From Williamsia maris (lineage in GTDB: Bacteria; Actinomycetota; Actinomycetes; Mycobacteriales; Mycobacteriaceae), in NCBI RefSeq assembly GCF_024171815.1, contig NZ_JAMTCJ010000002.1, positions 558,001-622,000 of the forward strand: a stretch of DNA of 64,000 bases, given 5' to 3'. The position numbers were made by a program, and so were the translations under genes. The notes under the pieces were generated by a model that was not told the DNA's origin, did not search any database, and saw only the letters and a list, made by a program, of their open reading frames with translations. This document shows, piece after piece, positions 1 to 64,000 of the stretch; position 1 is the stretch's first letter, and each line of letters starts with the position of its first letter.

Positions 1-880
1 CCGGGTCGGCCTCCTCGAGATCGACGGCCTGCTGCAGCACGGTCAGGGAGTGCCAGTAGACGTCCTTGTGCTGGTGGTGTTCGTCGATGGCCAGCTTCAT
101 CCCGGGGATCTCCGGCAGCACCCGTTCCGCGAGACCGGTCTCCACCAGCGCATCGACCCCGTCGACGGGGTGGTCGCCCAGGATGAGCTTGTCCAGCTCC
201 GCGGCGACCCGCTCCACGGTGATCCGGCCGATGGCGTCGACCATCTCGGTGATCGCCACGACGACGCGGGGTGCCGGGACGAAGCCCAGCTGGGAGACGA
301 AGCGGACCGCGCGCAGCATCCGCAGCGGGTCGTCGGTGAACGACGTCTCCGGGGCGGCCGGGGTGTCGATGATGCCTGCCAGCAGGTCTTTCATCCCGTC
401 GAGCGGGTCGAGGAACTCCTGCGCGCCGTCGGCGCCGATGCGGACGGCCATCGCGTTGATGGTGAAGTCGCGGCGGATCAGGTCCTCGTCGAGGGTGTCG
501 CCGAAACGCACCTCGGGATTGCGCGACACCTGGTCGTAGGTGTCGGCGCGGAACGTGGTGATCTCGATGTGTTGGCCGTCGCGGACCGCGCTGACGGTGC
601 CGTAGGCGATCCCGGTGTCCCAGGTGTGCTCGGCCCATCCACGCAGGATCGCCTGGACCTGCTCCGGTCGGGCGTCGGTGGTGAAGTCGAGATCGGAGCC
701 GAGTCGGCTCAGGACGGCGTCGCGGACCGATCCGCCGACCAGATAGAGGGAGAAGCCCCGCTCGGCGAACCGGGCTCCCAGGGGGTCGAGAACCCCCGAC
801 AGCTGCCGCAACGTCACCGCCGCGTGGGCCAGCAACCGGTCGCGGCGCTCGTCCGAGGAGTCCTCCCGCGTTGCTGTCAC
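1..880 (-). CDS. pcnA: CCA-adding tRNA nucleotidyltransferase, C-terminus beyond window
   Basis: This cytoplasmic enzyme adds or repairs the 3' CCA end of tRNAs. The first 293 codons are visible and the rest lies left of position 1. In order I see the nucleotidyltransferase head with LVGGSVRD (residues 47-54), the metal-binding DLD (63-65), RRDFTINAMA (136-145), and near residue 267 a His-rich EHHQHKD stretch that begins an HD-type domain, the layout of the actinobacterial PcnA form. The GTG at 878-880 is the first start that leaves room for the usual short N-terminal helix. The gene is divergent from mutT4, with 95 bp between them. Its distant relatives include poly(A) polymerases, but in this order and lineage the CCA role is the safer call. 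Confidence 0.93.
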   Translation of the reverse strand, partial: MTATREDSSDERRDRLLAHAAVTLRQLSGVLDPLGARFAERGFSLYLVGGSVRDAVLSRLGSDLDFTTDARPEQVQAILRGWAEHTWDTGIAYGTVSAVRDGQHIEITTFRADTYDQVSRNPEVRFGDTLDEDLIRRDFTINAMAVRIGADGAQEFLDPLDGMKDLLAGIIDTPAAPETSFTDDPLRMLRAVRFVSQLGFVPAPRVVVAITEMVDAIGRITVERVAAELDKLILGDHPVDGVDALVETGLAERVLPEIPGMKLAIDEHHQHKDVYWHSLTVLQQAVDLEEADP

Positions 881-963
881 GGGGTCAGAGCCTACCCAGT
901 ACACACCCGACATCGAGCCCCTGACCCGCGCCGGGGTTGAGGAAACCGGGGGTTGACAACGGC

Positions 964-969
964 TAGCAT
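964..969 (+). promoter_or_regulatory. -10 element of a leaderless mutT4 transcript
   Basis: TAGCAT lies six bases before the GTG start codon at 976. Transcription would start at or next to the first base of the coding region, the arrangement of leaderless mRNAs that are common in Mycobacteriales. I see no convincing Shine-Dalgarno sequence upstream of this start. A TTGACA at 953-958 is too close to serve as the -35 of this -10. Confidence 0.5.
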
Positions 970-975
970 CGTGGG

Positions 976-2085
976 GTGTCAGCCGAACCCTCCGAGCCGA
1001 AACGCGACGTCGCGGGACGTCCGCGGCGTCGGCGCGGCAATCGGCGAGGCGGGAAGCGCCGCGGTGCGCCCGGCTCCGTACAGCCCGGGACGGCAGCCGC
1101 CACGGCAATCGGTGACGCCGCACCCGCCCCCGCCGACACGTCCGACGCGCAGGCGCCCACCTCCGGTCCCACCCCGACCGAGGGTGGTCGGACCGGCAGC
1201 CGTCGCGGACGACGCGGTCGCAGGCGCAAGCCGAGCAGGCCCACCACCGACAACCCCGACGCCGCGGCCTCGGTCGCCAGTCCCGAGGGCGCCGACGCGT
1301 CGCCGGTGGCGGTCAAGCCGTCCGATCTCAACGCCATCAACCGCACCGCGGGCCACGGCGGACGCAGCGCGCGGAGCGGGGCGCGCGCGACGCCCACCAA
1401 GAACGCCAGCACCCCCAAGACGAACCCGCGCCTGCGCACCGTCCGGGAGACGTCGGCGGGCGGCCTCATCGTCTCCGGCATCGACGGCCCGGACCGCGAA
1501 CGCTGCGCCGCGCTCATCGGACGGGTGGACCGTCGCGGCCGGATGATGTGGTCGCTGCCCAAGGGCCACATCGAGACCGGGGAGACCGCGGAGCAGACCG
1601 CCGTGCGCGAGGTCGCCGAGGAGACCGGGATCGAGGGCAACGTCGTCGCGTCGCTCGGCAAGATCGAGTACTGGTTCGTCAGCGAGGGCAAGCGGATCCA
1701 CAAGACCGTGCACCACTATCTGATGCGGTCGACCGGCGGCGAGCTGTCCGACGCCGACTACGAGGTGGCCGAGGTCGCCTGGGTGCCGCTCACCGAACTG
1801 CCGCAGCGACTGACCTACTCCGACGAACGCCGTCTGGCCCGCACCGCCGAGGAGGTCATCGCCGATCTGGCCGACGACCCCGAACGGATGGCGCGGTCGG
1901 AGGCCGACAACGCCCGCACCGAGCCCAACGAGTACGAGAAGGCCGCCGCGGCACGCAATCAGCGCCGCAACGACGCCCCGAAGCCCGTGCGCGCCCGTCG
2001 TCGCCGGCGGGGTCCGCGGCGCCCGTCGGGGACACCGTCGGACACGGCCGGTGGCGTGCGGACCGACCACGACGGCGACGAATGA
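976..2085 (+). CDS. mutT4: NUDIX hydrolase of the MutT4 type with a long basic N-terminal extension
   Basis: NUDIX enzymes hydrolyse nucleoside diphosphate derivatives, for example oxidised nucleotides. The NUDIX box is complete at about residues 197-219 (G-H-I-E-T-G-E, then REVAEETG). The protein is 369 residues, well above the roughly 250 I recall for the mycobacterial MutT4. The excess is an Arg/Pro/Ala-rich region of about 155 residues before the fold, with [13 protein letters not shown] and similar runs, plus a basic tail. These could bind nucleic acid or be disordered linkers (inference). The gene heads a plus-strand run with the DUF6049 protein (10-bp gap) and murJ. The exact substrate cannot be read from the sequence. 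Confidence 0.85.
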
Positions 2086-2095
2086 CCTCGATCGG

Positions 2096-4630
2096 ATGAT
2101 CTCGACACGGCCACGCGACGCGGGGCGACCGCGCCTCCATCTGCGCCGATGGGCTGCGGTGCTCGGGGTGTTCGGGCTCCTGCTGACGACCATGCTCGCC
2201 GGGCCGTTGCCGGGCGCGCTCGCACCGGCGGCCGCCGCACCGTTTCCCGAACCGGCCGAATTCGTCAACGTCGCAATCGATTCGGTGAGTCCGTCGGCGG
2301 TCACCACCAGCAGTCCCACCACCGTGACCGTGCGGGGGACCCTGAACAACGTCGGCGACCGGCCCGTCACCGATCTCGTGATGCGCGTGCAACGCGGCGA
2401 GCGGGTCGCGTCGGGTCCCGAGCTGCGGACGTCGCTGATCCGCGACCCTGCGCAGTACGAGACGGCCACCCGGTTCACGCAGGTGGGCACGAAGCTCGAC
2501 CCCGGACAGAGCCGGCCGTTCTCGCTGACCGTGCCGTTGACCGGGAACGCCGCCACCCCCGGACTCGGTGTCGACAGCCCCGGTGTCTACCCGATCCTGG
2601 TGAACCTCAACGGAACCCCCGACTACGGCACGCCCGCACGGCTCGACGACTCACGCACCCAGCTGACCGTGCTCGGGTTGCCGCCCGACCGGGCGCGAGC
2701 CCAGGCGAGCACCCTCGCCGATGCCTCCGCGCCGCCCGGCACGCAGCCGTCGGGTGCGGACGGTTCGGTCGCGCCGACGGTGTCGTCCCCGGCGCAGCTC
2801 ACGTTGATGTGGCCACTGGCCGCACCGGGTCAACTCGCGCCCGGGATCACCGGCGGCGGTGACGAACCCGTGCGCCTGGTCAGCGACGACCTCGCGACCT
2901 CGCTGCGGCCGGGCGGCCGACTCAACGGACTGCTGACCACACTCGACGACGCCACCGCGAGCCCGGACGCCCCGCTCACGCGCAGCGCCTGTCTCGCCAT
3001 CGACCCCGACCTCCTCGTCACCGTCCAGGCCATGACGTCGGGGTACGAGGTCTCCCGCGACCCCACCGATCCGCGATCGGCGACCCGGGAGGGCACCGGC
3101 ACCGCCGCGGCCCAGGACTGGTTGCAGCGCCTGCGGACGACGGCATCGCGGCTGTGTGTCGTGGCGTTGCCGTTCGCGCAGGCCGATCTCGACACCGTCG
3201 CCCGGGTCAACGATCCCGAGCTCACCCGCACCGCGGTCCGCTCACCCGCCGACATCGTCGACACCATCCTGGGCGTCACCAGCACTCGGGGACTCGCCGT
3301 CCCGGTCAGCGGGGCGCTCGACGACACCGCGGCGCGTCTGCTGACCAACTCCGACATCGGTCACGCCCTCGTCGCCTCCACCGCGGTAGCCCGCGAGCAG
3401 GTCGCGGCCAACGGCCAGTACCGCACGTCCACCCTCGCCGTGCAGACCTACGACCCGGCCGTCACCACGGCTCTCGCCGGCATGGGCGCCGCACCCAGCA
3501 CACCGGCCGTCACCGCCGACGACCAACGGTTCGACCTCGACACCGAGTCGCAGGTGAGTCGCCGGGCCGCGGCCACCGCCGCGCTGAGCTACGCCGCGAT
3601 CTCACCCACCGGGGACGCGACGACCCAGCGGACCGGCGGTGAACCCGACAACCCGACCGTCGGTCGCAGCGAGCTGATCATGCCGCCCGCGGTGTGGTCG
3701 GCCTCGGCCGACGACGCCCGCGCGGTCCTCTCGACCACGTCGCTGCTGCTGGACTCCGGGTTGGCCGCACCCCGGCCGCTCGGCGACGTGAACTCCGAGC
3801 TCGACCAGGCCGGGGTCTCGGGCGCGCTGCGGGTCCCGCTCGACACCACCCTCGGACTGACCGCGCTCGACGCCGACACCACCATGCTGCTGAGCCGCTC
3901 GGCCGGGCTGATCTTCCAGCTCGAGGCGTCGATGGTCGCGCGCAGCGACCTGGCGATCTCGCCGCGGACCTACGTGGCGCCGCTCGACGAGGACCTCATC
4001 CGGGCCATGCGGTCGGCGCCCGTCGACTCGACCTCCGACCGCCGCGCCGTGGTGGCCACCGCCGTCGCCCGGGTCCGCGCCGTGGACAAGACGCTCGACC
4101 GGATGCGCGACGCCGTCAGCATCCTCGACCCCGGCGGTCGGTACACCTTGGCCTCCGAACGCAGCCCGCTCCTGCTGGTGGTGCGCAACGACCTCCCGCT
4201 GCCGATCCGGGTACGCCTCGACACCGCCGCGCCACAGAACCTCGACATCGGCGACATCGGGGTCGTCGAGATCCCACCGCGGGGCACCCGACAGATCCAG
4301 CTGCCGACGCAGGCGAAGTCGTCGGCCACGATGACCGTGAACATCGCCCTGGTGACATCCAGCGGTGTCGCGATGGGCAGTCCGATCGACTTGTCAGTAC
4401 ATTCCAACGCATATGGAAAAGCGCTGTTCATCATCACGATCTGCGCCGGCGTCGCGTTGGTCCTGCTCGCCGGCCGACGACTCTGGCACCGATTCCGTGG
4501 CGAACCCGATCCGGCCGACCTCGACCGGCCCGAGCCCGACGAGCGCGAACGCCTGATGGCCGACAGCCGCTACCTGCACCAACAGGACCTCACGGCGCCG
4601 CCGAGGTCGGGATCGACCGGCGATGACTGA
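2096..4630 (+). CDS. DUF6049-type secreted, membrane-anchored protein upstream of murJ
   Basis: This 844-residue protein of unknown function matches in position and topology the protein encoded before mviN in mycobacteria (Rv3909 family). It has a basic N-terminus and a signal/anchor segment (about residues 18-45, ending AAAAPFPEP). A long Thr/Asp/Pro-rich extracellular region of about 730 residues follows, then a single C-terminal membrane helix near residue 780 (ALFIITICAGVALVLL) and an Arg-rich cytoplasmic tail. The ATG at 2096 is preferred over a GTG 45 bases upstream, which would overlap the end of mutT4. Its stop overlaps the murJ start by 8 bases, so the two are probably translationally coupled. 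A role in cell-wall assembly next to MurJ is inference. Confidence 0.8.
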   Translation: MISTRPRDAGRPRLHLRRWAAVLGVFGLLLTTMLAGPLPGALAPAAAAPFPEPAEFVNVAIDSVSPSAVTTSSPTTVTVRGTLNNVGDRPVTDLVMRVQRGERVASGPELRTSLIRDPAQYETATRFTQVGTKLDPGQSRPFSLTVPLTGNAATPGLGVDSPGVYPILVNLNGTPDYGTPARLDDSRTQLTVLGLPPDRARAQASTLADASAPPGTQPSGADGSVAPTVSSPAQLTLMWPLAAPGQLAPGITGGGDEPVRLVSDDLATSLRPGGRLNGLLTTLDDATASPDAPLTRSACLAIDPDLLVTVQAMTSGYEVSRDPTDPRSATREGTGTAAAQDWLQRLRTTASRLCVVALPFAQADLDTVARVNDPELTRTAVRSPADIVDTILGVTSTRGLAVPVSGALDDTAARLLTNSDIGHALVASTAVAREQVAANGQYRTSTLAVQTYDPAVTTALAGMGAAPSTPAVTADDQRFDLDTESQVSRRAAATAALSYAAISPTGDATTQRTGGEPDNPTVGRSELIMPPAVWSASADDARAVLSTTSLLLDSGLAAPRPLGDVNSELDQAGVSGALRVPLDTTLGLTALDADTTMLLSRSAGLIFQLEASMVARSDLAISPRTYVAPLDEDLIRAMRSAPVDSTSDRRAVVATAVARVRAVDKTLDRMRDAVSILDPGGRYTLASERSPLLLVVRNDLPLPIRVRLDTAAPQNLDIGDIGVVEIPPRGTRQIQLPTQAKSSATMTVNIALVTSSGVAMGSPIDLSVHSNAYGKALFIITICAGVALVLLAGRRLWHRFRGEPDPADLDRPEPDERERLMADSRYLHQQDLTAPPRSGSTGDD

Positions 4631-7600
4631 CCGCCCGGACGACCCGACGAGCGACGACCGCGGCCCGGATCACCGCCGCGACACCCCCGACGGACCGCCC
4701 ACCGGCGGACGTGCGGCACCACGACGCATCCCACCGACACCGGGCCGCGGCATCCCCGGCGGCGCACCGTCGGACCGGTTGCCGCCCGTTCCGGGCGCAC
4801 CCGACGACACCCTGCGCAACCGACGGTCCGCAGGACGCGGACGTCCGCCTGCCGAGATGCCCCCGCGTCGACCGCCGAGCCCGAACGCGCGCCGCTTCGC
4901 CGACACCCCACCCGGCTACGTCCCGCCCCCGGTGTCGCGACCCCTGCCCACCACGCCTCCGCGATCGGCGCCGATGCCTGTCGCCGCGCCCCCCTCCGCG
5001 TCGGAGCAGACCCGACGCATCGCGACGATCGACGCCCCCGAGTTCGATCCGAGTGACCCGGTCGAGACCGACACCGAGAAGGCCATCTCGCGGGACTCCG
5101 ACGAGAGCGTCCTGCGGGCCAGCGGCTCGATCGCATTGGCCACCCTGGTCAGCCGCATCTCCGGCTTCGTCCGCACCATCCTCGTGCTGGCCCTGCTCGG
5201 ACCGGCGATCGCGTCGTCGTTCCAGGCCGCCTACGTGCTCCCCAACCTCGTCGCCGAGGTCGTCCTCGGCGCGGTGCTCACCGCGATCGTGATCCCGGTC
5301 CTCGTGCGCGCGGAGTCCGAGGACGCCGACGGCGGTGAGGGATTCATCAACCGGATCTTCACCCTCGCGCTGACGATGCTGGGTGTCGCGACGATCGTCG
5401 CGCTCGTCGCGGCACCACTGCTGACCTTGCTCAACCTCGGTGACGGCCTGGTCAACCGCGACCTCGCCACCGCTCTCGCCTACCTGCTGCTGCCCGAGAT
5501 CCTCTTCTACGGGATGTCGGCGCTGTTCATCGCGATCCTGAACATGAAGGGGTTGTTCAAACCGGGCGCCTGGGCGCCGGTGTGCAACAACATCGTCCAG
5601 ATCAGCACGCTCGTCGTGTTCGCGATCGTGCCCGGTGAGATCTCGCTGAACCCGGTGCGGATGGGTGACACGAAACTGCTCGTCCTGGGCATCGGCACCA
5701 CCCTCGGTGTGGTCTGCCAGGCGGCGATCCTGCTGCCCGCCCTGCGCCGTGCCGGAATCAAGCTGCGGCTGCGGTGGGGCCTCGACGACCGCCTGCGCAC
5801 GTTCGGTCGGATGGCGGGTGCGATCGTGCTCTACGTCGCGGTGCTGCAGGTCGGCTTCATCATCACCTACCGCATCGCGGCGAGCGCGAGCTCCTCCGGT
5901 GTCAGCATCTACGCCACCCACTGGCAGCTGCTGCAACTGCCGTACGGCGTTCTCGGCGTGACCATCCTGACCGCGATCATGCCGCGGTTGTCGCGCAACG
6001 CCGCGGCCGACGACACCCACTCGGTGGTCGACGACCTGTCGCTGTCCACCCGTCTGACGATGGTCGCGTTGGTCCCGGTCATCACGTTCATGACGTTCTT
6101 CGGGCCGGCGATCGGCATCGCCGTCTTCAACTTCGGCCAGTTCGGACTGAACGACGCCGACCAGCTGGGCACCGTCCTGAGTTGGGGCGCGTTCACGATC
6201 ATCCCGTACTCGATGACCCTGGTGCAGCTCCGTGTGTTCTATGCGCGTGAAGACGCCTGGACCCCCACCGCGATCGCGGTGGGCATCACCATCGTCAAGG
6301 TCGCGGCGTCGTACCTGGGCCCGGTGCTGTTCGACGACGGCGACACCATCGTGCGCTGGCTCGCGTTCTCCAACGGGCTCGGCTACATCGTCGGCGCGAT
6401 CGTCGGACACTTCCTGCTGCGACGACGACTCGGCCCGATCCGGATGACCAACGTCAGCCGCACCACCGTGCTGACCCTGCTCGCTTCGGTCGGCGGCTGT
6501 GCGTTGGTGTGGGGCGTCTCGCAACTGTCCGGGCTGCACCGCTTCGCCTCCGACCACGGCAAGCTCGGGTCGATCGCCTACCTCGCGTTCACCGCGGTGG
6601 TCGCGCTCGGATTGGTCTACACCGCACTGGTTCTGCTGCGGATCCCCGACGTGATCGCGGTCAGCGTGAGCGTCCGCCGGATGCTCGGTCGCTTCATCCC
6701 GGCCATCGCACCGACGAGTCAGCCGCCGTCGGAGTCGATCGCCGAGATGACCGTTGCCTTCCCGCGGATCACCGGCGACGAGAGCCTCCCGTATTCTGGC
6801 CAGGTTCAGGTGTTGCGACGATTCGATCGCGGAACGGCCAGTTGGCAGGCATATTCGGTACACACGGGCGGCGCGGCCGGACAGGTGACCCCCGGTGTGC
6901 CGCGCGACCTGCGATACCGACGGAGAGGAGTGGACCTCATGGGTGACAACGACGTCGATGCCGGCGGAGCGCGCGACCTCCCGGGACTGGTCAACACCGA
7001 TCCCCGACTCAGCGCGATACGTCCCGACGCCGAGGGTCCCGCACGTGGTGCCCCGTCGCCGTCGACCGGACCGGTGCGTGCTCAGAGCACCGGGCCCGAT
7101 GACGCGGCGCGCGACGAGCCGACCGGCCCCGCCGACACCGACACCCCCGAGCGCGACGCCGACCATTCCGAGCCCACCCGGCCCGGACCCTCGGTCCCCG
7201 TGGGCGATCCCGGCCCCGTCGGCGCACCCGCAGGACCGCCGGACGGTCGTCCCCGTCCGCGACGTGGACCCCGTCTGGTGCCCGGTGCAGCGGTCGCGGG
7301 TGGTCGTTACCGACTCCTCGCCGCACACGGCGGCACACGCGGACTGCAGTTCTGGCGCGCCCGCGACATCAACCTCGACCGCGACGTCGCGCTGACCTTC
7401 GTCGACGCCGACCAACTCGCGCCGCCACCCGAGCCCGGTGTGGCCGTCGGGGCGCGGGGTGAGGGTCCGCAGGCCGTCCTGTCCCGGACGCTGCGCCTGG
7501 GCCGGGTCAACTCTCCCGGCATCGCTCGCGTACTCGACGTGGTGCGCGGTTCGTCCGGCGGAATCGTTGTGGCCGAATGGGTCACGGGTTCCTCGCTCGC

Positions 7601-8825
7601 CGATGTCGCCAAGACCAACCCGTCACCGGTCGGTGCCGCACGGGCCGTGCGCGCGCTCGCCGCAGCGGCCGAGGCCGCCCACCGCACCGGCAGTTCGCTG
7701 TCCATCGACCACCCCGACCGCATCCGGATCTCCACCGAGGGCAACGCCGTGCTGGCCTTCCCCGGGACCCTCGCCGGCGACGACAAGACCACCGACGTCC
7801 GTGGTCTCGGGGCCGTGCTCTACGCCCTGCTGCTCGCGCACTGGCCGCTCGATCCCGACGGCGCCGCCGGCGTCATCACCAGCCGCACCTCCGGCGAGCC
7901 GATCGGCGGGCTGCCCGTCGCGGAGCCGTCGGCGACCGGGATCCCCAAGGAGCCCAGGGCCGCTCGTCCCGACGTCCCGTTCGAGATCTCCGCGGTCGCC
8001 GCGCGTGCGCTCGAGGGCAACAGCGGCATCCGCACCGCCGCGACCATCCAGCACGTGCTCGACCAGGCGACCGTCGTCGACCAGAAGACCGACCTGATGC
8101 CGGTGATCGGCGACGCGACCGAGCGTCCCGCACCGGCGAGCAACGTCCGCGGCGACGGAGGTGGCGGGAAGTCCCGCTTCGGCCTCGGGGACCGCTCCCC
8201 ACGGTCCATGCGAGTTCTCGCCATCGCCGCAGGTGCCGGTCTGATCACCCTGCTGCTGGTGATCGCCCTGATCGTGTGGCTCACCGACACCGTCGACCCC
8301 GACGAGCAGCCCACGAACATCGACTCGTTCCTGGGCAGTTCCGCACCCGCGAGCCCCGGTGCGGGAACCGCTGCGCCACAGGCGGGTCCGATCGGACTGC
8401 GGTCGGTGACGGTGGTCGACTACTCGCGTCAGACCGCCGACTCCAGCGCCAACGTCGGCAACGTCATCTCCGGTGAGACGCCGGCGTGGCGGACCGACAC
8501 CTACCGGGGCGGTCCCCGCTTCGGCAACCTCAAGCCCGGGCTGGGCCTGATGTTCGCCCTCGACCGCGCGAGCACCGTCCGCACGGTCACCATCCGGACC
8601 CCGTCGCCCGGCCTCGAGGTACAGGTCCGTACGTCGCCGTCGGCGTCGGCGGCCTTCGACGACACCACGCAGGTCGCCGCCGGCTCGGTCGACCAGCCCA
8701 CCACCACCATCACCGTGCGCGGCGCGCAGTCCGCCCCCTTCGTGCTGATCTGGATCACCTCGCTGCCGCAGTCGTCCCGCGGCGGCTATCAGGGTGTGAT
8801 CGGCCAGATCTCGATGGCCGGCTAG
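4623..8825 (+). CDS. murJ: MurJ lipid II flippase fused to a pseudokinase and an extracellular domain
   Basis: MurJ flips lipid II across the inner membrane for peptidoglycan synthesis. In this 1400-residue version a Pro-rich cytoplasmic N-terminus (1-165) precedes the MurJ membrane core (about 166-680). A linker and a protein-kinase-like domain (about 880-1140) follow, then one membrane helix (about 1198-1222) and an extracellular beta-rich domain (about 1245-1400). The kinase domain is dead by sequence: the VAIK lysine is Thr925 (VALTF), and neither an HRD nor a DFG triplet remains. In mycobacteria the equivalent domain is phosphorylated by PknB and then bound by FhaA; both partners are encoded in this window. 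A strong internal ribosome-binding site precedes in-frame Met773. The start overlaps the preceding stop. Confidence 0.93.
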   Translation: MTDRPDDPTSDDRGPDHRRDTPDGPPTGGRAAPRRIPPTPGRGIPGGAPSDRLPPVPGAPDDTLRNRRSAGRGRPPAEMPPRRPPSPNARRFADTPPGYVPPPVSRPLPTTPPRSAPMPVAAPPSASEQTRRIATIDAPEFDPSDPVETDTEKAISRDSDESVLRASGSIALATLVSRISGFVRTILVLALLGPAIASSFQAAYVLPNLVAEVVLGAVLTAIVIPVLVRAESEDADGGEGFINRIFTLALTMLGVATIVALVAAPLLTLLNLGDGLVNRDLATALAYLLLPEILFYGMSALFIAILNMKGLFKPGAWAPVCNNIVQISTLVVFAIVPGEISLNPVRMGDTKLLVLGIGTTLGVVCQAAILLPALRRAGIKLRLRWGLDDRLRTFGRMAGAIVLYVAVLQVGFIITYRIAASASSSGVSIYATHWQLLQLPYGVLGVTILTAIMPRLSRNAAADDTHSVVDDLSLSTRLTMVALVPVITFMTFFGPAIGIAVFNFGQFGLNDADQLGTVLSWGAFTIIPYSMTLVQLRVFYAREDAWTPTAIAVGITIVKVAASYLGPVLFDDGDTIVRWLAFSNGLGYIVGAIVGHFLLRRRLGPIRMTNVSRTTVLTLLASVGGCALVWGVSQLSGLHRFASDHGKLGSIAYLAFTAVVALGLVYTALVLLRIPDVIAVSVSVRRMLGRFIPAIAPTSQPPSESIAEMTVAFPRITGDESLPYSGQVQVLRRFDRGTASWQAYSVHTGGAAGQVTPGVPRDLRYRRRGVDLMGDNDVDAGGARDLPGLVNTDPRLSAIRPDAEGPARGAPSPSTGPVRAQSTGPDDAARDEPTGPADTDTPERDADHSEPTRPGPSVPVGDPGPVGAPAGPPDGRPRPRRGPRLVPGAAVAGGRYRLLAAHGGTRGLQFWRARDINLDRDVALTFVDADQLAPPPEPGVAVGARGEGPQAVLSRTLRLGRVNSPGIARVLDVVRGSSGGIVVAEWVTGSSLADVAKTNPSPVGAARAVRALAAAAEAAHRTGSSLSIDHPDRIRISTEGNAVLAFPGTLAGDDKTTDVRGLGAVLYALLLAHWPLDPDGAAGVITSRTSGEPIGGLPVAEPSATGIPKEPRAARPDVPFEISAVAARALEGNSGIRTAATIQHVLDQATVVDQKTDLMPVIGDATERPAPASNVRGDGGGGKSRFGLGDRSPRSMRVLAIAAGAGLITLLLVIALIVWLTDTVDPDEQPTNIDSFLGSSAPASPGAGTAAPQAGPIGLRSVTVVDYSRQTADSSANVGNVISGETPAWRTDTYRGGPRFGNLKPGLGLMFALDRASTVRTVTIRTPSPGLEVQVRTSPSASAAFDDTTQVAAGSVDQPTTTITVRGAQSAPFVLIWITSLPQSSRGGYQGVIGQISMAG
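6922..6941 (+). promoter_or_regulatory. Internal Shine-Dalgarno and in-frame ATG inside murJ
   Basis: GGAGAGGAG at 6922-6930 stands eight bases before an ATG at 6939-6941. The ATG is in the murJ frame, at residue 773, in the linker between the flippase core and the pseudokinase. If used, it would give a separate 628-residue protein made of pseudokinase, membrane helix and extracellular domain. Confidence 0.45.
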
Positions 8826-8831
8826 ACCCGC

Positions 8832-9455
8832 GTGGCCGACACCGCGCCGGGCACCGTGCTGTGCGAGGACGGTCTCCTCCGACCCGTGTGGGGTTCGGAG
8901 CCGGGCATGATGCGTGACTACTACGACACCGAGTGGGGCATGCCGGTCGACGGCGAGAACGCACACTTCGAGAGGTTGTCCCTCGAGGGTTTCCAGGCCG
9001 GTCTGTCCTGGTCGATCATCCTGCGCAAGCGGCCCGCGTTCCGAGAAGTGTTCTGCGACTTCGACGTCGACACCGTCGCGGCGTTCACCGACGACGACGT
9101 GGAACGGCTCGTCGTCGACGCACGCATCGTCCGCAACCGCGCCAAGATCGAGGCGACCATCGGCAACGCGCGCGCGACACAGGCGCTGCGCGACGACGGT
9201 GGACTGGTCGAGCTGCTGTGGTCGTTCCGTCCCGAGACAACGCCGCTGCCCGTCACGTTCGCCGACGTCCCGACGGTCTCGGCCGAGTCGACGGCAATGT
9301 CGAAGGAGCTGCGCCGCAAAGGCTTCCGCTTCGTCGGCCCGACCACCATGTTCGCCCTGATGGAGGCGGTCGGCATCGTCGACACCCATCTCGTCGATTC
9401 GTTCCGACGCGGATCGTCGGAGGTGTGGGCACCCGACGGCACCCCGGTAGCGTGA
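8832..9455 (+). CDS. tag: DNA-3-methyladenine glycosylase I (TAG family), zinc-snap residues altered
   Basis: TAG enzymes excise 3-methyladenine from alkylated DNA. The family core is clear in 207 residues: DTEWGMPV, LEGFQAGLSWSIILRKRPAF with the catalytic-region Glu, and RNRAKIEATIGNARA. Compared with the E. coli enzyme from memory, the zinc-snap residues are mostly lost: the YHD histidine is Tyr31 (DYYDTEW), the last cysteine is Ser190 (THLVDS), and no cysteine aligns with the N-terminal ligand. Only His186 remains. The fold may be held without zinc, as in some known TAG subgroups. The GTG start lies six bases after the murJ stop. Tag and the next gene overlap by four bases and look like an insertion between murJ and sigM relative to mycobacterial order. 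Confidence 0.9.
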   Translation: MADTAPGTVLCEDGLLRPVWGSEPGMMRDYYDTEWGMPVDGENAHFERLSLEGFQAGLSWSIILRKRPAFREVFCDFDVDTVAAFTDDDVERLVVDARIVRNRAKIEATIGNARATQALRDDGGLVELLWSFRPETTPLPVTFADVPTVSAESTAMSKELRRKGFRFVGPTTMFALMEAVGIVDTHLVDSFRRGSSEVWAPDGTPVA

Positions 9456-10507
9456 GCCCCGTGACCCCGAAGCTGACCGATCTCACCGTCCCCGTCGTCG
9501 GCGCACCCATGGCGGGTGGCCCGAGTACCGACGACCTCGTCGCCGCGGTGTCCGGCGCGGGAGGCCTCGGCTTCCTCGCGACCGCATACCGCTCCGGATC
9601 CGCAGTGGCACAGTCGATCAGTGCGCTGCGTGACCGCGGTGTCGACCGGTTCGGCGCCAACGTGTTCGTGCCGGACTCGCCCGCCGACCACGTCGTCGAC
9701 CGCGACGCAGTGCAGGCCTACCGCGACGCCCTGGCCCCGCGGGCCGCGGCGCTCGGTGTCACCGTGCCCGAGATCCCGGAACACTCGACAGACGCCTACG
9801 ACGAGGTGGTCGCCGTGCTCGTCGAGGCCGCGGTGCCGTGGGTGTCGTTCACCTTCGGCCTGCCGTCGGACTCCGATGTCGCGGCGCTGCACCGCGCGGG
9901 GTCGTCGGTCGTCATCACCGTCACCGACGTCGACGACGCACGCGCCGCGGTCGACCGGGGCGCCGACGTCGTGTGGGTGCAGGGGCCCGAGGCCGGCGGC
10001 CACCGGTCCACGTTCTCGGTGCATGCGACGCCACCGACCACACCCCTGGTCGAGTTGCTGCCCGCGGTGCGCGCCGCGGTGGACGTCGAACTGATCGCGT
10101 CCGGGGGAGTGGCCTCGGGTGCCGATGTCGCCCGCCTGCTCGACCTCGGTGCAAACGCCGTCGCGATCGGCACACTGCTGCTCGACACCCCCGAGGCCGG
10201 CACCAGCGGGGCGCACCGCCGCGCCCTGAACGATCCCGCGTTCTCGGAGACGGTGCTGACCAGGGCGTTCTCCGGGCGGCCGGCGCGCGGTCTGGACAAC
10301 GCCTTCCACCGCGACCTCCACGTCCTGGCACCGCCGGCCTTCCCCGAGCTGAACACGCTGACCGGCCCGCTGCGTAAGGCCGCCGCCGCACAGGACGACC
10401 CGGACGGGGTGACCCTGTGGGCCGGGACCGGCGTGGCCGCGGTGACCGACGACCCGGCCGCCACAGTCGTGGGACGACTCTGGGCGCAGGCGCGCGGACA
10501 CCGCTGA
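9452..10507 (+). CDS. Nitronate monooxygenase (2-nitropropane dioxygenase family)
   Basis: FMN-dependent TIM-barrel enzymes of this family oxidise nitronates such as propionate-3-nitronate. The 351-residue protein shows the N-terminal GAPMAGGPS strand-loop, the VQGPEAGGH motif with the catalytic-type His184, and the phosphate-binding end of the barrel (LIASGGVASGADV, then NAVAIGTLLL). The GTG at 9452 overlaps the tag stop (GTGA), which indicates translational coupling; another GTG at 9461 is possible. Together with tag it could handle alkylation or nitro-compound stress (inference). The physiological substrate is unknown. Confidence 0.87.
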   Translation: MSPVTPKLTDLTVPVVGAPMAGGPSTDDLVAAVSGAGGLGFLATAYRSGSAVAQSISALRDRGVDRFGANVFVPDSPADHVVDRDAVQAYRDALAPRAAALGVTVPEIPEHSTDAYDEVVAVLVEAAVPWVSFTFGLPSDSDVAALHRAGSSVVITVTDVDDARAAVDRGADVVWVQGPEAGGHRSTFSVHATPPTTPLVELLPAVRAAVDVELIASGGVASGADVARLLDLGANAVAIGTLLLDTPEAGTSGAHRRALNDPAFSETVLTRAFSGRPARGLDNAFHRDLHVLAPPAFPELNTLTGPLRKAAAAQDDPDGVTLWAGTGVAAVTDDPAATVVGRLWAQARGHR

Positions 10508-10572
10508 TCCCGACGTCTGCAATTGATCCACAGGCACCTCCGCGACGGATGCCCTGAGCGCGGCGTGTCCAC

Positions 10573-10578
10573 TAATCT
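10573..10578 (+). promoter_or_regulatory. -10 element of a leaderless sigM transcript
   Basis: TAATCT is followed by six bases and then the sigM ATG at 10585, the spacing expected for a transcript that starts at the A of the start codon. No ribosome-binding site precedes the ATG. I see no clear -35 hexamer. Confidence 0.5.
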
Positions 10579-10584
10579 CCACGC

Positions 10585-11193
10585 ATGGCCGATGCGGGGG
10601 ATGGTGACGAGCGCACCGACGAGCAGTTGCTCGCCGCTCACGTCGCGGGGGACACACATGCGTTCGCGGTGCTGGTGCACCGTCATCAGAACCAGCTCTG
10701 GGCGGTCGCCCGGAGGACCAGCCACACCACCGACGACGCGGCCGACGCACTGCAGGATGCCCTGTTCAACGCCCACCGCAACGCGCACCGTTTCCGGTCG
10801 GACGCACGCGTGACCTCCTGGCTGCACCGGATCGTGGTCAACGCCTGCCTCGACCGGATCCGCCGTGACAAGATGCGCCAGACGGTCCCGTTGCCCGAGT
10901 ACGACATCGCCGCCATCGCCGACCCCCTCGACCCCACCGTCTCGGTGGACCTGCGGCTGTCCATCGGCCGCGCCCTGGACCTGCTGCCGAGCGATCAGCG
11001 CGCCGCGGTCGTGGCGGTCGATGTCGAGGGCTACTCCGTGACCGACGCCGCCGCGCTGCTCGGGGTGCCGACCGGCACCATCAAGAGCCGGTGCTCGCGA
11101 GGACGGGCCAAGCTCGCGGTGGTCCTCGGACATCTCCGCGAACCGGACGATCACCACCCCGGCGGGAACCCCGCGACCCCCGTCGGCGTCTGA
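10585..11193 (+). CDS. sigM: ECF RNA polymerase sigma factor SigM
   Basis: This 202-residue ECF sigma factor has region 2 (about residues 20-90; the ADALQDALFNAHRNAHRF helix, then TSWLHRIVVNACLDRIRR) and region 4 (about 130-190; the VTDAAALLGVPTGTIKSR helix-turn-helix). In mycobacteria SigM directs envelope and secretion genes and is held by the membrane protein encoded next. The same order is kept here: sigM, anti-sigma gene, trxB, trxA. The gap to the anti-sigma gene is 33 bp. SigM appears to have its own promoter at 10573, separate from the murJ run. Confidence 0.93.
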   Translation: MADAGDGDERTDEQLLAAHVAGDTHAFAVLVHRHQNQLWAVARRTSHTTDDAADALQDALFNAHRNAHRFRSDARVTSWLHRIVVNACLDRIRRDKMRQTVPLPEYDIAAIADPLDPTVSVDLRLSIGRALDLLPSDQRAAVVAVDVEGYSVTDAAALLGVPTGTIKSRCSRGRAKLAVVLGHLREPDDHHPGGNPATPVGV

Positions 11194-11226
11194 TGAAGAC
11201 CACAGACCGAGGAGGTGAGGCGATCG

Positions 11227-12027
11227 ATGACTGACCGGCAATCCGCCGACGGACCGACGAGTGTCCCCTCCGGCCCCCCGTTCCCGGTCGATCTGGTCGC
11301 CGACCTGCACGCAGGCGTCCTCCCCGACGAGGTCGCGGCGGAGCTGTGGCCGCGTGTCCGCGCCGATCCGGATGCGATGGGTGTGATCGCCGCCCTCGAC
11401 GCGACACGGTCGGACCTGGCATCGGCCCCGGTCGACGCCGAACCACCGCCGCCCGCGGTCGCCGCGAGGATCGAGTCCACCCTGGCCGCGATCCGCTCCG
11501 ACACCACCGCACCGGACACGCCGGTGCCCCCCGTCGAGTCGATCGAGGACGCACGCGACCGACACCGGGACGCCCGCCGCCGCCGCGGCATGGTCATCGC
11601 CTCGATCGCTGCGGGGATCATCGCGGTCGTCACGCTGGTGGTCGCGGTCCTGACCGCGTCGATGTCGTCGCAGGGTGACACCGAGCGCGCCGACGACACC
11701 ACGGCGCCGATGTCGACCCCGGCACAGTCGGCGGAGGTGCAGGTCGGGGCGCTGCTGTCGGTGCTGGGACGCGACGACGCCACGTTCACCGGTCAGAGCG
11801 GACCCGACCGGCTGCGGCGCTGCCTGAGCGCCAACGACGTCGCGCCCACCACCGGTGTGGTCGGCAGCGGACCGCTGACCATCGGCGGTCGACAAGCGGT
11901 GGTGGTCCTGCTGTCCACCGGGGTCGCGGGCCGGTTCGAGGCCCTGGTCGTGGGGTCGTCATGCGACTCCGGGACCCCCGCGACGATCTCGCGGCGCACG
12001 CTGGGGTCCCCCCGCCCCACCGGGTGA
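11227..12027 (+). CDS. rsmA: Anti-SigM membrane protein RsmA
   Basis: This is a 266-residue bitopic protein. Its cytoplasmic N-terminal half (about 1-115) should bind SigM, a single membrane helix lies near residues 125-145 (MVIASIAAGIIAVVTLVVAV), and an extracellular C-terminal half of about 115 residues contains two cysteines. Sequence similarity between such anti-sigma factors is low, so the call rests on topology and on its position just after sigM. The ATG at 11227 is chosen because a GGAGG lies about 11 bases upstream; a GTG at 11215 overlaps that site. Release of SigM presumably needs an envelope signal or proteolysis (family knowledge). Confidence 0.82.
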   Translation: MTDRQSADGPTSVPSGPPFPVDLVADLHAGVLPDEVAAELWPRVRADPDAMGVIAALDATRSDLASAPVDAEPPPPAVAARIESTLAAIRSDTTAPDTPVPPVESIEDARDRHRDARRRRGMVIASIAAGIIAVVTLVVAVLTASMSSQGDTERADDTTAPMSTPAQSAEVQVGALLSVLGRDDATFTGQSGPDRLRRCLSANDVAPTTGVVGSGPLTIGGRQAVVVLLSTGVAGRFEALVVGSSCDSGTPATISRRTLGSPRPTG

Positions 12028-12068
12028 ACCCCTCACACGGTCCGCACACCCGCCGCGTCCGACCACGG

Positions 12069-12094
12069 GGAACAGATCCACTTACCCTTGTGTT
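12069..12094 (+). promoter_or_regulatory. SigH/SigR-type promoter of trxB
   Basis: GGAAC at 12069-12073 is separated by 18 bases from GTTG beginning at 12092. This matches the GGAA-N18-GTT pattern of the disulfide-stress sigma factors SigH (mycobacteria) and SigR (streptomycetes), whose regulons include thioredoxin reductase. The leader to the ATG at 12130 would be about 30 bases. Confidence 0.6.
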
Positions 12095-12129
12095 GAACCA
12101 GCCGGCTATCGACAGTGAGAAGAGGACAG

Positions 12130-13119
12130 ATGAGCGACTCAGGGACCGGCACGATCCACGACGTGATCATCGTCGGATCCGGCCCGGCCGGGTACACCGC
12201 GGCGGTCTACGCAGCGCGTGCCGAGTTGGCGCCGGTCGTGTTCGAGGGAACCCAGTTCGGCGGCGCACTGATGACCACCACCGAGGTCGAGAATTTCCCC
12301 GGCTTCCAGAGCGGCATCCAGGGCCCCGCCCTGATGGACGAGATGCGTGAGCAGGCACTGCGATTCGGCACCGACCTCCGCATGGAGGACGTCGACGCAC
12401 TCCGGTTGACCGGCGACATCAAAGAGGTCGAGGTGGCCGGCGATGTCTACCGCAGCCACGCCGTGATCCTCGCGATGGGCGCGGCCGCCCGTTACCTCGA
12501 CATCCCCGGCGAGGCCGAACTGCTCGGACGCGGCGTCTCGGCGTGCGCGACCTGCGACGGCTTCTTCTTCAAGGACCAGGACATCGCCGTCATCGGCGGT
12601 GGTGACTCCGCGATGGAGGAGGCGACCTTCCTCACCAAGTTCGCGCGCTCGGTCACCCTCGTGCACCGTCGCGAGGAGTTCCGCGCGTCGAAGATCATGC
12701 TCGAGAGGGCCAAGGCCAACGACAAGATCCGTTTCGTCACCAACGCCGCCGTCACCGGTGTGCGCGGTGAGGGATCGGTCAGCGGCATCGACCTCCTCGA
12801 CACCGTCACCGGCGAGACCCGGGTTCTCGAGGTGACCGGCATGTTCGTCGCGATCGGTCACGACCCGCGCAGCGCGCTCGTCGCCGGCCAGGTCGACCTC
12901 GACGAGGACGGATACGTGCAGGTCGAGGGCCGGACCACTGCAACCTCGATCCCCGGCGTGTTCGCGTGCGGCGACCTCGTCGACCATCGCTACCGGCAGG
13001 CCATCACCGCGGCCGGTACCGGATGTAGTGCGTCCATCGACGCCGAGCGCTGGTTGGCCGACCGCGCCGACGCCGCCTTCCCCGTCGAGGCCGACGCGGC
13101 CGTCGGATCCCTCGCCTGA
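12130..13119 (+). CDS. trxB: Thioredoxin reductase (NADPH)
   Basis: This FAD enzyme moves electrons from NADPH to thioredoxin in the cytoplasm. The 329 residues show the FAD-binding [10 protein letters not shown], the redox pair CATC (Cys139 and Cys142), the NADPH-site [10 protein letters not shown] and the C-terminal FAD motif GVFACGDL followed by [11 protein letters not shown]. Length is normal for the low-molecular-weight class. The ATG at 12130 has AGAGGAC upstream and is preferred to a GTG at 12115. trxA follows after 53 bp, making a complete thioredoxin system, with a disulfide-stress type promoter upstream. Confidence 0.97.
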
Positions 13120-13172
13120 GGGCTTCGGACACAATTTTCTTCACTCCACACACGTCTCACTAGGAGGACACA

Positions 13173-13511
13173 ATGGGTGCAAACACAGTGGTCGTCACCG
13201 ACGACACATTCAAGACCGAGGTGCTCGGCTCCGACAAGCCGGTTCTGGTCGACTTCTGGGCCACCTGGTGCGGCCCGTGCAAGATGGTCGCCCCCGTCCT
13301 CGAGGAGATCGCGGCCGACAATGGTGACAAGCTCACCATCGCCAAGCTCGATGTCGACGAGAACCCGGGTGTCGCACGGGATTTCAAGATCATGTCGATC
13401 CCGACCATGATCCTGTTCCAGAACGGTGAGCCCGTGAAGACGATCGTCGGCGCCAAGGGCAAGGCCGCGCTCCTGCGCGAGCTCGACGGCGTCATCGGCA
13501 CGCCTGCCTGA
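13173..13511 (+). CDS. trxA: Thioredoxin
   Basis: This 112-residue thioredoxin reduces protein disulfides and is recharged by TrxB. The active site WCGPC (Cys33 and Cys36) follows the typical VLVDFWAT strand. The conserved cis-proline region ([12 protein letters not shown]) and final helix are present. The start has a strong ribosome-binding site (AGGAGG, nine bases before the ATG). This is the equivalent of the trxC gene beside trxB2 in M. tuberculosis. A hairpin terminator stands 18 bp downstream. Confidence 0.97.
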
Positions 13512-13529
13512 CACCGAGAAACATGTCGC

Positions 13530-13558
13530 CGACGCCGGGACGAACAGTCCCGGCGTCG
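13530..13558 (+). terminator. Hairpin terminator after trxA
   Basis: A perfect 12-bp stem (13530-13541 with 13547-13558, built on CGACGCCGGGAC) closes a five-base loop. No long T-run follows, as is common in high-GC actinobacteria. Confidence 0.75.
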
Positions 13559-13731
13559 TCGTGTCCGGGTCCGTGGTGGCGCGCCGCCGCGGACGCTCCT
13601 GCGGTGGGTGACGTGTCGCTCATATTGGCTCCGGAGCCACAGACCTGAGAGACTTCAGTGTCGGCCCACGGGTGTGCACCACCCGCGGACCGCAACAGAT
13701 CAGATCAGCATGGCGAGAAAGGCTCAGTGCA

Positions 13732-14910
13732 ATGCCGTTGTACCGCCTGGGCGACCGAGGCTCGGCCGTCGCCGAGATTCGCGCCATCCTCGCTGCTCAA
13801 GGGCTGCTGGCCGACTCGTCCGCATCGTCGTCGGAGCCCCCCGCGGGCAACGGATGGACCGCGCCGGAGACCGAGTTCGACCTGGCCACCGATCACGCGG
13901 TGCGCGCATTCCAGCAGAACCGCGGCCTGATCGTCGACGGCATCGTCGGACCCGCCACGTACCGCGTCCTGCGCGAGGCGTCCTACAGCCTCGGCGCACG
14001 CATCCTGGCCTACCGGCTCTCGGCCCCCATGCACGGCGACGACGTCGCCACCCTGCAATCCCGCCTCGGCATCCTCGGGTACTACACCGGCCTCGTCGAC
14101 GGCCAGTTCGGCGCCGTCACCCACAACGCGCTGTGCTCGTACCAGAGCGAGTACGGCATGACCCCCGACGGCATCTGCGGGCCCGGCACGTTGCGGTCGC
14201 TGCAACATCTGGGTACCCGCGTCACCGGTGGATCCGCCCACGCCATCCGTGAGGAGGAGGGGCTGCGCAGTTCAGGCCCTCGACTCACCGGCAAACGCAT
14301 CGTCATCGACCCCGGCTTCGGGATCCCCGACGATTACGTCGACGCCGCCACCGCGGACCTCGAGACCCGCATCCTGTGGGATCTCGCACGACTCGTCGAG
14401 GGGCGAATGGCCGCAGCGGGCATGGAGACCTTCCCGTCCCGTTCCGCCGCGGACAACCCCGATGACGCCGACCGCGCCCGCGTCGCCAACAGCTACGGCG
14501 CCGACCTGGTCATCGCATTGCGCTGCGGCCGCTACAAGAACGCCAACGCCAACGGGACCGCGAGCTTCTACTTCGGCAACGCCCACGGATCGGCATCGAC
14601 CATCGGCCGCTCGCTGTCCGGGTTCATCCAGCGCGAGATCGTCGCCCGGACCGGCCTCAAGGACTGCCGCACCCACGAGCGCACCTGGGACATCCTGCGA
14701 CTCACACAGATGCCGGTCGCCCAGATCGACGTCGGCTACATCACCAACCCCGGCGACGCCGCCGCACTGGCCGACCCGCAGACACGCGACGTCATCGCCG
14801 ACGCGATCCTTGTCGCCGTGAAGCGCCTCTACCTGCTCGGCGAGAACGACCAGCCGACCGGCACGTACACGTTCGCCGATCTGCTCGCCTCCGAGCAGAT
14901 CGCTCGCTGA
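13732..14910 (+). CDS. cwlM: CwlM, regulatory pseudo-amidase of peptidoglycan precursor synthesis
   Basis: In mycobacteria CwlM, once phosphorylated by PknB, activates MurA and also partners with FhaA and MurJ. The 392-residue protein has two peptidoglycan-binding repeats (about 5-75 and 85-150) and an Amidase_3 fold (about 180-370), with no signal peptide. The metal and catalytic residues of active amidases are replaced: the histidine of DPGHG is Phe196, the second zinc histidine is Arg264 (IALRCG), and the catalytic Glu is Asp333 (QIDVGY); only Glu211 remains. A Thr-x-Thr-x-Thr motif (376, 378, 380) near the C-terminus resembles the phospho-threonine cluster described for CwlM. The ATG at 13732 matches the usual start of the first repeat. 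Confidence 0.93.
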   Translation: MPLYRLGDRGSAVAEIRAILAAQGLLADSSASSSEPPAGNGWTAPETEFDLATDHAVRAFQQNRGLIVDGIVGPATYRVLREASYSLGARILAYRLSAPMHGDDVATLQSRLGILGYYTGLVDGQFGAVTHNALCSYQSEYGMTPDGICGPGTLRSLQHLGTRVTGGSAHAIREEEGLRSSGPRLTGKRIVIDPGFGIPDDYVDAATADLETRILWDLARLVEGRMAAAGMETFPSRSAADNPDDADRARVANSYGADLVIALRCGRYKNANANGTASFYFGNAHGSASTIGRSLSGFIQREIVARTGLKDCRTHERTWDILRLTQMPVAQIDVGYITNPGDAAALADPQTRDVIADAILVAVKRLYLLGENDQPTGTYTFADLLASEQIAR

Positions 14911-14914
14911 CCCT

Positions 14915-15646
14915 TCATCGGTCGCGGTGACGCCCCACCGGCGTCGCCACCCTCTCACGCTCTCGGCCCGGCACATCGATCGCCGCCATCACGATCAGTC
15001 CCTGCAGCGCACTCTCGACGGCAGACTTCCACCCGAGGCCCTCGTCCAACTCGAGCCGGAACCGTGGGAACCGCGGATGCGATGCGACGAGGTCGAAGCC
15101 GGAGTCCTTCAGGAAGTGCGCGTCGATCATGCACCCCGGACACAGCGACGCCTGCGGGTCGGGTCGTCCGCCGGCCGTGCGACGAGCGGTCGCCGGGTGT
15201 TCGGTGCCGCCATCGGAGCGCACGATGCCGAACGCCTCGACCGCACGGACGCCGCGTTGGATCAGGTCACCGATGACGCTGTCGATCAGCATCTCGGCTG
15301 TTCCCGCGAATCCGGCGTCGACGCGTAGCGACGTCAACAGCACGGCGTCGGCGCTGACCGGCGAGGTCGGGAAGAGTCGGGCGCGGGGGACACGTCCGGG
15401 CGGTGCGTAGAAGGCCGTACCGATCGCGCGGCCGGTCGTCGATTCCACCGCGACCTGAGCGCACTTGCCCCAGTCGAGCATGACCATCGAGACCCATGCC
15501 TCTTTGTCGAACTCGCTGTCGATCACGTATCCGCTGTCGGCTCCCGGGATGACGGCCGGATCGACCTCCCAGAAGATGCACTGTCGGACGTGGGGGGGCA
15601 ACGCGTCGAATCCGTCGAGCCGGAGGGGGTGAATCGAGATTCCCAC
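14915..15646 (-). CDS. GNAT-like conserved protein (Rv3916c family)
   Basis: This 243-residue protein of unknown function is found in this place, convergent to cwlM and upstream of parB, in mycobacteria. It has a GNAT-like layout (inference): a mixed alpha/beta core with conserved-looking segments FWEVDP and LLTSLRVDAGFAGTAEMLI, the latter resembling the acetyl-CoA-binding strand-helix. A Cys-rich loop (CPGCMIDAHFLKDSGFDLV) precedes a final strand. The GTG at 15644-15646 gives a start like that of its mycobacterial relative; an upstream start at 15718 would add 24 unlikely residues. A G7 run at 15592-15598 on the plus strand lies in the coding region. Its stop is 4 bp from the cwlM stop. Confidence 0.7.
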   Translation of the reverse strand: MGISIHPLRLDGFDALPPHVRQCIFWEVDPAVIPGADSGYVIDSEFDKEAWVSMVMLDWGKCAQVAVESTTGRAIGTAFYAPPGRVPRARLFPTSPVSADAVLLTSLRVDAGFAGTAEMLIDSVIGDLIQRGVRAVEAFGIVRSDGGTEHPATARRTAGGRPDPQASLCPGCMIDAHFLKDSGFDLVASHPRFPRFRLELDEGLGWKSAVESALQGLIVMAAIDVPGRERERVATPVGRHRDR

Positions 15647-15806
15647 GGCGTCAGAGTTCTCTGCTCGGACCCGACCGCGGTGCGCAGTCGGTAGTGAACA
15701 GCAAATCCATTGGAGCACAACCTGTCTCGAAGGAAATGGTACGTCGCTGACGTTCTGCTGTCACAGTGACGTTTCACCCCCTAGCGGTCCCTCGTGAAAA
15801 ATCGCG

Positions 15807-16811
15807 CTAAACGGAAGCATTTTTCGCGACGAGGTCCACGATACGTTCGAGGTCTTGCACGGTGGCGAACTCGACGACAATTTTGCCCTTTTGCTTGCCC
15901 ATCGACACCGTCACGCGGGTGTCGAGTCGGTCCGACAGTCGCTCGGCGACGTCGCGGAGTCCGGGCATCTGCATCGGTTTGCGCTTGCGAGCCGGTGATT
16001 GGTCGCCTGCCGGACCGTCGTGGTTGGCCAGCGTCACGGCCTCCTCGGTCGCCCGCACCGACATCCCCTCGGCGACGATCCGCGCGGCGAGTGCCTCCTG
16101 GGCGTCGCTCCCGGCCTCGAGGGAGAGGATGGCCCGCGCGTGCCCGGCCGACAGCACGCCGGCGGCCACCCGCCGTTGAACCGCGATCGGGAGCTTCAGC
16201 AGCCGGATCATGTTCGTCACGACGGGGCGCGATCGTCCGAGCTTCACGGCCAACTGGTCGTGCGTGACACCGAACTCCTCGAGCAACTGCTGGTACGCCG
16301 CCGCCTCTTCCAGCGGGTTGAGCTGGACGCGGTGGATGTTCTCCAGGAGGGCATCGCGGAGCATGTCCTCGTCGGGCGTCTCCCGGACGATCGTGGGGAT
16401 CGCGGTCAGGCCGGCTTCCTGGCTGGCGCGCCACCGGCGCTCACCCATGACCAGTTGGTAGCGGACGTCGCCCACGGGGGAGGGGAGTCGACGCACCACG
16501 ATGGGCTGCATGAGCCCGAACTCGCGGATCGAGTGCACCAGTTCGGCGAGTGCCTCCTCGTCGAACGCCGTCCGTGGCTGCTGCGGGTTCGGCTGGATCT
16601 CCAGGGGCGGGATCTCGCGGTAGACCGCACCGACGTCGGTCAGCGACTCCTCGGGAACATCGGTGACGTTGTCGGGCGCGGGGCGCGGAGTCGTGCGCGC
16701 CTCACCGAGAACGACATCGGCGGCGGCGTTACCCAACCGCGGGCCCTCGTCGGGTCCGGTCGGAATCAGGGCGGCGAGGCCGCGGCCGAGTCCGCCTTTG
16801 CGCTGGGTCAT
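15807..16811 (-). CDS. parB: Chromosome partitioning protein ParB
   Basis: ParB is a CTP-dependent clamp that loads at parS and spreads to build the partition complex. In 334 residues I see the N-terminal GRGLAALIP helix that stimulates ParA (residues 9-17), the IQPNPQQPR and GERRWRAS boxes of the CTP-binding domain, a helix-turn-helix ([20 protein letters not shown]) and a C-terminal dimer domain. The ATG overlaps the parA stop by four bases (ATGA). Three candidate binding sites lie in parA and rsmG. Confidence 0.96.
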
Positions 16812-17797
16812 CGGTTCTGCCCTTCCTGTCCGGCGCGCTCGGCACGCATGCCGAGTTCACGGCCGGCGTCGAGATAACTCATGGCTCCACGTGAACCCGG
16901 GTCGTATTCGATGATCGTCATGCCGAAGCCGGGCGCCTCGGACACCTTCACGCTCCGGGGGATGACGGTCGTCAGCACCTTGTCGCCGAAGTGACGTCGG
17001 ACCTCGTCGGCGACCTGGTCGGCAAGTTTGGTGCGTCCGTCGTACATCGTCAGCAGAACCGTCGACACCCACAGGTGCTTGTTCAGATGCGCCTGCACCA
17101 GCTCGATGTTGGACAGCAACTGCCCGACACCCTCGAGTGCGTAGTACTCGCACTGGATGGGGATGAGCACCTCACGGGCGGCGACCATCGCGTTGACCGT
17201 CAACAGGCCCAGCGACGGCGGGCAGTCGATGATCACGTAGTCGATGTCGTTGTCGCGGATGGTCTCGAGATCGAGTGCGTTCCGCAGGCGCGTCTCGCGC
17301 GCCACCATCGACACCAGTTCGATCTCGGCGCCCGCGAGATCCAGCGTTGCGGGGACACAGAACAACCGCTCGTGGGCCGGGCTCCGCTGCATCGCCTGCG
17401 CCAGGGTGATCTCGCCCAGTAGCAACTCGTACACCGAGTTCACGTCGGGGTCGCGGTGGTCGATGCCCAGCGCTGTGCTCGCGTTGCCCTGCGGGTCCAG
17501 ATCGATCACGAGGACACCGAGTCCGTGCAGAGCGAGAGCAGCGGCGATGTTGACCGACGTCGTGGTCTTACCGACGCCGCCCTTCTGGTTAGCGACCGTG
17601 ATGATGCGGGGTTCGCGGGGGCGGGGGAGTTGTCCGGCCCCGCCGGGCGTCAGCACCTGGCTGGCCCGTTCAGCGGCCGCAGCGATCGGGGTGTCGAAGT
17701 ACTTGGCCGTTGTTTCACGTGAAACCGGGTCGGAGGTTTCACGTGAAACCATGCCGTCCGAGCTCCCAGCTGGACTGTCCGGTGCACCCTGCGCCAC
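16808..17797 (-). CDS. parA: Chromosome partitioning ATPase ParA
   Basis: ParA binds DNA in its ATP form and drives segregation of ParB-parS complexes. The deviant Walker A KGGVGKTT is at residues 72-79 and the Walker B-like DCPPSLG follows near 185. The GTG at 17795-17797 is chosen because AAGGAG lies seven bases upstream; other starts reach 17827-17830. The N-terminal extension of about 60 residues contains the pentapeptide VSRET twice (17-21 and 25-29), each encoded by a parS palindrome, so this extension may owe its sequence to the DNA site rather than to protein function. Confidence 0.95.
17712..17725. other. parS site 1 (within parA)
   Basis: GTTTCACGTGAAAC is a perfect 14-bp palindrome identical to the core of the ParB-binding parS consensus. 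It encodes VSRET in ParA. Confidence 0.92.
17736..17749. other. parS site 2 (within parA)
   Basis: This is a second perfect GTTTCACGTGAAAC, centred 24 bp from site 1. It also encodes VSRET in ParA. Confidence 0.92.
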
Positions 17798-17912
17798 AGC
17801 GATTCTCCTTCGCGCCCGCTTGCCCATCAATGTATTGCCGCTCTACTTCCTCGACGATGCTCGCCACGAGACCCACCACTGCGCCTCGCTGAGCCGAACC
17901 TTCCGCACTCGC

Positions 17913-18596
17913 TCATCGGCGGCGTGACGACGGACTACGAAGTCTGCCGCGGATGATGGTGGTCGGTACCGCAAGAGTATCGGTCCCACACGACTCCACG
18001 CGCAGGTCGGTCAGTCCGAGCTTGCCGACCTCCGCCTTGTGGGTGGAGATCTCGTCCGCAGCCGACGAACCCTTGATCGCGATCAGTTCACCGTCGGGTC
18101 GGATGAGGGGGAGTGACCATCGTGCGAGCCGGTCCAGGGGAGCGACGGCCCGCGATGTGACGACATCGGACAGACCGATCTCGGCCCGTACGGCCTTCTC
18201 CTCCGCGCGTCCACGAATCACGCGGATGGGCAGCGACAGCTGCTCGACCACCTCGGTCAGAAAGGTGTGGCGACGGAGGAGAGGCTCGACGAGAGTGATG
18301 GACAGATCCGGCCGGGCGAGCGCCAACGGGATACCGGGGAGTCCGGCTCCGCTCCCGATGTCCACGATGGTCGACCCCTCCGCGATCGACTCACCCATCA
18401 CGGCACAGTTCAGGATGTGCCGGACCCACAGCCGGTCCACTTCTCGTGGACCGATCAACCCACGCTCGACACCGGCGTCGGCCAGGATCTCGCGATACTG
18501 TCGGGCGACTGGCGCGCCGTCACCGAACACCGCCGCGACAGCGGCAGCGACCTCGCTCTGGCCGATTTCCTCATCAGGTTTCACGTGAAACATCAT
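17913..18596 (-). CDS. rsmG: 16S rRNA (guanine-N7) methyltransferase RsmG/GidB
   Basis: RsmG methylates the 530-loop guanosine of 16S rRNA; loss gives low-level streptomycin resistance in many bacteria. The 227-residue protein has the SAM-binding VDIGSGAGLPGIPLA and the following ITLVEPL acidic loop. The N-terminus reads MMFHVKPDEE, where FHVKP is encoded by a parS palindrome. Two adjacent ATG codons at 18591-18596 are possible starts. The next gene on this strand is parA (gap 115 bp). It is separated from jag by a strong hairpin. Confidence 0.95.
   Translation of the reverse strand: MMFHVKPDEEIGQSEVAAAVAAVFGDGAPVARQYREILADAGVERGLIGPREVDRLWVRHILNCAVMGESIAEGSTIVDIGSGAGLPGIPLALARPDLSITLVEPLLRRHTFLTEVVEQLSLPIRVIRGRAEEKAVRAEIGLSDVVTSRAVAPLDRLARWSLPLIRPDGELIAIKGSSAADEISTHKAEVGKLGLTDLRVESCGTDTLAVPTTIIRGRLRSPSSRRR
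18578..18591. other. parS site 3 (at the start of rsmG)
   Basis: A perfect GTTTCACGTGAAAC palindrome overlaps the second to seventh codons of rsmG and encodes FHVKP. Confidence 0.92.
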
Positions 18597-18649
18597 CCCC
18601 TAATCACACGGTTGGCATTCACCACCGGGGATGCACCGCACCCCGGATA

Positions 18650-18682
18650 CGACAAAGTCCCGGGGTCACCGGGACTTTGTCG
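18650..18682 (-). terminator. Perfect hairpin between jag and rsmG
   Basis: A 14-bp perfect stem (18650-18663 with 18669-18682, CGACAAAGTCCCGG) closes a five-base loop. It lies after the jag stop on the minus strand and probably ends the rpmH-rnpA-yidD-yidC-jag transcript. No T-run follows. Confidence 0.7.
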
Positions 18683-18703
18683 TCGAACTGATTCGTGGTC
18701 GAG

Positions 18704-19312
18704 CTACTGCTTGATGACCACCACGCGCCGACGGGGCTCGACACCCTCGCTCTCGCTGATGACGCCGTCCACGGCGGCGACCGCGTCGTGCACGATCTTC
18801 CGCTCGAAGGGGGTCATCGGCTCGAGCTCCTCGCGACCACCGTTGTCGAGGACGCGCTGCGCGACCTCGCCGCCGAGGATGGACAGGCGCTCCCGGCGGT
18901 CCGCACGCCAGCGGGCGACGTCCAACATCAAACGGCTGCGATCACCCGTCGTCTGCTGGACGGCGAGGCGGGTCAGTTCCTGAAGAGCATCGAGCACCTC
19001 TCCGTTCTTGCCGACGAGCTTGCCGAGATCCGATCCGCCGTCGATGCTGACGATCGCGCGGTCGCCGTCGACGTCGAGGTCGATGTCCCCGTCGAAGTCG
19101 AGGACGTCGAGGAGCTGCTCGAGGTAGTCACCGGCGACCTCGCCCTCCTCGACCAGACGATCATCCGTGCCGCCCTCGGCGTCATCGGACTCCGGCGCCT
19201 CGTCCGCGTCGGGCGTCGTGGTGTCCACGTCGGTCTGATCGACTGCCTCGTTCTGCTCGGCCGTCGTCTCGTCGGTCTCTGCGACGTCCACGTCGCTCGT
19301 GTCTGCGGTCAT
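18704..19312 (-). CDS. jag: Jag/KhpB-type KH-R3H RNA-binding protein
   Basis: This small RNA-binding protein is encoded after yidC in many Gram-positive bacteria and has been tied to cell elongation. Its 202 residues form an acidic Asp/Glu/Thr-rich N-terminal tail (about 1-55), a KH domain with the GxxG loop GKNG (near 115) and an R3H domain (about 140-200, RADRRERL). The ATG at 19310-19312 has AAAGG eight bases upstream and is preferred to upstream starts. It is the last gene of the rpmH operon. The KhpA partner expected by analogy is not in this window. Confidence 0.92.
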   Translation of the reverse strand: MTADTSDVDVAETDETTAEQNEAVDQTDVDTTTPDADEAPESDDAEGGTDDRLVEEGEVAGDYLEQLLDVLDFDGDIDLDVDGDRAIVSIDGGSDLGKLVGKNGEVLDALQELTRLAVQQTTGDRSRLMLDVARWRADRRERLSILGGEVAQRVLDNGGREELEPMTPFERKIVHDAVAAVDGVISESEGVEPRRRVVVIKQ

Positions 19313-19408
19313 TCTCATCACCTTTGATCGTGTGTTCGTTCGTGAAGGGGGCAACCGCGTCGAGGGCGGTGCCGTGGCCCCGCGGTCAGCGGGGCAGGAC
19401 TGCGTGGG

Positions 19409-20635
19409 TCAGCGTCGCTTCTTGCGGCGCGCGGTGTTGGAGCCGGCCGCGCCGGTCCTACCTCCCGCACCCGATGGCTTCTGTCCCGGGCGAGGCGTCT
19501 TGGCAGCGGGCTGCTTCGTCGCCGTCTGTTTCGCCTTGTTCTGCGCGCCGCCACCGTTCGTCTCCGCGTTCACCGCGGGTATCTCGCCCGAGGTGGGGGA
19601 GGAGCCCTTGGTCAGATTCGGGGTCGAGCCGTTCGCCGAGCCGTTCGCCGAGCCGTTGGCCGAAGTGCCGTTCGCCCCGCCGTTCGCGGACCCATCCGAG
19701 CCGGCCTTCTTCTTGGCACGCTCGGGACGAGCACCCGGCTTGGGCGCGTTGGCCTTCAGCTTCTCCTGCTTGGCCGCCTTCTTCGCCTCGTCTTCCTTCT
19801 CGATGCGATTGAAGACGATGTGCTGCTGGCCGTAGGTCCACAGGTTGTTGCTCACCCAGTAGAGAAGGATCGCGACGGGGAAGAACGCACCCGACACCAG
19901 GATGCCCAGGGGGAAGACGTACAGCGCGAGCTTGTTCATGATCGCGGTCTGCGGGTTCTCCAGAGCTGCGGCACCCTGTCGGGCCACCGATGCACGCGAG
20001 TTCATGTGAGTGGCGATCGAGGACACGATCACCAGCGGGATCACCAGATAGATGATGTGGGCGCGCGTGAAGTCGATGACACCGTCGGCACTGAACGCCA
20101 CCCACTCGGACTTCGGCTGCGAGATGGCCGCCGAGAGCGGAACACCGAACAGACGCGCGTCGAGAAAGTTCTGCACCTGGTCCGCGCTGAAGAAGTAGTT
20201 GCCCGTCGATCGGGTCTCGGCCGCGGTCATGCCGAGCTGTCCGAAACCGGTACCCATCCGGTTGAACGACCGGAGTACGTGGAACAGACCGATGAACACC
20301 GGGATCTGCGCGAGCATCGGCAGGCAGCCCAGGAGCGGGTTGAACCCGTGCTCCTTCTGCAGCTTCTGCATCTCCTCGGTCATCTTCACGCGATCCTTGG
20401 CGTACTTCTTGCGGATCGCCTGCAGCTGCGGCTGGATCTCCTGCATCTGCCGCGTGGTGCGGATCTGCTTCACGAACGGCTTGTAGAGGATCGCGCGGAG
20501 TGTGAAGACGAGAAAGATCACCGACAGTGCCCACGCGACACCGCTGCCACCGGGGGAGTCGGGGAGGATGTGGCTGAACACCCATTGCCAGACCCACATG
20601 ATTCCCGAGACCGGGTAGTAGATGAAGTTGAGCAC
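19409..20635 (-). CDS. yidC: Membrane protein insertase YidC
   Basis: YidC inserts and folds inner-membrane proteins, alone or with Sec. The 408-residue protein has five predicted membrane segments in the Oxa1/YidC layout, the first being short ([13 protein letters not shown]). The cytoplasmic coiled-coil hairpin ([19 protein letters not shown]) follows, then [18 protein letters not shown]. The C-terminal 120 residues are low complexity: Lys/Ala-rich, then repeated SANG units, Thr/Lys/Pro, and a basic end (RRKKR) typical of ribosome-contacting tails. GTG start, 4 bp after yidD. Confidence 0.96.
19626..19661. repeat. Tandem 12-bp repeat in the yidC tail
   Basis: Three head-to-tail units of GAGCCGTTCGCC (the third with one mismatch) encode the Ser-Ala-Asn-Gly repeats of the YidC C-terminal tail. 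Further imperfect copies follow to about 19695. Confidence 0.8.
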
Positions 20636-20639
20636 GGTG

Positions 20640-20981
20640 TCAGGTACTCCTCACTGCGTCATCAGACGCACTTGTTGTCTCGCGTCGCCGGACGCGTAGG
20701 TGTGTGGCGTCCGCGGCCGCGGCGTCCGTTCGCTCTCCATGGTGCCCTGATCTCTCGGGCACCGGGTCGTACCCGGGTTTGTGCCAGGGGCCGCACTTGG
20801 CCAGACGCACCACCGACAACGCTCCGCCGCGGACCGCACCCCACTGGGTCACCGCCTCGACGGCGTAGGCACTACAGGTGGGCTCGAACCGGCAGGACGG
20901 GAGTCGGGTGGGTGAGATCCAGGTGCGATACAGCTCGATCAGGAAGACCAGGGCGCGTCGCGGAAAGGCCGTCACACTCAT
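20640..20981 (-). CDS. yidD: Membrane protein insertion efficiency factor YidD
   Basis: YidD is a small membrane-associated factor that helps YidC-dependent insertion. Its 113 residues carry the family core [23 protein letters not shown] with both cysteines, then [11 protein letters not shown] and the [11 protein letters not shown] end. The tail of about 30 extra charged residues varies between species. It overlaps rnpA by four bases (ATGA) and leads straight into yidC. Confidence 0.95.
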
Positions 20982-21373
20982 GACGGCACCGTCGCGCGCA
21001 GCCCCGATTTACCGAGAGCAGAAGAAAGTTGTTGCGCCAGAACGTCACTCGACACATTCGCCGAGGACGGCAGCGCTCGGATGACCACGGTGGAGGCCGT
21101 GTCCACGCCGACGAGGGCGGAGGCTCCCGCAGCGCGGAGGCGACGGGCCACTGCATGTCGGGTCACGGCGTCACCCACGGCCTTGCTGACGATCAGACCG
21201 ACACGGGGACCACCGAACTCGACGACATCGAGCCGCACGTCACGATTGTCCGGCCATTCGGTCGGAGTGATCAGCACGTAGGTCATCAGATCAGTGCGAC
21301 GCACCCGCACACCGTGACGCAGGGTGCGGGTGAACTCGGATCCTCTGCTGATCCGCTGGTGACGTGCGAGCAC
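20978..21373 (-). CDS. rnpA: Ribonuclease P protein component
   Basis: RnpA is the protein subunit that helps the RNase P RNA cut 5' leaders from tRNA precursors. In 131 residues it shows the N-terminal FTRTLRHG segment, the central VGLIVSKAVGDAVTRHAVARRLR (a diverged form of the RNR motif, with the Asn of RNR as His) and the final helices. GTG start, 51 bp after rpmH. The order rpmH-rnpA-yidD-yidC-jag is the standard operon. Confidence 0.94.
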   Translation of the reverse strand: MLARHQRISRGSEFTRTLRHGVRVRRTDLMTYVLITPTEWPDNRDVRLDVVEFGGPRVGLIVSKAVGDAVTRHAVARRLRAAGASALVGVDTASTVVIRALPSSANVSSDVLAQQLSSALGKSGLRATVPS

Positions 21374-21424
21374 TGTGACGACGACCGCGGAAGAACGCGG
21401 GAACGCCCGCGTCTCCCGTCGAGG

Positions 21425-21568
21425 TCAGGCAGTCAGGCTCGAGCGGCCCTTGCGGCGCCGGGTGTTGACGATCGCCCGGCCGGCGCGCGTACGCATCCGG
21501 AGACGGAAACCGTGCACGCGTGCACGACGACGAACGTTGGGCTGGTAGGTCCGCTTTCCCTTGGCCAC
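21425..21568 (-). CDS. rpmH: 50S ribosomal protein L34
   Basis: This is a 47-residue, strongly basic ribosomal protein. It starts with GTG (21566-21568) and reads [15 protein letters not shown], then HGFRLRMRT and RRRKGRSSL, diagnostic of L34. A GAGGAG ribosome-binding site lies upstream. It is the first gene of the minus-strand operon and divergent from dnaA. Confidence 0.97.
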
Positions 21569-21703
21569 GACTGAACTCCTCGTTATCGGGGCACCGGGAG
21601 CATTACGCTCTCAAGACACCCATTACCTGGTGGTTTGCTTGCCGCGGCTCGTCGATCTCACGCACATCGGCACATGGACGACCGACACCTCGGCGACCGT
21701 TCG

Positions 21704-21732
21704 AGAGTACTTATCGCAAGTTCACTGGTCAA
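21704..21732 (-). promoter_or_regulatory. Sigma-A type promoter of the rpmH operon
   Basis: On the minus strand TTGACC (21727-21732) is followed after 17 bases by TACTCT (21704-21709). This fits a housekeeping promoter and gives a leader of about 130 bases before rpmH. Confidence 0.65.
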
Positions 21733-21974
21733 ACCGCGATCGACCCGCGCACGCACCCTCCACCGCGCGGATCCGATCCGCCGCGACACGCCGACGACAC
21801 GACGGTCCTCGACTTTCGTTCGAAATCGTGTGCCCGAATCTGTTGAGACCCGCCGCGGGCTCTGTTAGCTTCTGACGAGCACGCGTTCGACGGCACCGTT
21901 CCGAGTCGATTTCGCAGACCGGTTCCAGGCTCGGGTACTGCCCGATGGCCGGTATTCAAGCAGCTGTGCACAAC

Positions 21975-21995
21975 TGTGGATAACCGTGTGGACAA
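21975..21995. promoter_or_regulatory. Pair of DnaA boxes upstream of dnaA
   Basis: TGTGGATAA (21975-21983) and TGTGGACAA (21987-21995) are exact reverse complements of TTATCCACA and TTGTCCACA, three bases apart. They suggest autoregulation of dnaA or a second replication-related cluster. Confidence 0.8.
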
Positions 21996-22072
21996 ACCCG
22001 TTGCGGTACGCGACGATGGCGACCGCGGTTGCGCATGTCGGCGGTGCCGCACAGCCGGGAGGGGCGTTGTCG

Positions 22073-23596
22073 ATGGGGTCCGATCGCGACACGTTCGGTG
22101 AGATCTGGCAGCGGGTCATCGTCGACCTCGGTGCCGACACCGGAACCGACGACACGCTCACACGTCAGCAAAAGGCCTGGTTGTCGCTGGTCCAGCCGCT
22201 GACCCTGGCCGAGGGCTTCGCGCTGTTGGCCGTGCCTACCGCATTCGTCCAGGAGCAAATCGAGCGCACCCTGCGTGAGCCCATCCGTACCTCCCTGAGC
22301 CGTCACCTCGGCATGGAGGTCGACCTCGGGGTCCGGATCGCGCCGACCCCCGATGTGCCCGTCGGAGTGCCGGCCGCACCCGCCGCCATCGAGGTCGCGG
22401 CCTCCCTGGACACCCTTCCCGACACTTTCGCCGACCGCCGCGACAGCTCGGAGTACCACTCCGAGAACGGTCGTATCGACGCCGGCGGACCGCACGGATC
22501 GCCCGACCACCGCAGGGTCGACGGAGAGTGGTCGACCTACTTCAACGCGTCCACCCCGGGTGAGCCGAGCAGCCTGAATCCGAAGTACACCTTCGACACG
22601 TTCGTCATCGGGGCGTCGAACCGGTTCGCGCACGCCGCCGCGGTCGCCATCTCCGAGGCGCCGGCCCGTGCCTACAACCCGTTGTTCATCTGGGGTGAGT
22701 CCGGACTCGGCAAGACCCACCTGCTGCACGCGGCCGGTCACTACGCCCAGCGGTTGTTCCCCGGGATGCGCGTCAAGTACGTCTCCACCGAGGAGTTCAC
22801 CAACGACTTCATCAACTCTCTCCGTGACGATCGCCGCGTGGCCTTCAAGCGTCGGTATCGCGACGTCGATGTCCTGCTCGTCGACGACATCCAGTTCCTC
22901 GAGGGCAAAGAGGGCATCCAGGAGGAGTTCTTCCACACCTTCAACACCCTGCACAACGCCAACAAGCAGATCGTGGTGTCCTCGGACCGCCCGCCCAAGC
23001 AGTTGGCGACCCTCGAGGACCGGCTCCGGACACGGTTCGAGTGGGGCCTGATCACCGATGTCCAGCCTCCTGAGCTGGAGACCCGCATCGCGATCCTGCG
23101 CAAGAAGGCGCAGATGGACAACCTGCAGGTACCCGCCGAGGTCCTCGAGCTCATCGCGTCGAAGATCGAGCGCAACATCCGTGAGCTCGAGGGCGCGCTG
23201 ATCCGGGTCACCGCGTTCGCGTCGCTGAACAACGCCGAACTGAACCTCGCCCTGGCCGAGATCGTCCTGCAGGCCCTGCTGCCCGATTCCGGCAGCGTGG
23301 AGATCAACGCGCCGGCGATCCTGGCGATCACCGCCGAGTACTTCGAGATCAGTGTCGACGAGCTGCGTGGGCCCGGCAAGACCCGGTCGATCGCGCAGGC
23401 CCGTCAGATCTCGATGTACCTGTGCCGTGAACTGACCGATCTGTCGCTACCGAAGATCGGCGAGACGTTCGACCGCGACCACACCACCGTGATGTACGCC
23501 GACAAGAAGATCCGCAAGGAGATGGCCGAGCGCCGCAAGGTGTACGACCATGTCCAGGAACTCACTGCGCGCATCAAACAGCGCGCCCGTCGCTGA
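22073..23596 (+). CDS. dnaA: Chromosomal replication initiator DnaA
   Basis: DnaA binds oriC boxes and melts the origin in its ATP form. With the ATG at 22073 it has 507 residues: domain I (about 1-90; [18 protein letters not shown]), a linker, the AAA+ domain with Walker A GESGLGKT (208-215) and Walker [12 protein letters not shown], and domain IV with the DNA-binding signature [23 protein letters not shown] stands about eight bases before this ATG, and the resulting N-terminus aligns with that of mycobacterial DnaA. Upstream starts to 21986 would add 29 poorly plausible residues. Confidence 0.97.
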
Positions 23597-24125
23597 GCAC
23601 CGATCCCCGCACCCGCCGCTGTGTCGGCCATTCTCTCGACCTCACATCGAGGCCTCGAAGGGGCAATCGGACGACCGGAACAGTCGTTCACCGTCGCTCC
23701 CCAGCTGTGGATAACTCGGTGGATAACTCCGTCAGCCTGTGTACCGACGGTGGACCGAGATGAACGGACTCTGACGTGTACACAACGTGTGACCGATCTC
23801 CGGTGATCTGTCCACGTCCGGTCCACAGCGTCGCGTGCGGTCCCACGTGCGCCGACCACACCCTGTGCACAGTTTCCACAGGACCTATTACTACTGAGAA
23901 TTTATCTCTTTCAATAGTCTTTAAAAGCAGGAGTGTGGACAGATCGTTCGTCCACACCGCCGGTGAGAACGCTTCCGTCACCAGCCGTTACAAGCTCCAC
24001 CCGTTTACCCCCGCGGGGCGCCTTCCGTTCTAGAGTGGAGACCCACCGGTTCACGCAGGACTCGCACACCATCGAAGGGCAGTCGACGCTATGGAGGATC
24101 GGACCGATATGGAGGGTCGATCGCA
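23597..24125. other. oriC: Chromosomal origin of replication (oriC)
   Basis: The 529-bp dnaA-dnaN gap has no credible gene. It holds DnaA-box-like sites: TGTGGATAA at 23706-23714 (exact), GGTGGATAA at 23718-23726, TGTGGACAG at 23934-23942 and TCGTCCACA at 23948-23956 (one mismatch each), plus weaker ones near 23808-23830 and 23870-23882. At 23883-23928 is an AT-rich stretch with TTTATCTCTTTC and CTTTAAAAG, by far the most AT-rich in the region and the likely unwinding element. TGTGGAC (23934-23940) and GTCCACA (23950-23956) form an inverted repeat next to it. Confidence 0.92.
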
Positions 24126-25292
24126 GTGAAGTTCCGCGTGACTCGCGATGAATTCGCAGAGTCGGTTGCCTGGGTTGCTCGCAGTCTGCCCAGCCGTCCG
24201 CCCGTTCCCGTCCTCGGTTGTGTAGTCCTCACCGCCGGCGACAAGGGCCTGACGGTCTCCGGGTTCGACTACGAGGTCTCGGCCCAGGTCGATCTCTCGG
24301 CCGAGGTCGCCGACGAGGGCCGCGTCCTGGTCTCGGGCAAGTTGTTGGCCGACATCACCCGGTCCCTGCCCGCCAAGCCGGTCGACGTGAGTCTCGACGG
24401 AACCCGCGTGGCCATCGCCTGCGGCAGCTCGCGGTTCTCGCTGCCGACGATGCCGGTCGAGGACTACCCCTCGCTCCCCGAGGTGCCGCCGATCACCGGC
24501 AGCATCCCGACCGAGCTGTTCGCCGAGGCGATCACCCAGGTCGCCATCGCGGCGGGTCGGGACGACACCCTGCCGATGCTGACCGGCATCCGCGTCGAGA
24601 TCGAGAACGACACCGTGGTCCTCGCCGCCACCGACCGATTCCGACTCGCGGTGCGCGAGCTGACCTGGGAGCCGACCTCGGGTGACACCGCGGCTGTCCT
24701 GGTCCCGGCGAAGACGTTGTCCGAGTCGGCCAAGTCGGCCGGAGCCGAGGGTGGCGCCGCCATCTCCCTGGCTCTCGGCTCGGCGGGCAGCATCGGTGCG
24801 GAGGGTCTGCTCGGCATCCTCGGACACGGACGCCAGACCACCACCCGTCTGCTCGACGCGGAGTTCCCGAAGTTCCGTCAGCTGCTGCCGCCGTCGCACA
24901 CCTCGATGGCGACCGTCGACATCGCGCCGCTGACCGACGCCATCAAGCGTGTCGCCTTGGTCGCCGAGCGCGGCGCCCAGGTGCGGATGGAGTTCACCGA
25001 GGGATCGGTGCTGCTCACCGCCGGCGGTGACGACGCGGGCAAGGCCGAGGAGGAAGTTCCGGTCTCGTTCCACGGTGAGCCGCTGACCATCGCGTTCAAC
25101 CCCGGCTACCTGCTCGACGGACTGGCCGCATTGCACACCACTGCAGTCGATTTCGGTTTCACCACCCCGAGCCGACCCGCTGTGCTGCGACCGTCGACCG
25201 GTGAGCCGCCCCAGGCCGACGACTCCGGTGCGTACGCCGCTCCTAGCAGCGCGTTCACCTACCTGCTGATGCCGGTCCGACTGCCGGGATGA
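24126..25292 (+). CDS. dnaN: DNA polymerase III sliding clamp (beta)
   Basis: The beta clamp is a ring dimer that tethers polymerases and other proteins to DNA. The 388-residue protein has the three-domain clamp pattern: [16 protein letters not shown] at the start, [18 protein letters not shown] in the middle, [13 protein letters not shown] in domain 2, and the C-terminal [11 protein letters not shown] that forms the protein-binding pocket. The GTG start has GGAGGG about nine bases upstream. Confidence 0.98.
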
Positions 25293-25370
25293 TCCCGCGT
25301 CGGTGATCGTCGTCCCCGATCGTTCTCAGCGCCGAGAACCCACCTCCATACATCCGCGAGAGGAATCACC

Positions 25371-26264
25371 ATGCAACTCGGCTTGATCGGGCTCGGCAAG
25401 ATGGGCGCAAACATGCGTTCGCGCCTCAAGAAGTTCGACCACGAGGTCATCGGCTACGACCCGCGTCCCGAGGTGACCGACGTCGCCTCGCTGGCCGATC
25501 TCGCGTCTGCCCTCGAGGCGCCCCGGGTCGTGTGGGTCATGGTCCCGTCGGGAGCGCCCACGCGGGAGACCGTCGAGAAGCTCGCCGAGGTGCTGTCGCA
25601 GGGTGACCTCGTGATCGACGGTGGCAACTCGCGCTACACCGACGACGCTGTCCACGCAGAACTGCTGGACTCCAAGGGAATCGGCTACCTCGACTGCGGT
25701 GTCTCCGGCGGTGTCTGGGGTCTGGAGAACGGCTACGGGCTGATGGCCGGTGGTGCCGCGGCCGACGTCGAGAAGGCGATGCCGATCTTCGACGCACTGC
25801 GTCCGCCCGGCGAGCGGGCCGACGGCTTCGTCCACGCAGGCCCGGTCGGTGCCGGTCACTACGCGAAGATGGTGCACAACGGTATCGAGTACGGCCTGAT
25901 GCACGCCTACGGCGAGGGATACGAACTGTTGTCCGCCGAGCCGCTCATCGACGACGTCGAGGGCACGCTGCGCGCATGGACCCACGGAACGGTCATCCGC
26001 TCCTGGCTGCTCGACCTCCTGGTCAAGGCGCTGCAGGAAGATCCCGGCCTCACCGAGATCTCCGATTACACAACTGATTCCGGTGAGGGACGGTGGACCG
26101 TCGAGGAGGCGATCCGTCACTCGGTACCGGCGAACGTCATCTCCGCTGCTCTCTTCGCACGCTTCGCGTCCCGTCAGGAGGGTGGTTCACCGACGCTCAA
26201 GGCGGTGTCCGCTCTGCGCAACCAGTTCGGTGGGCACGCGGTCAAGCCCTCGCAGCACCAGTGA
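25371..26264 (+). CDS. gnd: 6-phosphogluconate dehydrogenase, short decarboxylating form
   Basis: This enzyme oxidises and decarboxylates 6-phosphogluconate to ribulose 5-phosphate. At 297 residues it belongs to the short form, which lacks the long C-terminal half of the 470-residue enzymes and is often NAD-linked. Motifs: GLGKMG at the dinucleotide fold (8-13), DGGNS, the substrate loop GVSGGVWGLENG, and catalytic Lys166 in HYAKMVHNG. It sits between dnaN and recF, as in several mycobacteria. Why a sugar enzyme is kept inside the replication cluster is not known. Confidence 0.95.
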   Translation: MQLGLIGLGKMGANMRSRLKKFDHEVIGYDPRPEVTDVASLADLASALEAPRVVWVMVPSGAPTRETVEKLAEVLSQGDLVIDGGNSRYTDDAVHAELLDSKGIGYLDCGVSGGVWGLENGYGLMAGGAAADVEKAMPIFDALRPPGERADGFVHAGPVGAGHYAKMVHNGIEYGLMHAYGEGYELLSAEPLIDDVEGTLRAWTHGTVIRSWLLDLLVKALQEDPGLTEISDYTTDSGEGRWTVEEAIRHSVPANVISAALFARFASRQEGGSPTLKAVSALRNQFGGHAVKPSQHQ

Positions 26265-26281
26265 CCTCGGGCACTGGGTAG

Positions 26282-27529
26282 GTGTACGTCCGGACGCTGC
26301 GTCTGCGCGACTTCCGGTCGTGGCAGGAGGTGCGCGTCGATCTCGATCCGGAGCCGACCATCTTCGTGGGGCGCAACGGTTTCGGCAAGACCAACCTCGT
26401 CGAGTCGCTGAACTACCTCTCCACCCTCCGGTCTCATCGGGTCAGCAACGACGCGGCGCTGGTCCGTACCGGATGTGAGACCGCGACGGCGTCCGCGACG
26501 GTGATCAACGCCGGACGCGAGCTGACGGTGGAACTCCAGATCACGCCCGGTCGTAGCAACCGGGCCTCGGTGAACGGCGCCCCGTCCCGCCGACCGCGCG
26601 ACATCGTGGGCATCCTGCGCACGGTGATGTTCGCGCCGGAGGATCTCGCTCTGGTCCGGGGTGATCCAGCCGATCGACGACGGTTCGTCGACGAGCTCGC
26701 CGCGTTGGCGGGGCCACGGATGGTCGCTGCCCGTGCCGATTACGACCGCGTCCTACGTCAGCGGTCGGCTCTGTTGAAGACCGCCGCGTCCGCGATGCGC
26801 TCGGGTGGTGATTCCGCGGCGTCGGTGATCAGCACCCTCGACGTGTGGGACACCCAGTTGGCGCAGTTCGGTGCGCAGGTGACCGCAGGACGTATCGATG
26901 TGCTCAACAATTTGAGACCGTTTGTGCAACAGGAGTACTCGACGTTGGCCCCCGCGTCCCGACCGATCGACCTGCGTTATCGGGCGGTGGTCGGTGACGA
27001 GGTGTTGCCCGCGGCCGATGCACCGGCCGACGAGGAGTACATCGAGGCCGTGCTGTTGCACAGTCTCGCCGCGGCGCGCGGCAAGGAGATCGATCGCGGG
27101 GTGTGCCTGATCGGTCCGCACCGTGATGACATCGACATCACCCTGGCCGGTCAGATCGCCAAAGGTTTTGCCAGTCATGGCGAATCGTGGTCCCTGGCAC
27201 TGGCGATGCGCCTGGGTTCGGTGGAGTTGATCCGTTCTGACGGTGCTGAGCCGGTGGTGCTGCTCGACGATGTGTTCGCCGAACTCGACGCCGCCCGGCG
27301 CGCTGCGCTGTCGACGTTCGCCCAGTCGGTGGAGCAGGTGATCATCACCGCGGCGGTCGCCGATGACATCCCGCCTGCGATCGGCGGTCGGCGGGTCGCG
27401 GTGGCGGTGCGGGACGACGGCGACGGTGGGCGGCTCTCGCATCTCGTCGACGACGCTGCGCCGAGCGCGGATGCGGTCGATGATGGACCGGGACTCGAAC
27501 CACACGACGACGAGGGGGAGGCTCCATGA
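26282..27529 (+). CDS. recF: DNA replication and repair protein RecF
   Basis: RecF is an SMC-like ATPase that helps load RecA at gaps. In 415 residues I see Walker A GRNGFGKT (30-37), the RSHRVSND segment, the [12 protein letters not shown] helix, and the C-terminal [17 protein letters not shown] that combines Walker B and the D-loop. The start is a GTG with GGGTAGG just upstream. An acidic tail of about 35 residues ([14 protein letters not shown]) follows the core. The stop overlaps the next start by four bases (ATGA). Confidence 0.96.
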
Positions 27530-28077
27530 CCGGCGACTCCGGCTCGCAGGATTCGTCTGATCCGTCGGGTGCCGCCCCGGCAGGCTACGAACTCGCCCGC
27601 AAGGCTCTCGAGGACGCGCGGTCCGCGGCGCGGGCGGCGGGCAAGTCGGTCGGGCAGGGCCGGTCGTCGCCGACCCGTCGCAGAACACGGCGCACCGGAT
27701 GGTCGGGTGCGGGTCCCGACGAACGTGATCCCCAACCGCTGGGCCGTCTCGCCGGCGGCATCGCGCGCAGTCGCGGCTGGCAGCCGAAGATCGGGGAGGG
27801 AACGGTGTTCGGTGCCTGGGCGCAGATCGTCGGGCCCGACATCGCGGGTCACGCCGAGCCCACTGTGTTGCGCGACAAGGTCCTGCACATCACGGCCGAG
27901 TCGACCGCCTGGGCGACCCAACTGCGGTTGATCCAGGCACAGATCCTCGCGAAGATCGCGGCGCAGGTCGGAAACGGCGTGGTCACGACCCTGCGCATCA
28001 CCGGACCCAAGGCTCCGTCCTGGCGAAAGGGAGACCGACACGTCTCCGGACGGGGTCCTCGCGACACCTATGGATGA
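27526..28077 (+). CDS. dciA: DciA-type DUF721 protein, predicted helicase loader
   Basis: DUF721/DciA proteins load the replicative helicase in bacteria that lack DnaC or DnaI. The 183-residue protein has a basic, disordered N-terminal half ([11 protein letters not shown]) and a C-terminal DUF721 domain (about 75-160). The latter carries the family signatures [19 protein letters not shown] and [16 protein letters not shown]. It lies between recF and gyrB, as the Rv0004 homologue does, and overlaps recF. Confidence 0.9.
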
Positions 28078-28237
28078 CCGGGAGACGGAACCGTCCGCGC
28101 ACAGGCCACGTCAGAAGGCTGGAGAAACGCCGTAGAGGTGCCCGGAGCTGGGTTCGTACAAACGGGACTGGGTTGAGTCGAGAAATCCGGCCTGTGAGCG
28201 CGTCAGCGGCCCCGGATACCCATTTCCGGTCGATTGA

Positions 28238-30478
<2,241 letters not shown>

Positions 30479-30536
30479 GCGCGGCGCACGTGCGCCGTCT
30501 CCGCTGTCGATGTGACCAGAAGAAAGTGATCCAATC

Positions 30537-33053
<2,517 letters not shown>

Positions 33054-33094
33054 GCGTTTCCATCCAGCACGTCACACGAGGTGAAGGAAAGTAG

Positions 33095-34141
33095 TTGAGC
33101 ACACCCAACGAGCCCGAGGGGTCGCCGCGATCGGGACCCGGTACCACCGACCGGCCCGAGGGGAGCGACTCCAACGGTGTCGCGGCCCGTCCCGCCGAGA
33201 ACGGCGGACAGGACAACGGGGGTGCTCCGGCCGACGCGACGCCTCGTCGCGACCCCGGTCTCGACGACGCTCCGCGCGCCGGATCGGGGACCGGTCCGGG
33301 AGGGATGCCGCCGTGGCAGCGGGTCGGCAACCAGCGTCCGCCCACCGGCGGACCGGTGCAGCAGAACCAGCCCGGCGCGCCGAACCAGCCCGTGCAGCCG
33401 AATCAGCCGGGACCGTCCGGCCCGCCGCCGCAGCAGGGACAGGGGCAGCCGAACGGCGCGCCCAAGCGCCCGCTGGTGACCGGATCGGCGGTCAACCGGG
33501 CGGCAGCCTCGTCGGACCAGTCGACGACCCGCGCGCCCATCGCGAAGCTCGACTCCGACGGCAACACCGCGCGGGACTCGGCGCAGGAACCGTCCAAGGG
33601 ACGTAATTCGTTGACCGGCAAGGTGATCGACGGACCGACACGCAACATCGACCGGAACAACCTGCCGGAGGATCTGCCCGATCTCGACGCGATCCATCAC
33701 CCGACCGGCGGTCAGCAGACCGATTCCGGTGTGCCGCCGGTGCGCCCGGTGGAGACGTTCTCCGCGGGCCCGCGCGGAGCCTTGCGGGCCGCGGTGCAGC
33801 TGCGCCGGATCGACCCGTGGTCGACGTTCAAGATCTCCTCGGTCCTCGCGATCGCCCTGTTCCTGATCTGGATGATCGCCATCGGCGTCCTGTACGTGAT
33901 CCTCGACGGGATGGGCGTGTGGGATCAGCTGAACGGTTCGTTCGGCGACCTGGTGTCCAGCGACTCGTCGACCGACACCTCGTTCCAGATCACCGCGGGC
34001 ACCGTGTTCGGTGTCGCGGCGTTGGTGGGTGCGGTGTACGTCGTCGTGTTCACGGCGCTGACCACGGTCGGTGCGTTCATCTACAACATGAGTGCCGACC
34101 TCGTGGGCGGCGTCGAAGTGACGCTCGCCGATCGGGATTGA
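33095..34141 (+). CDS. DUF3566 membrane protein downstream of gyrA
   Basis: This 348-residue protein of unknown function is encoded after gyrA across Actinobacteria (Rv0007 family). Residues 1-230 are Pro/Gly/Gln-rich and likely disordered. The C-terminal DUF3566 part (about 235-345) starts with RRIDPWSTFKISS and holds two membrane helices (VLAIALFLIWMIAIGVLYVI and VFGVAALVGAVYVVVFTALT), with a short acidic loop between and the ending YNMSADLVGGVEVTL. The start is TTG at 33095, with AAGGAAAG six bases upstream. No enzymatic motif is visible. Confidence 0.85.
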   Translation: MSTPNEPEGSPRSGPGTTDRPEGSDSNGVAARPAENGGQDNGGAPADATPRRDPGLDDAPRAGSGTGPGGMPPWQRVGNQRPPTGGPVQQNQPGAPNQPVQPNQPGPSGPPPQQGQGQPNGAPKRPLVTGSAVNRAAASSDQSTTRAPIAKLDSDGNTARDSAQEPSKGRNSLTGKVIDGPTRNIDRNNLPEDLPDLDAIHHPTGGQQTDSGVPPVRPVETFSAGPRGALRAAVQLRRIDPWSTFKISSVLAIALFLIWMIAIGVLYVILDGMGVWDQLNGSFGDLVSSDSSTDTSFQITAGTVFGVAALVGAVYVVVFTALTTVGAFIYNMSADLVGGVEVTLADRD

Positions 34142-34173
34142 CCTGTCGTTTTCGGTGGCCGGACCCCGCTGTT

Positions 34174-34203
34174 TTGTTTCTGGAGGGGACAGTCCGGTAA
34201 CCT
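34174..34203 (+). promoter_or_regulatory. Candidate promoter of tRNA-Ile
   Basis: TTGTTT (34174-34179) and TAACCT (34198-34203) are 18 bases apart and would start transcription a few bases before the mature tRNA. Confidence 0.5.
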
Positions 34204-34216
34204 TTTGACGGTTCAC

Positions 34217-34290
34217 GGGCCTATAGCTCAGGCGGTTAGAGCACTTCGCTGATAACGAAGGGGTCGGAGGTTCAAGTCCTCCTAGGCCCA
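34217..34290 (+). tRNA. tRNA-Ile (GAT anticodon)
   Basis: The 74-base sequence folds as a cloverleaf: acceptor GGGCCTA with TAGGCCC, discriminator A at 34290, anticodon GAT at 34251-34253 in a CTTCG-CGAAG stem, and T-arm GGAGG-TTCAAGT-CCTCC. The CCA end is not encoded. Its pairing with tRNA-Ala just after gyrA is typical of the lineage. Confidence 0.97.
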
Positions 34291-34291
34291 C

Positions 34292-34402
34292 GTGGGAAAG
34301 ATCGCGTTGATCGTGATCGGTCTGTTCGCGATCGTTGCGGGCGGCCTGGTCATCGAGTCGCTCCGGAACGTCGAGGAGTGGCATGTTCTCGAAGCGCGTT
34401 AG
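34292..34402 (+). CDS. 36-residue membrane peptide, DLW-39-like
   Basis: An ORF of 36 codons starts with GTG one base after the tRNA-Ile 3' end. It has one hydrophobic helix (KIALIVIGLFAIVAGGLVI) and a charged, Trp-containing end (NVEEWHVLEAR). A tiny protein of this kind, the DLW-39 family, is annotated between these two tRNAs in many Actinobacteria; the exact DLW triplet is absent here, so membership is likely but not certain. There is no ribosome-binding site. RNase Z cutting of the tRNA would leave an almost leaderless mRNA. Function unknown. Confidence 0.6.
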   Translation: MGKIALIVIGLFAIVAGGLVIESLRNVEEWHVLEAR

Positions 34403-34432
34403 TCTGCCCGAACGCCGGAGCTGATCCGGCAC

Positions 34433-34505
34433 GGGGCCTTAGCTCAGTTGGTAGAGCGCTGCCTTTGCAAGGCAGATGTCAGGAGTTCGAATCTCCTAGG
34501 CTCCA
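34433..34505 (+). tRNA. tRNA-Ala (TGC anticodon)
   Basis: The 73-base cloverleaf has acceptor GGGGCCT with AGGCTCC (one G-U pair), anticodon TGC at 34466-34468 in a CTGCC-GGCAG context, and T-arm AGGAG-TTCGAAT-CTCCT. The CCA end is not encoded. Its last 27 bases overlap the 3' end of the opposing sigma-factor gene. Confidence 0.97.
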
Positions 34506-35762
34506 CATCTCGTCCATCCGATCACGGATGAACTCCCGTTCGACCGCGTTCGCGGCCAGATCCAGCGCCTCCCGGTACGACTGGTGTGCCGATGTGGTGT
34601 CGCCGAGTCGTCGCAACAGATCCGCCCGGGTGACGTGCCACAGGTGGTAGTGCGTCAACGGCAGATCCCCGATGAGCCCGAGAGCGACTGTCGGGTCGTC
34701 GATCTCGGCCACCGCGACGGCCCGGTTCAGTCGGACGATCGGGTTGGGGTCGCACGCCGCGAGCTGGTCGTAGAGCGCGACGATCTGATGCCAGTCGGTG
34801 TCCTGCGCGCGGTCGGCGTCGGAGTGGACGGCGGCGATCGCCGCCTGGAGCTGAAACCGCCCCGGTGCCGCGCCCCCGGTCCGCCGCCGCGCGAGGCACG
34901 CACGCACCACGGCCAGACCCTCGTCGACACGAGCGCGGTTCCACGTCGACCGATCCTGCCGGGGTAACGGGATCAGCGCTCCGTCGGCATCGGTGCGCGC
35001 GGACCTCCGCGAGTCGAGCAACAGCATGAGCGCGAGCAGTCCCCGGGGCTCGCACTCGTCGGGCATCAGATCGACGACCATCCGCGCGAGCACGATCGCC
35101 TCGTCACAGAGATCGGCCCGCGTCAGACCGTCGCCCGCCGAGGCCACGTATCCCTCGCCGAACACGATGTACAGAACCGTCAGGACACCGTCGAGCCGAT
35201 CGGGGAGGTCGGCGTCGGTCGGGACGCGGTAGGGGATCCGCGCCCCGCGGATCTTCGCCTTGGCGCGGACGAGCCGCTGCGCCATGGTCGCCTCGGGAAC
35301 GAGGAACGCCCGCGCGATCTCCGGCGTCTGCAGCCCGCCGACCAGCCGGAGCGTCAGGGCAACCCGTGCCGGCATCGCCAGCGCCGGGTGTGCGCACGTG
35401 AACAGCAGGCGTAGCCGGTCGTCACGCATGAGCACCTCCTCGTCCACCTGCTCGGCCGGATCGGTGGCCGTTGCAGCCGTGCCGGCCAGGCGCGCGGCCT
35501 GGGCGTGGCGGTCGTCGCGGGAGGACTCGCGCCGGATGCGGTCGATGATGCGTCGGCGGGCGGTCGTGATGATCCATCCGGCGGGGCTCGGTGGTGTCCC
35601 GTCTCGGGGCCACACCTGCGCGGCGACGGCGTACGCGTCGGCCACGCCCTCCTCGGCGAGGTCCACATCGCCGAAGACGCCGATCAGCACCGACACCGCC
35701 CGGGCGTGATCGCGGCGGAACGCCGTCGCGATCGCGTCGACGGGCGAGGATCGGTCGGTCAC
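34479..35762 (-). CDS. ECF42-type RNA polymerase sigma factor with C-terminal TPR-like domain
   Basis: This 427-residue protein joins ECF regions 2 and 4 (about 1-190; [17 protein letters not shown], then [28 protein letters not shown]) to a long helical C-terminal domain (DUF6596, about 195-415; [17 protein letters not shown], and the final [18 protein letters not shown] with a TPR pattern). That architecture and the DGPF-family gene three bases upstream define the ECF42 group, in which no membrane anti-sigma factor is known and the C-terminal domain itself is needed for activity (family knowledge). The GTG start is at 35760-35762. The 3' end runs antisense into tRNA-Ala. The pair looks inserted between the tRNAs and cwsA. 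Confidence 0.88.
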
Positions 35763-35765
35763 CCG

Positions 35766-36113
35766 TCAGCCCCGGTCGAAGAAGGGGCGCACCTCGATCG
35801 GGAGGGTGGTCGCCGCGGCCGCCTTCGCGCCCCACGCCAGGGCTGCGTCGAGATCGGGTGCGTCGATGATGCACAGACCGCCGAGATACTCCTTGGTCTC
35901 GATGTACGGACCGTCGGTGAGGAGTGGACCGGAATCCCCGGCCCGAACCACCGTGGCGGTGGCGGGGCTGTCCAGGCCCCCGGCGAACACCCAGGCGCTC
36001 GCCGCACGCAGTTCGGCATGGAACGCGTCGAGATTCGTACCGATCTCGGCCAGGACCTCCGGTGCGGGCGGGGTTCCCTCGGGCTGCATCACGCCCAGCA
36101 GATAGTGCGACAT
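35766..36113 (-). CDS. YCII/DGPF-domain protein paired with the ECF42 sigma factor
   Basis: This is a 115-residue ferredoxin-like-fold protein with the signature DGPYIETKEYLGG (the DGPF motif, with Tyr for Phe) and the family ending ALAWGAKAAAATTLPIEVRPF. DGPF proteins are the usual neighbours and main targets of ECF42 sigma factors; their biochemical role is unknown. AGAGGA precedes the ATG. The gene is directly upstream of the sigma gene and a candidate ECF42 promoter lies 50-80 bp before it. Confidence 0.88.
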   Translation of the reverse strand: MSHYLLGVMQPEGTPPAPEVLAEIGTNLDAFHAELRAASAWVFAGGLDSPATATVVRAGDSGPLLTDGPYIETKEYLGGLCIIDAPDLDAALAWGAKAAAATTLPIEVRPFFDRG

Positions 36114-36164
36114 GTCGATTCCTCTCGTGCGGCGGGGCCGACCGGGTGTCTGCCCTCACCTGTT

Positions 36165-36192
36165 ACACGAACGAGCCGCCGAGCGATCGACA
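36165..36192 (-). promoter_or_regulatory. Candidate ECF42-dependent promoter of the DGPF-sigma pair
   Basis: On the minus strand TGTCGA (36187-36192) is followed after 17 bases by CGTGT (36165-36169). TGTCGA is the -35 element I recall for ECF42 factors; the -10 is only a partial match to CGA/TC. Confidence 0.4.
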
Positions 36193-36221
36193 TCTCGGCG
36201 AAAAGAATTCTCGGTGCCGGT

Positions 36222-36965
36222 CTACGAACCCTGCCCGGCGATGGCGAAGTAGACGACCAGACACAGCACCGCGGCGCCGATGTAGAAGTAGCCGAGCCAG
36301 AGAGCGGCCACGGCCAGGGAGTCGCCCTGCTCGCGGGTCGTGCGGATCTGACGTCGTGCGATGTGGGCGCAGATCACGCCGAAGATCGACGTGAGACCGA
36401 GGAACGACAACACCAGCGCCACGATCGCGAGCACGTTCGTGCTGTTGCGGGGTGCAGCGGTCATGTCATTCGACTCCGGGTCGTGATCGTCGTGATCGTC
36501 GTGGTGCACGGGTGCGTCGTCCCTTGACGCGGTCCTGGTGTTCTGGTGCTGGTGGTCGGGCTGCCGCAGCGAGTAGGCGGCGTTGGAGTCGGCGGCCGGT
36601 CCGCTGAGGACCTCGGGCGGGTGGGCGCGTGTCGGTGCCTCGGGGGGCGGGCCGTGGCGGGGTTCGAAGCGCGGGGGCGGACCAGACCGTGGTGCGGGTC
36701 CGCGCGGCGGGGGCGGGACCTGTCCGAAGCGGCCGCTGTTCGGGCCACCCGGTGCAGGCGGACGGGGATTGCCGCCGGTGCTGGGGCCGGTGGGGCGACG
36801 CGGGTCCTGCCCGTGGGCGGGACCGGCAGGGGGACGACCCGGCTGACGAAACGGTTCGCTCGGGGGAGTCCGCGGCGGTCCGCCGAAGGGGCCTGCCGGT
36901 CCGGCGGGCGGTCGTCCCGACGGCGTCGGCGCACGTCGGGCGTCGGGATTGTCGTCGGGGTGCAC
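36222..36965 (-). CDS. DUF4190 membrane protein with Pro-rich N-terminus
   Basis: In this 247-residue protein residues 1-165 are Pro/Gly/Arg-rich and end in a His/Asp stretch (VHHDDHDDHD). The C-terminal DUF4190 domain (about 170-245) has two membrane helices (VLAIVALVLSFLGLTSIFGVI and LAVAALWLGYFYIGAAVLCLV) around a positive loop HIARRQIRTTREQGD. Such proteins are common in Actinobacteria and have no known activity. It lies 61 bp downstream of cwsA and may share its transcript. The GTG at 36963-36965 has only a weak ribosome-binding site. Confidence 0.8.
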   Translation of the reverse strand: MHPDDNPDARRAPTPSGRPPAGPAGPFGGPPRTPPSEPFRQPGRPPAGPAHGQDPRRPTGPSTGGNPRPPAPGGPNSGRFGQVPPPPRGPAPRSGPPPRFEPRHGPPPEAPTRAHPPEVLSGPAADSNAAYSLRQPDHQHQNTRTASRDDAPVHHDDHDDHDPESNDMTAAPRNSTNVLAIVALVLSFLGLTSIFGVICAHIARRQIRTTREQGDSLAVAALWLGYFYIGAAVLCLVVYFAIAGQGS

Positions 36966-37026
36966 GCCTACAAGCTACCTGTGGCCCCGTGTCGATCGGC
37001 GAATCGGGCGAAAGCCGGGCGCAGGT

Positions 37027-37401
37027 CTATCGGGTGGGGACGTCCTCGACACGCGGCGGCTGCGCGGCGACCGGGGGAGGGGCATTGCGGCCGCTGCGCA
37101 GAACCGAGAACACCACGCCACCGCCGATGACACCGGCGATCCCGAGCACCACCAGACCGTTGCGCCGCGACACCCTCGACGTGCGTCGGGCCGTGAGCAG
37201 CGGGGCCACCGCGGACGGCGTCAGTGCCCGAACCTTCGGAGCCCGCGACTTCTTCGCGGTGCGACGACGCCCGACTCGCTTCGCGACGACGCGAGCCGGC
37301 CGGGTCCACGGGACGAGGTATCCCAGTGCCGCGGAGCCGGCGGTCCTGGCGGCGGCGATCTTACGGCTGTCGTCGGTATCGGTGCTGGTCACGATCCCCA
37401 T
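37027..37401 (-). CDS. cwsA: Cell wall synthesis protein CwsA homologue
   Basis: In mycobacteria CwsA (Rv0008c) interacts with CrgA and the polar growth protein Wag31 and helps keep cell shape. This 124-residue protein has the same place (between the gyrA tRNAs and ppiA), size and topology: a basic cytoplasmic half, one membrane helix near residues 80-100 (LVVLGIAGVIGGGVVFSVL) and a short Pro-rich exterior ending PPRVEDVP, like the PPSVEV ending of the mycobacterial protein as I recall it. The ATG at 37399-37401 is preferred because GGAAGAGGA lies upstream. Overall similarity is low, as is usual for this family. Confidence 0.75.
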   Translation of the reverse strand: MGIVTSTDTDDSRKIAAARTAGSAALGYLVPWTRPARVVAKRVGRRRTAKKSRAPKVRALTPSAVAPLLTARRTSRVSRRNGLVVLGIAGVIGGGVVFSVLRSGRNAPPPVAAQPPRVEDVPTR

Positions 37402-37508
37402 CGGTGGTCCTCTTCCCGTCGCGTACGCGCCTGTGCTGTCGTGTCCCGGCCTGCCGGGCGAGGCCGGTTGGCAGCGGGAGTGTGGGTGCCGTAGCGGCTG
37501 GTGGCACC

Positions 37509-38045
37509 ATGGTCGTCGTGAGTACACCACAGAAAACCGCAACCGCGACCGTGCACACCAACCGGGGCGACATCGTCATCGACCTCTTCGGCAACCACGC
37601 GCCGAAGACCGTCGAGAACTTCACCGGTCTGGCGACCGGCAGCAAGGAATACAGCCAGCCGAACGCCTCCGGTGGAGACAGCGGCCCGTTCTACGACGGG
37701 TCGGTCTTCCACCGGGTCATCAGCGGCTTCATGCTGCAGGGTGGCGACCCCACCGGCACCGGCACCGGCGGCCCGGGCTACCAGTTCGGCGACGAGTTCC
37801 ACCCGGAACTCGTCTTCGACCAGCCCTACCTGCTGGCCATGGCGAACGCAGGCCCGGGTACCAACGGCTCGCAGTTCTTCATCACCGTGGCCAAGACGCC
37901 GCACCTGAACCGCAAGCACACCATCTTCGGTGTCGTGGCCGACGACGAGTCGAAGGCGGTCGTCGACGCGATCGGTGCGACCTCCACCGATCGTCGTGAC
38001 AAGCCGCTCGAGGACGTCGTCATCGAGAAGATCGAGATCAGCTGA
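37509..38045 (+). CDS. ppiA: Cyclophilin-type peptidyl-prolyl cis-trans isomerase
   Basis: This cytoplasmic isomerase assists protein folding. The 178 residues contain the cyclophilin core: NFTGLATG, the catalytic-region FHRVISGFMLQGGDPTGTG, MANAGPGTNGSQFFI and HTIFGVV. The position where human cyclophilin has the cyclosporin-binding Trp is His in KTPHLNRKHT, as is common in bacteria. The ATG at 37509 is chosen, but a GTG at 37518 would also fit the family start. The gene is divergent from cwsA. Confidence 0.95.
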   Translation: MVVVSTPQKTATATVHTNRGDIVIDLFGNHAPKTVENFTGLATGSKEYSQPNASGGDSGPFYDGSVFHRVISGFMLQGGDPTGTGTGGPGYQFGDEFHPELVFDQPYLLAMANAGPGTNGSQFFITVAKTPHLNRKHTIFGVVADDESKAVVDAIGATSTDRRDKPLEDVVIEKIEIS

Positions 38046-38086
38046 ACCCGAACCAACCGCAACCGTTCGGGGGCCCCGCGCCCGCG

Positions 38087-38914
38087 ATGGTCTGCGTCCG
38101 GCACCCGGACCGTCCCACGGGTCTCTCCTGCACCCGTTGTGGACGGCCGGCGTGTCCGGAATGCCTTCGGCCGGCCTCGGTCGGCCAACACTGCGTCGAC
38201 TGCGTCCGGCAGGCGGGCGGCGAGCGGGTGACCGTCCGCACCATGGGCGCCACCCGGCCCACCGCCACCTATGCGCTGATCGCCGTCAACGTCGTCATCT
38301 TCGTGATCACCCTCGCGCAGGCAGGCGGTCTCAGCGCCAACCTGTTGCGGTCGCGGATCTTCGCCGACGGCGTGCTGTTCGGTCCGCTGGTCGGCAACGG
38401 TGAGTACTGGCGGATCTTGACCTCGGGGTTCCTGCACTACTCGCTCATCCACGTCGGCCTGAACATGCTGACGCTCTACATCCTGGGCCGCGACCTCGAG
38501 ATGGCGATCGGCACGAGACGGTTCCTCGGGGTCTATCTGACGGCCCTGTTCGGCGGGAGCGCCGCGGTGTTGATCTTCTCGCCGTTCGCGGCGACCGCGG
38601 GTGCCTCCGGCGCCATCTACGGCGTGATGGGCGGACTGTTGGTCGCGGTCATCAAGGCCAAGTTGCCGCCCGGACAGATCATCGGCCTGATCGTGATCAA
38701 CATCGTGATCTCGCTGACGATCCCGAACATCTCCCTGTGGGCGCATCTCGGCGGCCTCGCATTCGGCGCCGCGGCCACCGCGGGCGTCCTGTTGCTGCCA
38801 CAGCGGATCGGCCGGCGCGACGCCGCCTCCGCATCGCTCGTGGGCTGGCTGTCGATCGGCATCCTCGTCCTGGTGGCGTTGCTCATCTGTGTCGCCCGAG
38901 CCGCGACTCTCTGA
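38087..38914 (+). CDS. Rhomboid intramembrane serine protease with N-terminal zinc-binding motif
   Basis: Rhomboids cut substrates within the membrane. The 275-residue protein begins with a B-box-like Cys/His cluster (CVRHPDRP, CTRCGRPACPEC, HCVDC) likely to bind zinc on the cytoplasmic side. Six membrane helices carry the catalytic Ser174 (GASGAIYG) and His220 (WAHLGGLAFG), with the HVGLNML asparagine helix. The ATG at 38087 is a conservative start: an open frame continues upstream to a CTG at 38042 that overlaps the ppiA stop (CTGA) and would add a short QPQPFGGPAP stretch. Confidence 0.88.
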   Translation: MVCVRHPDRPTGLSCTRCGRPACPECLRPASVGQHCVDCVRQAGGERVTVRTMGATRPTATYALIAVNVVIFVITLAQAGGLSANLLRSRIFADGVLFGPLVGNGEYWRILTSGFLHYSLIHVGLNMLTLYILGRDLEMAIGTRRFLGVYLTALFGGSAAVLIFSPFAATAGASGAIYGVMGGLLVAVIKAKLPPGQIIGLIVINIVISLTIPNISLWAHLGGLAFGAAATAGVLLLPQRIGRRDAASASLVGWLSIGILVLVALLICVARAATL

Positions 38915-38961
38915 CGCCGCGTCACCCCGCGGGCTCGGGCCTCACCAGCCGTGTCGGCTCC

Positions 38962-40116
38962 TCACGCGGATCGCAGGAAGCAGCGGGCGGCTGTGCGTCG
39001 ATCGGCGTCGTAGCCCTCCCACTTCGCCCCGGGCACGTCCTGGTGCCCCACCTCACGGAATCCCCGTCGGAGGAAGAACTCCGCGGCCTCGCCACTGACG
39101 GTCACCGCGAAGAGACTCGCGATCCCCCGCGCGCGACACATCTCCAGCAGTCCGTCGATGAGCAGGCCCCCCGCGCCGAGCCCGGAGAACTCCGCCACCG
39201 TGATCAGACCGGACACCTCGGCGAATCCGGTTCCGGCGTAGCGGTCGGCCTCGAGGCCGACGACACCGGCGAGATGCCCGGTTCGTAGGACCCGCGCACC
39301 AAGCCCGCCGACAGCCATCCTGGCGACGTCGATCCGGCTGCGCACCTTGAGAACTCCGTCTCGTACCCCCTGCGCGACCAACGCCTCGATGGCGGGGAAG
39401 TCATCCACCTGGAGTGAGGCCAACTGGAGATACCGCCCCTGGGTCAGGACGGTTCCCCGTCCGTCGAACGTCAACAGCTCGAACTCCAGATCCTCGGCAC
39501 GGCAGAGGTTCACGCTGTATGCGCCGCCGGCGAGCGCCTCCAGCGCAGCGGACGTGAAGTCGTGGAGACCTCGTTCGGCAAGGTGTGCGGTGAGCCGGTC
39601 GCGGTGGACGTCGATGTCGGCGAAGCTGCGGGGCGGACTGCCCCAGCCGCCGCCCGGATCGGTGAGCACCATCTTCGATGCCCGGACGCTCGCGGAGACA
39701 GACCCCGCCGCGCGGGCGACGGCGGATGCCGAAGCCCCGACCACGACGCACGGCGAGTCCGCGATGGCGAGCCACAGATCGGCGACCGTGTCGTCGTCCC
39801 ACACCGTCGAGCCGTCCACGTGCACACCACCGACCGCAGCGATGACGGTCGGAACGCAGTCGGCCGGGACGACGAAGACGAACCGGGTGTCACCCGTGCC
39901 GAACTCGTCGACCGTTCGTTCCACCGCGTCCACCACCGAGGCACTCAGCGTGGGGAGGGCAACGACGATGGTGATCCCGCGGAACTCCTCGACGAAGAAG
40001 TCGCGCTCGGCAACAGGTATCCCGCCGGACGTGAATCCGGCAGCCGCTGCCGCGCTCGGCACCGCCCGTCTCGGCCGCACCGTGCCCGGACTCGCGCGCT
40101 GGTCGTTGTTCGTCAT
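38962..40116 (-). CDS. N-acetylglutamate synthase-like protein (degenerate amino-acid-kinase domain plus GNAT)
   Basis: Residues about 250-384 form a GNAT acetyltransferase (VRSRIDVARM, a diverged acetyl-CoA loop LGAGGLLIDGLL, SLFAVTVSGEAAEFFLRRGF). This matches the C-terminal part of the arginine-pathway enzyme ArgA. The first 240 residues also follow the ArgA layout: FFVEEFRGITIVVALP where ArgA has VEWFR and a kinase-like first strand, SKMVLTDPGG, and GGAYSVNLCRAED before the linker. The glycine-rich kinase signatures are lost, so this domain can at best be regulatory. It could be a true N-acetylglutamate synthase or have a new substrate. The gene lies 31 bp after the PH-like gene in a minus-strand run from crgA. 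Confidence 0.6.
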   Translation of the reverse strand: MTNNDQRASPGTVRPRRAVPSAAAAAGFTSGGIPVAERDFFVEEFRGITIVVALPTLSASVVDAVERTVDEFGTGDTRFVFVVPADCVPTVIAAVGGVHVDGSTVWDDDTVADLWLAIADSPCVVVGASASAVARAAGSVSASVRASKMVLTDPGGGWGSPPRSFADIDVHRDRLTAHLAERGLHDFTSAALEALAGGAYSVNLCRAEDLEFELLTFDGRGTVLTQGRYLQLASLQVDDFPAIEALVAQGVRDGVLKVRSRIDVARMAVGGLGARVLRTGHLAGVVGLEADRYAGTGFAEVSGLITVAEFSGLGAGGLLIDGLLEMCRARGIASLFAVTVSGEAAEFFLRRGFREVGHQDVPGAKWEGYDADRRTAARCFLRSA

Positions 40117-40147
40117 GATGGTTCAGGGTCCGGCGGCGTCGGGGCCG

Positions 40148-40627
40148 TCAGTCGTCGGGGTCGGGGTCGCGGTCCGGGCGTAACCGCAGGTTCTTGTCCT
40201 CGTCGATCGGATACCCCTGCGCGCTGAGCACATCGGCGACGTCGAGCGGTGCCTCACCGAGCTCCCACCGTCCCAGGATCACCAGCCGCTCGGATCCGTC
40301 GTCGTCGACGTCGATCTCGAGGTTGGGCACCCGACGTCCGAACCGGGGATAGCTGACGATCCGGATCCGGGTGATCTGGGCACGGGTGTAGCTGTGCCTG
40401 CCGGTGATCCCGCGGATCTCCAGGCGATCCGGCCACGCGGCCAGGCGGGGTCGGACGAGCAGCGAACCCAGCCCCATGGCCGCGAGCAACAGCCCGGCGA
40501 CACCCATGATGACCAGGCCCGGAGGATCGGATCCGGACAGGGCCGCGGCGACCAACAGAACGACGCCACCACCGAGGAGGGCGAAGCCCACGGGACGAGG
40601 AGTCGCCCACTGCGCAGAGTTATCCAC
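40148..40627 (-). CDS. PH-like (Rv0010c family) membrane protein
   Basis: This is a protein of about 159 residues with two close membrane helices (FALLGGGVVLLVAAALSG and LVIMGVAGLLLAAMGL) and a PH-like domain (RPRLAAWPDRLEIRG, ITRIRIVSYPRFGRRVPNLEI, LVILGRWELG). The last signature closely resembles the SRWDLG of the mycobacterial protein at the same place next to crgA. The GTG at 40625-40627 is chosen from that comparison; it lies inside a DnaA-box-like TGTGGATAA. An ATG at 40660 would add 11 residues. Function unknown; the link to crgA suggests a role in the envelope or division. Confidence 0.72.
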   Translation of the reverse strand: MDNSAQWATPRPVGFALLGGGVVLLVAAALSGSDPPGLVIMGVAGLLLAAMGLGSLLVRPRLAAWPDRLEIRGITGRHSYTRAQITRIRIVSYPRFGRRVPNLEIDVDDDGSERLVILGRWELGEAPLDVADVLSAQGYPIDEDKNLRLRPDRDPDPDD

Positions 40628-40651
40628 AGGCTCTATGCACAATGTGGATGA
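40620..40651. promoter_or_regulatory. DnaA-box-like pair between crgA and the PH-like gene
   Basis: TTATCCACA at 40620-40628 is an exact DnaA box, and TGTGGATGA at 40643-40651 is an opposed copy with one mismatch. They lie about 17 kb from oriC. Confidence 0.5.
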
Positions 40652-40670
40652 ATTACACACATGTAATTCA
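40649..40670. repeat. AT-rich inverted repeat upstream of the PH-like gene
   Basis: TGAATTACA (40649-40657) and TGTAATTCA (40662-40670) are perfect inverted copies four bases apart. The low GC content and short spacing look more like a repressor operator than a terminator. It lies between the crgA stop and the start of the next gene. Confidence 0.7.
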
Positions 40671-40694
40671 ACAGGCTGGGGAGGAAACGGCCGG

Positions 40695-40985
40695 TCAACG
40701 CCACTTCATCGTCATCAGCAAGCCGGTGATCATGAAGCCGAACCCGATGAGGAAGTTCCAGGCGCTCAGGTTGTACATCCAGTGCAGGATCTTGCCGTCG
40801 GCACCGAGGCTGGACGGGGTCGCGACGAGGTAGAACACGATCAGCCACGCGAGACCGATGAGCATGAGGCCGAGCATCGCCGAGACGTAGATCGTGCTCG
40901 ACGGACCGGCCTTGACCTTCACCGGCGTACGGCTGGCCGGGTTGATCGTGTAATCGGTCTTCTTCCGGACTTTCGACTTCGGCAT
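40695..40985 (-). CDS. crgA: Cell division protein CrgA
   Basis: CrgA is a small two-helix membrane protein that coordinates FtsZ, FtsI and other division proteins in Actinobacteria. The 96 residues start MPKSKVRKK, continue with [14 protein letters not shown], and have two membrane helices ([18 protein letters not shown] and [16 protein letters not shown]) joined by a loop with NLSAWNF. The ATG at 40983-40985 has GAGGAAG just upstream. It is convergent with nothing and divergent from pabA; the DUF881 and sortase genes often found here in relatives are absent. Confidence 0.95.
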
Positions 40986-41132
40986 GACTTCCTCGCTGAT
41001 GAACGTCGACCGCGCGGATCCGAGGGACCGGTGGGTGTCCTCACCTCGTGCGGGTCGTACTTGCTGATGGACGCGTGCGACCACGGTATCCCACGCCCAT
41101 AAACCGATGTGAGATCCGACCGGGCTCGCCGG

Positions 41133-41138
41133 TACCGT
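41133..41138 (+). promoter_or_regulatory. -10 element of a leaderless pabA transcript
   Basis: TACCGT lies seven bases before the GTG at 41146, a spacing that predicts transcription starting at or next to the start codon. This favours 41146 over the in-frame GTG at 41137, which overlaps the hexamer. Confidence 0.4.
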
Positions 41139-41145
41139 GAACCCG

Positions 41146-41811
41146 GTGACCACCAGTTCCGTCCGGAAACCGTCGATCCTCGTCATCGACAACTACGACA
41201 GCTTCGTCTACAACCTGGTCCAGTACCTGGGTCAGCTCGGAGTGCACGCGACGGTGTGGCGCAACGACGACGAGCGGCTCGCGGACCTCGACGACGTCGT
41301 CACGGAATTCGACGCGGTGCTGCTCAGTCCGGGACCGGGTACTCCGGAGCGGGCGGGCGCGACGATGCCCATCGTCGGTGTCGCGGCGCGGACCGGAACC
41401 CCCATCCTCGGGGTCTGCCTCGGGCACCAGGCCATCGGCGCGAGCTTCGGCGCCACCGTTGATCGTGCGCCGGAACTGTTGCACGGCAAGACATCCACAG
41501 TGTTCCACGACGGCAGCGGGGTGCTGGCCGGCCTCGCCGACCCGTTCATCGCCACCCGCTACCACTCCCTGACGGTCCTGCCCGAGACGATCCCGGCCGA
41601 ACTGATGGTGACCGGGCGGACCGAGAGCGGCATCATCATGGCGATGTCGCACCGGGAACTGCCGATCCACGGGGTGCAGTTCCACCCGGAGAGCGTCCTG
41701 ACGCAGGGCGGTCACCGGATGCTGGCGAACTGGCTGCGACTGTCCGGGTTCGAGATCTCCGAGGACCTGGTGTCGAGCCTCGAGGCGACCGCGGCCACCG
41801 CGGTCGGTTGA
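41146..41811 (+). CDS. pabA: Glutamine amidotransferase, component II of aminodeoxychorismate/anthranilate synthase
   Basis: This subunit releases ammonia from glutamine for p-aminobenzoate (folate) or anthranilate (tryptophan) synthesis. The class I triad is complete: Cys91 in GVCLGHQ, His180 and Glu182 in QFHPES. The N-terminus [16 protein letters not shown] is diagnostic. The mycobacterial homologue here is called TrpG; with no trp or pab genes nearby, the pathway is undecided and it may serve both. 221 residues. The stop is 4 bp from the convergent pknB stop. Confidence 0.92.
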
Positions 41812-41815
41812 GCGA

Positions 41816-43714
41816 TCAGCCGAACAGGCTGGCGCGTCCCACGGTGATGCTGATGGCGGCGTCGTTGTTCAACATCTCGCCGCTCGCCGGTTCCTGATCG
41901 ATGACGCGGTCGGCGTCCGGACTGCCCAACCCCACGTTGCGGGGGACCTCGTTCAGCGTGCCGTTACGCCATCCGGCGCCGTTCAACGCGTCTCGCGCCT
42001 GACTCGCCGTCTTGCCCCGCAGATCGGGCATCCGGAACTGGTTGCCGCGCGAGACGGTCACCTGCACCGTGCTGTTCTCGTCGACCTGGGTACCGGCCAC
42101 CGGGGACGAGTTGATCACCGTGTCCGCGGGCTGATCGGAGTCCGCGGCGACGGCCACGAACCGCAGGCGCAGGTCCTCGACGGCACTCTGCGCCGCGTCC
42201 TGGGTCAGACCGACGAGCGAAGGGACCGTGACCCGACGCGGACCGGTGCCCACCTGCAGCGTGATGCTCGTGGTGACGGCCTGCGAGGTCCCGACCTGGG
42301 GCGACACCGCCGCCACCTTGCCACGGAGCTGATTGGTCGAGGCGACGTTGCCCTGACGGACGTTGGTGAAACCGAGTTTGGTGAGCGTGTCCGAGGCCTG
42401 CTCGAAGGTCTGGCCGACGAGGTTGGGGATGTCCTGGCGCTGCGGGCCGGTGGACACGTACAGCGTGACCTGGGATCCCTTGTCCGCCTGCACGCCCTCC
42501 GATGGTGCGGTGCGCGTCGGCATGCCCGACTCGACGTCGTTGCTCGGTTCCTCGAGGGGGTTGTTCACCCGGAAGCCGAGTTTCTCCAGTTCGGAGCGGG
42601 CCTCGGTCGCCGAGAGGCCGGTGACCTTCGGGATCGCCACCTGCTCGGTCGCGTCGTCGGCCCACGGGGTGGTCAGCAGCAGGGTGACGCCGACGACGAC
42701 CAGCACCGCGGCGAGCGCGGCGGCAACGTACTTCAGCACCGGTGAGCGACGTTCGTCCTCGTCCGGATCGGGGCGACGATGCGAGGTCGGGCCAACCCGA
42801 CCCGGGCGGTTGCGCGCCGGCTCGATGATGCCGGTCTTGTCCTCGTCGGACAGCAGCATCGGTGCGCTGGGGCGTCCGCCCGCGAGCACCTTCATCAGGT
42901 CCGAGCGCATCTCGCCGGCCGACTGGTAGCGGTTGAACGGGTTCTTGCTCATCGCCTTGAGGATCACCGAGTCGAGCTGCGGCGGGATCTCCCGGCGGAT
43001 GCTCGACGGGACCGGCGGATCCTCGCGCACGTGCTGGTAGGCGACCGCGACCGGGGAGTCGCCGGTGAACGGCGGTTCGCCGGTGAGGAGCTCGAAGAGC
43101 ACACAGCCCATCGAGTACACGTCGCTGCGTGCGTCGACGCTCTCACCGCGCGCCTGCTCGGGCGACAGGTACTGGGCGGTGCCGATGACCGCCGAGGTCT
43201 GGGTCATCGCACTGGACGTGTCCGACATGGCGCGGGCGATGCCGAAGTCCATCACCTTCACCGCGCCGGACTTGTCGATCATCACGTTGGCCGGTTTCAT
43301 GTCCCGGTGGACGATGCCGTTCTGGTGCGAGAAATCAAGGGCCGCAGCGACATCGGCCATCCAGGTCATGGCCTGGCGCGGTGCGACGTGCCCCTGGGTG
43401 CGCAGGACGTCGCGCAGGGTCTCGCCGTCGACGAACTCCATCACGATGAACGGCAGTGGACCCTCGGGGGTGTCGGCCTCGCCGGTGTCGAACACCGACA
43501 CGATCGTGGGGTGGTTCAGCGACGCCGCGTTCTGCGCCTCGCGGCGGAAGCGGAGATAGAAACTCGGGTCGCGCGCGAGGTCGGCGCGCAGGATCTTGAC
43601 GGCCACGTCGCGGTGCAGACGGAGGTCACGCGCCTGATGAACCTCGGACATGCCGCCGAATCCGAGGACCTCGCCCAGCTCGTACCGATCGGAGAGGTGA
43701 CGAGGAGTCGACAT
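41816..43714 (-). CDS. pknB: Serine/threonine kinase PknB with four PASTA repeats
   Basis: PknB senses peptidoglycan precursors outside and phosphorylates growth regulators inside. The 632 residues hold a kinase domain (about 10-275; Lys40, HRD Asp138, DFG at 156-158, activation-loop Thr171 and Thr173), a juxtamembrane segment, one membrane helix (about 330-350) and four extracellular PASTA repeats, the last ending GRASLFG. The activation-loop numbering equals that of M. tuberculosis PknB. Its start overlaps the pknA stop by one base (TGATG). Predicted clients in this window are MurJ, CwlM, FhaA and FhaB. Confidence 0.97.
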   Translation of the reverse strand: MSTPRHLSDRYELGEVLGFGGMSEVHQARDLRLHRDVAVKILRADLARDPSFYLRFRREAQNAASLNHPTIVSVFDTGEADTPEGPLPFIVMEFVDGETLRDVLRTQGHVAPRQAMTWMADVAAALDFSHQNGIVHRDMKPANVMIDKSGAVKVMDFGIARAMSDTSSAMTQTSAVIGTAQYLSPEQARGESVDARSDVYSMGCVLFELLTGEPPFTGDSPVAVAYQHVREDPPVPSSIRREIPPQLDSVILKAMSKNPFNRYQSAGEMRSDLMKVLAGGRPSAPMLLSDEDKTGIIEPARNRPGRVGPTSHRRPDPDEDERRSPVLKYVAAALAAVLVVVGVTLLLTTPWADDATEQVAIPKVTGLSATEARSELEKLGFRVNNPLEEPSNDVESGMPTRTAPSEGVQADKGSQVTLYVSTGPQRQDIPNLVGQTFEQASDTLTKLGFTNVRQGNVASTNQLRGKVAAVSPQVGTSQAVTTSITLQVGTGPRRVTVPSLVGLTQDAAQSAVEDLRLRFVAVAADSDQPADTVINSSPVAGTQVDENSTVQVTVSRGNQFRMPDLRGKTASQARDALNGAGWRNGTLNEVPRNVGLGSPDADRVIDQEPASGEMLNNDAAISITVGRASLFG

Positions 43715-45084
43715 CAGTCACCTTTCTTCTCGTCGAGCGGCGACGGATCGCTGCTGCTGTCATCGTAATTCTGCCCACCGAAGCCGGGGATGGTGATCCC
43801 GGGGATGACCAGGCCGCCCTGCGGCGTCGTGGTGGTCGTAGTCGTCGGCGGGGTGGTCGTGGTGGTCGTCGGCGGAGTCGTCGTCGTGGTGGTCGTCGTC
43901 TCCTCCTCGGTGGTCGTCGTCTCCTCCTGCGTCGTCGGAGCCGGTTCGTCGGTGGTGGTCGTGACCGACGGCGGGGTCGACGGCGTGGTCGATCCGTCGC
44001 TGCCGTTGGTCGACAACCAGTACCCGACGAGGGCGACCGCGGCGAGCAGCAAAATCACAGCGACCGCGGCGAGCGCCTTCTGGCCGCCCGTCCAGCGGCC
44101 GTCGTCGCGGGCGGGAGCGGCCGGGATCGGGCGACGCGAGGTCGCGGTCGGGGGCGGCGGTCCGGCCGGACGCGGGATGGGCGCCGACATCGCGCGGGTC
44201 GAGGTCGGCGGCACGACGATCCCACCGGCGCGCGGCGGCGGCGGGCGACGACCCGACCGCACCGCGGCCACGGCGTCGGCGAACTCGCCGCCGTCGGAGT
44301 AGCGGTTGAGCGGTTCCTTGGCCATCGTGATGTCGATCAGTTCCCGGATGCCCGCGGGCAGGTCGTTCGGCAGCGGCGGCGGGGTCTCCCGGATGTGCTT
44401 CATCGCGACGGTGATCGCGCCGTCGCCGAGGAACGGTCGACGACCGGCGATGGCCTCGTAGCCGACCACGCCGAGCGAGTAGACGTCCGACGCCGACGTG
44501 GCGTCCTCACCGAGGGCCTGCTCGGGGGAGATGTACTGGGCGGTACCCATGACCATGCCGGTCTGGGTCACCGGCGCGGCGTCGACGGCCTTGGCGATAC
44601 CGAAGTCGGTGATCTTCACCTGACCGGTCGGGGTGATCAGGATGTTGCCGGGCTTGACGTCGCGGTGCACCAGGCCTGCGGTGTGCGCGGCCTGCAGGGC
44701 GCGACCGGTCTGCTCGAGCATGTCCAGCGCGTTGTTCAGCGAGAGCCGGCCCATCCGGGACAGCACGGCGTTGAGCGGCTCCCCGTTGACCAGTTCCATG
44801 ACGAGGTAGGCCAGCGCGGGGCCGCCGGAGCGGTCGGGCGTCTCGCCGTAGTCGAAGATGCTGGCGATGCCGGGGTTGTGCAGTCGGGCGGTGGTCTGGG
44901 CCTCGATCCGGAAGCGCTGCAGGAACTCTGCGTCGTCGGAGAACTCCGACTTGAGGACCTTGACCGCGACGCGACGGTCCAGCCGGGTGTCGAGTCCCTC
45001 CCACACCTGGCCCATGCCACCGGTCGCGATGAGTCTCATCAGCCGATACCGATCGGCGATCGTGGTTCCGCTCTGCAGACTCAT
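43714..45084 (-). CDS. pknA: Serine/threonine kinase PknA
   Basis: PknA works with PknB in control of cell shape and division. The 456-residue protein has a complete kinase domain (Lys42, [18 protein letters not shown], activation loop [14 protein letters not shown]), a Pro-rich juxtamembrane part, one membrane helix (about 335-355, [21 protein letters not shown]) and an exterior of about 100 residues dominated by Thr, Glu and Pro. It ends in [14 protein letters not shown] and an acidic tail. The Thr-rich part could be O-mannosylated (inference). No PASTA repeats. It follows pbpA after 22 bp. Confidence 0.96.
43820..43975. repeat. Simple-sequence tract encoding the PknA Thr-rich tail
   Basis: The tract is a run of GTC/GTG/GGT-type trinucleotides on the plus strand (ACC/ACG/ACA-type on the coding strand) and encodes Thr runs broken by Glu and Pro. 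Length variation between strains would be expected. Confidence 0.6.
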
Positions 45085-45106
45085 CGGGTCCCCTTGTCGT
45101 GCCGCA

Positions 45107-46612
45107 TCAGCTGTTCCCCACCATCGCGTTGATCACGGCACGGCCGATCGGAGCCGCCGACGAACCGCCGGTCGACTGCACACCGCGGTCGCCGTTCTCG
45201 ACGATCACAGCGACGGCGATCTGCGCGTTGCTCGACGGACCGAAGGCGATGTACCAGGCGTAGGGGGTGTTGGCGGCCTCGGAGGTCGCGGAGTGCTCGG
45301 CGGTGCCCGTCTTCGACGCGATGGACACCGGGCCGCCCGATCCGCTCGTGTTCTTCTCCGAGTCGATCATCAGGCTGGTGAGTGTGGCCGCCGTCGTCGA
45401 CGAGATCGGCTCGTTCATGCTCTTCGGCGCCGTGGTGTAGAGGGTCTTGAGGTCGGGGCCCTGCAGCTTGTCGACGAGGTAGGGCTGCATGCGCACACCG
45501 CCGTTGGCCACCGTGGCCGCGATCATCGCGTTCTCCAGCGGGGTCATGCGGACGTCACGCTGGCCGATCGCGCTCTGCCCCAACGCCGCGAGGTCGCCGA
45601 TGGGCCCGACCGTCGATTCCGACACCGACAGCGGGGTGTCGGGGGTGTCGGAGTCCAGGCCGAAGCGGCTCGCGGTCGACTTCACCGAGTCGATCGGGTT
45701 GTTCAGTCGCTCGGTGGCCAACTGCACGAACGCGGTGTTGCACGAGTACTGGAACGCCTGGCGCAGGGTGACCTGACCGCCCGACGATCCGGGGCACGTC
45801 TCACCGGCGTAGTTGGTCAGCGACGTCTCGGTGTTCGGCAGGGTGATCGAGCTGTTCGCGGTGAGGCGGGTGTTGTCCGGGTTGACGCCCTGGGCCAGCG
45901 CGGCCGCGGTGGTGACCACCTTGAACGTCGATCCGGGCGGGTAGGTCTCGCTGATGGCGCGGTTGAGCATCGGCTGCGCCGAGTCGCCGGCGTCGCTGGG
46001 ATTCCATGCGTTCCAGGCGTTCTCACGCACCGTCGCGTCATGGCTGGTGAGCTTGTTCGGGTCGTACGACGGGGTCGAGACCATCGCCAGGATCGCCCCG
46101 GTGTTCGGCGCGATCGCGACCACCGACCCGCGGCAGCCGCCGGAGCACCCGGAGTTCATCGCGTCGTAGGCGACCTTCTGCAGACGCGGGTTGACCGTGG
46201 TGACGACGTTGCCGCCGCGCGGGTCGCGACCGGAGAACATGTCGAGGAACCGCTGCCCGAACAACCGGTCGTCGTTGCCGTTGAGGATCGAGTCGTTGGA
46301 CTGCTCGATGCCGGCGCTCCCGTACTGGAACGAGTAGAAGCCGGTGACCGGCGCGAACGCCGGGGCGTACTTGCCGGGGTAGACCCGCAGGTACTTCAGA
46401 CGGTCGTCGGTGGGCACCGACTGCGCGATGACCTCCTGGCCCGCGGTGATCTGGCCGCGCTGGCGTGAGTACTCGTCGAGCAGCACCCGCTGGTTGCGCG
46501 GATCGGCACGTAGGTTGTCGGCCTTGAAGACCTGGACGTAGGTGGCGCTGGCGAGAAGGGCGACGACCATGACCATCACGGCGATGACGACGCGTCGGAT
46601 CGGGATGTTCAC
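45107..46612 (-). CDS. pbpA: Class B penicillin-binding protein PbpA
   Basis: PbpA is a transpeptidase that crosslinks peptidoglycan with the SEDS polymerase RodA. The 501 residues have an N-terminal membrane anchor ([19 protein letters not shown]), a dimerisation region, and the transpeptidase with Ser228 in STFK, the SCN triad (YSCNTAF) and KTGT. The GTG start overlaps the rodA stop by four bases (GTGA). The SEDS-PBP pair followed by the kinases is the conserved actinobacterial arrangement. Confidence 0.96.
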
Positions 46613-48036
46613 GGGCGCTTCACCACCTGAGTCTGCGCGAGGGCGACCGGCGTCGACTTCTTCTTCGACACGTCCGGCTCGCGGGCGGCGTTGGACACCC
46701 GGATCAGCAGCGCGACGAGGACGTAGTTGGCCAACAGCGACGACCCGCCGTAGGACATGAACGGTGTGGTGAGACCGGTCAGCGGGATCAGTTTGGTGAC
46801 ACCGCCGACGACCACGAACAGCTGCACGGCCATCGAGAACGAGAGCCCGGTGGCCAGCAGCTTGCCGAAGCTGTCGCGCACGGTGATTCCGGTGCGCAGG
46901 CCGCGCACCACCAGGATCAGGTAGAGGCCGAGTACTGCGGCCAGGCCGACCAGGCCCAGTTCCTCACCGATGGTCGCGATGATGAAGTCGGTGTTGGCGA
47001 ACGGGACGATGTTCGGGCGTCCCGACCCCAGGCCGGTGCCGAACAACCCGCCGGTGGCGAGTCCGAACAGACCCTGTCCGACCTGGTATCCGGTGCCGTA
47101 GAAGTCACCGAACGGGTCCTGCCAGACCTGCACGCGGACCTGTAGATGGGGGAACAGCTGGTAGGCCAGGATCGCACCGACGGTGAACAGGGCGACGCCG
47201 ATGATCACCCATCCGACGCGTTCGGTCGCGACGTAGAGCAGCACCAGGATGGTCGAGAAGATCAGCAGTGGTCCGCCGAGGTCGTTGGCCAGGGCGAAGA
47301 TGCCGATGGTGACGATCCACGCGGCGAGCAGCGGACCGAGGTCACGTGCGCGCGGGAGGTCCATGCCCAGGAAGTGCTTGCCCGCGGTGGTGAACAGGTC
47401 CCGCTTCGACACCAGCAGCGACGCCGTGAAGATGATGATCAGGATCTTGGAGAACTCGCCGGGCTGGATGTTGAAGAACGGTGTCTTGATCCAGTTCTTC
47501 GAGCCGTTGATCTCCGAGAGCGACGCGGGCAGGATCACCGGGATCGCCAGGAACGCGAGGCCGCCCAGGCCCAGGATGTAGCTGTAGCGAGACAGGGTGC
47601 GGTGGTCGCGGACGAAGATCAGGATCACCGAGAACGCGACGACACCGAGCACCGCCCACAGCACCTGCTGATCGGCGTTGTTGGTCTGATCGGTGGCCAC
47701 CGCGGTCTCGCCGCTGGCGCCCGAACCGAGATCGAGTCGGTGGATCAGCACCAGACCGAGCCCGTTGATCACCGCGACCAACGGCAGGATCAGCGGGTCG
47801 GCGTACGGCGCGTAGCGACGGATCACGAGGTGCGCGAAGCCGAACAGCCCGATGTAGGCGATCCCGTACTTGGCGAGATCCCACGAGATCTGCTGCGACT
47901 GCGCCGCCTCGACGTTGATCATGGCGGCCATCACGACGACGGCACCGACACCGAGCAGCATGAGCTCGGTGTTGCGGCCGTTCGGGCGGCGAGTGGGACC
48001 CGTTGTGGGCGTCTGGGTTACGGCGGCCTGCGACAT
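46609..48036 (-). CDS. rodA: SEDS glycosyltransferase RodA
   Basis: RodA polymerises lipid II into glycan strands. The 475 residues form a SEDS protein with ten or more membrane helices and the family signatures [33 protein letters not shown] and the C-terminal [21 protein letters not shown]. The ATG at 48034-48036 overlaps the pstP stop by one base (TGATG) and gives the usual short cytoplasmic start. Lengthening the frame upstream would run through the pstP coding region. Confidence 0.96.
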
Positions 48037-49538
48037 CAGTGTCCTCGACAGACCTTGCGGCCACTGTCGTCGAAGCGATCTTCGCTGGTGTCGACGGTGG
48101 TCGTCGGGGCGACGGTGGGCGCGGGCGAGGATGCCGGTGCCCCGGGTGCGGGTGCGCCGGTCTGGGTCGGGGCGGGCGCGACCGTGGTGGTCGGCGGCGC
48201 CGTGGTGGTCGTGGTGGGTGTGTTCACACCGGGATCCCCCGTGCGGGTACCGCACAGCGGCAGCAGCGAGAGCAGGCTGACGTTCTGCTTGGCCTGGTCG
48301 AGGGGGACGCTCGGCTTGCTCGCGCGCACGGTGTTCTGGCTGGGCTGCGACAGGTCGCTGACCGGCAGCGGCGTGCAGGAGTCGGGCGCGGAGTTCGCGT
48401 CGGCGAAGGTGATGGTGGGCGTCTCGGCCTTGAGGTCGCTGACGCAGGTGGTGAGGCTGACCGAGTTGAGCGAGAGCCCAAGGATCGACCCCTGCATGCC
48501 GCGGTAGAGCACCACGGTGCCGTTGTTCTCGTCGACGTAGTAGTTGGAGCGGATCAGTCCGCGCGCCACCAGGCCGCCGGCGACGATCAACACGATCAGC
48601 GTCACCGCCGCCGCGGCGATGAACCACTTGCGGCGCGGGTTGCGGGTCGCCTCGACGGGCTCGGGCTCCACCGTCGGACGCCGCGGTGACTCGCGCGGCG
48701 GGCGCAGGGCCGCGGCGCGACCGGCCGCGGCGCGACCGGCCGCGGTGGTCGGGTCGGGGGTGTACTCGTCGTCGTCATCGCCGGCGGCGCCCGCACGGAT
48801 GGGGCGGTGATCGCCGTAGTCGTAGTCGATGACGTCGGCGACCACGACGGTCACGTTGTCCGGGCCACCGCCGCGCAGTGCGAGCTCGATGAGACGGTCG
48901 GCGCACGCGCCGTGGTCGGCGACCGACGACAGGGTGTCGGCGATGGTCTCCTCGGTGACCACGTCGGACAGTCCGTCCGAACACAGGAGGTAGCGGTCGC
49001 CGTCCCGGGACTCGCGCACGGTCAGTGTCGGCTCGACCTCGGCGCCGGTCAGCGCGCGCATGATGAGCGACCGCTGCGGGTGGGTGTGCGCCTGCTCGGC
49101 GGTGATCCGGCCCTCTTCGACCAGCGTCTGCACGAAGGTGTCGTCGCGGGTGATCTGGGTGAGCTGGCCGTCGCGCAGCAGGTAGCCGCGGGAATCGCCG
49201 ATGTGGCACAGGCCGAGACGGTTGCCCGCGAACAGGATCGCGGTGAGCGTCGTGCCCATGCCCTCGAGTTCGGGGGACTGCTCGACCTGGTCGGCGATGG
49301 CGGCGTTGCCGCTGCGGATCGCGTCGTCGAGCTTGCCGAGCAGATCGCCGCCGGGCTCGTCGTCGTCGAGGGGCTGCAGCGCCTCGATCACCAGCTGGCT
49401 GGCGACCTCGCCTGCCGCGTGGCCACCCATGCCGTCGGCGAGGGCGAGCAACCGGGCACCGGCGTACACCGAGTCCTCGTTGTTCGACCGGACCAGACCG
49501 CGGTCGCTTCGCGCGATGTAGCGCAACACCAGGGTCAC
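48036..49538 (-). CDS. pstP: Membrane Ser/Thr phosphatase PstP (PPM family)
   Basis: PstP dephosphorylates PknA, PknB and their targets. The 500 residues contain the PPM domain (about 1-240; [47 protein letters not shown]), a linker, one membrane helix (about 298-320, [21 protein letters not shown]) and an exterior of about 180 residues that turns Thr/Pro/Ala-rich at the end. It overlaps fhaB and rodA, so translation is coupled along the operon. Confidence 0.96.
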
Positions 49539-50002
49539 GGGCGCAACTCGATCACGGTCTTGCCGATGCGGACCGGGGTCGCGATGGGCACCTTCACGGC
49601 GGTGGTCACCTTGCCCCGATCGAGGTAGGTGCCGTTGGTGGAGCCGAGATCCTCGACGTACCAGTCGTCGCCGCGCCGCGAGATCCGCGCGTGCTTCTCC
49701 GAGGCGTAGTCGTCGGTGAGGACGAGCGTCGAGTCGTCGGCGCGGCCGATCAGCACGGGTTGCGTGCCCAGCGTGATGCGGGTGTTGGCGAGCGCGCCGT
49801 GGGTGACGACGAGGTAGCGCGCGGCGCCCTTCGGGCGGGCGGAACCACCCGAGCGGCGTCCGATGCGATCGTAGCGGGGGACAGGCCGTTGCCCGGTCGC
49901 GGCGTAGACGTCGTTACGGAGGATGCGCAGGACGGCCCAGACGAAGAGCCAGAGGAGCAGGAGGAAACCCACACGGGTCAACTGCAGAACTATGCCCTGC
50001 AC
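49535..50002 (-). CDS. fhaB: FHA-domain membrane protein FhaB (FipA)
   Basis: FhaB (FipA) reads phospho-threonine and has been linked to FtsZ-FtsQ assembly under stress in mycobacteria. The 155 residues have an N-terminal membrane helix (GFLLLLWLFVWAVLRIL) and a C-terminal FHA domain (about 60-155) with GRADD, EKHARI and LGSTNGTYL. The GTG start has a GGAGGTGAG site. The stop overlaps pstP by four bases. Confidence 0.95.
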   Translation of the reverse strand: MQGIVLQLTRVGFLLLLWLFVWAVLRILRNDVYAATGQRPVPRYDRIGRRSGGSARPKGAARYLVVTHGALANTRITLGTQPVLIGRADDSTLVLTDDYASEKHARISRRGDDWYVEDLGSTNGTYLDRGKVTTAVKVPIATPVRIGKTVIELRP

Positions 50003-50234
50003 AGCTGCTCACCTCCAGGCGAAGTGTCCTCGGCCGGCGACCGTCGGGGACGGGCACCGTACGCATTGATCATCCGGGGGCGCCGCACGACGACCCATGG
50101 ATCCACATCCTATGGGTCACACGCGAGTGAATCGGAATCTGTACATGACAGGTCTGCAACGGTTGGTCGTGACTCCGCGGCGAGAGCACCCGATCACGTC
50201 GGCGGGGGACAACTGTCCCGCGCCGACGCGGCGG

Positions 50235-51698
50235 CTACCCGAAGCGGACGGTGATGTCGGAGTGGCCGACGCGGATGCGGTCGCCGTCGGCGAGTTCCCA
50301 GCTGCTCACGGCCACGTCGTTGACGGTGGTGCCGTTGGTGGAGTTCAGGTCGTGCAGCAGCGCGACGTGGCCGTCCCAGCGGATCTCGACGTGGCGACGG
50401 GAGACGCCGGTGTCGGGGAGCCGGAACTGGGCGTCCTGGCCGCGGCCGATGACGTTGGAGCCGTCACGCAGCGCGAAGGTGCGGTTGCTGCCGTCCTCGA
50501 GGACCAGCGTGATGGCGGTCGGCGCGTATGCCGGTGCGGCCGTCGCGGCGCCGTAGCCCTGGTCGTACCCGCCGCCCTGGTAGCCACCCTGGTCGTAGCC
50601 GCCGCCCGCGTAGCCGGCCTGGTCGTGCTGCGGGTCGGCGTAGCCCTGCTGGTAGCCGCCGCGAGGCGCGTACCCGCCCTGGTCGTAGCCGCCCTCGCGG
50701 TATGCCTCGTCCCGGTAGCCCGGGTCGGCGTAGTTCGGTGCCGCGTCGCCCTGCTGGTAGCCGCGGTCGTAGTTCTGGTCGTAGCCGCCCTGGTCGTATC
50801 CGCCGGCCTGGCCGTAGCCGCCCTGCTGGTAGCCGCCACCGGTCCGGTAGGCGCCCTGGTCGTAACCGGGCTGCTGCTCGTACCCGGCGTTGCGGTCGTA
50901 GCCGCCACCCTGCTGGTAACCGGCGTCGCGGTAGCCGCGGTCGGCGTAGTTCGGGTCGGCGTCGGGCGCGGCGTATCCACCTGCGTCGGCTCCACCGCGG
51001 TAACCACCCTGTTCGTAGCCGCCCTGCTCATAGCCGGCGCCGTTGACATAGCCGCCCTCGGCGGGCGCGCCGTAGCCGCGATCGGACTCGGGTGGGTAGG
51101 CGCCCTGGCCGTAGCCGCGGTCACCCTGGTCGTAGCCCCGCTCGCCCTGGTCGTATCCGCCTGCGGGTTCGTAACCGCGACGCTGGTCCGGTCCTGAGTT
51201 CTGGGTCATCGGCAAGGCTCCTGCTTCTGAGTTCGGGTGTGAACCGTGTGCGGTCGGGTGGGGGCGCGGCCGTGCTGCGGCCGGTGGTGGCGCGGACACC
51301 CGAGAACCGACCGGTTGCGGGCGGACATCGGGGTCGACCGCACCGCGTGCGCGGAACTGACCGGTGTGCAGCGTCGGTGAGTGCTCGAACTCGACGATCA
51401 CATCACCGTAGGTCTGCCACCCGTTGTCGCGGATGAAATGCTCCAAATGCTTGGAGAACGTCTTGCGGTTGAGCTCGTACTCGGCCGCCATCTGCTCGTG
51501 GTCGGTCGAGCTGACCACGACTGTGTAGCTGTTGGGCACGAGCTTTCCGCCGTCGCCGAGATCCTCGATGGAGTCCTCGGCCTCACGCTGCAGAGCGCCT
51601 TCGACCTCCTGGGGCGCGACCTTGCCCCCGAACACGCGGGCAAAACCGTCGTCGACCGCACCCTCGAGCTTGCGCTCGATTCGTTGCAGAATTCCCAT
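50235..51698 (-). CDS. fhaA: FHA-domain protein FhaA with DUF3662 and a Gly/Tyr/Gln-rich linker
   Basis: FhaA is the cytoplasmic adaptor that binds phosphorylated MurJ pseudokinase and CwlM in mycobacteria. The 487 residues comprise an N-terminal DUF3662 domain (about 1-115; MGILQRIERKLEG), a linker, a repetitive low-complexity segment (about 174-392) built from GGYDQ, RGYDQG and similar units, and a C-terminal FHA domain (about 398-487) with IGRGQDAQ, SRRHVEI and LNSTNGTTV. The ATG at 51696-51698 has GGGAGGT eight bases upstream. It heads the minus-strand signalling operon. Confidence 0.96.
   Translation of the reverse strand: MGILQRIERKLEGAVDDGFARVFGGKVAPQEVEGALQREAEDSIEDLGDGGKLVPNSYTVVVSSTDHEQMAAEYELNRKTFSKHLEHFIRDNGWQTYGDVIVEFEHSPTLHTGQFRARGAVDPDVRPQPVGSRVSAPPPAAARPRPHPTAHGSHPNSEAGALPMTQNSGPDQRRGYEPAGGYDQGERGYDQGDRGYGQGAYPPESDRGYGAPAEGGYVNGAGYEQGGYEQGGYRGGADAGGYAAPDADPNYADRGYRDAGYQQGGGYDRNAGYEQQPGYDQGAYRTGGGYQQGGYGQAGGYDQGGYDQNYDRGYQQGDAAPNYADPGYRDEAYREGGYDQGGYAPRGGYQQGYADPQHDQAGYAGGGYDQGGYQGGGYDQGYGAATAAPAYAPTAITLVLEDGSNRTFALRDGSNVIGRGQDAQFRLPDTGVSRRHVEIRWDGHVALLHDLNSTNGTTVNDVAVSSWELADGDRIRVGHSDITVRFG
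50570..51185. repeat. Degenerate repeats encoding the FhaA linker
   Basis: Imperfect copies of a short motif around TGGTCGTAGCCGCC recur throughout this stretch, encoding Gly-Gly-Tyr-Asp-Gln-type units on the minus strand. Confidence 0.8.
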
Positions 51699-52049
51699 GT
51701 CGGGGACCTCCCTTCGCGCCATCAGCGTGTCGCCGTGCTTCTTACGCCGTTTGATGATAGCGATTCAACTGGCCAATCGTGCCATCACGGCATCACCCGC
51801 CACGCTAGTCACAGGTGTCGCAGATGGGTAACCGGCCCCCGATCGGATGGACGCATCGCCCCGACCTGCGCATATGGATCACGCACCTGTGGCCGGGTGA
51901 CGCCGGGACGCCGCAACGGATTCGACGACGACTGGGTGCAATGGTGCGGGCGTGACGATTTAAGTGCGGTGGGGACTGCGTGCTATCGTCTTGCAGTCCG
52001 TTTCTGCAGCGGATTTTTCACCGCCCGGTCGCTTCGACGGGCAAGTCAC
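51699..52049. other. fhaA-tRNA-Leu divergent intergenic region
   Basis: This 351-bp gap contains no convincing gene. It should hold the promoters of the fhaA operon (leftward) and tRNA-Leu (rightward; a TATCGT near 51983 is a possible -10). At 51991-52002 it contains one copy of a 12-bp repeat that recurs after the tRNA. Confidence 0.5.
51991..52006. repeat. Direct repeat, left copy, flanking tRNA-Leu
   Basis: TTGCAGTCCGTT followed by TCTG matches the right copy at 52227-52242 in 15 of 16 bases. The two copies bracket tRNA-Leu. Confidence 0.6.
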
Positions 52050-52135
52050 GGGCGAGTGGCGGAATGGCAGACGCGCTGGCTTCAGGTGCCAGTGTCCTTC
52101 GGGACGTGGGGGTTCAAGTCCCCCTTCGCCCACCA
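52050..52135 (+). tRNA. tRNA-Leu (CAG anticodon)
   Basis: This 86-base class II tRNA has acceptor GGGCGAG with TTCGCCC, anticodon CAG at 52083-52085 inside a CTGGC-GCCAG stem, a long variable arm (TGTCCTTCGGGACG) and T-arm GGGGG-TTCAAGT-CCCCC. The 3' CCA is encoded (52133-52135), unlike the Ile and Ala tRNAs of this window. Confidence 0.97.
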
Positions 52136-52151
52136 TCAGGTTCGACGGGAC

Positions 52152-52180
52152 AGCCCGGATCGCGACATGCGATCCGGGCT
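52152..52180 (+). terminator. Intrinsic terminator of tRNA-Leu
   Basis: A perfect 12-bp stem (AGCCCGGATCGC at 52152-52163 with 52169-52180) and a five-base loop are followed by TTCTCGTCTC. Confidence 0.85.
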
Positions 52181-52226
52181 TTCTCGTCTCTCGGGCGCGG
52201 TCACGCGATCCGGCTTTACAAAATAT

Positions 52227-52242
52227 TTGCAGTCCGTTGCTG
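52227..52242. repeat. Direct repeat, right copy, flanking tRNA-Leu
   Basis: TTGCAGTCCGTT followed by GCTG is the second copy of the repeat at 51991. It lies in an unusually AT-rich spot (ACAAAATATTTGC). Confidence 0.6.
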
Positions 52243-52313
52243 TACTTCCCCCCGGCACCGCAGACCCTGGTGCCTCGACTCATCAGTGAGCATCGACGTC
52301 CGAAGGGGAAATC

Positions 52314-52844
52314 ATGAACTCACCCACCACCACCCGCGCCCGCATCGGGGCCATCGCCGCGGCCGCGGCCGTGGTCGCCGGTGGCATCGGCCTCGCCACC
52401 CCGGCGGTCGCGAACGCGGCACCGGTCACCAAGACCATCACGATCGACGCCAAGACCGCAGGCGCGAACAACGTCTTCGCCCAGAGCGGTGTGACCGTGG
52501 CCGCGGGGTCGACGGTGTCGGTGACGGCGACCGGGACGGCGACCTTCGATCCCGGCTACACGACCGACGTCGCGGGGCCGAACGGCTTCTCGACCCTCAA
52601 CTGCACCAGCTCGCCGGAGAGTCAGTGCGTGCTCGCCGACCGCCCCTTCATGGCGCTGGTGGGCAAGGTCGGCACCGCCGATCCCGTGCTGGTGGGTGCC
52701 GGCCCGACGACGCTGTCCGGCTCCGGCCCGCTGTCGTTCGCGTTCAACGACAACGTCGACGGCTTCGCCAACAACGAGGGTTCGTTCACCGTGACGATCA
52801 CCTACACACCGCCGTGCACCGGGATCTTCTGCTTCGGATCGTGA
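52314..52844 (+). CDS. Secreted protein resembling PA-IL (LecA) galactose-binding lectin
   Basis: This 176-residue protein has a clear signal peptide (basic start, AAAAAVVAGGIGLATPAVANA, cut near residue 36). The mature part resembles the Pseudomonas lectin LecA along its length: a beta strand TGTATFDPGY where LecA has ASYG, a Cys pair (NCTSSPESQC), FMALVGKVG, then SFAFNDN and FANNEGSFTVTI. In LecA the calcium ligands include Asp100, Asn107 and Asn108; here Asp146, Asn153 and Asn154 have the same spacing. Binding of galactose-type sugars such as arabinogalactan or host glycans is inference. GAAGGGGAAATC precedes the ATG. Single gene between terminators. Confidence 0.65.
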   Translation: MNSPTTTRARIGAIAAAAAVVAGGIGLATPAVANAAPVTKTITIDAKTAGANNVFAQSGVTVAAGSTVSVTATGTATFDPGYTTDVAGPNGFSTLNCTSSPESQCVLADRPFMALVGKVGTADPVLVGAGPTTLSGSGPLSFAFNDNVDGFANNEGSFTVTITYTPPCTGIFCFGS

Positions 52845-52884
52845 TCCCCGGCAGCACAACTCATCTGGAGAGACACTGAACCCG

Positions 52885-52922
52885 ACGAGCCGGGCAGTCC
52901 CATCCAGGGTTGTCCGGCTCGT
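52885..52922. terminator. Hairpin between the lectin-like gene and the GAP-family gene
   Basis: ACGAGCCGGGCA (52885-52896) pairs with 52911-52922 over 12 bases with one G-U pair. It lies between convergent genes and may serve both directions. Confidence 0.7.
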
Positions 52923-52956
52923 TCGTCGTTCGTCGTCGAGTGCCTCGCGACGGCGC

Positions 52957-53613
52957 TCAGCCCGCCAGCGAGTCGATGGCGAGGACGGCGGCGATGACCG
53001 CACCGATCATGAGGATGACCGACACGACGCGTGACGCGATCGGCAGCGCGCGTTGCATGCGGTCGAGCAGGCGCTGACCGGTCTCCTGCGGGAACAGTGT
53101 CAACGCGAGCAGCAGGCTCGTGACCGGGACGAGTGCGATCAGTACGAACACGACCGACACGACCACACGGACGACCGTGCCGTCGTCGGCCATCACCGCG
53201 ATCGCCCCGTAGAACGGCGCCGACGTCAACGACTGGATCGCCCACGTGAGCAGTCCCAGCGCGAAGGCGCCGAGTGGACGCACCGTGCGTTGTACGGGGA
53301 GCGATGTGGGTGGACGACGGAAGCCCTGCACCGCCATCCCGAAGACGACGACGGCGATCACCAGCGCGATCACCGCGATCGCGGTCGGGGGGAACGCGTC
53401 GATCGCGCGATGGACGAGCCCGAGGATCACGGTGAACGAGAACGCCAGCGTGATCGCCAGTCCGCACACTCCGCCGACCACGAAGGCGCCTGCCGTCCGG
53501 ACGTAGGCACCTCGCGACGGGGCGGAGACCCATACATAGGACACCGCGAGCAGAGCCAGGACGTTGATCGAGTCGACCGCCGCCAGCGGGACGATCGCAA
53601 GAATCGAGTTCAT
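52957..53613 (-). CDS. GAP/LysE-superfamily membrane protein
   Basis: This 218-residue integral membrane protein with about six helices starts MNSILAIVPLAAVDSINVLAL. This N-terminus, with its buried Asp-Ser and the mid-protein SAPFYGAIAV, resembles the GAP (Sap) family of the LysE superfamily. Mycobacterial members export glycolipids and sulfolipids. Substrate unknown. The ATG at 53611-53613 is chosen because earlier starts add 16 non-hydrophobic residues. It lies downstream of marC on the same strand, with a 61-bp gap. Confidence 0.7.
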   Translation of the reverse strand: MNSILAIVPLAAVDSINVLALLAVSYVWVSAPSRGAYVRTAGAFVVGGVCGLAITLAFSFTVILGLVHRAIDAFPPTAIAVIALVIAVVVFGMAVQGFRRPPTSLPVQRTVRPLGAFALGLLTWAIQSLTSAPFYGAIAVMADDGTVVRVVVSVVFVLIALVPVTSLLLALTLFPQETGQRLLDRMQRALPIASRVVSVILMIGAVIAAVLAIDSLAG

Positions 53614-53674
53614 CGTCGCTGATTGTGCCGCAGGGGTGTGCCGCCCGAGACCACCAGGCACCGGCTGTGCACAC

Positions 53675-54292
53675 TCAGCGCGCGTCGATGAACCCCATGA
53701 TCGAGTTCGCGATGAGCTGCACGGCGATCGCGGCCAGCAGCAGACCGGCGATCTTGGCCACCAGCGTCACCCCGCCCACCCCGAGGATGCGGATCAGCAC
53801 GGTGGAGAACCGCAGGACCAGGGCGAGAACGAGATGGACGGTGATGATCGCCGCGGCGATGGCGATGTAGGCCGCTCCGTGGCCGTCGGCCTGCGACACC
53901 GCGACGATGACCGCCGCGATGGCGCCCGGTCCGGCCAGCAGCGGGGTCCCCAGCGGCACCAGGGCCACGTTGACGCCGTCGGCGGCCTTGGGTGAGGACG
54001 CGTTGCCCTGCCCGGTCAGCAGCTGCAATGCGACGAGCAGCAACAGCAGACCGCCTGCGCCCTGCAGCGCCGGGACGCCGATGTGCAGGTAGCTGAGGAT
54101 GAACTTGCCGCCGAGGGCGAACGTGCTGATCACCAGGAAGCTGATCGCGGGGGCCTGCCAGGCCGCACGGTGTCGCTCGGCGGGCGTCTGATGTCCCACC
54201 AGCGACAGGAAGATCGGGATCTGACCGGGCGGGTCCATGATCACGATCAGCGTGATGAGGACCGTTGTGTACTCGGTGACGTCGAAACCCAC
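53675..54292 (-). CDS. MarC-family integral membrane protein
   Basis: This 205-residue protein with six membrane helices has the MarC signatures: IMDPPGQIPIFLSL near the start, and VPLGTPLLAGPGAIAAVIV after a short loop in the middle. MarC was once tied to multidrug resistance but the function is unsettled. The gene is followed by the GAP-family gene on the same strand. Confidence 0.88.
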   Translation of the reverse strand: MGFDVTEYTTVLITLIVIMDPPGQIPIFLSLVGHQTPAERHRAAWQAPAISFLVISTFALGGKFILSYLHIGVPALQGAGGLLLLLVALQLLTGQGNASSPKAADGVNVALVPLGTPLLAGPGAIAAVIVAVSQADGHGAAYIAIAAAIITVHLVLALVLRFSTVLIRILGVGGVTLVAKIAGLLLAAIAVQLIANSIMGFIDAR

Positions 54293-54344
54293 CTGAGCAG
54301 TGTGGGCCGCGACCGCCCGTCAGGCGAATCGCGGCCCGATCCGA

Positions 54345-55391
54345 TCAGGCGGAGGCGGCGATCGGCGGCAGCGTGACGACCTGGCCGGCGTAGGCCAGAC
54401 CCGCACCGAATCCCATCAGCAACGCGGTGTCGCCGGGCTTGGCCTCACCGCTGCGCAGGAGCTCTTCCATGGCCATCGGGATCGACGCGGCGCTGGTGTT
54501 GCCCGACTGCGAGATGTCGTTGGCGACGACCGTGTTGTCCGGGAACTTGAGCACGCGGACGAGTGCCTCGGTGATGCGGCTGTTGGCCTGGTGCGGGATG
54601 AACGCGTCGATGTCCTCCGGCGTGACGCCGGCGTTGTCGATGGCGTCACGGCAGGCCTTCTCGAGGAACGTGATCGCCCAGCGGAACACCGCGGGACCGT
54701 TCATGCGGATGTAGGGCCGGACCGACGTGCCGCCGGTGGCCTCGGCCTCGGCGACCTCGTCGAAGTACTGCCCGAAGTCCTTGTCCTGCTTGATGGCCGT
54801 GGTCTGCGAGCCGTCGCTGCCCCACGAGACCGGTCCGACGCCCTCGACGTCGGACGGTCCGATCACCACGGCACCCGCGCCGTCGGCGAAGATGAACGCG
54901 CAGCTGCGGTCGGTCGGATCCAACAGGTCGGTCAGTCGTTCGACGCCGACGACCAGTGCGTACTTGGCCGCACCGGAGCGGACCAGCCCCGCGGCCGTGG
55001 CCAGCGAGTAGCAGAACCCGGCACAACCGGCGCCGACGTCGAACGCCGCGCAGTTCTCGATGCCGAGTTCGGTGGCCAGGACGGCGCCCGCGGACGGACC
55101 GAGTACGAGCATCGACGATGTCGCGAGCACGATGGCGCCGATCTGCGCGGGGTCCACGCCGGAGGCCTCGAGGGCCTTGCGGGCCGCCGCGAGGCTCATG
55201 CTGACGATGGTCTCGTCGTCACCCGCGAAACCACGGGTCTTGATGCCCGAGCGGGTCTGGATCCACTCGTCGCTCGAGTCGATCGCCTCGATGATCTCCG
55301 AGTTCGGTACCGACCGGCGTGGACGGTAGACACCCAATCCCAGGATGCCGACGTGGTCGGTGGTCGATGCGGTCGAGATTCCGGCGGTCAT
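54345..55391 (-). CDS. FabH-like 3-oxoacyl-ACP synthase III
   Basis: KAS III enzymes condense an acyl-CoA primer with malonyl-ACP. The 348 residues hold the complete catalytic triad: Cys123 in GAGCAGF, His in FIPHQAN, and Asn in SGNTSAAS. WIQTRSGI and FADGAGAVVIG are family signatures. The ATG has GAGGAGAAGTAG upstream. It stands alone rather than in a fatty-acid cluster. It could start housekeeping fatty acids or prime a special lipid; the sequence does not decide. In mycobacteria the equivalent links FAS I products to mycolate synthesis. Confidence 0.9.
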   Translation of the reverse strand: MTAGISTASTTDHVGILGLGVYRPRRSVPNSEIIEAIDSSDEWIQTRSGIKTRGFAGDDETIVSMSLAAARKALEASGVDPAQIGAIVLATSSMLVLGPSAGAVLATELGIENCAAFDVGAGCAGFCYSLATAAGLVRSGAAKYALVVGVERLTDLLDPTDRSCAFIFADGAGAVVIGPSDVEGVGPVSWGSDGSQTTAIKQDKDFGQYFDEVAEAEATGGTSVRPYIRMNGPAVFRWAITFLEKACRDAIDNAGVTPEDIDAFIPHQANSRITEALVRVLKFPDNTVVANDISQSGNTSAASIPMAMEELLRSGEAKPGDTALLMGFGAGLAYAGQVVTLPPIAASA

Positions 55392-55479
55392 CTACTTCTC
55401 CTCATGCACGAACGTCCGGTCCCCAACCACACCGGTGACTCCTGCCGCCGCACATGCGCACGGCGTCTCCTGCGAGCCT

Positions 55480-55485
55480 AAACTC
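55480..55485 (+). promoter_or_regulatory. Candidate -10 of the pirin gene
   Basis: TAAACT lies 57 bp before the pirin ATG in the divergent fabH-pirin region. No clear -35 is seen. Confidence 0.35.
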
Positions 55486-55542
55486 CGTCGCGGGCCGTGA
55501 CACACACGGTGCCGCTATTTCATGACGGGGAGGTCCCGGTCG

Positions 55543-56286
55543 ATGCCGGTCGCGGTGATTCGTGGTGCGCAGCGCCACCACTGGAGCAACGAATGGCTGC
55601 ATTCGGCGCAGTCGTTCCCGGTCACCGGCAACTTCGACCTCCAGGCCAACGCGTTCGGCGTGCTCATGGTGCACAACGAGGACGTCGTCGATGTCGGGTC
55701 CGGATTCGACACCCACCAGCACCGCGACTCCGAGATCGTCACCTGGCTGTTGGCGGGCAGCATCGAGCATCGCGACTCCAGCGGGCACAGCGGGGTGATC
55801 GTCCCGGGCCTGGTCCAGCGGATGACCGCGGGCCGCGGCATCACCCACTCCGAACGCAACGCGTCCACCCGGGCCGAGGGGCTCGCCGCGCACGTCGTGC
55901 AGATGTGGTTGCCGCCCGACACCGACGGACTCGATCCGAGCTACGCCGAGCGGGACTTCACCGCCGACCTCGCCGACGGGGCGTTGGTGCCGGTGGTGTC
56001 CGGGCTGCGCCGACACGCCGACACCCCGGCCGTGTCGATCGCCAATCGCTATGTCGCACTGCATGTCGCGCGCCTGCCGTCCGGGGTGCGGGTCGATCTG
56101 CCGCCCGCGCAGTTCGGGCACCTGTTCGTCGCGCGTGGCGAGGTGGAGGTCGACGGTGTCGGGGTCCTGGCCGCCGGCGACGTCACGCGCCACACCGACA
56201 TGGCCGCCGACGGACCGGCCGCGGTGACGGCCGTGTCCGACGTCGAGATCCTCTACTGGGAGATGCACGCCTCGTTCGACCTCTGA
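55543..56286 (+). CDS. Pirin-family bicupin protein
   Basis: Pirins are iron-binding cupins; some act as quercetin dioxygenases or redox-sensitive regulators. The 247 residues keep all four metal ligands: His58 and His60 in THQHRD, His102 and Glu104 in ITHSER. The second cupin lacks metal residues, as in the family. The ATG at 55543 has GGGGAGGT eight bases upstream, so the ATG at 55522 is less likely. The catalysed reaction is not evident. Confidence 0.9.
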   Translation: MPVAVIRGAQRHHWSNEWLHSAQSFPVTGNFDLQANAFGVLMVHNEDVVDVGSGFDTHQHRDSEIVTWLLAGSIEHRDSSGHSGVIVPGLVQRMTAGRGITHSERNASTRAEGLAAHVVQMWLPPDTDGLDPSYAERDFTADLADGALVPVVSGLRRHADTPAVSIANRYVALHVARLPSGVRVDLPPAQFGHLFVARGEVEVDGVGVLAAGDVTRHTDMAADGPAAVTAVSDVEILYWEMHASFDL

Positions 56287-56400
56287 GCCGGCGAGGACCC
56301 ACCGGCACGGGTCCTGCGACCGATCACTGGCACTTCGACAAACAATTGGTGACACTGGATGTGCGTGCGCCCAAGTCGGGGCGGCCGGGGGGAGAGATCG

Positions 56401-57605
56401 ATGGAGGGGCGGACCGAGGTCATCCGTCGCCTGCACCAGCAGGCGTACACCGTGATCAACGGGTTCTCGTCGAAGGTGCCCGCACACGACGACGCCCCGA
56501 GCGCTCCCGTCGAGCACGACATGGTGCACGGGTCGCGTCTCAACGTCGACCTGTACTTCCGCTACCTGCAGACGCGGACGATGCCGACGACCGAGGAGCT
56601 CGGTCCGCTCATCGAGCTCGCGCTCATGCGTCAGCGCGACGGCGTTCCCCTCGAGGAGATCCTGGCGGTGTACCAGGGCGGCGCGACGACGATCTGGGAC
56701 CAGCTGACCGGTGCGTTGGTCGAGCAGGACAGCGCGTTCATGCTGGAATCCGCCGCCGCGCTGGTCCGGTACCTGACCACCGTCACCGGCCAGATCGCCG
56801 TCGCGTGCAGTCCGCTGATCGTCTCCGACCATGTGTGGACGCGAGGTGACGCGAAGCGCGCGGTCGCGACGGCACTGCTCAGTGGGGCCTCACCGCCGCC
56901 GGGAACCCTCGATCGCGCCGGCCCGCTGGCGAAGGCGTATGTGGTGGCGGCGTTCGAACCCGCCCCGCACTGCGATCCCCGCATCCTGCGCGAGATCCAC
57001 ACCCGCACCGCGGCGGACGACGGCGCGTTGACGGTGTCGGACACGTCGGGGTGGACGGCGTTGATCCCGGCGGCCGCAACCGATGTCGACGGGCGTGGGG
57101 CGGTCGAGGTCCTCGAGGGTTTCGTCCCGCGGTCCGACCTGTCGGAGGTGTCCCCGACGTTCTGGGCCGGTGTGTCCGCACCGGCCACCCCGACGGGCAT
57201 CCCCGCCGCGCGGATCGAGGCCAGACACTGTGTCGCACAGCCCGGTTGCTCGAGCGGTCCGACAGCCTCTGCGTCGGTGACGACGTGCTGTTCCCGTACG
57301 TGGTGGCGACCGCTCGGCCCGCCCATCCGTACCTGGAGCGGGTCAGTGATGCACTGAGGTCGGATTCGGTTGCGCAGGAGACGTTGTGGACGTTCCTCGA
57401 CAACTCGTGCAATCAGCTGGCGACGGCGCAGAGCATGCACATCCATCGCAACACCGTGGCCTACCGGTTGGCGCGGGTGGCGAAACTGACCGGACACGAT
57501 CCCCAGGACCCCGAGGGCAGCTGGGTGTTGGCCGCGGCGCGACTGCACGGCCGTGATCGCGGGAACGTCGCCTCGGACGGCGACGCCCCGGAGACGTCGG
57601 GCTAG
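56401..57605 (+). pseudogene. PucR-type transcriptional regulator interrupted by a one-base frameshift
   Basis: Read through, this is a regulator of about 400 residues with an N-terminal ligand-sensing region (VIRRLHQQAYTVINGF, LALMRQRDGVPLEEILAVYQ), a GGDEF-like middle and a C-terminal PucR helix-turn-helix (FLDNSCNQLATAQSMHIHRN, then TVAYRLARVAKLTG). The frame breaks at about 57240: the first frame ends in 39 residues unlike the family, and the second resumes with ARLLERSDSLCVGDDVLFPY. One missing G in CACAGCCCGG would restore it. This may be a real pseudogene or a sequencing error; codon use is normal on both sides. The ATG at 56401 has GGGGGGAGAG upstream. Confidence 0.8.
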
Positions 57606-57889
57606 GAGTCCGAGACCTCGGGGTGGATCTCGAGGAGCGCGGCGTCGTCGACGAAGACGATGTGTCCACCGTCGATGTCCACGGCCCACCGGCGTGCGGT
57701 GGCCACCCGCTCGGTGCCGATCCCGACCGGGGTTCCGGCGAGGTCGCCGAAGTCGTCCACGATCACTCCGCGGGCTCCGACGCCGTCGCCGGTGTCGACG
57801 ACGACCGTCAAGCCGATGGCGGGGTGGGTCTCGGGCTGCTCGGCGAGGGCAGTCGTCGGGCGCGTCGCACCTCGACCAGGCGTTTTCAT
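57602..57889 (-). CDS. Conserved hypothetical protein, 95 residues
   Basis: I do not recognise a named family. The protein is compact and acidic, with beta-strand-like segments (LTVVVDTGDGVGARGVIVDDFG, WAVDIDGGHIVFVDDAALL). The GDG-x-G-x-RGVIVDDFG stretch suggests a small beta-barrel such as a preprotein or SH3-like fold (weak inference). Its 3' end overlaps the convergent PucR gene by four bases. Confidence 0.6.
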   Translation of the reverse strand: MKTPGRGATRPTTALAEQPETHPAIGLTVVVDTGDGVGARGVIVDDFGDLAGTPVGIGTERVATARRWAVDIDGGHIVFVDDAALLEIHPEVSDS

Positions 57890-57974
57890 GGATTCGACTA
57901 TCTCACACCGTTGATAGTGTCAGTCGCCGGTGGCAGAAACGTGAGCGACGCCTCAGCGAGCTCGGAAGGAGACC

Positions 57975-59777
57975 TCAGTCGCCCAGCGACCCGCGTAGGA
58001 ACTGACCGGAGACCGAGACGGCCGGGCTCGAGGAGTCGCCCCCGACGACCAGTGTCGCGAAGGCGACGTCGCCGAGGATGCCCGCGAACCAGCCGTGCGC
58101 ACTCGAGTTGTCGCCGAACTCGGCGGTTCCGGTCTTGCCGCCGAGACCGGGGATGTCCCGCAACGACCGCGCCGTACCGGTGGTCACGGTGTCGCGCATC
58201 AACGACCGGATCTGCGACACCACCGCAGGGTCGAGAGCCGCGGGACGCTGGTCAGCGGTCGTGGTCTGACCCGACAGCAGCGACGGAAGGATCATCGAGC
58301 CGTGCGCCAGGCTCGCCTCGGCGACGGCGAGACCGAACGGGCTCGTGGTGACGCGTCCCTGGCCTATGCCGCTCTCGACGCGCTGTGCCGGGGTGTCGGC
58401 GGCGGGCACGCTCCCGGTCACCGTGGTGATCCCGGGTGCGACGAAGTCGACGCCGATGCCCAACCGGGCGGCGGTGTCGCGCAACGCCGTGGGACCGAGC
58501 TTGTCGGAGAGGGCGCCCATGGTGGTGTTGCACGACTGCGCGAAGGCCGTGCGCAGTGGCACGGTGCCGAGGTCGAACTCGTCCTCGTTGGGGATGGTGC
58601 GGTTCTCGATCGTCGCCCGACCGGGGCAGGGCAGCGGCGTGGCCGCGGTGACGTCGCCCGACTGCAGCGCGGCCGCGGTGGTCACCGTCTTGAACGTCGA
58701 CCCGGGCGGATAGAGGCCCGACAGTGCGATCGGGCCCTGGCGGTCGGCGGCCGTGTTCTGCGCCACCGCGAGGATTCCGCCCGTCGACGCCGAGATCGCG
58801 ACCAGTGCGGTCGGCTTGGTCTCGCCGGCCACCGCCTGCTGCGCCAGTCGCTGCAGCCGGAGGTCCATCGTCAACGGCACGGCGTCGACGTCGCCGGGCG
58901 CGCGGGTGGCCAGTCGGTCGACTGTGGTGCCCGCGCCGTCCACCAGGTCCACCGACCACCCGGCGCTGGCGGTGATCCGGTCGTTCCAGCGGTCCGGGAT
59001 CTGCGCCAGGGCGGGGGAGCGCAGCGATCGGTCGACGGTGAGCAGCTTTCCCTGCTCGCTCACCGAGACGCCGGGTACGGCTCGCAGCCGACCGCGCACG
59101 GTCGCCAGGTCGGTCGCACGCAGCGTGACCACCGCGACCGAGTCGGAGCCGGCTGACTCGGCGGACGAGCGGATGGATCGCGCGGTGATGGACGGGTCGA
59201 TCCGGTTCAGGATTCCGGCGAGGGCGGTCGATCGCGCCGCGGCCTGATCGCGCGCCACGGTGACGACCCCGACCGTCTGCCACGTCAGCAGCGGGAGACC
59301 ACGACGGTCGGTCACCGGGGTCTCGAGGTCCTTGTCGTCGGAGTACTGAAAGCTCAATGCCCGCGTGAGGGCGGGATGCAGGAGTGTCGGGTCCCAGTGC
59401 ACCCGCCACCCGTCGTCGTCGGTCGCGGTGGCCTCGGTGCGGTAGGCGAACTCCTTGCCGGGGCCGAAGGTCCACCGGAACTCCAGCGAGCCGCGACCGG
59501 ACTTCGAGTCGACGCCCTCGGCGCGCACGCTGACCTTCTTGCCTGCCTTCTGCGCGGCCGCGCGATCACCGAAACCCATCCCGGCGTACATCGAGGTGAT
59601 CGCGGCCCGCGCCGACGCCGCGTCGTCGGTGTGACCGGCCGCGGCGTCGACGTCGGTGGTCGTGAGGGCACTGGCGAGTGCGTCGTAGGTGTCGGCGGGG
59701 TCGTCGGCGAACAACGAGCACCCCGCGACCCCGAGCAGCGTCACGAGCAGGGCCACCAGAGCGCGGCGGGTTCGCAC
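57975..59777 (-). CDS. Lipoprotein class B penicillin-binding protein (PbpLipo type)
   Basis: This transpeptidase crosslinks peptidoglycan. The 600 residues start with a lipoprotein signal (LLGVAGC, Cys20). An NTF2-like MecA-N domain (about 28-145), a PBP dimer region and a transpeptidase domain follow, the last with Ser360 in STFK, SCNTT and KTGTAEF. The closest known type is the mycobacterial PBP-lipo (Rv2864c). The GTG start has GAAGGGG upstream. It is monocistronic here, unlike pbpA in the pknB operon, so it adds a second class B enzyme in the window. Confidence 0.92.
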   Translation of the reverse strand: MRTRRALVALLVTLLGVAGCSLFADDPADTYDALASALTTTDVDAAAGHTDDAASARAAITSMYAGMGFGDRAAAQKAGKKVSVRAEGVDSKSGRGSLEFRWTFGPGKEFAYRTEATATDDDGWRVHWDPTLLHPALTRALSFQYSDDKDLETPVTDRRGLPLLTWQTVGVVTVARDQAAARSTALAGILNRIDPSITARSIRSSAESAGSDSVAVVTLRATDLATVRGRLRAVPGVSVSEQGKLLTVDRSLRSPALAQIPDRWNDRITASAGWSVDLVDGAGTTVDRLATRAPGDVDAVPLTMDLRLQRLAQQAVAGETKPTALVAISASTGGILAVAQNTAADRQGPIALSGLYPPGSTFKTVTTAAALQSGDVTAATPLPCPGRATIENRTIPNEDEFDLGTVPLRTAFAQSCNTTMGALSDKLGPTALRDTAARLGIGVDFVAPGITTVTGSVPAADTPAQRVESGIGQGRVTTSPFGLAVAEASLAHGSMILPSLLSGQTTTADQRPAALDPAVVSQIRSLMRDTVTTGTARSLRDIPGLGGKTGTAEFGDNSSAHGWFAGILGDVAFATLVVGGDSSSPAVSVSGQFLRGSLGD

Positions 59778-59946
59778 GGGTCGAGTCCCCTTCGGTCGGG
59801 CCGTGACGGACGGGCGACCGCCGCGACGTCGTTCACGAGTCTGTCCCGTCGGCGTCGTCCGGCACGGAGCGACACGGCGGCGGTGACCATCCGAATGCCG
59901 ACCGGCGACGAATCCTTAGCAAACGTACCCACCCGGAGGTGATGAC

Positions 59947-60147
59947 ATGAGCTCCCACTCGGACGACCGCGGTCGCACCAGGGTCGAGTCGTCGAGAACC
60001 GTCCGACTCGGGGATGCCGCCGGAACTGCGGCCACTATCGTGCAGTTCGCGGACGGTTCGGTCGAGATCCGGACCGACGCCATGGACGCGGTGGGTCGCG
60101 CGGTTCGCGTTCACCCGGACGGCACGGCCCGCACCGTCGACCGATGA
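59947..60147 (+). CDS. Small protein of unknown function, paralogue of the next gene
   Basis: This 66-residue protein has an excellent ribosome-binding site (GGAGGTGATG before the ATG). Its C-terminal half (TIVQFADGSVEIRTDAMDAV, then GRAVRVHPDGTARTV) aligns without gaps with the C-terminal half of the 91-residue protein encoded at 60315. No signal peptide or membrane helix. I do not recognise the family; the alternating pattern suggests a small beta-sheet plus one helix. Confidence 0.7.
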   Translation: MSSHSDDRGRTRVESSRTVRLGDAAGTAATIVQFADGSVEIRTDAMDAVGRAVRVHPDGTARTVDR

Positions 60148-60157
60148 GACGAGCAAG

Positions 60158-60187
60158 TCGATCGTTCGATGTCCGTCGAGCGATCGA
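60158..60187. repeat. Inverted repeat between the two small paralogues
   Basis: TCGATCGTTCGA (60158-60169) pairs with TCGAGCGATCGA (60176-60187) around a six-base loop with one G-U pair. It may be the terminator of the first gene or an operator for the TATAGT promoter 24 bp downstream. Confidence 0.55.
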
Positions 60188-60210
60188 CAACACATCTGTA
60201 CGGGTGGGGC

Positions 60211-60216
60211 TATAGT
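60211..60216 (+). promoter_or_regulatory. Candidate -10 upstream of the second small paralogue
   Basis: TATAGT is a near-consensus -10 in a locally AT-rich stretch; the leader to the GTG at 60315 would be about 90 bases. No -35 is obvious. Confidence 0.4.
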
Positions 60217-60314
60217 CGATTGCTGATAGTGAATTATGTGCACGGGCCGCGTTCGGGGGGCCTCGCTACCGTGTCTGCTTTTCGGGTTCGAGCGACGCGT
60301 GACGGAGACATCGA

Positions 60315-60590
60315 GTGAATGACAAGCGTGTGACGACCGGTGAGACCGGTTCGGCAGTGCAGACCGTGGTCATCGGGCTCAGTGGGCACGCCGGTGTGCT
60401 GGTCGACGGCATGGGGCAGCCCGGTGAACGGGTCATCGAACTACTCAGTCGCGATGGACGCATGACGACGATCGTCCAGCGGCCGGACGGCGCGCTGGTG
60501 GTCGGGACCGACGGTCTCCGCGACGTCGCGCACGCGGTCCGCGTGTCGGCCGACGGCGGGGCCGAGCCCGTCCCGCTCGGTCAGCTCTGA
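60315..60590 (+). CDS. Small protein of unknown function, paralogue of the previous gene
   Basis: This 91-residue soluble protein starts with GTG (GGAG eight bases upstream). The C-terminal part (TTIVQRPDGALVVGTDGLRDV, then AHAVRVSADGG) mirrors its neighbour; the N-terminal part (VQTVVIGLSGHAGVLVDGMG) is extra. No known domain. The pair lies between pbpLipo and the ABC importer, divergent from the former and convergent with the latter. Confidence 0.7.
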   Translation: MNDKRVTTGETGSAVQTVVIGLSGHAGVLVDGMGQPGERVIELLSRDGRMTTIVQRPDGALVVGTDGLRDVAHAVRVSADGGAEPVPLGQL

Positions 60591-60620
60591 CGCCGCTCCT
60601 CGCGCGACGGCCGGCGGACG

Positions 60621-60629
60621 CCCCCCCCC
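60621..60629. repeat. C9 homopolymer after the substrate-binding protein gene
   Basis: Nine C residues lie between the stop codons of convergent genes, three bases beyond the binding-protein stop. It is prone to slippage but non-coding. Confidence 0.8.
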
Positions 60630-60631
60630 GG

Positions 60632-61666
60632 TCAGGAACCCTTTTTGCTGACGAATCCCTCTTTGATCAACCAGTCCCGTGCGACCTCGGCGGGCTCCTT
60701 GCCCTGGACGTCGACCTGCAGGTTGAGGTCGGTGATCACGTCGTTGGTCAGCTTGTCCGACACCGGCGTCATCACCTTCTCGATGTCGGGATGCTCCTTG
60801 GCGTAGGCCTCGCGCATCACGATCGCGGCGTTGTAGTGCGGGAAGAACTGCTTGTCGTCGGTCAGCAGCTGCAGGCCGAGGGCCTTGATGCGCCCGTCGG
60901 TGGTGAACACCTCTCCGAACTTGCACTGAGTCGCGTCTGCGGTGGCCTGGTAGATGATGCCGGTCTGCAGGATCGACACCTGGGCCTTGGTCACCGGGAA
61001 GCCGTATGTGCTCGCCACACCCGGGAATCCGTCCTGGCGACTGCGGAACTCGGTCTCCAGACAGGTCCGCGCCGCACCCGGGTTCTTGTTGACCAGCGCT
61101 CCGTACTCACTCAGCGTCTTCACCCCGGTGCTCTTGATGACCTCGGGACTCGCCGCCAGCGCGTAGGTGTTGTCCATCGGCGCGACCGCGGTCCACACGA
61201 TGTTGTTCTTCTTCAGGTCCTCGTCGCGTACGGCCTCGAACTGCTTGCGCGAGTCGGGGATCGGCTTCTCGTTGCCGAGATAGTTGATCCACCCGGTACC
61301 GGTGTACTCGTAGGTGACGTCGACCTGACCTTGCGTCTGGGAGTCGCGCGTGCTGCGCGAACCGACGATGCTGGTGAGGTCGCGGACGTCGGCACCGGCC
61401 GCCATCAACGAGAACTCGATGATGTAGCCGAGGATCACCTGCTCGGTGAACTCCTTGGAGCCGACGGTCACCTTGACCCCGTCGAGCGCGGGGATGTTCT
61501 TGATCGATCCGGCCCCCACGGTGAACGGCGGCGTACTGCCGGACGCGAGTCCGCAGGCCCCGATCGCAGCGGTCATCGAGGCGACGGCCGCGAGCAGGGT
61601 AGTGGCTCTGAGTGCGCGGCGTACGCGTCCCGGCCGTCGGTCTCGGTGTTGCAATGTGGTTGTCAT
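60632..61666 (-). CDS. Quaternary-amine ABC importer, substrate-binding lipoprotein
   Basis: This 344-residue binding protein of the OpuAC/ProX type captures glycine betaine, choline or related osmoprotectants. A basic start and signal lead to the lipobox IGAC (Cys38). The mature part has VTVGSKEFTEQVILGYI, typical of OpuBC/OpuCC, and YEYTGTGWINYL. It is the last of four coupled genes: its ATG overlaps the permease stop (ATGA). The preferred ligand cannot be settled by eye. Confidence 0.9.
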   Translation of the reverse strand: MTTTLQHRDRRPGRVRRALRATTLLAAVASMTAAIGACGLASGSTPPFTVGAGSIKNIPALDGVKVTVGSKEFTEQVILGYIIEFSLMAAGADVRDLTSIVGSRSTRDSQTQGQVDVTYEYTGTGWINYLGNEKPIPDSRKQFEAVRDEDLKKNNIVWTAVAPMDNTYALAASPEVIKSTGVKTLSEYGALVNKNPGAARTCLETEFRSRQDGFPGVASTYGFPVTKAQVSILQTGIIYQATADATQCKFGEVFTTDGRIKALGLQLLTDDKQFFPHYNAAIVMREAYAKEHPDIEKVMTPVSDKLTNDVITDLNLQVDVQGKEPAEVARDWLIKEGFVSKKGS

Positions 61667-62427
61667 ACTCGCAATCCCTTTGGTCCCAGCCAGCGTTCGG
61701 CCAATGCGCCCACCCAGTCGACCATCAGAGCCAGGCAGGCTGCGAGCACGCTGCCCAGCACCAGGGCGACGTTGTCGCGCAGCTTGTAACCGGTGTCGAT
61801 GAGGATGCCGAGGCCACCGGCGTCGACGAGGAAGCTCAGTGTCGCGGTGCCGACCGCGAGGACGAGCGAGGTGCGGAGCCCGGCCAGGATGTAGGGGATG
61901 GCGAGCGGGAACTCCAGGCGCACCAGGATTCCCATCTTCGACATGCCCTGACCCCGACCGGCGTCGATCACGGCGGGATCAACGCGCTCATAACCCAGGA
62001 GGGTGTTGGCGAGTACCGGCAGCAACGAGTAGATCGCGATCGGTATGACACCGATCCAGAACCCGGTCGTGGCGGTCCAGAGAAACAGGAGAACCAGCAA
62101 GCCGATGGCCGGCGTGGCCTGACCGATGTTCGCGATCGCGATGGCAATCGGGGCGAGACGGTGGAAACGGGGTCGGCTCAACACCGTTCCGAGCGGAACC
62201 GAGATGGCCACGACGATCGCGGCGACGACGAGACTGATAACCAGGTGTTGCCAGACCAACGAACTCACGTTGGAGCCGTTGATGGTCTCCTTCTGCGTCG
62301 CGGTGAGGTCGCGGGTGAACGCCCAGATCAGCACGGCCGCAGCGACGATCAGCACCAGGACGGGCTGGATGAACAGACGGAGTCTGCCCTCGCCCTTGGC
62401 GACCTCGGCGTCGACGGTGGTGGTCAT
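61663..62427 (-). CDS. Quaternary-amine ABC importer, permease
   Basis: In this 254-residue permease, five or six membrane helices follow a short N-terminus. The EAA-type loop (YERVDPAVIDAGRGQGMSK) that contacts the ATPase is present, then LVLAVGTATLSFLVDAGGLG. It overlaps both the ATPase gene and the binding-protein gene by four bases. Confidence 0.9.
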   Translation of the reverse strand: MTTTVDAEVAKGEGRLRLFIQPVLVLIVAAAVLIWAFTRDLTATQKETINGSNVSSLVWQHLVISLVVAAIVVAISVPLGTVLSRPRFHRLAPIAIAIANIGQATPAIGLLVLLFLWTATTGFWIGVIPIAIYSLLPVLANTLLGYERVDPAVIDAGRGQGMSKMGILVRLEFPLAIPYILAGLRTSLVLAVGTATLSFLVDAGGLGILIDTGYKLRDNVALVLGSVLAACLALMVDWVGALAERWLGPKGLRV

Positions 62428-63626
62428 TCCGGTTCCCTGGCTTCGGCGTCGGGTCCGGTCTCCACACGGATGTCACGAATCGCGGCCATCAGGGTCTCGA
62501 TGGTCACGATGCCCTCGTATCTTCCGTTCTTGCCGGTGACGATGGCCGAGACGCAACCGGTGGACAGGATGGCCTCGAGCGCCTGCTGCAGCGTCGACGA
62601 CATCGACACCAGGTCGGCGGGAACTCCGTTGTCGCGCAACGATCGAGCGTTGCGCAGGTGGTGGTCGCGTACCCAGCGCACCGGCCGGTCGCGATCGTCG
62701 AGGATGATCCCCCAGTTGTCGTCGGTCGCGTCGATGGCACGGGCGAGATCGTCGACCGGATCGTTCTCGTGGGCCGTCGGGCGTTGCTGTAGGTCGACGT
62801 CACGCACGCGCACCAATCCGAGCTGCTGCAGAAGTGCGCCGCCGCCGACGAATCCGGCGACCATCTCGGTGGCCGGGTTGGCCAGGATCGCCTCGGGGGT
62901 GTCGTACTGCTCGACGGTGGACCGATCACCGAGTACGGCGATCTTGTCACCGAGCTTGACGGCCTCACTGAAGTCGTGGGTGACGAACACGATCGTGGTG
63001 CCGATCTCGGCGTGCAGCCGGATCAGCTCGTCCTGCAACGACGCTCGCGTGATGGGGTCGACAGCACCGAACGGCTCGTCCATCAGCAGCACCGGGGGAT
63101 CGGCGGCCAACGCCCTGGCGACACCGACACGCTGTTGCTGACCACCGGAGAGCTGGCGCGGGAACCGGTTGAGGTAGATGGCCGGGTCGAGGCCGACGAG
63201 GTGCAGCATCTCCTCGGTGCGGGCCGCGGTCTTCTTCTTGTCCCACTTGAGAAGACTCGGCACCATGCTGACGTTCTGCGCGATCGTCATGTGCGGGAAC
63301 AGACCGGCCTGCTGGATGGAGTAGCCGATCGAGCGGCGTAACTCGTTGGCCGGGATGGACAGTGCGTCCTTGCCGCCGATGAAGATCGACCCCGACGTGG
63401 GTTCGATCAGTCGGTTGATCATCCGCATCGTGGTGGTCTTGCCGCATCCGGAGGGGCCGACGAACACGACGATCTCGCCGGCGTTGATGGTGAGCGAGAA
63501 GTCGTCGACCGCCGCGGCCTTCTGGCCCGGGTACCGCTTGGTCACCGAATCGAGGACGATGTCGACCCCGGCCGCGTTTTCCGCGCGTTGGGGAACTGCC
63601 TTCTGGGAGGTGGTCATGTCAGTCAC
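62424..63626 (-). CDS. Quaternary-amine ABC importer, ATPase with CBS domains
   Basis: This 400-residue ATPase powers uptake. Walker A GPSGCGKTT is at 57-65, the ABC signature LSGGQQQR at 159-166, and Walker B (PPVLLMDEPFGAVDP) follows. The C-terminal 120 residues look like a tandem CBS pair, the module that senses ionic strength in OpuA-type systems (family knowledge). It overlaps the upstream permease gene by eight bases. Confidence 0.93.
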   Translation of the reverse strand: MTDMTTSQKAVPQRAENAAGVDIVLDSVTKRYPGQKAAAVDDFSLTINAGEIVVFVGPSGCGKTTTMRMINRLIEPTSGSIFIGGKDALSIPANELRRSIGYSIQQAGLFPHMTIAQNVSMVPSLLKWDKKKTAARTEEMLHLVGLDPAIYLNRFPRQLSGGQQQRVGVARALAADPPVLLMDEPFGAVDPITRASLQDELIRLHAEIGTTIVFVTHDFSEAVKLGDKIAVLGDRSTVEQYDTPEAILANPATEMVAGFVGGGALLQQLGLVRVRDVDLQQRPTAHENDPVDDLARAIDATDDNWGIILDDRDRPVRWVRDHHLRNARSLRDNGVPADLVSMSSTLQQALEAILSTGCVSAIVTGKNGRYEGIVTIETLMAAIRDIRVETGPDAEAREPE

Positions 63627-64000
63627 GTAGTCCTTTCGACGTCGTGAGGCGGCCGATGAGGATGTAGATGGCGTCGAGAATCAGCGCCAGGACGACGATG
63701 AGGATGGTTCCGGTCAACGCCATCGGGATGGCGGTGGGGCTGCCGATGCGGGCGAGCGCGGAGAAGATGAGGTTGCCCAGGCCCGGCCCCTTCGCGTACG
63801 CCGCGATGGCCAGGATGCCCATCGCCAGCTGCGAGCTGACGCGCATCCCGGACAGGACGGCCGGCCAGGCCAGTCGGAGTTCGATGCGGTACAGCGTCTG
63901 TACTCGCGACATCCCGGTACCCCGGGCGGCATCGATCAGGGCGGGATCGATCGACGAGAGAGCGACGATCGTGTTGCGGATGATCGGCAAGAGCGAATAA
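63619..64000 (-). CDS. Quaternary-amine ABC importer, second permease (cut by window end)
   Basis: The C-terminal 126 residues of a second permease are visible; the start lies beyond 64000. The EAA-type loop (IDPALIDAARGTGMSRVQTL) and three membrane helices (including TGTILIVVLALILDAIYILIG) are seen. The frame is open to the window edge, so the apparent start inside the window is not real. It is the first visible gene of the importer operon, and two different permeases form the channel. Confidence 0.9.
   Translation of the reverse strand, partial: YSLLPIIRNTIVALSSIDPALIDAARGTGMSRVQTLYRIELRLAWPAVLSGMRVSSQLAMGILAIAAYAKGPGLGNLIFSALARIGSPTAIPMALTGTILIVVLALILDAIYILIGRLTTSKGLRD

Follow-up and report, generated by a model that had tools for sequence, protein, structure and literature searches.

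A LecA-like protein with a predicted signal peptide and a conserved candidate calcium loop in the actinobacterium Williamsia

The PA-IL lectin LecA of Pseudomonas aeruginosa (PDB 1l7l, 2vxj) is a homotetramer built on a jelly-roll domain with a calcium loop; Tyr36 contributes a backbone oxygen, and Gln53 lies in the loop that helps to set specificity. His50 of the same specificity loop also contributes to setting specificity (PMC8350385; PMC4463410), while in the galactose complex the bound calcium is in contact with O3 and O4 of the sugar (PMC4463410). PllA of Photorhabdus (5odu, 5ofz) binds alpha-galactosides. EclA of Enterobacter cloacae (6ygq) is a two-domain protein in which fucose is bound by the other domain; in the N-terminal domain (EclA-N), calcium is coordinated by Asp114, Asp121 and Asn122, the main-chain oxygen is supplied by Asn54, and the calcium site has been kept with no sugar ligand known for it (PMC11875179). 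In the literature covered here, LecA-type lectins have been characterised from Gram-negative bacteria only. Here we describe a LecA-like protein of Williamsia, a soil actinobacterium, encoded within a 64,000-nucleotide stretch of the W. maris genome (NZ_JAMTCJ010000002.1, positions 558,001 to 622,000), the whole of which is referred to below as the window (Table 1).

Table 1. Features of the LecA-like locus, in coordinates of the window
Feature	Position	Strand	Basis or remark
tRNA-Leu (CAG)	52050..52135	+	upstream neighbour, not part of the system
Ribosome-binding site AAGGGGA	52303..52309	+	4 bases 5' of the ATG; read by eye
CDS of putatively secreted LecA-like protein	52314..52844	+	176 aa plus stop; conserved in Williamsia
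Predicted Sec-type signal peptide, residues 1-35 (PAVANA/AP)	52314..52418	+	by eye
Predicted LecA-like jelly-roll domain, residues 38-165	52425..52808	+	AlphaFold2 pLDDT 83, pTM 0.81; Z 13.0-13.5
Phe78, aligned with LecA Tyr36	52545..52547	+	alignment
Cys97 to Cys105 pair, on either side of the counterpart of the LecA His50/Gln53 loop	52602..52628	+	Williamsia alignment (C60, C68)
Predicted calcium loop, Asp146 to Asn154 (D-x6-NN)	52749..52775	+	alignments; conservation
Cys168-x4-Cys173 C-terminal tail	52815..52832	+	invariant in Williamsia; absent from LecA

The initial annotation of this locus proposed a secreted, galactose-binding counterpart of LecA. The reading frame was confirmed at exactly the coordinates it gave, and F78, C97, C105, D146, N153 and N154 all occupy the positions assigned to them. 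This is a real gene, as it has a good ribosome-binding site and a Sec-type signal peptide, is conserved in six of the eight Williamsia genomes (it is absent from G002 and G003) and has a low dN/dS (NG86; about 0.36 for the window against G005, about 0.12 for the window against the G001 piece and about 0.19 for G006 against G007). The claimed signal peptide stood up as well: read by eye, it has a basic n-region, a hydrophobic core and an AxA cleavage site near residue 35, and the same layout recurs in the copies of G004, G005, G006 and G007, a conservation that suggests that the protein would be exported.

Two of the six Williamsia copies, those of G001 and of W. herbipolensis (G004), are frameshifted (L004:1501-2100 and L010:1188-1700), and the gene may therefore be dispensable. 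Together with the two genomes that lack it, these frameshifts would fit a gene that is decaying or was spurious from the outset. A decaying or spurious gene is nevertheless very improbable, given that four genomes carry the gene intact, that dN is well below dS and that the motif residues described below are invariant; the two frameshifts, moreover, do not share a site and might stem from errors of assembly.

The gene occupies two positions within the genus, as seen when L014, L015 and L016 are compared with 51700-54300 of the window (gene names read by eye, except MarC). In the window, G001 and G005 it lies between fhaA/tRNA-Leu and a gene for a small membrane protein, beyond which comes marC, while in G004, G006 and G007 it lies between genes for an MFS transporter and a histidine-phosphatase-like protein, which stand side by side in the genome of the window with no lectin gene between them. 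Yet the G004 protein groups with that of the window in the tree (90/92), and the gene has therefore probably moved within Williamsia. The neighbourhood contains no operon partner that points to a target. The adjoining membrane protein (52957-53661, minus strand) is a small multi-pass protein next to marC with no Pfam family above cut-off, and in G001 and G005 it likewise accompanies the lectin gene.

Against the Pfam PA-IL profile (PF07828), both the whole protein (E 0.0011) and a six-frame search scored 19.5 bits and the mature domain 20.3 bits. The similarity to PA-IL anticipated by the initial annotation was thus recovered, but under the curated cut-off of 22.5 bits, and the protein is consequently classed as homologous to LecA, or LecA-like, and not as a member of PF07828. 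In searches of the PDB, the single protein matched LecA at E 0.014; a genus profile of six Williamsia proteins gave as best matches LecA (5.1e-5), PllA (0.002), 30ew (0.004) and EclA-N (0.026), and a wide profile of 12 relatives matched PllA at 1.1e-11, its best match, and LecA at 3.8e-7. Alignment with hhalign to LecA-type stretches gave probabilities of 96-98%. A profile of the LecA, PllA and 30ew stretches gave the actual sequence 24.3 bits, whereas none of 20,000 shuffled versions exceeded 11.4 bits, which excludes a chance match as the source of the overall similarity to the LecA family. We conclude that the resemblance to LecA is homology.

The predicted structure agrees with these profiles. 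An AlphaFold2 model of the monomer from eleven sequences reached the confidence given in Table 1, and a model built from six sequences a pLDDT of 74 and a pTM of 0.71; for both, PA-IL-type lectins were the only Foldseek matches with E < 0.001. In VIA-align comparisons of the predicted model, the Z score was 13.5 with LecA (115 of 118 residues, 3.1 A, 24% identity), 13.4 with PllA and 13.0 with EclA-N (2.2 A over 107 residues), while the next match after these lectins scored 8.3. At Z 7-8, M60 peptidase domains and a functionally uncharacterised protein of Bacillus anthracis score too low for the Williamsia protein to be placed among them. Profiles, predicted structure and conservation thus support a PA-IL jelly-roll fold, to which the C-terminal cysteine tail is attached in a part of the AlphaFold2 model that has low confidence.

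The calcium loop of LecA can be followed into the Williamsia protein by alignment. HMMER places D146, N153 and N154 opposite D100, N107 and N108 of LecA, the equivalence that had been proposed, and in the alignments the ligand pattern (Asp followed by Asn/Asp-Asn) falls within a single loop before the last strand. Within Williamsia the motif ND-x6-NN-x-G (residues N145, D146, N153, N154 and G156) does not vary, and N145, D146, N154 and G156 are also invariant across 12 diverse relatives; N153 is replaced by Asp outside Williamsia, the choice that EclA has made with its Asp/Asp/Asn pattern and PllA with the Asp that opens its DN pair. The exact D-x6-NN spacing emphasised by the initial annotation is present but says little alone, with three occurrences in the 87,253 open-frame residues of the window, two of them in this very protein, where the second copy (D45/N52/N53) is not conserved. 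The evidential weight is carried by the conservation of ND..NN.G in relatives, not by the spacing. From this we infer that the protein would bind calcium and, through it, a sugar, with the geometry of the calcium site taken solely from alignment.

The part of LecA that sets specificity is replaced in Williamsia. Its counterpart is a longer and variable loop framed by Cys97 and Cys105, which are invariant in the genus and probably form a disulfide. LecA His50 and Gln53 are not kept: they align with Ser100 and with Ser103/Gln104, which vary within Williamsia. The nearby cysteine pair that had been read as a LecA trait does exist, but the LecA cysteines C57 and C62 align with L107 and F112, so the two pairs are not the same and lend no weight to a likeness with LecA. 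Phe78 is aligned with Tyr36 by HMMER, as had been noted, and every Williamsia copy has one of these two residues at position 78, but it is not kept in wider relatives; nor is an aromatic residue diagnostic here, since Tyr36 gives a backbone oxygen and its counterpart in EclA is Asn54. In sum, the Williamsia protein resembles LecA in its fold and calcium loop, and PllA, which has a short specificity loop, in its fold, and differs from both in its signal peptide, longer loop, different cysteine pair and C-terminal cysteine tail.

These differences bear directly on the proposed binding of galactose. A true galactose-binding counterpart of LecA would be expected to share its calcium ligands, as this protein does, and it is the calcium of LecA that contacts galactose O3 and O4 (PMC4463410). 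The loss and variability of the His50/Gln53 positions, the longer loop with its other cysteine pair, the Pfam score under the curated cut-off and a tree position outside the LecA/PllA group (see below) nevertheless argue against it, and EclA-N demonstrates that such a calcium site can be kept with no known sugar. We therefore regard galactose binding as distinctly unlikely. Arabinogalactan, biofilm or a host as targets of the protein are speculative.

No convincing copy of the gene was found in the other 53 relatives outside Williamsia; weak matches in G035 and G040 were dropped, being a stop-interrupted frame and a match to the signal peptide. A first scan of genome contigs with the single protein as query returned no match, an NCBIfam search no meaningful match and a PHROGs search no assigned family. 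An origin from a phage or plasmid was rejected, as the phage set held no close match (best E 0.9), a scan of viral contigs with the G006 protein found nothing, and only one distant plasmid protein was detected, that of Streptomyces sp. NBC_00467 (WP_327687213.1). This is the nearest relative found outside Williamsia (43% over 65 residues); an in-frame upstream extension resembles a signal peptide, while its calcium loop is two residues shorter and has DN instead of NN.

When the search was widened to the class (394 genomes) and the phylum (396 genomes), with a limited number of candidates scored per genome, a few distant relatives were returned. Two are secreted single-domain or short proteins (L018 and L029); the LecA-like domain also forms the C-terminus of a caspase-like (Peptidase_C14) protein (L027) and of a Ser/Thr kinase (L028). 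Two further relatives are that of a Chloroflexota MAG (L023) and the Streptomyces plasmid protein. The caspase-like protein (L027:1495-2799, minus strand) also has a transmembrane-like segment, and in the actinobacterial kinase (L028:1504-3402, minus strand) the domain is found where a sensor domain would sit, probably outside the cell. In a tree of a small set with long branches, LecA, PllA and 30ew cluster together (100/99), and all Actinomycetota and Chloroflexota rows fall on the other side. There the Williamsia protein is found with secreted Actinomycetota domains that stand alone, with others fused to a caspase or a kinase, and with the domain of the Chloroflexota MAG. On this tree, a LecA ortholog acquired by recent transfer from Pseudomonas is rejected; the Williamsia protein is a LecA-like relative of LecA and not its ortholog.

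Domains fused to a kinase or a caspase-like protein need not bind sugar, and this raises the possibility that the Williamsia protein is an exported envelope or matrix protein of PA-IL fold in which calcium is purely structural and no sugar is bound. The calcium of EclA-N, for which no ligand is known, is a precedent (PMC11875179), and the sugar-contacting residues of LecA have not been kept. The calcium loop, however, is the most conserved part of the protein, and sugar is bound through it in both LecA and PllA, the two stand-alone relatives that have been characterised and whose ligand is clear. We consider a purely structural calcium rather unlikely.

Based on these findings, we propose, with a probability of roughly 0.6, that the gene product is exported and binds glycans in a calcium-dependent manner, and that its specificity loop is stapled by a disulfide. 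The product would be a small exported protein with a single PA-IL-type jelly-roll domain, in which the Asp146-Asn154 loop most likely binds one calcium ion that would hold sugar hydroxyl groups as in LecA, and binding would take place on or outside the cell envelope. Which sugar is bound is not predictable, because the specificity loop of LecA has given way to the longer one closed by Cys97-Cys105. Against this proposal we count that a fold does not show function and that EclA-N has kept its calcium with no known sugar.

More tentatively, and with the odds against it, LecA-like calcium domains might make up a broad extracellular family, as yet undescribed, that is found in Actinomycetota and further afield and has the Williamsia protein as one of its stand-alone members; in a Ser/Thr kinase and in a caspase-like protein, domains of this family would act as sensors. 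Bacteria would then have a general module for glycan sensing, of which LecA represents one specialised branch. The kinase- and caspase-fused relatives hint at glycan sensing by the LecA-like domain. The LecA family would be extended by a secreted form with disulfides from an actinobacterium of the mycolic-acid type, which would offer a calcium lectin of untried specificity.
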